Positions 1 to 22,232 of a stretch of 22,232 nucleotides of DNA are shown piece by piece. The stretch is from positions 1 to 22,232 of IMG/VR virus record IMGVR_UViG_3300031951_001315. One strand, 5' to 3'. The notes beneath the pieces were generated by a model that saw only the letters and a program-made list of their open reading frames with translations, made no database searches and was not told the DNA's origin. Position 1 is the first letter of the stretch. Each line of letters opens with the position of its first letter. The translations under genes were made by a program, and so were the position numbers. The DNA comes from a virus.

Positions 1-1
1 C

Positions 2-58
2 GAGGCGTTTGAAGAAGTAAAAGATACCCCGGATTCCGAGGTAGAGAACAATGAGTGA
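2..58 (+). CDS. 3' end of upstream gene (partial), acidic C-terminus
   Basis: An open frame enters from the left edge and ends at TGA 56-58. The 18 visible residues are strongly acidic and end in VENNE. Its stop overlaps the start of the terminase gene (ATGAGTGA), the same tight coupling seen throughout the window. A gene directly before the large terminase is often the small terminase subunit, but nothing in these few residues proves that. The frame is open and the overlap fits; identity is unknown. Confidence 0.5.
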   Translation, partial: EAFEEVKDTPDSEVENNE

Positions 59-1574
59 TATCTCCCTCAAGGACATTGAAGCCCTGATTGACAGTGGCAA
101 GTTGTCTGAGTCGGACATGCGGGTGCTCGAAGCCCAGCTAACCAAGCTTGAGAAGCTCAAAGACCGGGAACTTTCGCAGGAACGGTTCATCAAGTTCGTG
201 GAAAGGGTCTGGCCGACCTTCATTTCGGGCGCTCACCACAAGAGAATGGCCAATGCGTTCGAGAGAGTGGCCAACGGGACGTGCAAACGGCTCATCATCA
301 ACATGCCGCCCCGGCATACCAAGTCAGAATTTGCGTCATATCTGCTCCCGGCTTGGTTTTTGGGCAAATTTCCACACAAAAAAGTGATTCAGGCGTCCCA
401 CACTGCCGAGTTGGCCACGGGATTCGGTCGAAAAGTGCGAAATCTTGTGGATACTGAGATTTATCACGAGATTTTTCCTGATTTGACGCTCCAACAGGAC
501 TCAAAAGCAGCCGGGCGATGGAATACCAGCAAGGGCGGTGACTATTTCGCCATTGGTGTGGGCGGTGCGGTGACGGGTAAGGGCGCTGATGTGCTCATTA
601 TTGACGACCCGCACTCAGAACAAGAGGCGGCGATGGCCGCGAGCAACCCCGATGTGTACGACAAGGTGTATGAGTGGTACACGTCAGGTCCGCGTCAGCG
701 TTTGCAGCCGGGTGGGGCGATTGTGGTCGTGATGACGCGCTGGGCACAGCGAGATTTGACTGGCCAAGTGCTCAAAGCCGCCGCTGCGCGGGGTGGTGAA
801 GAGTGGGAAGTGATCGAGTTCCCGGCCATCCTGCCGTCTGGCAACCCCCTGTGGCCACAGTTCTGGAGTCTGGACGAGTTGTCTGCGCTCAAGGAAGAAC
901 TGCCTAATAGTAAGTGGCAGGCTCAGTACCAGCAAAACCCCGTGGGCAATGAGTCAGCAATTGTGAAGCGAGATTGGTGGCAGTGGTGGGAGGAGGAAGA
1001 CCCGCCCCAGTGCGACTATATTCTTCAGACGTGGGACACGGCCTTTGAGAAAAACCAGCGGGCCGACTTCTCCGCTGGGACGACGTGGGGTGTGTTCAAC
1101 CACAAAGGTGATGGCAACAGGCCCAACATCATCCTGCTCAATACGTACAAGAAGCGCGTTGAGTGGGTGGAGTTGAAACGAGACGTGCTCAAGGAGTACA
1201 ACGACTTTGAGCCTGATGGGTTGCTTATTGAGAAGAAAGCAACCGGAGCGCCGTTGATCTATGAACTCCGGGCGATGGGCATACCTGTGCAGGAGTACAC
1301 GCCTAGTAAGGGGCAGGATAAGATTGCGAGATTGAATTCGGTGAGCGATATCATCGCGTCAGGGAAAGTTTGGGTGCCCAAAACAAGGTGGGCAGAAGAG
1401 TTAGTAGACGAGATCGCTGCGTTTCCGTCAGGCGAGCACGATGATTTGGTAGACGCAACGACTTTGGCGCTTATGCGGTTCAGGCAGGGTGGGTTCCTCC
1501 GTCTTCCGATCGACGAGCCCGAAGAAGTTCAATGGTTTAAAAGTCCGCGCAGAGAGCGGTTCTATACAGTGTGA
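51..1574 (+). CDS. terL: Terminase large subunit (DNA-packaging ATPase/nuclease)
   Basis: This is the motor that pumps phage DNA into the prohead through the portal and cuts the concatemer. The 507-aa length is normal for the family. The N-terminal ATPase has a Walker A-like loop at residues 84-93 (NMPPRHTKSE, with Thr where Gly is usual), a Walker B strand at 181-187 (VLIIDDP) and the motif III segment VMTRW near 227. The C-terminal RNase H-like nuclease carries the expected acidic triad: D329 in QTWDTA, E394 in LLIEKKATG, and the HDDLVDA cluster at 463-469. The start ATG is preceded by GAGG at 38-41 and overlaps the upstream stop. It heads the structural module, followed by the portal. Identification is secure at the family level. 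Confidence 0.96.
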   Translation: MSDISLKDIEALIDSGKLSESDMRVLEAQLTKLEKLKDRELSQERFIKFVERVWPTFISGAHHKRMANAFERVANGTCKRLIINMPPRHTKSEFASYLLPAWFLGKFPHKKVIQASHTAELATGFGRKVRNLVDTEIYHEIFPDLTLQQDSKAAGRWNTSKGGDYFAIGVGGAVTGKGADVLIIDDPHSEQEAAMAASNPDVYDKVYEWYTSGPRQRLQPGGAIVVVMTRWAQRDLTGQVLKAAAARGGEEWEVIEFPAILPSGNPLWPQFWSLDELSALKEELPNSKWQAQYQQNPVGNESAIVKRDWWQWWEEEDPPQCDYILQTWDTAFEKNQRADFSAGTTWGVFNHKGDGNRPNIILLNTYKKRVEWVELKRDVLKEYNDFEPDGLLIEKKATGAPLIYELRAMGIPVQEYTPSKGQDKIARLNSVSDIIASGKVWVPKTRWAEELVDEIAAFPSGEHDDLVDATTLALMRFRQGGFLRLPIDEPEEVQWFKSPRRERFYTV

Positions 1575-1583
1575 GGTGATGAT

Positions 1584-1736
1584 ATGAAATTTGGATTGAT
1601 GGGCGTTAGTGGGGATGGCCGCACGCTGTACTCACCCGACGGAAATATATTTTGTCGTCTACCCTCTTGGTTGGCTTGGCTTTCTTGGAAAGTTCAATCT
1701 GTTCAGCATTGGGTAGCTAAAAAAACTTGGAGATAA
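1584..1736 (+). CDS. 50-aa hypothetical protein
   Basis: This short ORF fills the gap between terminase and portal. It has a strong ribosome binding site, GAGGTGAT at 1573-1580, close to the ATG. The protein starts MKFGLMGVSGDGRTLYSPDG and continues with a Trp-rich, weakly amphipathic segment (PSWLAWLSWKV) and a basic end. The stop TAA lies two bases before the portal ATG, and the portal's Shine-Dalgarno sits inside this ORF, which fits translational coupling. No family is recognised. The good RBS and clean fit between neighbours argue that it is real, but 50 codons could stay open by chance. Confidence 0.55.
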   Translation: MKFGLMGVSGDGRTLYSPDGNIFCRLPSWLAWLSWKVQSVQHWVAKKTWR

Positions 1737-1738
1737 AA

Positions 1739-4234
1739 ATGGCCACAGGTTCAATTGACAAAGGTTTGTATGCAGCCCCCTTGGGTCTTGAGGATTTTCC
1801 CGAGCCCGATCTGGAGATCGAGATCGAAGACCCCGAGGAAGTCACCATTGGCATGGGCGACATAGAGATTCAACTACGCCCCGAGAAGGAAACCGACGAA
1901 GAATTTGATGCCAACTTGGCCGAGTTTATGGACGACAGCGAGTTGCAGTCCTTGGGCGAAGAGTTGGTTGAAGAGTTTGATAAGGACATCAATGATCGCA
2001 AGGACTGGATGCAGACCTATGTGGACGGGCTGAAGTTGTTGGGCTTGAAGTACGAAGACCGCACGGAGCCGTGGCAAGGTGCTTGTGGTGTGTTCCACCC
2101 CATGCTCACTGAGAGCGTAGTTAGGTTCCAGAGCGAAGGTATCACCGAGACGTTCCCAGCCGCTGGGCCTGTGAAGACTGTCATTCTTGGCAAAGACACC
2201 CCGGAGGTAGAAGAAGCGGCGGCGCGAGTTCGTGAGGACATGAACTATCAGTTGACCGACGTGATGTACGAGTACCGCCCCGAGCACGAGAAGATGTTGT
2301 GGAACTTGCCCATTGCGGGCAGTGCGTTCAAGAAGGTGTACTACGACCCAAGCAAGGGACGCCAGATGGCGGTGTTCATCCCCGCTGAAGACATCGTTGT
2401 GCCCTACGGCGCGAGTAACTTGGAGACTGCGGAGCGGGTCACGCACGTTATGCGCAAGACCAAGAATGAGGTGACCAAGCTCATGGAGGCTGGGTTCTAC
2501 ATGGACGTGGACCTGGGCGAGCCCACGCATGACTTGGACGACATTGAGAAGCAGAAGGCCGAGGAGATGGGCATGTCTGCGATACAAGACGACCGCTATA
2601 GGTTCCTTGAGATGCACGTCGATCTGGACTTGGCCGGGTATGAAGATAAGGACAAGAAGAATCGGCTGACTGGTATTGCACTGCCATACGTTGTAACTGT
2701 TGAAAAGGGCACGCGCAAGATCGTGGCCATACGGAGAAATTGGTACGAGGGCGACAAGCTCCATATCAAGCGCCAGCACTTTGTTCACTATCAATACATT
2801 CCAGGGTTTGGGTTCTATGGGTACGGCCTTATTCATCTTATTGGTGGCTATGCCAAATCAGCCACTATGCTCATTCGTCAGCTTGTGGACGCAGGCACCC
2901 TTTCTAACCTGCCGGGCGGTCTCAAATCCCGTGGGCTCCGAATCAAAGGAGACGACACCCCCATCCAGCCCGGAGAGTTCCGAGATGTAGACGTCCCCAG
3001 TGGCTCCATCAGGGACAACATCCTGCCCTTGCCGTACAAAGAGCCAAGCCAAGTGCTGTATCAACTGTTTGATCGCATCGTCCAAGAGGGGCGTTCGTTC
3101 GCTTCCAGCGGCGACATGAAGGTCAGCGACATGAGCAGTCAAGCCCCCGTGGGCACCACATTGGCCATCCTTGAGCGCACTTTGAAAGTGATGGGAGCCG
3201 TGCAAGCGCGGATGCACTTCACGATGAAGCAAGAGTTCAAACTCTTGAAGGTCATCATTGCCGACTACACCCCGGACGAGTATGACTATGAGCCTATAGA
3301 GGGTAGCCGCAAGGCCAAGAAGGGTGACTATGAATTGGTGGACGTGATCCCTGTGAGCGACCCCAACGCCAGCACGATGGCCCAGAAGGTTGTGCAGTAT
3401 CAGGCGGTCCTCCAGCTTGCTCAGTCAGCCCCACAGTTGTACAACCTGCCCCTGTTGCACCGTCAGATGATCGAGGTGTTGGGTGTCAAGAATGCAGCCA
3501 AGTTGGTGCCGATCGAAGACGATGCCATCCCTGTGGACCCTGTGCAGGAGAACCAGAATCTGTTGGTTATGAAGCCCGTCAAGGCGTTCATTGAGCAGAA
3601 CCATGAGGCTCACATTCAGGCGCACATGGCTGCAATCCAGAATCCGAAGATTCAGCAGTTGATGCAGATGAACCCACAGGCGCAGGCGATCATGGCAGCG
3701 GCGATGGCCCACGTTAATGAGCACATGGCGTTTGAGTACCGCAAACAAATCGAGATGGCTCTTGGCGCACCGTTGCCCAGCGAAGAGCAAAACAAGCACA
3801 TCCCACCCGAGATTGCCGATCAGATTGCGATAGCCGTAGCGCAGGCGTCCCAGCAGCTTACACAGCAAGCACAACAGGAAGCCCAGCAACAGCAGGCTCA
3901 GCAACAGATGCAAGACCCTATCGTCCAGATGCAGATGCAGGAACTCCAGATCAAGATGGAGGAGTTGAAGCTCAAACAGCAAAAGCAACAGATCGACGCT
4001 GCGGCCAAGGCCGACCAGATGCGTATCGAAGAGTCACGTATTGCGTCTCAGAAAGAGATTGCGGCAATGCAAGTCGCGGCTACAGCAGCCGCTGCAAAAG
4101 ACAAACTCTCGCGGCAAAGTGAGATGGAAGGAGTTCGTATAGGCATGGACGCGGCTAAACACCGCGCTCAAATGGCTGTACAGCAAGCGCAACGGGCAGC
4201 GCAAAAAACGCCTAGTAAACCCAAGAAGGAGTGA
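1739..4234 (+). CDS. Portal protein
   Basis: This forms the dodecameric ring at one capsid vertex through which DNA passes and on which the tail is built. ATG 1739 was chosen over an in-frame TTG at 1727 because GGAG at 1729-1732 gives ideal spacing; this yields 831 aa. The N-terminus is acidic. The core (about residues 80-560) has portal-like segments such as DRKDWMQTYVDGLKLLGLKY, PWQGACGVFHPMLTE, GSAFKKVYYDP and VPYGASNLETAERV. Residues from about 640 are a long Gln/Ala/Met-rich helical region, probably the barrel or crown helix of large podovirus-type portals. Position directly after the terminase and before the scaffold supports the call. It is longer than the P22 portal (725 aa). Confidence 0.9.
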   Translation: MATGSIDKGLYAAPLGLEDFPEPDLEIEIEDPEEVTIGMGDIEIQLRPEKETDEEFDANLAEFMDDSELQSLGEELVEEFDKDINDRKDWMQTYVDGLKLLGLKYEDRTEPWQGACGVFHPMLTESVVRFQSEGITETFPAAGPVKTVILGKDTPEVEEAAARVREDMNYQLTDVMYEYRPEHEKMLWNLPIAGSAFKKVYYDPSKGRQMAVFIPAEDIVVPYGASNLETAERVTHVMRKTKNEVTKLMEAGFYMDVDLGEPTHDLDDIEKQKAEEMGMSAIQDDRYRFLEMHVDLDLAGYEDKDKKNRLTGIALPYVVTVEKGTRKIVAIRRNWYEGDKLHIKRQHFVHYQYIPGFGFYGYGLIHLIGGYAKSATMLIRQLVDAGTLSNLPGGLKSRGLRIKGDDTPIQPGEFRDVDVPSGSIRDNILPLPYKEPSQVLYQLFDRIVQEGRSFASSGDMKVSDMSSQAPVGTTLAILERTLKVMGAVQARMHFTMKQEFKLLKVIIADYTPDEYDYEPIEGSRKAKKGDYELVDVIPVSDPNASTMAQKVVQYQAVLQLAQSAPQLYNLPLLHRQMIEVLGVKNAAKLVPIEDDAIPVDPVQENQNLLVMKPVKAFIEQNHEAHIQAHMAAIQNPKIQQLMQMNPQAQAIMAAAMAHVNEHMAFEYRKQIEMALGAPLPSEEQNKHIPPEIADQIAIAVAQASQQLTQQAQQEAQQQQAQQQMQDPIVQMQMQELQIKMEELKLKQQKQQIDAAAKADQMRIEESRIASQKEIAAMQVAATAAAAKDKLSRQSEMEGVRIGMDAAKHRAQMAVQQAQRAAQKTPSKPKKE

Positions 4235-4239
4235 GATTG
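4226..4239 (+). promoter_or_regulatory. Ribosome binding site deciding a TTG start
   Basis: AAGGAG at 4226-4231 lies inside the last codons of the portal gene, five bases before TTG 4237. An upstream GTG at 4231 overlaps this Shine-Dalgarno, so it cannot be the start that uses it. The TTG is therefore the preferred start of the next gene. Confidence 0.6.
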
Positions 4240-4434
4240 AACGACTACAAGTTGTTGGCTGTAGTTGCCAAAGAGATCGAGAAGATGCGACAGGAGCAAA
4301 TTGCCTTTGTCGCTGCAAGTCGAGCCGATACCTTTGACGAATACAAAAAAGTCTGCGGAGTCATCCGGGGTCTGAACCTCGCAGAAAACATCATTAACGA
4401 CCTTGTGCAAAAAATGGAGAAGTCTGATGACTGA
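4237..4434 (+). CDS. Small helical protein of unknown function
   Basis: A 65-aa protein starting at TTG 4237. It is almost entirely helical by composition: KLLAVVAKEIEKMRQEQ, then DEYKKVCGVIRGLNLAENII, and a charged end. It begins just after the portal stop and overlaps the co-chaperonin start by 8 bases, so it is part of the same translationally coupled string. Small proteins with a YKKVCGVIRGLNLAENII-like segment are familiar to me at this place in aquatic phages, but without a function. No membrane segment or metal site is seen. A DNA- or portal-associated role would be guesswork. Confidence 0.75.
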   Translation: MNDYKLLAVVAKEIEKMRQEQIAFVAASRADTFDEYKKVCGVIRGLNLAENIINDLVQKMEKSDD

Positions 4435-4837
4435 GTTTGACGTAGCGGCAGTAGACCTGTCTGGAATCTTGAACACCACTGCGGAGCAAAAAGCCAAGCA
4501 GTTGCCTGACCCCAAGCGGTTTCATATGTTGTGTGTCGTTCCCGAAGCAATGGAGGAATACCACGACAGTGAAGTGGGGCTGATTAAAGATGCCAAGACA
4601 ATGCACTATGAGGAAGTACTCACTCCGGTTCTATTCGTTGTGAAGCTTGGCCCAGATTGCTACAAAGACGCTACCCGGTTCCCCAATGGACCGTCGTGCA
4701 AGGAAGGTGATTTTGTCATCGTCCGACCCAATACAGGCACCCGCCTGAAGATTCATGGCCGTGAATTCCGCATCATCAACGATGACTCGGTTGAAGCAGT
4801 TGTGGAAGACCCCCGTGGCATCACACGAGCATCATAA
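4427..4837 (+). CDS. GroES-like co-chaperonin
   Basis: Phage co-chaperonins (T4 gp31 is the model) replace host GroES on GroEL so that capsid proteins fold inside the cage. ATG 4427 was chosen because GGAG at 4416-4419 is well placed; the protein is 136 aa. Its C-terminal half reads like the GroES beta-barrel: HMLCVVPE (33-40) as first strand, a flexible segment at 45-62 containing VGLIK that resembles the hydrophobic tripeptide of the GroES mobile loop, then VLFVVKLGP (68-76), CKEGDFVIVRPNTGTRLKIH (91-110), and FRIINDDSVEAVVEDP matching the GroES ending of the type LIMSESDILAIVE. The first 30 residues are extra. It sits between portal and scaffold, fitting a role in head assembly. The family call rests on reading by eye. 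Confidence 0.75.
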   Translation: MTEFDVAAVDLSGILNTTAEQKAKQLPDPKRFHMLCVVPEAMEEYHDSEVGLIKDAKTMHYEEVLTPVLFVVKLGPDCYKDATRFPNGPSCKEGDFVIVRPNTGTRLKIHGREFRIINDDSVEAVVEDPRGITRAS

Positions 4838-4846
4838 GGAGTAATC

Positions 4847-5836
4847 ATGGCAACATTGCCTGCATTTAAAGGTGAAGACTACAAGTTTCCTGACGAACAG
4901 GAGGCCGTTGTTGAAGACAAGTTTGAGGTAGAAATCGAGGACGATACCCCTCCAGAGGACCGTGGGCGCAAGCCTATGAAGGAGCCTGTGGAAGACCCGA
5001 CCGAAGACGAACTATCCTCCTATGACGAGAAGGTACAGGCTCGCATCAAAAAGTTCACCCGTGGCTATCACGATGAGCGTCGCGCCAAAGAGGAAGCCCT
5101 GCGCGAACGAGAAGCAGCCGAAACCTTCGCCCGACAAGTGTTTGAGGAGAACAAACGTCTCCAACAGCAGCTTTCTACGGGTAGCAAGGCGTTTATTGAG
5201 CAGACGCAATCCACCGCTGAAATCCAGCTTGGTGCCGCCAAAAAGCGGTACAAAGAGGCTTATGAAGCAGGGGATGTAGATGCACTTGCCGACGCACAAG
5301 CGGATATTGCCAAAGCTACCTTGAGGATGGACAAAGCCTCTGATATGAAGCCTATCGAGGTGGAGGACAAACAGTTTGTCTCCGCCCAACCCGCCGCTCC
5401 TAAGTTGGATCGCCGCACTCAAAAGTGGATAGATTCCAACAAAGAATGGTGGGGGGTAGACGATGAGATGACTATGACTGCTATGGGGCTTGACAAGAAG
5501 TTACAGAAGCAGTATGGTGCCGACTATATAGGTACTGAAGAGTACTTTGAAACCATCGATAAAACGATGCGCAAGAGATTTCCTGAGAAGTTTGAAGACG
5601 CTCAGAGCGATGAGGATGACGAACCGCCTCCAAATAAAAGAACGTCAGAACCGGCCTACGAGGATGATCCTCCACGCCGTGCAACAAAACCCGCTGCGGT
5701 GGTGGCCCCGGCCTCCCGTAGCACCCCGCCTAACCGTATTAAGTTAAAGGGGTCCGAAGCTGCGATTGCTCGCAGGCTTGGGGTCCCGATTGAAGAATAC
5801 GCTAAACAGGTTGCCAAACTAAGAAGAGGTGAATAA
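4847..5836 (+). CDS. Capsid scaffolding protein (probable)
   Basis: A 329-aa, strongly acidic and helical protein upstream of the capsid genes. Residues 1-60 are acidic. Residues about 60-115 form a charged coiled coil (DERRAKEEALREREAAETFA, VFEENKRLQQQL), followed by more helices at 125-165. The tail is proline-rich and basic, ending in a small helical motif (AIARRLGVPIEEYAKQVAKL) that could dock to the coat protein, as the C-terminus of P22-type scaffolds does. A strong AAGGAG precedes ATG 4847. No protease domain is visible. Role is inferred from composition and position; the sequence family itself is not diagnostic. Confidence 0.75.
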   Translation: MATLPAFKGEDYKFPDEQEAVVEDKFEVEIEDDTPPEDRGRKPMKEPVEDPTEDELSSYDEKVQARIKKFTRGYHDERRAKEEALREREAAETFARQVFEENKRLQQQLSTGSKAFIEQTQSTAEIQLGAAKKRYKEAYEAGDVDALADAQADIAKATLRMDKASDMKPIEVEDKQFVSAQPAAPKLDRRTQKWIDSNKEWWGVDDEMTMTAMGLDKKLQKQYGADYIGTEEYFETIDKTMRKRFPEKFEDAQSDEDDEPPPNKRTSEPAYEDDPPRRATKPAAVVAPASRSTPPNRIKLKGSEAAIARRLGVPIEEYAKQVAKLRRGE

Positions 5837-6315
5837 TGGATCAAATGCAAGTCAAAGCTGCTGAAAAAGCACAAAATCGTATGAGTCGTGAGTTGGACTC
5901 TCGTGCCGTGATGCAACGCCCAACAGCGTGGCGTCCGCCTGAGACCCTGCCCATGCCAGATGAACGTCCGGGGTGGAAACACCGCTACGTTCGCATCAGT
6001 ACGTTGGGCACCGCTGATCCAAGCAACATTTCTTCAAAGTTACGCGAAGGCTACGAGCCGTGTAAAGCGGACGAGTATCCCGAGCTAATGATGCACGCTA
6101 CCACCGAAGGTCGCTTTAAAGGCAACATTGAGGTGGGTGGACTGTTGCTCTGTCGGATTCCGACTGAGTTCTTGGAGCAGCGTATGAAATACTACGACAC
6201 TCAAAATAGAGCCCAAATGGATTCCGTGGACAACAATTTTCTTCGTGACAGTGATCCTCGTATGCCTCTTTTTTCAGAGAAGAAAACGAAGGTTACTTTC
6301 GGTTCTGGTTCATAA
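5836..6315 (+). CDS. Conserved virion-associated protein, unknown role
   Basis: A 159-aa protein starting in a TAATG overlap with the scaffold stop. A helical, basic N-terminus leads to a Pro/Trp-rich linker (RPTAWRPPETLPMPDERPG) and a compact core with RYVRISTLGTADPSNISSKL, YEPCKADEYPELM, and IEVGGLLLCRIPTEFLEQRM. The C-terminus carries DSDPRMPLFSEKKTKVTFGSG. I recognise this architecture as a protein found next to scaffold and capsid genes in several aquatic phages, always without a proven function. It may be a minor head component or an assembly factor. No catalytic signature is seen. Confidence 0.75.
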   Translation: MDQMQVKAAEKAQNRMSRELDSRAVMQRPTAWRPPETLPMPDERPGWKHRYVRISTLGTADPSNISSKLREGYEPCKADEYPELMMHATTEGRFKGNIEVGGLLLCRIPTEFLEQRMKYYDTQNRAQMDSVDNNFLRDSDPRMPLFSEKKTKVTFGSGS

Positions 6316-6329
6316 ACTTGGAGTCTTAA

Positions 6330-6986
6330 ATGGCATATCCTACGATCGACAAGCCTTACGGCTTGAAGCCGATCAATCTGTATGGCGGTACCCCCTTCGC
6401 GGGCGCTACTCGCCAGTATCGGATTGCTTCGGCATACAACACTGGAATTTTTTACGGCGATGTTGTTGAGATGATTAACGATGGCACGATTATCAAATCT
6501 GCTATTACGACCGCTCGCGCAACCGTAACGACTTCACAGGTCATTGGCATTTTCTTGGGCTGTTCTTACGTTAACGCGCAAGGTCAGACCACTTTTGCCC
6601 AATACTTCCCTGCAAACACCACGGCTCCTACGGGTACGTTCATTACCGCTTACGTGTGTAATGATCCCAACACCCTGTTCAAAGCTGTGATCGCCGCAGG
6701 CGCAACTGCTGATGACGCAACTTCTGGTTTGCTGCCTTCCTCTACTACGCAATTTACCGTCATTGGTACCAACGTAGCTTTGGTGCAAAACAGCGGTTTG
6801 ACGACTACTGGCGACAGCCGCGTAGCCGTTGCGTCGTCTGCAACCACTGGAACCTTACCCATGAACGTTGTTGACGTTGTTCAAGACACGTCTTATGTCA
6901 ACGGTTCTGGCAACGTTGTGTTCCCCGAGGTCATCGTTCGCTGGAACTTTGAGATTCATACCACCACTATCGCTTCTGGCGTTTAA
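6330..6986 (+). CDS. Virion structural protein, candidate head decoration protein
   Basis: A 218-aa beta-rich, Thr/Ala-rich protein with GGAG before its ATG. The N-terminus reads MAYPTIDKPYGLKPINLYGG, then an IFYGDVVEMINDGT segment followed by several alternating hydrophobic stretches and a final EVIVRWNFEIHTT strand. The protein lies immediately upstream of the major capsid gene, separated only by a ribosome binding site, which is usual for capsid-stabilising or decoration proteins. I recall proteins beginning like this near capsid genes of uncultured phages. The decoration role is inferred from position and composition, not from a defined motif. Confidence 0.65.
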   Translation: MAYPTIDKPYGLKPINLYGGTPFAGATRQYRIASAYNTGIFYGDVVEMINDGTIIKSAITTARATVTTSQVIGIFLGCSYVNAQGQTTFAQYFPANTTAPTGTFITAYVCNDPNTLFKAVIAAGATADDATSGLLPSSTTQFTVIGTNVALVQNSGLTTTGDSRVAVASSATTGTLPMNVVDVVQDTSYVNGSGNVVFPEVIVRWNFEIHTTTIASGV

Positions 6987-7001
6987 TCAAGGAGCTAAAT
7001 C

Positions 7002-7913
7002 ATGGCTATTTCACGCGCACAACTGCTGAAAGAGTTGCTCCCTGGTCTGAACGCTTTGTTCGGTATGGAGTATTCTCGTTACGGCGAAGAACACAAAGAG
7101 ATCTACGAAACTGAGACCTCTGAGCGTTCGTTTGAAGAAGAGACCAAACTGTCTGGATTCTCCGCCGCTCCGGTGAAGAACGAAGGCTCTGCAATTGCTT
7201 ATGACAACGCGCAGGAAGCTTGGTCAACCCGCTATACGCACGAAACCATCGCCTTGGGTTTCTCGATCACTGAAGAAGCGGTCGAAGATAACTTGTACGA
7301 CAGCTTGTCTGCTCGCTACACCAAGTCGCTGGCTCGCGCTATGGCTTACACCAAGCAAGTCAAGGCTGCTTCGGTCATTAACAACGGTTTCTCCAACACC
7401 TACGCAGGTGGTGATGGCGTTTCCCTGTTCAATGCCAGCCACCCCTTGATCTCCGGTGGTGTCAACAGCAACACTCCCTCCACTCAAGCTGATTTGAACG
7501 AGACTTCTTTGGAAGCCGCCGTTATTCAGATCGCCGCTTGGACGGACGAGCGTGGTTTGTTGATCGCAGCCAAGCCCAAGAAGATGGTTGTTCCCCCTGC
7601 CCTGATGTTCGTGGCCAAGCGTTTGCTGGACACCGAACTGCGGGTCTCTACTGCTGATAACGATATCAACGCTATCAAGCAGATGGGTGCAATCCCTGAA
7701 GGCTACTGTGTCAATCACTTCTTGACTGACACCAATGGCTGGTACTTGACCACTGACGTGCCTAACGGTATGAAGCACTTTGTCCGCACCCCCTTGCAGA
7801 ACAGCATGGACGGTGATTTCGACACTGGCAACGTCCGCTACAAGGCCCGTGAGCGTTACAGCTTCGGCTGGTCTGATCCCCTCGGTATGTGGGGTTCTTC
7901 AGGTTCAACCTGA
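7002..7913 (+). CDS. Major capsid protein (HK97-type fold, probable)
   Basis: This would build the icosahedral shell. It is 303 aa and starts at ATG after AAGGAG. It opens with a helix (RAQLLKELLPGLNALFGMEY), as coat proteins of this group do. A charged E-loop-like stretch follows (YETETSERSFEEETKLSGF), then a spine-helix region (EEAVEDNLYDSLSARYTKSL, RAMAYTKQVKAASVINNGF) and the P/A-domain segment with NASHPL, KKMVVPPALMFVAKRLL and NHFLTDTNGWYLTTD. The gene follows a scaffold and is followed by a terminator, as expected for a highly expressed gene. No delta-domain protease target is obvious at the N-terminus. It shows some resemblance to Mu gpT-like head subunits. Confidence 0.88.
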   Translation: MAISRAQLLKELLPGLNALFGMEYSRYGEEHKEIYETETSERSFEEETKLSGFSAAPVKNEGSAIAYDNAQEAWSTRYTHETIALGFSITEEAVEDNLYDSLSARYTKSLARAMAYTKQVKAASVINNGFSNTYAGGDGVSLFNASHPLISGGVNSNTPSTQADLNETSLEAAVIQIAAWTDERGLLIAAKPKKMVVPPALMFVAKRLLDTELRVSTADNDINAIKQMGAIPEGYCVNHFLTDTNGWYLTTDVPNGMKHFVRTPLQNSMDGDFDTGNVRYKARERYSFGWSDPLGMWGSSGST

Positions 7914-7949
7914 TAGATTCAGTACGGTAGAGGTGACTGGCCTGCCACT

Positions 7950-7977
7950 AGGGCTCCTTCGGGAGCCCTTTTTATTT
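7950..7977 (+). terminator. Rho-independent terminator after the capsid gene
   Basis: A perfect 7-bp stem, GGGCTCC at 7951-7957 with GGAGCCC at 7962-7968, is closed by a stable TTCG tetraloop and extended by an A-T pair. A T-rich run follows at 7969-7977. It lies 37 bases after the capsid stop, and is the strongest terminator-like hairpin in the window. Confidence 0.9.
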
Positions 7978-7978
7978 G

Positions 7979-8007
7979 TTGCGCCCCATAAAAAACCGTG
8001 ATATATT
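7979..8007 (+). promoter_or_regulatory. Predicted sigma70-type promoter with extended -10
   Basis: Directly after the terminator lies TATATT (8002-8007, five of six matches to TATAAT), preceded by TG at 7999-8000 to give an extended -10. A weak -35, TTGCGC at 7979-7984, is exactly 17 bases upstream. Transcription would start near 8014, giving a leader of about 83 bases before ATG 8097. A promoter here would restart transcription of the genes cut off by the terminator. This is a prediction by eye; the -35 is poor. Confidence 0.6.
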
Positions 8008-8016
8008 GGCTCCATT

Positions 8017-8089
8017 CCGGGGTTCCCGGTGTATCTGACAGTCCCGGCTGACGACATGCAGACAGATACGCCCCACTTGCATGTAAGGA
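8017..8089 (+). ncRNA. Structured 5' leader with predicted H-type pseudoknot next to the RBS
   Basis: Stem 1 is a 10-bp helix, 8028-8037 with 8063-8072, with one G-U wobble. Its loop contains ACATGCA (8054-8060), the exact complement of TGCATGT (8078-8084), giving a 7-bp second stem and an H-type pseudoknot. The Shine-Dalgarno AAGGA (8085-8089, counted from the A after the stem) follows at once. The loop also holds a 4-bp hairpin (8039-8042 with 8047-8050). A separate hairpin CCGGG/CCCGG (8017-8021 with 8025-8029) competes for the two outermost pairs of stem 1. The layout suggests translational control of the gene at 8097. The RNA family is not identified. Confidence 0.65.
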
Positions 8090-8096
8090 AACAATC

Positions 8097-8405
8097 ATGT
8101 CAAACACGACTTTTAGCGGCCCAGTTCGCTCGCAAAACGGCTTCCAGTCTATCACTGTAAACGGCACCACGGGCGCTGTAACTGTTGATGCAACCTTTGG
8201 CACTGCCACCTCGGTGGCCAGCGTTACGGTCTCTTCTTTTGTTGATCTGCCCGCCATTTTGACTGCCGCTTTGCCTACCGCAGCCGCTTCCAATGCTGGT
8301 CAAGTTCGCTTGATTAGCGACAACGGCGCAGGCAACAACGAGTACTGCCTTGTGATCTCTACTGGCTCTGCCTGGGTTACCGCTGTTGGCGCTGCTCTGA
8401 GTTAA
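8097..8405 (+). CDS. Small beta-rich virion protein, candidate decoration protein
   Basis: A 102-aa protein and the first gene of the transcript expected from the promoter at 7979-8007. It starts MSNTTFSGPVRSQNGFQSIT and is rich in Thr, Val, Ala and Ser, with alternating hydrophobic strands and no charged helix. The FSGPVRSQNGF opening is familiar from small proteins near capsid genes of uncultured phages. The dedicated terminator, promoter and leader imply an expression level set apart from the capsid gene. A head-decoration role is an inference from size, composition and position. Confidence 0.7.
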   Translation: MSNTTFSGPVRSQNGFQSITVNGTTGAVTVDATFGTATSVASVTVSSFVDLPAILTAALPTAAASNAGQVRLISDNGAGNNEYCLVISTGSAWVTAVGAALS

Positions 8406-8415
8406 TCAACCCAAC

Positions 8416-8435
8416 GGGGCTACGGCCCCTGTTTT
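8416..8435 (+). terminator. Weak terminator-like hairpin
   Basis: GGGGC (8416-8420) pairs with GCCCC (8425-8429) around a TACG tetraloop, followed by TGTTTT. The stem is only 5 bp and the T run is short, so it is likely an attenuator, or an mRNA 3'-end protector between two small virion genes, rather than a full stop. Confidence 0.4.
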
Positions 8436-8449
8436 AAAGGAGTTTGATT

Positions 8450-8737
8450 ATGGGAATGCAGACTGATGTTAAATCAACGCGACTGACGGCAGACGGGCAA
8501 GCAGTTGCGTACCGCACTCGTGTAAAAACTGTCTACGGCCTTGCAGGGGCAAGCGCAGGGTCGGTCAAGTTCTACAACGGAACAGACAACACAGGCGACT
8601 TATTGCTTGATGTGGACACCCCCGCAGGCACAGCAAATACGTTTCTTCTACCAATCCCCGGTGAAGGCGTCTTGTTTACCGCAGGCGTTTACGTTGATGT
8701 GACCAACATCACGGGCGTGACAATTGTCTATGGCTAA
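8450..8737 (+). CDS. Small beta-rich protein, possible virion component
   Basis: A 95-aa protein. ATG 8450 was chosen over an in-frame TTG at 8444 because AAAGGAG at 8436-8442 is spaced 7 bases from it. It reads MGMQTDVKSTRLTADGQAV, then KTVYGLAGASAGSVKFYNG, LLLDVDTP, LLPIPGEGVLF and ends in ITGVTIVYG, all in short strands typical of a small beta-sandwich. Similar proteins are common in aquatic phage structural modules. It might be a decoration or head-fibre protein, but nothing proves this. The stop overlaps the next start. Confidence 0.65.
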   Translation: MGMQTDVKSTRLTADGQAVAYRTRVKTVYGLAGASAGSVKFYNGTDNTGDLLLDVDTPAGTANTFLLPIPGEGVLFTAGVYVDVTNITGVTIVYG

Positions 8738-9053
8738 GTCACCTGCATGGCAACGCAAGGAAGGCAAATCCGAGAAGGGCGGCTTGAACGCCAAGGGACG
8801 GGCTTCCTACAACGCAGCCAATCCGGGCAAGCCGGGGTTAAAAGCCCCGCAGCCCAAGGGCGGCAGCAGGCGCGACTCTTTCTGTGCAAGGATGACTGGG
8901 ATGAAGAAAAAACTCACATCCGAGAAGACAGCCAACGACCCAAACAGTCGGATTAACAAGAGCCTACGGGCTTGGAATTGCGCCGAGGGTGGGTATGTGA
9001 ACTCAGCAGATGGCATCGCCACCAAAGGCAAAACTAAGGGTAGGTTTGTCTGA
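8730..9053 (+). CDS. Small basic protein with C-terminal ADGIATKGKTKG tag
   Basis: A 107-aa, very basic protein starting at ATG 8730 inside the stop of the previous gene. The N-terminal half (SPAWQRKEGKSEKGGLNAKG, then RASYNAANPGKPGLKAP, GGSRRDSFCARMTGM, and INKSLRAWNC) resembles a conserved phage/bacterial domain of unknown function; DUF6321 is my tentative recollection, unverified. The end carries SADGIATKGKTKG (9003-9041) followed by RFV, a motif repeated in three later proteins. High Lys/Arg and Gly suggest nucleic acid or capsid-interior contact, but this is inference. Confidence 0.75.
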   Translation: MAKSPAWQRKEGKSEKGGLNAKGRASYNAANPGKPGLKAPQPKGGSRRDSFCARMTGMKKKLTSEKTANDPNSRINKSLRAWNCAEGGYVNSADGIATKGKTKGRFV

Positions 9054-9301
9054 TGGAGATGGCTGTTTGGAACGCTATTTTGACGGCCTTTCTGGGGCTA
9101 ATTGGTTGGAATCTGAAAGAGAAGTCCGATGAGATCAAACGCCTTCAGATTTTGATTAACAAGACCCGAGAAGAAATGCCCAAAGAGTACGTGACCAAGA
9201 TAGACTTGCACACAGATATCAATCGAATCATGGACAGGTTGGACAGGCTAGAAACCAAGATCGACATGTTCATGAAGGAGCAACGAAGTGCCCTCAGTTA
9301 G
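9053..9301 (+). CDS. Small membrane-anchored coiled-coil protein
   Basis: An 82-aa protein in a TGATG overlap with the previous stop. Residues 4-20 (AVWNAILTAFLGLIGWN) form one hydrophobic segment. The rest is a charged helix with a clear heptad pattern ending in INRIMDRLDRLETKIDMFMK. This N-terminal membrane helix plus coiled coil is seen in many small phage proteins, including some spanin- or holin-like ones, but also in virion proteins. Its place among head genes, away from a recognisable lysozyme, leaves the role open. Confidence 0.7.
   Translation: MEMAVWNAILTAFLGLIGWNLKEKSDEIKRLQILINKTREEMPKEYVTKIDLHTDINRIMDRLDRLETKIDMFMKEQRSALS
9275..9290 (+). promoter_or_regulatory. Ribosome binding site supporting a GTG start
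   Basis: AAGGAG at 9275-9280 lies 7 bases before GTG 9288, inside the coding region of the previous gene. It fixes GTG as the start of the next protein, whose second to sixth residues (PSVSK) match the usual start of that family. Confidence 0.75.
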
Positions 9302-9788
9302 CAAGAAACAACATAACTTCATGGCGGCGGTGGCCAACAATCCAGCGTTTGCCAAGAAGGTTGGGGTCCCTAAAAGCGTGGGGCAAGATTTTGCCGCTGC
9401 TGACAAAGGCAAGAAGTTTGGCGCGGGTACCCGTGCTGATTTGCAAGGTGTGAACAAGCCCAAAACCAATCAGGGCAAAACTGAACTTTTTAACAAAGGT
9501 GGCGAAATGAAAGAATCTAAAGCAATGGTCGGTAAAGAGATGGCCTTCATGAAAAAGAAGGGCGCTCCTGCTTCCATGATGAAACATGAGAAGGCCGAGA
9601 TGATGGGCATGAAAAAAGGTGGCATGAAGAAGATGGCCTCTGGTGGCATCGCCGCTTCAAAAATGGGTTCTGTTAGAACCGCCGCTCCCAGTGTGGACGG
9701 ACTTGCTGCCAAGGGTAAGACCAAAGGCACTCAAGTCAAAATGGCTGGCAGCAAACCTCTGGGTATGAAAAAGGGCGGCAAAGCCTAA
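9288..9788 (+). CDS. Basic Lys/Met/Gly-rich protein, DUF3008-like N-terminus, C-terminal tag
   Basis: A 166-aa protein starting at GTG and overlapping the previous gene by 14 bases. Its N-terminus, SKKQHNFMAAVANNPAFAKK then VGVPKSVGQDFAAADKGKKF, resembles the small DUF3008 family (recollection, not checked). The middle is low-complexity, rich in Lys, Met and Gly (MKKKGAPASMMK, MGMKKGGMKKMASGG). It then has VDGLAAKGKTKG (9693-9728), a variant of the tag shared by neighbouring genes, followed by another basic stretch ending MKKGGKA. Disordered and highly positive, it may bind DNA or the capsid interior. Function unknown. Confidence 0.75.
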   Translation: MPSVSKKQHNFMAAVANNPAFAKKVGVPKSVGQDFAAADKGKKFGAGTRADLQGVNKPKTNQGKTELFNKGGEMKESKAMVGKEMAFMKKKGAPASMMKHEKAEMMGMKKGGMKKMASGGIAASKMGSVRTAAPSVDGLAAKGKTKGTQVKMAGSKPLGMKKGGKA

Positions 9789-9800
9789 AAGGAGCCTGAC

Positions 9801-10469
9801 ATGGCACGAGGACGAGATTTAGCTGGGCTTGCAGCCCTCGCTGGGTTGGCCTACATGGCCAACAAAAAAGGCAAAGAAACCACCGGGGTTGACCCCGATG
9901 CGGCTATGGGCGCTGGCGCAGTTTCCCCCGAGGACGCCCGTGGCAACGCCGAGATGGCGCGTATGGCAGCTTTAGACAACCCTGACTTCGAGCCCGGTAT
10001 GTACACGAAGGAGCCCGGTGGGGATTCCGCGCCTGCACCCGCTCGTGCCGCTCCTACTCGTTCTGTTGCTGCGGCCCCTGCCCGCCCCAACATTGTGAGT
10101 CGGGAAGAAGGAATGAAGAACTACGTTCCTCGCCGCAAACCGCCTGCCAGTACAGTGTCCTCTTCAGAAGAAGGAATGAAGAACTACGTTCCTCGTCGTA
10201 CCCCGCAAGCCCAAGCTCCCGCCCGAGCCGCCGCTCGCCCTTCTGCCGCTGAACAAAAGTATTCTGCTGATCCGGATGCAACCATTGGTAAATTTGTTCC
10301 CGGCATAGGGTATGTAGATGTCAACGGGAATATCATGTCTCGCAATAGGCAGTACAAAAAAGGCGGCGCAGTCAAGACCAAAAAGATGGCCAGTGGTGGC
10401 ATGTCTTCGGCTTCTAAACGTGCTGACGGTATTGCCACTCGCGGCAAGACCAAGTACAAAATCTATTGA
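9801..10469 (+). CDS. Ala/Pro-rich low-complexity protein with internal repeat and C-terminal tag
   Basis: A 222-aa protein with GGAG 6 bases before ATG. It starts with a hydrophobic segment (LAGLAALAGLAYMA) and a basic patch that might touch the membrane. The central part is Pro/Ala-rich and disordered. Two near-identical blocks, EEGMKNYVPRR, occur 21 codons apart. A small ordered patch (IGKFVPGIGYVDVNGNIMSR) precedes a basic end with KKGGAVKTKKMASGG and RADGIATRGKTK (10419-10454). The tag is shared with three neighbours. No known family; a virion or DNA-associated linker protein is only a guess. Confidence 0.7.
   Translation: MARGRDLAGLAALAGLAYMANKKGKETTGVDPDAAMGAGAVSPEDARGNAEMARMAALDNPDFEPGMYTKEPGGDSAPAPARAAPTRSVAAAPARPNIVSREEGMKNYVPRRKPPASTVSSSEEGMKNYVPRRTPQAQAPARAAARPSAAEQKYSADPDATIGKFVPGIGYVDVNGNIMSRNRQYKKGGAVKTKKMASGGMSSASKRADGIATRGKTKYKIY
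10104..10195 (+). repeat. 29-bp direct repeat encoding EEGMKNYVPR
   Basis: An identical 29-base block occurs at 10104-10132 and 10167-10195, 63 bases apart and in the same reading frame. The bases after it differ only at synonymous third positions for the next Arg, so the peptide repeat is EEGMKNYVPRR. The perfect DNA identity suggests a recent duplication, or slippage-prone expansion, of a short linear motif. Confidence 0.9.
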
Positions 10470-10477
10470 GGTGAATC

Positions 10478-10882
10478 ATGGGGCGCTTTACAAGACATGG
10501 CATGGACAACCAACCGCTTGAGGGCGGTGGCGGGGGTGGGAGTGGTATTGCCAGCAAAATTGGAAATGCTATTGGTGCCGCTGGTGCTGCCGGGGTAGCA
10601 GCCACTCCTATTGGTGTTGCCTATAAGGCCAACGAGTTGGCAAAAGAACGTGAAGCCGCTGCTGGAAAGAAGCGGGAGGCTGCCGCTGAGATGAAGCGCG
10701 AAACCCGAGGGGTAGAGAAGTCTGGTACTGACAGAGCGCGGGAAGCCGCCAAAGTTATTTCAGACGATGAGAAGTACACCAAGGAAACCCCGGATCAAAA
10801 GTACGCCAAGGGTGGTACTGCTTCCTCTCGTGCTGATGGCTGTGCTCAGCGGGGTAAGACCCGTGGGACGATCATCAAATGA
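10478..10882 (+). CDS. Gly/Ala-rich helical protein with C-terminal tag
   Basis: A 134-aa protein with GAGGTGA before ATG. It opens with a poly-Gly linker (EGGGGGGSG) and then a Gly/Ala-rich hydrophobic stretch (IGNAIGAAGAAGVAATPIGVA) that could be a GxxxG-type membrane helix. A charged helix follows (ELAKEREAAAGKKREAAAEM). It ends with AKGGTASS and the tag RADGCAQRGKTRG (10829-10867), then TIIK. The stop overlaps the next start. A membrane-active, amphipathic virion protein is conceivable; no family is recognised. Confidence 0.7.
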   Translation: MGRFTRHGMDNQPLEGGGGGGSGIASKIGNAIGAAGAAGVAATPIGVAYKANELAKEREAAAGKKREAAAEMKRETRGVEKSGTDRAREAAKVISDDEKYTKETPDQKYAKGGTASSRADGCAQRGKTRGTIIK

Positions 10883-11157
10883 TGGCAAGCCGTGGGATGG
10901 GGGCAATCAACCCCAGGAAGATGCCGACCAAGAAGGTCATCCATCGCACGGATAATCCTGACGATGTGGACATGTACAAAGAGGGCGGCGGCGTGAATGC
11001 TGCTGGCAACTACACCAAACCGGGTATGCGTAAGTCGCTGTTCAATTCCATCAAGAATTCAGCAACGCAGGGTACGGCGGCAGGTCAGTGGTCAGCCAGA
11101 AAAGCGCAGTTGCTGGCCAAACGGTACAAGGCAAAAGGCGGGGGGTACAGAGATTGA
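10879..11157 (+). CDS. Small basic conserved protein (DUF5872-like, tentative)
   Basis: A 92-aa protein starting at ATG 10879, overlapping the previous stop (ATGA); the next codon is a second ATG. An N-terminal basic part (INPRKMPTKKVIHRTDNPDD) leads to a conserved-looking C-terminal module: YTKPGMRKSLFNSIKNSA, then GQWSARKAQLLAKRYKAKGG. The GQWSARKAQLLAK segment is a familiar signature in phages and large DNA viruses; I tentatively link it to DUF5872. Helical and basic, it may bind nucleic acid. The assignment is by memory only. Confidence 0.7.
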   Translation: MMASRGMGAINPRKMPTKKVIHRTDNPDDVDMYKEGGGVNAAGNYTKPGMRKSLFNSIKNSATQGTAAGQWSARKAQLLAKRYKAKGGGYRD

Positions 11158-11387
11158 AAGCGCCGCAGGCTTCCCTTAAAAATTGGACTGACCAAAAATG
11201 GAGAACCAAAAGTGGAAAACCGTCTAGCAAAACAGGTGAGCGATACCTTCCAGAAGCTGCGATCAAAAGTCTCAGCCCTGCTGAGTACGCTGCGACAACG
11301 CGGGCAAAGCGAGCAGGTAAAAAAGCCGGAAAACAATTCGTAGCGCAACCAAAAAGCATTGCGAAGAAAACAGCAGGGTTTAGATAA
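11154..11387 (+). CDS. Small basic conserved protein
   Basis: A 77-aa protein. The preferred start is TTG 11154, which overlaps the previous stop TGA (11155-11157) and gives a protein starting with the KAPQASLKNW segment; no strong Shine-Dalgarno is present, so coupling must do the work. The sequence has WTDQKWRTKSGKPSSKTGER, YLPEAAIKSLSPAEYAATT, RAKRAGKKAGKQFV and PKSIAKKTAGFR. This is a recognisable conserved module of unknown function in phages and some bacteria. It is strongly basic. It could form a pair with the preceding gene. The frame is open further upstream to 11088, but that would overlap a well-supported gene. Confidence 0.7.
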   Translation: MKAPQASLKNWTDQKWRTKSGKPSSKTGERYLPEAAIKSLSPAEYAATTRAKRAGKKAGKQFVAQPKSIAKKTAGFR

Positions 11388-12316
11388 TGGCAGTCACATC
11401 TGGCGCAACAACATTCAACCTTGACCTGACAGAGTTGGTCGAGGAAGCCTACGAGCGTGCTGGTTCGGAGTTGCGCACGGGTTACGACCTGCGTACAGCG
11501 CGGCGTAGCCTCAACATCATGTTTGCAGATTGGGCCAGTCGCGGCATCAATATGTGGACGTTCGAGCCGGGCATCATTGACTTGGTTCAAGGGCAAAACA
11601 CCTACGCACTGCCAGACGACACCATTGATCTGCTGGAGCATGTGATTCGCACGGGTGGGAACGTGGCGGCAACGCAAGCCGACCTGACCATCACCCGTAT
11701 CAGTGTTTCTACTTACGCTACGATCCCTAACAAGATTCAACAAGCTCGCCCAATTCAAGTGTGGGTGCAGCGGTTTAATGGCCAGAACTCGCCCGTGAGC
11801 GCAACTCTGAGCACCACAATTACTTCGTCGTCTACTGAGATTGTGTTAAGCAATGCTACGGGTTTACCCGCATCTGGGTTCATCAAGATCGACAACGAGA
11901 TCATCAACTACGGATACATAACAGGCAATACCCTGTATAGCTGCTTTCGTGGCCAACAAAATACCACTGCGGCGGCTCACACTGCTGGGGCGATTGTGTA
12001 CTGGGCGCAAGTCCCGGCAGTCACAGTTTGGCCGACTCCCGACAATGCCCAGACGTATCAGTTTGTGTACTGGAGACTGCGCCGTACCCAAGATGCGGGT
12101 GGCGGTGTCAACGTTATGGACGTGCCGTTCAGGTTCATTCCCTGTATGGCGGCGGGCTTGTCCTACTACATTGCTGGCAAGATTCCTTCTGGTTTTGAGC
12201 GTATTCCCATGCTGAAGTCTCAGTATGACGAAGCTTGGCAGATAGCGGCTGGCGAAGACCAAGAGAAAGCGTCTGTTCGCTTTGTGCCTCGTCAGCAGTT
12301 CATTGGTGGAACTTAA
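11387..12316 (+). CDS. Head-to-tail adaptor-like protein with inserted beta domain
   Basis: A 309-aa protein in a TAATG overlap. Residues 10-60 form the helical bundle typical of adaptors: LTELVEEAYERAGSELRTGY then ARRSLNIMFADWASRGINMW, followed by GQNTYALPDDTIDLLE. Such proteins (P22 gp4 and T7 gp11 types) bind beneath the portal and close the channel. Residues about 138-206 hold an extra beta module (SATLSTTITSSSTEIVLSNA, FIKIDNEIINYGYITGNTLY, CFRGQQNTTAAAHTAGA) that interrupts the adaptor fold, which resumes at AVTVWPTPDNAQTYQFVYWR. The insertion may be displayed on the virion. The adaptor call is from family resemblance and gene order. Confidence 0.75.
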   Translation: MAVTSGATTFNLDLTELVEEAYERAGSELRTGYDLRTARRSLNIMFADWASRGINMWTFEPGIIDLVQGQNTYALPDDTIDLLEHVIRTGGNVAATQADLTITRISVSTYATIPNKIQQARPIQVWVQRFNGQNSPVSATLSTTITSSSTEIVLSNATGLPASGFIKIDNEIINYGYITGNTLYSCFRGQQNTTAAAHTAGAIVYWAQVPAVTVWPTPDNAQTYQFVYWRLRRTQDAGGGVNVMDVPFRFIPCMAAGLSYYIAGKIPSGFERIPMLKSQYDEAWQIAAGEDQEKASVRFVPRQQFIGGT

Positions 12317-12744
12317 TGGGGAATAGGTTTGCTTCTGGCAAAAATGCGATCTCCCAGTGTGATCGCTGTGACCAGCGTTTTAAGCTTTCAATCTTGAAGC
12401 GTGAAGTCATCAAGGGTCGTAACTACGACCTCTTGGTTTGCCCGGAGTGTTGGGACCCAGATCAGCCACAATTGCACTTGGGCGAGTTTCCAGTAGACGA
12501 CCCACAGGGTTTGCGTAATCCCCGTCCTGATCGGAGCTATGTGCTGTCAGGGACAAGCGGGTTGCAGATCAATGTGAACGGTGGGACTGGGCCTACGGGC
12601 ACGGGAACTGTGGAAGCGGGTAGCCGAATCTTTCAGTGGGGGTGGAGCCCTGTGGGGGGATCATCATTTTTTGACGCGGCCCTCACACCAAATAACTTGG
12701 TTTTGAGCGTGCAATTGGGTACAGTATCGGTATCAACGACATAA
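12316..12744 (+). CDS. Zinc-ribbon protein of the structural module
   Basis: A 142-aa protein. ATG 12316 overlaps the previous stop (TAATG). Residues 15-18 (CDRC) and a second pair (CPEC, about residue 42) make a four-cysteine zinc ribbon with a 24-residue spacer. HLGEFPVDDPQGLRNPRPD follows, a segment I associate with small virion proteins of aquatic phages. The C-terminal half is a Gly/Thr/Ser-rich beta region. It lies between two adaptor genes, so a connector or tail-completion role is plausible but unproven. Metal binding is inferred from cysteine spacing only. Confidence 0.75.
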   Translation: MGNRFASGKNAISQCDRCDQRFKLSILKREVIKGRNYDLLVCPECWDPDQPQLHLGEFPVDDPQGLRNPRPDRSYVLSGTSGLQINVNGGTGPTGTGTVEAGSRIFQWGWSPVGGSSFFDAALTPNNLVLSVQLGTVSVSTT

Positions 12745-12753
12745 GGAGTCGAA

Positions 12754-12930
12754 ATGGACACGAAGACAGTGAAGAAAATTGCCGACAAGGAAGTCATGGC
12801 GCATGAAAAACGCCTGCACCCCAGTGCAAAAAAGATGGCTGCTGGTGGCAAGACCAACTCCCAGATGCTTAAGTATGGGCGTAATATGGCCAAAGTAATG
12901 AACCAGCGTAGCCCTGGTCGTGGAGGCTGA
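12754..12930 (+). CDS. 58-aa basic helical protein
   Basis: ATG 12754 follows a strong AAGGAG (12743-12748). The protein is helical and very basic: MDTKTVKKIADKEVMAHEKR, then HPSAKKMAAGGKTNS, QMLKYGRNMAKVMNQR and a Gly end. The KKMAAGGKT stretch echoes the KKMASGG segments of earlier genes in the cassette. I recall similar very short proteins with an AHEKR-like motif and a YGRNMAKVMNQ-like end in aquatic phages; their role is unknown. The strong RBS and neat fit between neighbours support coding. Confidence 0.7.
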   Translation: MDTKTVKKIADKEVMAHEKRLHPSAKKMAAGGKTNSQMLKYGRNMAKVMNQRSPGRGG

Positions 12931-12931
12931 T

Positions 12932-13132
12932 ATGGCAACATACAAGGTACCCAAAAAAGTGGCCACTGTGGTTGTTGGCGAAGAGCCAGCAAAAGAGACG
13001 ATGCGTAAAGCAAACGTGTCTGTGGCCAACACGCGCAGCCAAGACTATCCCCCCACCAAGACCAGCGGCATCAAAATCCGTGGTACTGGCGCGGCTACTA
13101 AAGGCTTGATGGCCAGAGGCCCAATGGCATGA
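12932..13132 (+). CDS. 66-aa basic protein with GAATKGLMARGPMA end
   Basis: ATG 12932 is five bases after GGAGG (12922-12926), which is better than an in-frame GTG at 12920. The protein starts with a short beta-like segment (MATYKVPKKVATVVVGEEPA) and ends with SGIKIRGTGAATKGLMARGP, a second kind of short basic C-terminal signature that I associate with small proteins of related phages. The stop overlaps the next ATG. No function is known to me; its placement directly before an adaptor gene suggests a virion or assembly role. Confidence 0.7.
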   Translation: MATYKVPKKVATVVVGEEPAKETMRKANVSVANTRSQDYPPTKTSGIKIRGTGAATKGLMARGPMA

Positions 13133-13857
13133 ACTACACCGAGTTGTACAACACAATTCAGTCGTACACCGAGAATCAGTTTCCGGATGTATACCTTGCG
13201 AGTGGGAGTACTGTGTCTGCCACGACACAGATCAATACTTTCATCACGCAGGCTGAACAACGTATATACAACTCGGTTCAGTTCCCCTCGCTGCGAAAAA
13301 ACGTAACGGGGGTAACGTCTACGGGCAACAAGTACTTGTCGTGCCCCGGCGACTTTCTTTCCACATTTTCATTGGCGGTTGAGACTGTTGATGGGCAAGA
13401 GTTCTTGCTCAACAAAGATGTGAACTTCATCCGTCAGGCGTATCCCAAAGCCACCGATACAGCAACGCCCAAGTACTACGCGCTGTTTGGCCCAACGACC
13501 TCAAACGATGCGTCTCCTGTAATTACCAACGAGTTGTCGTTCATTCTTGGCCCCACGCCAGATGCGGTGTACTCCGTTGAGTTGCATTACTACTATTACC
13601 CCACTTCCATCACCACGGCGGCTTCTGGCCAAACATGGCTTGGTGACAACTTTGACAGCGTGTTGCTGTACGGTTCTTTGGTTGAGGCGTACACCTTCAT
13701 GAAGGGTGAAGTGGACATCATCACTGGCTACAACCAAAAGTACATGGAAGCTCTTGCATTGGCCAAACGTTTGGGCGATGGGCTTGAGCGCAGTGATGCG
13801 TACCGCAGTGGGCAGTACCGCACACCCGCACTGCCACAGAATACTGGGGTTGTGTAA
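13129..13857 (+). CDS. Head-to-tail adaptor, SU10-adaptor-like
   Basis: A 242-aa protein in an ATGA overlap. It begins with a helix (MNYTELYNTIQSYTENQFPD), followed by the segment INTFITQAEQRIYNSVQFPS that fits the adaptor pattern F-x-x-x-AE-x-RI. The middle has CPGDFLSTFSLAVETVDG, AYPKATDTATPKYYALFGPT and FILGPTPDAVYSVELHYYYY. The C-terminal helices (VEAYTFMKGEVDIITGYNQK, YMEALALAKRLGDGLE) are typical of ring-forming adaptors that dock onto the portal in short-tailed phages such as SU10. With the 11387-12316 product this would give two stacked adaptor rings. The call relies on recognised pattern, not a search. Confidence 0.78.
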   Translation: MNYTELYNTIQSYTENQFPDVYLASGSTVSATTQINTFITQAEQRIYNSVQFPSLRKNVTGVTSTGNKYLSCPGDFLSTFSLAVETVDGQEFLLNKDVNFIRQAYPKATDTATPKYYALFGPTTSNDASPVITNELSFILGPTPDAVYSVELHYYYYPTSITTAASGQTWLGDNFDSVLLYGSLVEAYTFMKGEVDIITGYNQKYMEALALAKRLGDGLERSDAYRSGQYRTPALPQNTGVV

Positions 13858-14279
13858 TGGCGTTTACGGGCAACTACAGTTGCAACACTCTTCGGTCAGG
13901 CTTGATAAACGGGTCGTTCAACTTCTCGTCAAACACCTTTTATCTGGCGTTGTACACCAACGCAGCCACGCTTGATGAGACCACCACTGCATACACCACG
14001 ACTGGAGAAGCCTCGGGTGGCAACTATGTTGCTGGTGGGCAAATTGTCACAGCCACTGTAGGTACGGAAACCACTTCCGCTGGGAGCATCGTGTTCATCA
14101 ACTTCTCGTCCCCTGCTTGGACGGGCGCGATTACTGCCAGAGGTGCGTTGATTTACAAGGCCGGAGATAATGGCGCTGTGTGCGTCTTAGACTTTGGCAG
14201 TAACAAAACATCCACCAACACTTTTCCCGTGACGATGCCTGCAAACACAAGCACATCGGCGCTCATTCGGTTTGTTTAA
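13857..14279 (+). CDS. Beta-rich tail or virion protein
   Basis: A 140-aa protein in a TAATG overlap. It reads GNYSCNTLRSGLINGSFNFS, then a strand pattern FYLALYTNAATLDETTTAY, a Gly/Thr-rich middle (SGGNYVAGGQIVTATVG), INFSSPAWTG and ALIYKAGDNGAVCVLDFGS, ending ALIRFV. All strands, no helix. Such small proteins lie between adaptor and fibre genes in many aquatic phages and are thought to be tail or fibre-collar components. No enzymatic motif is visible. Confidence 0.7.
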   Translation: MAFTGNYSCNTLRSGLINGSFNFSSNTFYLALYTNAATLDETTTAYTTTGEASGGNYVAGGQIVTATVGTETTSAGSIVFINFSSPAWTGAITARGALIYKAGDNGAVCVLDFGSNKTSTNTFPVTMPANTSTSALIRFV

Positions 14280-14289
14280 GGAGTATCCT

Positions 14290-14865
14290 ATGTTCAACGA
14301 AAAAGCTCAATCTACTGACACCGTAACTGCGGGTCTAGTTGCTGGTACAGCCCTGAAAAATGGCGCTCATGGCGGGGGCGTGTTTCACGTTCAATGTCTA
14401 GATAAAGATGGCAACTTAAAGTGGGAAGACGAGATGCACAATCTCGTGGTCAATGTGGGGCTGCAAAACATGAATACTCAGTACTTCACAGGTACTACGT
14501 ATACGGCTTCGTTTTTCCTTGGATTGGTAACTGGCCCCGGTTCTGGCACGACATATTCCGCCTCTGACACTTTAGGTTCTAAATCATGGACTGAATTCAC
14601 CGACTACGCTGGCTCACGCAAGTCTGTGACTTTTGGTACGGCTACTACTGCTGACCCGTCCGTCATCAGTAACTCTGCTTCGCCTGCCTCATTCACTATT
14701 TCTGGTGCCGGGGGTGTTGTTGCCGGGGCGTTCCTGTGTACTGTGAGCAGTGGCACTTCGGGGGTTTTGTTCTCTGAAGCCGACTTCCAGTCTCCTGGCG
14801 ACCGTACCGTGGTGAGCGGTGACACGTTGAATGTGACCTACACGTTCAGCCTTGACGCTGCGTAA
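14290..14865 (+). CDS. Conserved beta-rich tail protein
   Basis: A 191-aa protein. ATG 14290 is six bases after AAGGAG (14278-14283); the in-frame TTG at 14272 is less likely. A helical, basic N-terminus is followed by a recognisable core, GGGVFHVQCLDKDGNLKWED, LVVNVGLQNMNTQYFTGTTY and FFLGLVTGPG, then a Ser/Thr-rich beta region ending LNVTYTFSLDAA. Proteins with this VECxDKDGNLKW-type signature are common in phage structural modules, and I believe they are tail or fibre attachment components. No direct proof here. Confidence 0.72.
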   Translation: MFNEKAQSTDTVTAGLVAGTALKNGAHGGGVFHVQCLDKDGNLKWEDEMHNLVVNVGLQNMNTQYFTGTTYTASFFLGLVTGPGSGTTYSASDTLGSKSWTEFTDYAGSRKSVTFGTATTADPSVISNSASPASFTISGAGGVVAGAFLCTVSSGTSGVLFSEADFQSPGDRTVVSGDTLNVTYTFSLDAA

Positions 14866-14871
14866 TCCTTT

Positions 14872-15696
14872 GTGTTCGGTACATCCGCATTTGCCGCCGC
14901 GCCCTTTGCTGCTTTAGCAGGGGCAGGCGCGAGCTATGACAGCACGGTTGATGAAGCTGTAACGGCGTCAGATACAGCGGTCAATGCGGTGGCGTTGTTT
15001 GCGCCCCTGATTTTGGAAGAGATTGCGGTTGGTGAGAATATTGTTGTCGCTGAATCGAACTTCAGCGCGGCCATAGCAGAGATCGCCACTGCACTGGACA
15101 CGCCTTCAGCTTTGATGGTGTTCCCGGCGTACTTTGAAGACGCGGCAACTGCTTCGGACACGTTCGCCGCTGCGGCGATTTTTGGAGGGTTGTGTGCAGA
15201 CACTGCCAGCGTGTCTGATCTGTATTCAGCCCAAGCAGATTTTAACGGGGCATATGCGGATACTGGAACAGTGTCCGACTCGTTTGTTGGGGGACAGGTA
15301 TATGCCTCACTCGCCCAAGATTTAATGTCAGCGTTGGATACGCCAAGTTCAAATGCGGACCTTTTGGCGTTTTTGGCTGAGCTTGCTACAGGGTTTGATA
15401 CAACCGCCGCCGCTGCTGGATTTGGGGTTTCTGTGGCCGACACTGCCGCAGGGTCTGACACTACTTTGGTAGCCCCTTCCACGTTTAACGCCGCTGTCAG
15501 CGACACCGCCGCTGCTCTGGATTCGCTCTTGGCTTCAGCCGTCTTTCTTGCTACCATACAGGATAGTGCGGTAGGGGCGGATGTGATACTTGCTCAGTTC
15601 TTGTGGGAAATCATCAATGACTCACAAACGGCAAATTGGACCGAAATAAACAACTCGCAATCTACCACTTGGCAGGTTGTGAAAACCCAATCGTAA
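14872..15696 (+). CDS. Repeat protein with eleven 20-residue units, probable fibre component
   Basis: A 274-aa protein starting at GTG 14872 without a clear Shine-Dalgarno. After an Ala-rich leader (FGTSAFAAAPFAALAGAG), residues 20-245 divide into eleven units of 20 or 21 residues (the first 24) of the form x4-(A/E)DTAxxSDTxxAxxxF. Examples are GGLCADTASVSDLYSAQADF and NAAVSDTAAALDSLLASAVF. The constant length and hydrophobic/Asp pattern suggest a solenoid or stacked helical shaft. The end has a W-x-x-I-N-x-SQ motif in two copies 11 residues apart. It precedes the fibre gene, so it may be part of the fibre or its attachment. No family is named. Confidence 0.75.
   Translation: MFGTSAFAAAPFAALAGAGASYDSTVDEAVTASDTAVNAVALFAPLILEEIAVGENIVVAESNFSAAIAEIATALDTPSALMVFPAYFEDAATASDTFAAAAIFGGLCADTASVSDLYSAQADFNGAYADTGTVSDSFVGGQVYASLAQDLMSALDTPSSNADLLAFLAELATGFDTTAAAAGFGVSVADTAAGSDTTLVAPSTFNAAVSDTAAALDSLLASAVFLATIQDSAVGADVILAQFLWEIINDSQTANWTEINNSQSTTWQVVKTQS
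14929..15606 (+). repeat. Eleven tandem ~60-bp coding repeats
   Basis: The repeat region of the preceding protein, with six consecutive units of exactly 20 codons and others of 20 to 24. The DNA has diverged strongly between units while the Asp-Thr-Ala / Ser-Asp-Thr and terminal Phe pattern is kept, so this is an old, protein-selected repeat. Confidence 0.75.
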
Positions 15697-15705
15697 GAGG
15701 CACAA

Positions 15706-18213
15706 ATGGCACTCGTAGTAAAAGACAGAGTACAAGAAACCACCTCAACAACGGGGACGGGCACTGTTACGCTTGGTGGGGCTGTCCTTGGGTATCAGTC
15801 CTTTGCCACAGTTGGTAATGGCAATACCACGTACTACACCATCGTAGACCTGACCGCAGGGGACTGGGAAGTTGGTATTGGTACGTACACTGCTTCGGGT
15901 ACAACTCTGTCTCGTACAACCGTGTTGTCTTCCAGCAATGCAGGCTCGTTGGTTCCTTTCGCTGCGGGCACAAAGAATGTCTTTGTGACCTACCCGTCTT
16001 CGCGTTCGGTTTATCTGAGCGCGGCGGGGCTGGCTGTTGACGTTCTTGACATTGGCACACTGGGCACCAGCACGGCCAACATCACCACGGCAAATATTAC
16101 GTCCGGCACAGTATCAACAACACCAACCAACAACACAGACATTGTTAACAAGCAGTACGCCGACGCCATTGCGTCTGGCATCCACTTTCATGAAGCCGTA
16201 GCCTTAGCAACTACAACAACTCTACCAGCAAACACATACAACAACGGCACATCTGGGGTAGGAGCTACGCTTACAGGAAACGCTAACGGCGCTTTGTCTG
16301 TGGACTCAACACTTACTATTGCCGCAGAACGCATACTGGTAAAGAATGAAGCGGCTGGTGCAAATAACGGCGTGTATGTTGTTACTCAGGTAGGTTCTGC
16401 CGGAACGCCTTACATTCTGACTCGTGCTACAGACTTTGATTCTGTTGGTACCGGAGTTGACCAGATTGACGAGGGTGACTTTTTCTTGGTGACCAGCGGC
16501 GTTGCTAACCTTAATACTGCTTGGGTACAACAGACTGCACCTCCTATAACGATTGGCACAACAGCACTTGTTTTTCAGCAGTTCTCCGCACCAATCACTT
16601 ACACCGCAGGGACGGGGCTGTCTGAGTCTCCCACCTACACGTTCAACATCGCTAACACTGGGGTAAGCGCAACAACCTACGGCTCCGCAAGTTCTGTCCC
16701 AGTCGTGGCAGTCAACGCCCAAGGCCAGATTACTTCGGCTACCGACACAGCCATTGCCATTGCCGCAGGGGCGGTGTCTGGTCTTGCAGCTTCAGCTACC
16801 ACGGACACGACCAATGCAAACAACATCACCTCTGGTTCGTTGGGTACTTCAAGGCTCACGGGTTCTTACACGGGTATCACTGGGACGGGGGCATTGGCTG
16901 CGGGTTCGTTGGCTTCAGGCTTCACGGCAGTATCGGCTCCTCTGGGCGGCACTGGGCAAACCTCTTATGCCGTTGGCGACTTGATCTATGCAGACACAAC
17001 CACATCGCTGGCCAAACTTGCAGACGTAGCCGTAGGCAATGCACTGATCTCTGGGGGTGTAGGCGCGGCTCCAAGCTGGGGCAAGATTGGCATGGCAACG
17101 CATGTCAGCGGCACACTGCCAATCGCCAACGGCGGTACAAACTCTACGGCGACGGCGACAAACGGGGGTATTGGCTATGGTACGGGCACGGCCCATGCGT
17201 ACTCAGTGGCGGGCACTTCCGGGCAGGTCCTGCAAAGCAACGGGGCAGCGGCCCCCACTTGGCTTTCTCAATCCAGCATCGCTGCGGGTTCAGCAACCAA
17301 CGCTACTTTTGCATCATCGGCCACAAACGCCACTTTTGCGACTTCGGCTACCAATGCAACTTTTGCTTCTTCGGCCACCAACGCCAGCGCAGCTACCAAC
17401 GCAGGCTACGCCACAAATGCTGGTAGGGCGTACCCTAATCGGTCTGACGGTACGGGCATTAACTTTTATTGGTCTGGCCAAGGCGGGCAACCAACTTGGC
17501 TTTGGGGCGGCAATGATGGCGTTAATTTTTACGTTTACAACCCCAGCAACTTTGCTGTGTCCTCTGCTTCTAATGCAAGTTATGCCTCTTCGGCAGGTTC
17601 CGCTACCAACGCTACGTACTCGAATAACGCAAGTGCGAAGTGGACAAGTGCGGCAATTGCTGGGTCTCAATCTGGAAACACAAGTGCAGTTGAAGTCAGA
17701 AACAACGGCGGCACTGGTGATTCAAACCTTGCAAACATCACATTCCATTGCCAAGGGACTTATGGAACGTCACTCCACTTACGGCCAGACGGTTACTTCG
17801 GCGTTGGCGGATGGTCAGCAAGCTCATGGAGATGGTACACATATCTAGGCAATGGGGATATGACTGCGGCAGGAAACGTCACTGCATATTCTGACCCACG
17901 ATTAAAAACAGAAATTACCCCAATCCAGTCCGCTCTTTCCATTGTCCAGCAACTTAATGGTGTTAAATTTAAGTGGATTGAAAGCTCCATAATTGGGCAT
18001 CCGGGGGAGTACGACTACGGTGTGTTAGCAGATCAGGTACAGAAGGTGTTGCCTGAATTGGTCAGTGATTCGATGCACGAAGCCCCGGAAGGGGACAAAT
18101 ACAAAACAGTTGCATACGATAAATTTGCTCCAATTTTAATTGAGGCAGTCAAAGAGTTAACTGCCAAAGTAACAATGCTTGAAGAGAGCCTGAAAGCACT
18201 GGGAGCTAAATAA
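15706..18213 (+). CDS. Tail fibre/spike with C-terminal S74 intramolecular chaperone
   Basis: An 835-aa receptor-binding protein. The N-terminal ~130 residues (KDRVQETTSTTGTGTVTLGG onward) look like a virion-attachment domain. Residues about 160-300 contain a module common in aquatic phage fibres, with AERILVKNEAAGANNGVYVV and TRATDFDSV. A Gly/Thr/Ala-rich shaft follows, including three perfect 9-residue (S/G)SATNATFA-type units. The last ~109 residues match the peptidase S74 chaperone: YSDPRLKTEI (Ser729, with Arg and Lys in the conserved SDxRLK), NGVKFKW, YGVLADQVQKVLPELV and LIEAVKEL. This domain assists trimer folding and then cuts itself off, typically before that Ser. Fold type of the shaft is uncertain. 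Confidence 0.88.
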   Translation: MALVVKDRVQETTSTTGTGTVTLGGAVLGYQSFATVGNGNTTYYTIVDLTAGDWEVGIGTYTASGTTLSRTTVLSSSNAGSLVPFAAGTKNVFVTYPSSRSVYLSAAGLAVDVLDIGTLGTSTANITTANITSGTVSTTPTNNTDIVNKQYADAIASGIHFHEAVALATTTTLPANTYNNGTSGVGATLTGNANGALSVDSTLTIAAERILVKNEAAGANNGVYVVTQVGSAGTPYILTRATDFDSVGTGVDQIDEGDFFLVTSGVANLNTAWVQQTAPPITIGTTALVFQQFSAPITYTAGTGLSESPTYTFNIANTGVSATTYGSASSVPVVAVNAQGQITSATDTAIAIAAGAVSGLAASATTDTTNANNITSGSLGTSRLTGSYTGITGTGALAAGSLASGFTAVSAPLGGTGQTSYAVGDLIYADTTTSLAKLADVAVGNALISGGVGAAPSWGKIGMATHVSGTLPIANGGTNSTATATNGGIGYGTGTAHAYSVAGTSGQVLQSNGAAAPTWLSQSSIAAGSATNATFASSATNATFATSATNATFASSATNASAATNAGYATNAGRAYPNRSDGTGINFYWSGQGGQPTWLWGGNDGVNFYVYNPSNFAVSSASNASYASSAGSATNATYSNNASAKWTSAAIAGSQSGNTSAVEVRNNGGTGDSNLANITFHCQGTYGTSLHLRPDGYFGVGGWSASSWRWYTYLGNGDMTAAGNVTAYSDPRLKTEITPIQSALSIVQQLNGVKFKWIESSIIGHPGEYDYGVLADQVQKVLPELVSDSMHEAPEGDKYKTVAYDKFAPILIEAVKELTAKVTMLEESLKALGAK
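17287..17388 (+). repeat. 27-bp tandem repeat in fibre shaft
   Basis: Three in-frame 27-base units (17287-17313, 17314-17340, 17341-17367) encode GSATNATFA, SSATNATFA and TSATNATFA, followed by a partial fourth. Related SATNATFA blocks recur in the second fibre gene near 20290-20430. Confidence 0.85.
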
Positions 18214-19211
18214 TGACGATGCCATCCAGTGGGGCACTGAATATGGGTGGTACATCCAGCCCGGTTAGTGTCGCCCAAGAACTTGGACTTGGTTTGACTA
18301 CAACTATTTCAATGAACCAAGCCAATGTGCGGACTCTTGCTGGTGTTGGCGGTAGCGGTACAACGTGGAGCATGAGTTCGTTATACGGTAAATCAAATGT
18401 AACTCCTTCCGTTGAATATCTTGTAGTTGCTGGCGGGGGTGGTGGTGGCTTCAGTAATAACGATTCCCGTGGCGGTGGTGGCGGTGCGGGGGGTATGCTC
18501 ACTGGTTCAGTAGGCGTATCAAAGGGTGTGACGTATACAGTCACCGTAGGCGGTGGTGGTGCGACCTCTTCAGGGGCGTCTTCAAATGGTGGCAATTCTG
18601 TATTTTCCTCAATAACATCAACTGGCGGTGGCGCTGGCGGTGGCCCTCCCGGACAAAACGGATTTTCTGGTGGTTCAGGCGGGGGCGGCGGACAAAACGG
18701 AGCCACTTCTGGCGGTGCAGGTACAGCCGGGCAAGGAAATACCGGCGGAAATGGTGGCTACGATGCAAATGGCGGGCAATGCGGTGGCGGTGGCGGTGGC
18801 GCAGGTGCAGTTGGTGCGACTGGTACTGGCAGTATTCAAGGTGTTGCAGGTGGTAACGGTTTAACTTCTTCTATTACAGGGTCATCAACTTATTACGCTG
18901 GTGGGGGCGGTGCTGGTGGACAAGTTGACGGTGGCCCCGGTGGGCTTGGTGGAGGTGGATTTGGTGGCGACGGACGTGGTGACGGAGCAAGACCAACCGC
19001 GCCCGCAACTGCCGGAACTGCAAATACAGGCGGAGGTGGCGGTGGTGGCGGCAATGGCGCATACTCGGCTGCTGGCGGTTCTGGAGTTGTGATTGTTCGA
19101 TATTCAAACGCATATCCAGCCGCAGCGTCAACAACAGGGAGCCCATCTCTTACAAATACTGGCGGCTATCTTATTTACAGGTGGACGGGGTCAGGATCAA
19201 TAACACTCTAG
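18213..19211 (+). CDS. Glycine-rich tail-tip adhesin
   Basis: A 332-aa protein in a TAATG overlap with the fibre gene. Residues 1-60 (MPSSGALNMGG, SPVSVAQELGLG, ISMNQANVRTLAG, WSMSSLYGKS) form an N-terminal module I recognise from phage tail-tip proteins. From VEYLVVAGGGGGG onward lies a long region of poly-Gly runs separated by short Ser/Thr/Asn/Ala segments, ending with SGVVIVRYSN. This resembles the glycine-rich domains of receptor-binding adhesins, where Gly runs pack as polyglycine-II helices (S16 gp38 is the known case). The loops between runs are the probable receptor contact. Placement after the S74 fibre supports a host-range role. Confidence 0.8.
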   Translation: MTMPSSGALNMGGTSSPVSVAQELGLGLTTTISMNQANVRTLAGVGGSGTTWSMSSLYGKSNVTPSVEYLVVAGGGGGGFSNNDSRGGGGGAGGMLTGSVGVSKGVTYTVTVGGGGATSSGASSNGGNSVFSSITSTGGGAGGGPPGQNGFSGGSGGGGGQNGATSGGAGTAGQGNTGGNGGYDANGGQCGGGGGGAGAVGATGTGSIQGVAGGNGLTSSITGSSTYYAGGGGAGGQVDGGPGGLGGGGFGGDGRGDGARPTAPATAGTANTGGGGGGGGNGAYSAAGGSGVVIVRYSNAYPAAASTTGSPSLTNTGGYLIYRWTGSGSITL

Positions 19212-19215
19212 AGAC

Positions 19216-19584
19216 ATGGCACATTTTGCACAACTTAATGAACAAGGCATAGTCACACAAGTTATTGTTGTGGCTAATGATGAATTGTTGGTGGATGGCG
19301 TAGAGGACGAAGCAAAGGGGGTTGCTTTTTGTCAGTCTTTGTTTGGCGGCGACTGGAAACAAACAAGCTACAGTGGAAGTATTCGGAAAAATTACGCTGG
19401 TCTTGGGTATACCTACGACGCTAAGCGTGATGCGTTTATTCCCCCTCAACCGTATCCAAGCTGGGTGTTGGTAGAAGAAACTTGTAATTGGATTGCGCCT
19501 GTTTCTTATCCTACTAACGGTGGGATATATCAATGGGATGAAACAACGGCAGCTTGGGTTGAATTTATAAAGGAAAACCAATGA
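19216..19584 (+). CDS. Small fibre-associated protein
   Basis: A 122-aa protein starting five bases after the adhesin stop. It reads MAHFAQLNEQGIVTQVIVVA, IRKNYAGLGYTYDAKRDAFI, PPQPYPSWVLVEETCNWIAP, ending with WDETTAAWVEFIKENQ. The segments RKNYAGIGYTYD and IPPxPYPSWVL are familiar from T4-like cyanophages and other aquatic phages, where the protein lies next to tail-fibre genes. It may assist fibre assembly or be a minor tail component. The stop overlaps the start of the next fibre gene, supporting a shared task. Confidence 0.75.
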   Translation: MAHFAQLNEQGIVTQVIVVANDELLVDGVEDEAKGVAFCQSLFGGDWKQTSYSGSIRKNYAGLGYTYDAKRDAFIPPQPYPSWVLVEETCNWIAPVSYPTNGGIYQWDETTAAWVEFIKENQ

Positions 19585-20843
19585 GCACATATTCCTCAAA
19601 TCTTCGGATTGAACTGCCGACTAGCGGCACCCAGGCGGGTGTTTGGGGAGACACGACCAACAACAATTTGGCGTATATCCTAGATACCGCTGTCAGTGGG
19701 TATCAGACGGTCAGCGTGACTTCTGCCAGCCAAGCCCTGACATACACAAACGGCCCAACGTCCACAGCAGCAAGCAACCAAGCTGTGTATGCCATGTTGC
19801 GGTTCACCACCACGACTGGTGCTGCCTTCGCTGTCTATGCACCCCCTGCCTCCAAAGCGTACATCGTTTGGAACAACAGTGGTTATTCAATGACCATCTA
19901 CAACTCGTCTGTGATTGGCAACACCACAGCAGCGGGAACAGGGGTCACGGTCACCGACGGCTCCAAAGTCATGGTCTGGTCTGATGCGACCAACTTCTAT
20001 GAACTGCAAGCCGCAAACCTGACTGGTACTTTGGCGGTTGTCAATGGTGGTACAGGCGCAACCACTGCGGCAGGAGCAAGAACAAATTTAGGTTTGGTCA
20101 TTGGTACAAACGTACCTTCTCCTACTGGAACCGGGGCGTCAGGTACTTGGGGTATTAACGTCTCAGGCAGCGCAGCCAGCGCCACAAATGCAACTCTGGC
20201 TACTACCGCCACTTTGGCCACTTTAGCTACTACTGCCACTTTGGCCACTACAGCTACGCTGGCTACGCTTGCAACACTAGCGTCTTCCGCAACAAATGCA
20301 ACTTTTGCCACCTCCGCAGGGTCTGCCACCAATGCCGGGGCTGCTACTAACGCGGGGTTTGCGACCAGTGCGGGGTCCGCCACCAATGCAACTTTTGCCA
20401 CTTCCGCAGGGTCTGCCACCAACGCAGGGTTTGCCACTAACTCAACAACCGCTGCCAATGGTGGGGTAACTTCAGTTAATGGTTTGACTGGCGCTGTTAG
20501 TATGACGGGCTATGGTGATATTGGCTCATATGTAATTGCTGGATCAACCGATTTTAATACGGTGTCTACCACCTATAGCGCCGGTACGACGGTTGCTGGA
20601 AGCACTCTAACCAGATCATCTGGTAACCAAGGTGGTGGTTCTGGGTCTGGTGCAAATAACGTAGCGTTAAATATGTGGTTTGGCGGTGGCTTTAACGGGT
20701 ATGGAAACGGGACTACGATGGCAAGTAGTTTTGCTGATACAAATCTAGGACTAAGTGGGACTTGGCGATTAATGACTTTTGCGTATTACAGCGCTGGCTA
20801 CGGTCAGTATTATCCAGTTGGACTTTTTGTAAGGATTGCATGA
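19581..20843 (+). CDS. Second tail fibre protein
   Basis: A 420-aa protein in an ATGA overlap. Residues 1-145 form an N-terminal domain (YSSNLRIELPTSGTQAGVWG, NNNLAYILDTAVSGYQTVSV, KAYIVWNNSGYSMTIYNSS) that I recognise as a virion-attachment module. It is followed by a linker with LAVVNGGTGATTAAGARTNL, typical of fibre shafts. Residues ~195-295 are low-complexity Ala/Thr/Leu and SATNATFA repeats. A Gly-rich tip ends with SGTWRLMTFAYY and VGLFVRIA, a common receptor-binding ending. No S74 domain is present, unlike the first fibre. Confidence 0.82.
   Translation: MSTYSSNLRIELPTSGTQAGVWGDTTNNNLAYILDTAVSGYQTVSVTSASQALTYTNGPTSTAASNQAVYAMLRFTTTTGAAFAVYAPPASKAYIVWNNSGYSMTIYNSSVIGNTTAAGTGVTVTDGSKVMVWSDATNFYELQAANLTGTLAVVNGGTGATTAAGARTNLGLVIGTNVPSPTGTGASGTWGINVSGSAASATNATLATTATLATLATTATLATTATLATLATLASSATNATFATSAGSATNAGAATNAGFATSAGSATNATFATSAGSATNAGFATNSTTAANGGVTSVNGLTGAVSMTGYGDIGSYVIAGSTDFNTVSTTYSAGTTVAGSTLTRSSGNQGGGSGSGANNVALNMWFGGGFNGYGNGTTMASSFADTNLGLSGTWRLMTFAYYSAGYGQYYPVGLFVRIA
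20295..20422 (+). repeat. 90-bp spaced repeat in second fibre
   Basis: A 38-base block at 20295-20332 recurs at 20385-20422 with one mismatch (20312 C, 20402 T), exactly 90 bases or 30 codons apart. It encodes NATFATSAGSATN. Between and around lie further diverged copies. Its SATNATFA core matches the shaft of the first fibre, so it could support recombination between the two genes. Confidence 0.85.
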
Positions 20844-21271
20844 TGTACTACACAGATGTAAAAAACCCTATTTGGGCTAACCCGGACAGAACCGCTGTCG
20901 TATGCCAAGTGCTATTTGAGGGGCAGTCCGAGTATTTTCCGTTTGGGGCCGTACCCCATGACGTAGAAGCACATGGCGTACAGATATATTCTGAATGCGT
21001 GTCTGGTAAATGGGGACCAATTGAAGACTATGTTGAACCTGTACGACCACCGAATACTGCGGAAGCAAATAAATCAATAGCGTCTCAACTGTTGGCTGAC
21101 ACCGATTGGGTAATGGTTCCAGATGTAGCGGATGCAACGCTCAGTAATCCATATCTGACAAACAAAGCGGATTTTGTTGCATATCGAAACCTGCTTCGCG
21201 CTATCGTTATAAGCCCTACGACTGGAGATTTATCTTGGCCAAATAAACCAACGGCAAATTGGAGCACTTAA
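20840..21271 (+). CDS. Tail fibre assembly-like protein
   Basis: A 142-143-aa protein. Two adjacent ATGs occur; ATG 20843 has the better spacing (7) from AAGGA at 20831-20835, while ATG 20840 overlaps the previous stop. The first half (YYTDVKNPIWANPDRTAVVC, VLFEGQSEYFPFGAVPHDVE) is beta-rich. The second (NKSIASQLLADTDWVMVPDV, FVAYRNLLRAIVISPTTGDL, SWPNKPTANW) has the LLxxTDW and YRxxLRxI pattern of fibre-assembly chaperones. Such proteins help the distal fibre trimerise. The place directly after a fibre gene fits. Confidence 0.75.
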   Translation: MMYYTDVKNPIWANPDRTAVVCQVLFEGQSEYFPFGAVPHDVEAHGVQIYSECVSGKWGPIEDYVEPVRPPNTAEANKSIASQLLADTDWVMVPDVADATLSNPYLTNKADFVAYRNLLRAIVISPTTGDLSWPNKPTANWST

Positions 21272-21274
21272 ATT
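21261..21274 (+). promoter_or_regulatory. Ribosome binding site for a predicted ATT start
   Basis: GGAG at 21261-21264 is 7 bases before ATT 21272, which itself follows the TAA (21269-21271) of the preceding gene in the same frame. No ATG, GTG or TTG occurs in that frame until GTG 21527, so this site decides the start of the next gene. Confidence 0.65.
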
Positions 21275-21841
21275 GATCCTATCACGGCATTTGCACTTTG
21301 CAAGTCGGCCTATGAGGGCATAAAGGGGTGCGTTGCCGTCTACCAAGACCTGAAGAAAACAGGCAATGATCTGACAAAGATCACAACTGAGGTTGGTGGG
21401 GCGCTCTCAAGCTTCTTCAAAGGCCAAGCGGAACTAGAAACCAGCCACGAAAAAGCGGAATTTCAACGGGAAGACAACAGGAAAAAGGGGATCAAAGACG
21501 ACCTTGCCACACAAGCCATAGACAACGTGATGTATCTGCGGCAGACCAAGCAGTTTTATGCCGATCTTGAGAGAATGGTGCGCTGGGAGATGGGAATGCC
21601 TGATCTCTGGCGTGAGATCGTTGAAGAGTATCAACGGCTGTTGGATCAAAAATCGGAGCAAGCGGCTCGTGAATTGCACGAAAAGCGGGTGAAAGCATGG
21701 CGGCGACAAAAGTTAAAAAATCAGATACTGGACAGGGTGTTGGAAACGGCGGTGGTGGTTTTCGTAATCGGTTACCTGATATGCCTGCTGTGGATAATCA
21801 GTCTTCATCATCGGGGTCGATTGGATACCTTTTTGTCTTAG
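21272..21841 (+). CDS. Helical membrane-anchored protein, predicted ATT start
   Basis: Starting at ATT 21272 the protein is 189 aa. The N-terminal part reads (M)DPITAFALCKSAYEGIKGCV, then a long charged helical region (ELETSHEKAEFQREDNRKKG, FYADLERMVRWEMGMPDLWR, EIVEEYQRLLDQ). A hydrophobic segment near the end (ETAVVVFVIGYLICLLWIIS) is a membrane helix. The DPITAFAL opening is familiar from homologous phage proteins, where it follows an initiator Met, so the non-canonical start is favoured over GTG 21527 (85 codons in). Its last 145 bases overlap the next gene in another frame. Possible role: virion or cell-envelope protein; not recognised further. Confidence 0.72.
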   Translation: MDPITAFALCKSAYEGIKGCVAVYQDLKKTGNDLTKITTEVGGALSSFFKGQAELETSHEKAEFQREDNRKKGIKDDLATQAIDNVMYLRQTKQFYADLERMVRWEMGMPDLWREIVEEYQRLLDQKSEQAARELHEKRVKAWRRQKLKNQILDRVLETAVVVFVIGYLICLLWIISLHHRGRLDTFLS

Positions 21842-22002
21842 TCCTGTTTGCGCTGGTCTTTGTGTTGGTGCTCCCTTTGGTTGGGATGTTGTATGTGGAC
21901 ACGATGGTAGTGAAGCGAGAGGCCAAGGCCCAAATGGAGAAGGTTGAAAAGCTGCGGAAGCAGGTTGAAGAAGATGCCAAACGAGAAGCCGAACCCAGAT
22001 GA
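21697..22002 (+). CDS. Small membrane protein with coiled-coil tail
   Basis: A 101-aa protein. ATG 21697 lies inside the preceding gene, with a weak GGGTGA before it. Residues 1-42 are Gly/Ser-rich and soluble, residues about 43-66 (YLFVLVLFALVFVLVLPLVG) form one membrane helix, and the rest is a highly charged helix (KREAKAQMEKVEKLRKQVEE) ending in EAEPR. The 145-base overlap with the upstream gene and the single-pass helix plus coiled coil recall i-spanins, but no partner o-spanin lipobox is seen. The following gene starts inside its end. Function unknown. Confidence 0.7.
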   Translation: MAATKVKKSDTGQGVGNGGGGFRNRLPDMPAVDNQSSSSGSIGYLFVLVLFALVFVLVLPLVGMLYVDTMVVKREAKAQMEKVEKLRKQVEEDAKREAEPR

Positions 22003-22232
22003 CACCTTGAGCAAGGTGCTGGCCTATGTGGACAGCCCGTTTAAGTTGATCGCCATCCTGGTGATGGGGGTTGTGGCCTTCTCAGGGTATTTTCTTTGGC
22101 AGAACCAAGAATTGTTGGTGGGGGCATACCGGGAGAACCAGAAGATGCCCTCCATTGCAGAAGACAGAATTGAGGATGCGGCGTCACACCTGTTCAAGCA
22201 TACTGGGGCAGTGGTTGTGGCAGTGTTCAAGG
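21974..22232 (+). CDS. Membrane protein, partial at window end
   Basis: ATG 21974 overlaps the previous stop by 29 bases. The frame is open to the last base. It reads MPNEKPNPDDTLSKVLAYVD, then a membrane helix (FKLIAILVMGVVAFSGYFLW), then QNQELLVGAYRENQ, EDRIEDAASHLFKHTGAVVV and AVFK. The topology suggests a short cytoplasmic N-terminus and an external domain. I recall similar proteins, with a DSPFKL...GYFxWQNQE pattern, near the end of structural modules of aquatic phages; they have no proven function. The remainder lies outside the window. Confidence 0.75.
   Translation, partial: MPNEKPNPDDTLSKVLAYVDSPFKLIAILVMGVVAFSGYFLWQNQELLVGAYRENQKMPSIAEDRIEDAASHLFKHTGAVVVAVFK

Follow-up and report, generated by a model that had tools for sequence, protein, structure and literature searches.

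Between the gene for a Mu gpT-like major capsid protein and a 102-codon gene beginning MSNTTFSGPVRSQNGF, the stretch of viral DNA analysed here (22,232 nucleotides, hereafter the window) carries a leader, 8017-8096, whose segments are complementary to one another up to the edge of a ribosome site. What is this leader, and what does it do for the gene that follows? We consider it quite likely that it is a structured, cis-acting RNA serving as the translational operator of a cement-protein gene, and it probably sets the timing or the amount of the cement protein made.

The capsid protein of the window shares 72% identity with its homologue in phage MinM2, which is annotated as 'Bacteriophage Mu, GpT'. 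The gap that follows its gene is not the only sizeable one, as a preliminary description of this DNA had held; about 150 nucleotides also separate the terminase and portal genes, between 1575 and 1726. A GroES-like ORF (4403-4837) lies between the portal and scaffold genes, and the same position is kept in Pelagibacter, Roseobacter and Alcaligenes phages. Farther downstream, four small ORFs (8724-9053, 9288-9788, 9801-10469 and 10478-10882) end in a motif close to ADGxAxxGKTKG, suggesting a common C-terminal tag of unrelated minor virion proteins, and two putative tail-fibre ORFs (15706-18213 and 19581-20843) have long SATNATFATSATNA repeats in common.

Since a terminator-like hairpin and a -10-like element both lie between the capsid gene and the leader (Table 1), the mRNA would start near 8017. 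The transcription start is predicted from the -10-like element at about 8014-8016, and the mRNA of the cement gene probably begins 1-2 bases 5′ of 8017. Similar terminator-like hairpins were found in many related loci, and several class I relatives carry the same -10-like element 9 nt upstream of the PK1 5′ strand. This regular spacing is suggestive, and it is the only hint of a promoter: a consensus promoter scan of the window did not list TG-A-TATATT, and a promoter signal by counts was rejected, with -10-like sites near the 5′ strand in 39 of 55 cases compared with 36 expected from shuffles.

Direct reading confirmed the coordinates of stem P1, as well as the complementarity of ACATGCA to TGCATGT at 8078-8084, adjoining AAGGA. 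However, the plain two-stem H-type pseudoknot that these two elements had been taken for is actually a fold with two pseudoknots, together with P2 and P3; the P2 hairpin, PK1 and P3 had been missed, two of the five helices having been seen. In the proposed fold, P1 would enclose a single A and the 3-bp P2, the loop of which would form PK1 by pairing with the start of the leader. In the window, the linker would then kiss the 6-nt loop of P3, the 3′ side of which begins the Shine-Dalgarno sequence.

Table 1. Features of the leader and of its surroundings, in positions of the window.
Feature	Position	Strand	Remarks
Mu gpT-like major capsid protein gene	7002-7913	+	Directly upstream of leader; PHROGs major head protein
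Intrinsic terminator-like hairpin	7950-7969	+	Followed by TTTTTATTT; predicted to end the capsid-gene transcript
Promoter-like extended -10, TG-A-TATATT	7999-8007	+	Direct reading
PK1 5′ strand, CCGGG	8017-8021	+	Partner is P2 loop, 8043-8047
P1 5′ strand, GGTGTATCTG	8028-8037	+	10/10 pairs with double changes
J1/2, single adenosine	8038	+	Nearly invariant; 21/22 protein-selected rows
P2 5′ strand, CAG	8039-8041	+	Alignment covariation
P2 loop, 6 nt, TCCCGG	8042-8047	+	CCCGG is the PK1 3′ strand
P2 3′ strand, CTG	8048-8050	+	Alignment covariation
J2/1 5′ part, ACG	8051-8053	+	A and C invariant, 22/22 protein-selected rows
PK2 linker, ACATGC(A)	8054-8060	+	6/6 pairs with double changes
GA preceding P1′	8061-8062	+	Invariant in 22/22 protein-selected rows
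P1 3′ strand (P1′), CAGATACGCC	8063-8072	+	Pairs with 8028-8037; 10 bp including one U-G
P3 5′ strand, CTT	8076-8078	+	Partner AAG, 8085-8087
P3 loop, 6 nt, GCATGT	8079-8084	+	PK2 3′ strand
Shine-Dalgarno, AAGGA	8085-8089	+	First three bases form the P3 3′ strand
Putative capsid cement/decoration protein gene, FSGP N-terminus	8097-8405	+	N-terminus common with DSL-LC04 'cement protein'

The core order P1, one A, P2, AC, linker, GA, P1′ was recovered with one parser in diverse leaders, in which P2 usually has 3 bp and a 6-nt loop. The A and C of J2/1 were invariant also in the 58 representatives of alignment A5, the C not having been imposed by the parser, and A8051, C8052, G8061 and A8062 showed no variation among the 22 protein-selected rows of class I.

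On the 3′ side, the Shine-Dalgarno of the window starts 12 nt 3′ of P1′ (bases 8085-8096 read AAGGAAACAATC) and lies, in the window's class, only partly within P3. P3 recurs in relatives as CUC/GAG, CUU/AAG, GUG/CAC and CCU/AGG, with double changes in all three pairs. Its own stability was estimated at about +2 to -0.6 kcal/mol, compared with about -7.9 kcal/mol for PK2. Such a hairpin is not stable enough to form by itself, and masking of the Shine-Dalgarno would therefore hinge on the complete tertiary fold. P3 is absent from pelagiphage-type leaders that target the Shine-Dalgarno and is thus not a family-wide element. The short linker seen in the preliminary description as a difficulty for a 10-bp stem proved to be no obstacle, the spacing from P1′ to P3 being variable among relatives (L052, L057, L041). 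A leader peptide was also considered and rejected: the ATG inside the leader at 8056 lacks a ribosome site and is not kept in relatives, L004 for example having ATA there.

Calculated without pseudoknots, the minimum free energy of the leader is ordinary relative to shuffles (z = +0.38). Energy by itself would thus miss the leader, and the case is therefore built on comparison with relatives. In a MAFFT alignment of 75 representative leaders (A1), 25 of the 27 base pairs in the five helices displayed double-sided changes. Paired cells made up 93.3% of this alignment, compared with 83.0% after shuffling, none of 500 shuffles reaching the observed value, and pairing fell to 27-43% when the partners were shifted by 1-3 columns. 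Across 58 diverse core leaders from many lineages, P1 cells were paired in 97% of cases, with a covariation score of 0.93 versus 0.23, and the nine core pairs held in 96% of cells. These covariation tests were made without a formal phylogeny model, the safeguard being the number of unrelated pair types, with more than 20 distinct types for PK2 and more than 10 for PK1.

An alignment-free swap test on 84 protein-selected leaders, comparing the pairing of the linker with its own downstream region and with swapped regions, gave a mean of 5.55 versus 3.87 bp for PK2 (z 16.5), with at least 5 bp in 72 of the 84 representatives. For PK1 the means were 5.01 versus 3.53 bp (z 13.1), while two control pairings were null. 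Both stems reported earlier, for which compensatory changes had been proposed as the test, hence recur in relatives with such changes rather than losing their complementarity. The hairpin at 8017-8029 (CCGGGgttCCCGG), described as a competitor for the outer pairs of P1, is present in the window. It is not conserved as a competitor, however, because in 32 of 64 representatives no local pairing of at least 3 bp is open to the 5′ strand, whereas PK1 pairing of that strand with the P2 loop reaches at least 5 bp in 64 of 84. Finally, at internal positions of P1 we counted 26 isolated G-U pairs versus 7 A-C mismatches, pointing to a leader that acts as sense RNA; these counts were redone on internal positions, as the scoring of the first parse had biased them. 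On this comparative basis, the complementarities of the leader are under strong selection.

Relatives of the locus were collected from IMG/VR in two ways. Scanning with the downstream protein as the sole criterion returned at least 80 loci, whose leaders preserve the architecture although their bases differ widely, and an independent scan by RNA pattern returned at least 120 matches. The leader set was enlarged by three further protein scans. For the link to the gene, the pattern-found loci and four from genomes gave 120 occurrences with readable downstream sequence, and among the matches listed all 120 RNAs precede a gene whose product starts M-x-x-T-T-F-S-G-P. The compact pseudoknotted leader first described, placed before a capsid-module gene and against its ribosome site, is thus supported by relatives, and it is abundant, being kept in hundreds of aquatic phage sequences.

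Searches of isolate phages with the leader DNA or the window cement protein gave no match. Through the capsid protein, by contrast, we found the gene order of the window in the cultured Pelagibacter phages HTVC023P and HTVC027P, in the Roseobacter phages CRP-901 and CRP-902, and in DSL-LC04, a lake phage in which the FSGP gene carries the annotation 'cement protein'. Variants of the leader RNA are present in HTVC023P, HTVC027P, CRP-902 and DSL-LC04. A CM built on class I also picked up class III leaders and that of HTVC023P, with no other match across 0.7 Mb. In bacterial genomes there were four matches, all on metagenome-assembled contigs and all preceding FSGP genes; therefore no host gene was seen to use the leader.

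Some loci depart from this arrangement. FSGP genes without the leader RNA occur in L230, L067 and L080, the one in L230 apparently being a second FSGP copy at a later position in the operon and having just an ordinary terminator-like hairpin upstream. In Synechococcus phage MinM2 (L206, 1528-1631; also L216, Pag-Yong1), the post-capsid gene begins MSTTLFPAPVKVG. A hairpin loop in the leader of this gene contains CCGTCTCC, which is the complement of GGAGACGG across the Shine-Dalgarno. The MinM2-type leader is apparently a different pseudoknot solution for the same masking.

The product of the window gene is a putative capsid cement protein, judged by its position and its N-terminus. Behind this one constant N-terminus, at least 18 unrelated C-terminal clusters were found, one of them with likeness to laminin-G/lectin domains slightly under the Pfam cutoff. 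A model of the L299 product, encoded behind a class I leader, shows a beta-sandwich behind an FSGP arm that is disordered (pLDDT 81), and its fold matches include cement proteins (KHP30, Z 12.8; Pam1, 11.9; KHP40, 11.8; GP4, 10.3). Prediction was poor for the protein of the window itself (pLDDT 60).

The leaders differ in where PK2 lands. In the 84 representatives, the target lies just upstream of the Shine-Dalgarno in 39, on the Shine-Dalgarno in 20 and on the AUG in 24. Pairing on the Shine-Dalgarno is mostly that of CCUAG with CUAGG-AG, in leaders of the pelagiphage type. In leaders that target the AUG, the linker base opposite codon 2 was complementary in all 35 cases, being G for GCN codons and C for GGN codons, and five loci (L336, L346, L433, L437 and L439) combine the P2 and PK1 of class I with an AUG-pairing linker. 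The sole feature common to all classes is pairing of the linker with the translation initiation region, and this is our main reason for reading the leader as an operator that acts on translation and is repressive when folded.

Searched against Rfam 15, the window leader had no match at the gathering threshold or at E<=10; the earlier description had not matched it to any named RNA family either. Kinship with Polynucleobacter-1 (RF01718), which had been named there for comparison and is listed for Burkholderiales of fresh water and estuaries (PMC2864571), was not borne out by this search. The nearest named family is Mu-gpT-DE (RF03012, Rfam type 'Gene; sRNA'), which matches the minimal relatives and not the window. 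These relatives belong to the minimal start-codon class, with 71.7 bits for L012 and 72.3 bits for Roseobacter phage CRP-902 against a gathering cutoff of 49, and further members match more weakly. In a covariation study from 2020, both database alignments of Mu-gpT-DE were reported to be without covarying pairs (PMC7657543).

Mu-gpT-DE shares with the window the succession of P1, P2, a single-stranded 3′ joining region and P1′, GAC at both junctions, and the common core P1, one A, P2, AC-linker-GA, P1′. Both lie 3′ of a Mu gpT-like capsid gene and 5′ of an FSGP gene. The RF03012 alignment, however, ends on the AUG and has a 4-bp P1 with the 3′ strand CAGG holding the Shine-Dalgarno, whereas the Shine-Dalgarno of the window lies outside P1. 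It lacks the 5′ strand, PK1 and any annotated pseudoknot, the Rfam structure consisting of P1 and P2 only, while the window has a 10-bp P1, PK1, P3 and a Shine-Dalgarno hairpin as target. With filters on, model R2, built without class II, had no match in class II loci; with filters off, weak matches at the correct site appeared only in L331 (E 0.012), L376, L056 and L427. Common ancestry of the window class and Mu-gpT-DE, which share grammar, place and gene and are connected by intermediate forms, is thus likely rather than proven, and we therefore do not file the window under RF03012.

If the leader is an operator, its folded state would be OFF or throttled and its unfolded state ON, the ribosome site being occluded only with the whole tertiary fold in place. 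Such occlusion would lower translation, and the invariant unpaired bases may form a recognition core. The effector would most likely be a virion protein, either the cement arm or the major capsid protein, to which we give somewhat less than an even chance; negative feedback by it would match cement to capsid supply. The alternatives are a metabolite or no effector at all. A literature search found no experiment on the leader RNA.

A leader acting without any effector, as a 5′ cap against decay or as a constant brake whose translation rate fixes the cement-to-capsid stoichiometry, is possible but doubtful. In its favour, the PK1 strand is placed at the 5′ end predicted for the transcript, structural proteins have to be made in set proportions, and no observation requires an effector. 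A ribosome site alone could set such a rate, however, and the two pseudoknots, the invariant junction and the retargeting of the linker, all kept over divergence, suggest that the core is recognised.

Recognition by a small molecule, with the junction A; AC; GA as a metabolite pocket that signals the host state and closes the cement gene when binding stabilises the fold, appears unlikely. No Rfam riboswitch matches the leader, a capsid cement gene would be an odd metabolite target, and the 120 of 120 RNAs among the matches listed precede one structural gene type and no metabolic gene. This is so even though an invariant unpaired junction amid variable helices, with a pseudoknot at the ribosome site, is the layout of a small translational riboswitch, and glutamine riboswitches have been reported in phages of streamlined marine bacteria (PMC9004378).

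We regard the opposite polarity as distinctly improbable, namely that PK2 draws the anti-Shine-Dalgarno strand from a local hairpin and the pseudoknot thereby activates translation. The 7-bp PK2 (8054-8060/8078-8084) and a 4-bp hairpin (8076-8079/8084-8087) are indeed mutually exclusive and both covary, and the partial inclusion of the Shine-Dalgarno in P3 would also fit an active folded state. Yet the local hairpin, at about +1.5 kcal/mol in the window, is unable to hold the Shine-Dalgarno alone, and PK2 directly covers the Shine-Dalgarno or the AUG in other classes. That the element works at the level of DNA, as a protein-binding operator or as a recombination site swapping C-terminal domains with RNA folding incidental, is scarcely credible, because a DNA site would conserve sequence and not complementarity: that so many unrelated C-terminal clusters share one leader and N-terminus does show module exchange, and ACATGC/GCATGT is an inverted repeat, but the arms shift to many unrelated sequences yet stay complementary, G-U is favoured over A-C, and nested and crossing pairings terminate on the Shine-Dalgarno or the AUG.

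Returning to the translational operator, we tentatively propose a broader role for it. Tailed DNA phages may sense free capsid parts by a widespread RNA operator, in which the invariant junction would be bound either by cement protein not yet assembled, by way of its conserved M-x-x-T-T-F-S-G-P arm, or by the major capsid protein, and the initiation region of the cement gene would thereby be locked. Evolution would have kept the core and retargeted the linker to a Shine-Dalgarno hairpin, the Shine-Dalgarno or the start codon, with the Mu-gpT-DE 'sRNA' as the minimal form. An operator core would thus be kept while its contact moves from the Shine-Dalgarno to the start codon, and a cis role is suggested for Mu-gpT-DE, an orphan family typed as sRNA in Rfam. 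As the leader is present in cultured Pelagibacter and Roseobacter phages, it is directly testable.

In RNA phages, folded leaders that control the translation of capsid parts are a familiar device, while in tailed DNA phages such control is, to our knowledge, not standard. Translational riboswitches of the SAM-II and preQ1 type likewise have a pseudoknot touching the Shine-Dalgarno and invariant junction bases. Their helices and the order of these differ from those of the window leader, which has no Rfam sequence match to them and precedes a single family of structural genes rather than metabolic genes. The T4/RB69 gene 32 operator is similar in being a pseudoknot at the 5′ end of a phage mRNA, just before the ribosome site for a protein made in bulk (PMC535899). 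It consists of a pseudoknot of ~28 nt followed by unstructured UUAAA repeats, with cooperative spreading of the protein, whereas the window leader has no UUAAA repeats in 8085-8096 and its fold would itself pair with the initiation region.

Follow-up and report, generated by a model that had tools for sequence, protein, structure and literature searches.

Why do four neighbouring small proteins of one phage end in the same short peptide? The window, which is an entire IMG/VR virus record (22,232 bases), has by domain and profile matches the gene content of a tailed-phage late module, with a large terminase, a portal, a GroES-like protein, a scaffold-like protein, a capsid protein and two SU10-type adaptor proteins. 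In-frame translations place the motif DG[ILC]Ax[KR]GKT[KR] at or near the ends of four proteins, and a degenerate DNA pattern gave exactly four matches on both strands of the 22 kb, against 0.00 in 100 dinucleotide shuffles. A sequence-only reading had already located these peptides; all four are present and in frame, and its wording that they lie at or near the C-termini is accurate, three being terminal and the second only near the end, with 19 residues following.

All four proteins are encoded on the plus strand. P1 (8730..9053) has a DUF6321 domain at residues 11-81 and then the C-terminal tag ADGIATKGKTKGRFV before the stop, within which tag 1 (9003..9050) reads SADGIATKGKTKG-RFV. P3 (9288..9788) has an N-terminal SKKQHNFM domain (phrog_16759) and carries tag 2 (9693..9728), the stretch from the tag to the stop being VDGLAAKGKTKG-TQVKMAGSKPLGMKKGGKA. 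P4 (9801..10469) is an orphan with a disorder-like body, comprising an Ala/Leu/Gly-rich N-terminal stretch and a repeated EEGMKNYVPRR, and finishes in tag 3 (10419..10466; RADGIATRGKTK-YKIY), and P5 (10478..10882), likewise an orphan, has a Gly/Ala/Lys-rich body and finishes in tag 4 (10829..10879; RADGCAQRGKTRG-TIIK), which has one extra residue. As had been noted, a KKGG..KKMASGG segment precedes the tag in the 9288 and 9801 ORFs and AKGG occurs in the 10478 ORF; P1 has AEGG. The bodies of the four proteins gave no match among one another, in agreement with the claim that they otherwise differ. The repeat in P4 is an internal tandem duplication (10104-10211; 45-nt copies at 63-nt spacing), and segments resembling MRNYVPRRP or GMRGYKPRRP also occur in tagged proteins of relatives (L027 and L107).

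When IMG/VR was scanned by the motif alone, at least 120 stretches were returned, many with two to six copies, and 121 of the 123 motif-found loci share at least three window genes (among the matches listed); the tag therefore marks one lineage, a big one made up largely of uncultured phages from water. Of 12 stretches that the pattern picked out in 257 Gb of bacterial and archaeal genomes, only 3 hold real tags (L125, L127 and L136), on phage-like contigs with this phage module. The tag is neither as frequent in bacterial proteins as in these phages nor scattered at random positions, an outcome that favours the sequence-only reading. Its suggestion of a wide class survives insofar as the tag is common in uncultured phages, but the tag belongs to a single lineage whose members share a capsid module and is not a general phage motif. 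The 344 lineage loci yielded 546 tagged proteins, spread over 260 of them; these counts refer to distinct proteins and not to independent events because the loci are incompletely dereplicated. Of 31 loci selected by their capsid and extending at least 4 kb beyond it downstream, 27 have the tag and two more have variant tags. A tblastn search of phages with the short peptide, a method limited for short queries, gave no match, and a literature text search for tag strings found none, a weak result given how seldom peptide strings in publications can be found by text search. Among reference phages, cultured or complete, nine were compared: eight have a related capsid protein, and the ninth, HTVC115P, came in via DUF6321 and gave no related capsid in the capsid comparison. 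Only Pag-Yong1, a cultured cyanophage of Planktothrix, has the tag among these nine, in one divergent copy (AKGGAVKRERYASGGMIGRDGCAKRGRTKGRFI, followed by the stop) that ends a 308-residue protein (UMO75986.1) between the minor capsid and adaptor genes; the Synechococcus phage MinM2 gave the same pattern match as Pag-Yong1, again within that interval. Pag-Yong1 thus offers a cultured system where the tag can be studied.

The earlier description of one shared C-terminal tag stands as to the C-terminal location, but there are two positional classes rather than one. In the terminal class, to which tags 3 and 4 belong, the sequence is K-x-GG-x-V-S-S-A-S-[KS]-R-A-D-G-[IC]-A-[QT]-[RK]-G-K-T-[RK]-G-[KR]-[MIF]-[VCI]-stop, with V, I, L, C or Y as the terminal residue in nearly all cases. 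The extended class reads T-A-A-P-S-[RK]-D-G-[IV]-A-x-K-G-K-T-K-G-[TK], followed by 10-30 residues and usually a final Cys (77 of 108 tags); tag 2 belongs here, with TAAPSxDGxAxKGKTKGT. Of the 546 tagged proteins, 60% have exactly 4 residues between the motif and the stop and another 32% have the motif 10-30 residues from the end, mostly with a final Cys; ∼98% of tags are no more than 30 residues from the C terminus. The only N-terminal form occurs in a side family, small proteins related to window ORF 12754-12930. That D, G, A, G and T look fully invariant in the logo is owed in part to the search pattern, and an HMM search that relaxed the pattern found 100 further tag variants. A further form is GGG[IC]E[SV][KR]GKT[KR]G; the idea of genome-specific tag dialects was rejected, as GGG[IC]Ex[KR]GKT co-occurs with the DGxA form in 34 of 36 loci.

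The bodies that carry the tag are very diverse. Those of at least 35 residues, 485 in all, fell into 130 clusters, 97 with a single member; only 20 of 384 same-locus body pairs share a cluster. No PHROG match at E 0.001 was obtained for 125 of 126 body representatives, one representative had a weak Pfam match at threshold, and the Pfam and PHROG search of the 126 found no recognisable decoration or fibre domain. A basic character is usual among the tagged proteins (median pI 10.2; 10th percentile 6.3), although some bodies are acidic. The clearest case of tag modularity is DUF6321, a body found both tagged and untagged. P1 clearly belongs to this group of phage proteins (PF19846, E 9.6e-19, 68.3 bits against a gathering cut-off of 28.5), but the DUF6321 proteins of phage isolates stop before the tag, whereas P1 and some of its relatives have it, and the tag is an addition in this lineage. 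AlphaFold2 modelled the P1 body with pLDDT mostly 70-86 and tag residues 88-106 below 50, so that the tag is predicted to be an unstructured extension on the DUF6321 body; a fold search with the DUF6321 model gave no match.

At their other ends some tagged proteins share further segments. P3 has an N-terminal SKKQHNFMAAVANNPAFAKKVGVP segment in common with phiKZ PHIKZ165.1 (phrog_16759), and the N-terminal parts of the virion structural proteins phrog_22033 and phrog_25121 also match P3, but the match stops at about residue 33-43 and the matched part contains no tag. Within the P3 N terminus (9288-9410), the segment SKKQHNFMAAVANNPAFAKKVG recurs in PHIKZ165.1 and other large-phage proteins as a short mobile N-terminal module. 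Many tagged proteins (L211, L033, L207, L016 and others) have short N-terminal starts in common, for example MKKRKFADGG or an Ala/Leu/Gly-rich stretch, which are perhaps a second module. Membrane-helix N termini were rejected as a general feature, the lower threshold being reached by only 15% of terminal-class bodies versus 5% of shuffles. A dockerin/EF-hand-like PDLTGDGKITRADVLKGRGVF lies inside some tagged proteins (L010 around 5012; L279 at 1665-2018).

The genomic position of the tag is narrowly defined. Among the 146 genomes that have both borders, the stretch from the major capsid gene to the SU10-type adaptor gene holds 385 tags; another 16 lie shortly after the adaptor start, and there are none upstream, elsewhere or on the opposite strand. 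The mean is 2.6 tags per genome (range 0-6). The borders in the window, both on the plus strand, are the major capsid protein (7002..7913; Phage_capsid_4 / Mu gpT-like), upstream as in relatives, and the adaptor (neck) protein (11387..12316; PF24175, E 2.3e-7), downstream. In whole records of 17-87 kb the tags are likewise confined to a single cluster on a single strand; a reversed-pattern control in these records gave zero matches. The untagged neighbour P6 (10879..11157, plus strand; phrog_17747) accompanies the tag in nearly all lineage loci; it ends KAKGGGYRD and is also found in HMO-2011-type phages and pelagiphages without the tag, in some near lysis or terminase genes. Beyond the adaptor, P10 (12920..13132, plus strand) carries a different conserved C-terminal peptide, RGTGAATKGLMARGPMA before the stop, on a variable body. 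Of 189 matches to this peptide, RGxG[AC]ATKGxxARGPMA-stop, 186 have it exactly 8 residues from the stop, and the sequence upstream varies; the grammar of the peptide (G-x-A-x-K-G) resembles that of the main tag.

Across the lineage the invariant tag residues are encoded by mixed synonymous codons, all of those available being used, and the tag peptide is under purifying selection. A search of the window for direct DNA repeats did not pick up the tag, and the earlier claim of synonymous codon differences holds for that reason; a DNA-level element was rejected because the codons vary and the repeat is lacking. The broader proposal of a modular C-terminal peptide, conserved at the protein level and reused on unrelated proteins, is supported. 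Within a genome, terminal-class tags on different bodies are more alike in amino acids than expected (similarity 0.531 versus 0.417 ± 0.019; 0 of 1000 permutations), and their third codon positions have no clear excess similarity (155 of 1000 permutations). In pairs matched for amino-acid similarity, same-genome codon likeness is slightly higher (0.505 ± 0.034 versus 0.441), and 4 of 117 same-genome terminal-class pairs have near-identical DNA (at least 95%), from which it follows that occasional copying occurs. The within-genome covariation is compatible both with adaptation to a shared partner and with older copying followed by constraint, and part of the similarity could come from old copying.

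The reading that we favour, with a probability of roughly 0.4, is that hypervariable head-associated proteins may carry the tag as a C-terminal peptide for targeting or docking, most likely for incorporation into the virion. It draws on one lineage, one capsid-adaptor cluster, a fixed C-terminal distance, unrelated bodies, DUF6321 with and without the tag, and the purifying selection acting on the peptide. The tag would act as a C-terminal docking label by which proteins that are small, basic and mostly unstructured, and whose repertoire changes, would be recruited to one binding site formed in head or neck assembly. Most likely they would then become part of the virion, in the way that the hypervariable internal proteins of T4 do through its capsid targeting sequence. 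A single reader protein, packaging into the virion and possibly delivery to the host are what we infer beyond this. More tentatively, the tag may constitute a lineage-wide C-terminal address system in which a single genome-encoded reader in the capsid or neck would load between one and six small, rapidly changing proteins in each phage by means of a universal end-tag, a separately evolved C-terminal counterpart of the T4 sequence with freely swapped cargo.

Several other roles have to be weighed against docking for packaging. If the tag and the basic bodies served to neutralise or condense head DNA in a protamine-like manner, without a specific protein reader, the high median pI would be accounted for, and lysines of T4 internal proteins do contact packaged DNA (PMC3012670). 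A charge-only role would tolerate shuffling, however, so the retention of an acidic D, a small A and an uncharged T and the fixed C-terminal spacing tell against it, as do the acidic bodies that still keep the tag, and we consider such nucleic-acid binding unlikely. Docking on the outside of the capsid or neck, as a decoration or an assembly chaperone, would suit a tag cluster that adjoins cement/decoration-like and adaptor genes, but with bodies that seem unstructured and hypervariable and lack a recognisable decoration or fibre domain it is unlikely. A C terminus that ends in two hydrophobic residues or Cys might also be read by a protease, chaperone or modifying enzyme as a processing or turnover signal. 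We find this quite unlikely, as ten upstream residues are conserved in the tag, whereas known degrons generally need only the last few residues, and the restriction to the head cluster would be left unexplained.

The remaining two explanations fare worse. The tag clearly spreads between genes, and the near-identical same-genome pairs would suit a functionless residue of gene duplication or a mobile coding sequence, but the mixed synonymous codons at invariant residues, the lack of a DNA repeat in the window and the retention of the tag on 130 body clusters make this very improbable. DGIAQRGKT fits the Walker A pattern of a phosphate-binding P-loop (GxxxxGK[ST]) literally; natural variants with H, Y, L or F for the lysine and V for Gly effectively refute that reading, and no domain follows the motif, the protein ending a few residues later.

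Some of our observations count against the targeting reading itself. Tag divergence was compared with that of 19 neighbouring genes, and no partner stands out (r 0.04-0.24). P6 was rejected as a partner: the marine phages with P6 that were examined have no tag, and its divergence is the least correlated with that of the tag. Most isolates with a related capsid have no tag, among them HTVC027P, HTVC023P, DSL-LC04 and CRP-902, and the tag is therefore not needed for building this capsid. There is no covariation between the two positional classes, which may therefore have different readers. An ssrA-like C-terminal LAA is absent, the tags ending in V, C, I, Y or L after M, I or F, or in GGKAC.

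If the tag is a packaging address, hundreds of small phage proteins without other annotation would become likely candidates for factors that are head-associated or injected; restriction inhibitors belong to this class in T4. A compact C-terminal tag for putting foreign proteins into phage heads would then also be at hand. Whatever its mechanism, the tag allows a widespread lineage of phages, most of them uncultured, to be recognised by sequence.

Among known systems, a resemblance to the GroES mobile loop was considered and dropped because the hydrophobic triplet is missing. Encapsulin cargo-loading peptides are short, lie at the extreme C terminus of unrelated cargo proteins and are read by an HK97-fold shell. 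The tag is like them in being a short C-terminal peptide at a fixed position on unrelated proteins, but their known sequences differ from it, and the shell here would be a phage capsid whose binding is putative. The T-even internal proteins IPI-IPIII offer a second comparison: a short conserved capsid targeting sequence (CTS) is carried by hypervariable small proteins whose genes are tied to head formation (PMC3012670, PMC9026906), and ten residues suffice for targeting (PMC9026906). The likeness lies in a conserved peptide on highly diverse bodies, but the T4 CTS is an N-terminal propeptide, whereas the present tag is C-terminal and has a different sequence. A stand-alone protease was absent among the window proteins searched, in a record that may be incomplete, and the capsid protein matches protease-capsid fusion families in the capsid part only. 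By analogy, the best reading is that the tag would work like the T4 CTS yet stand outside that family.
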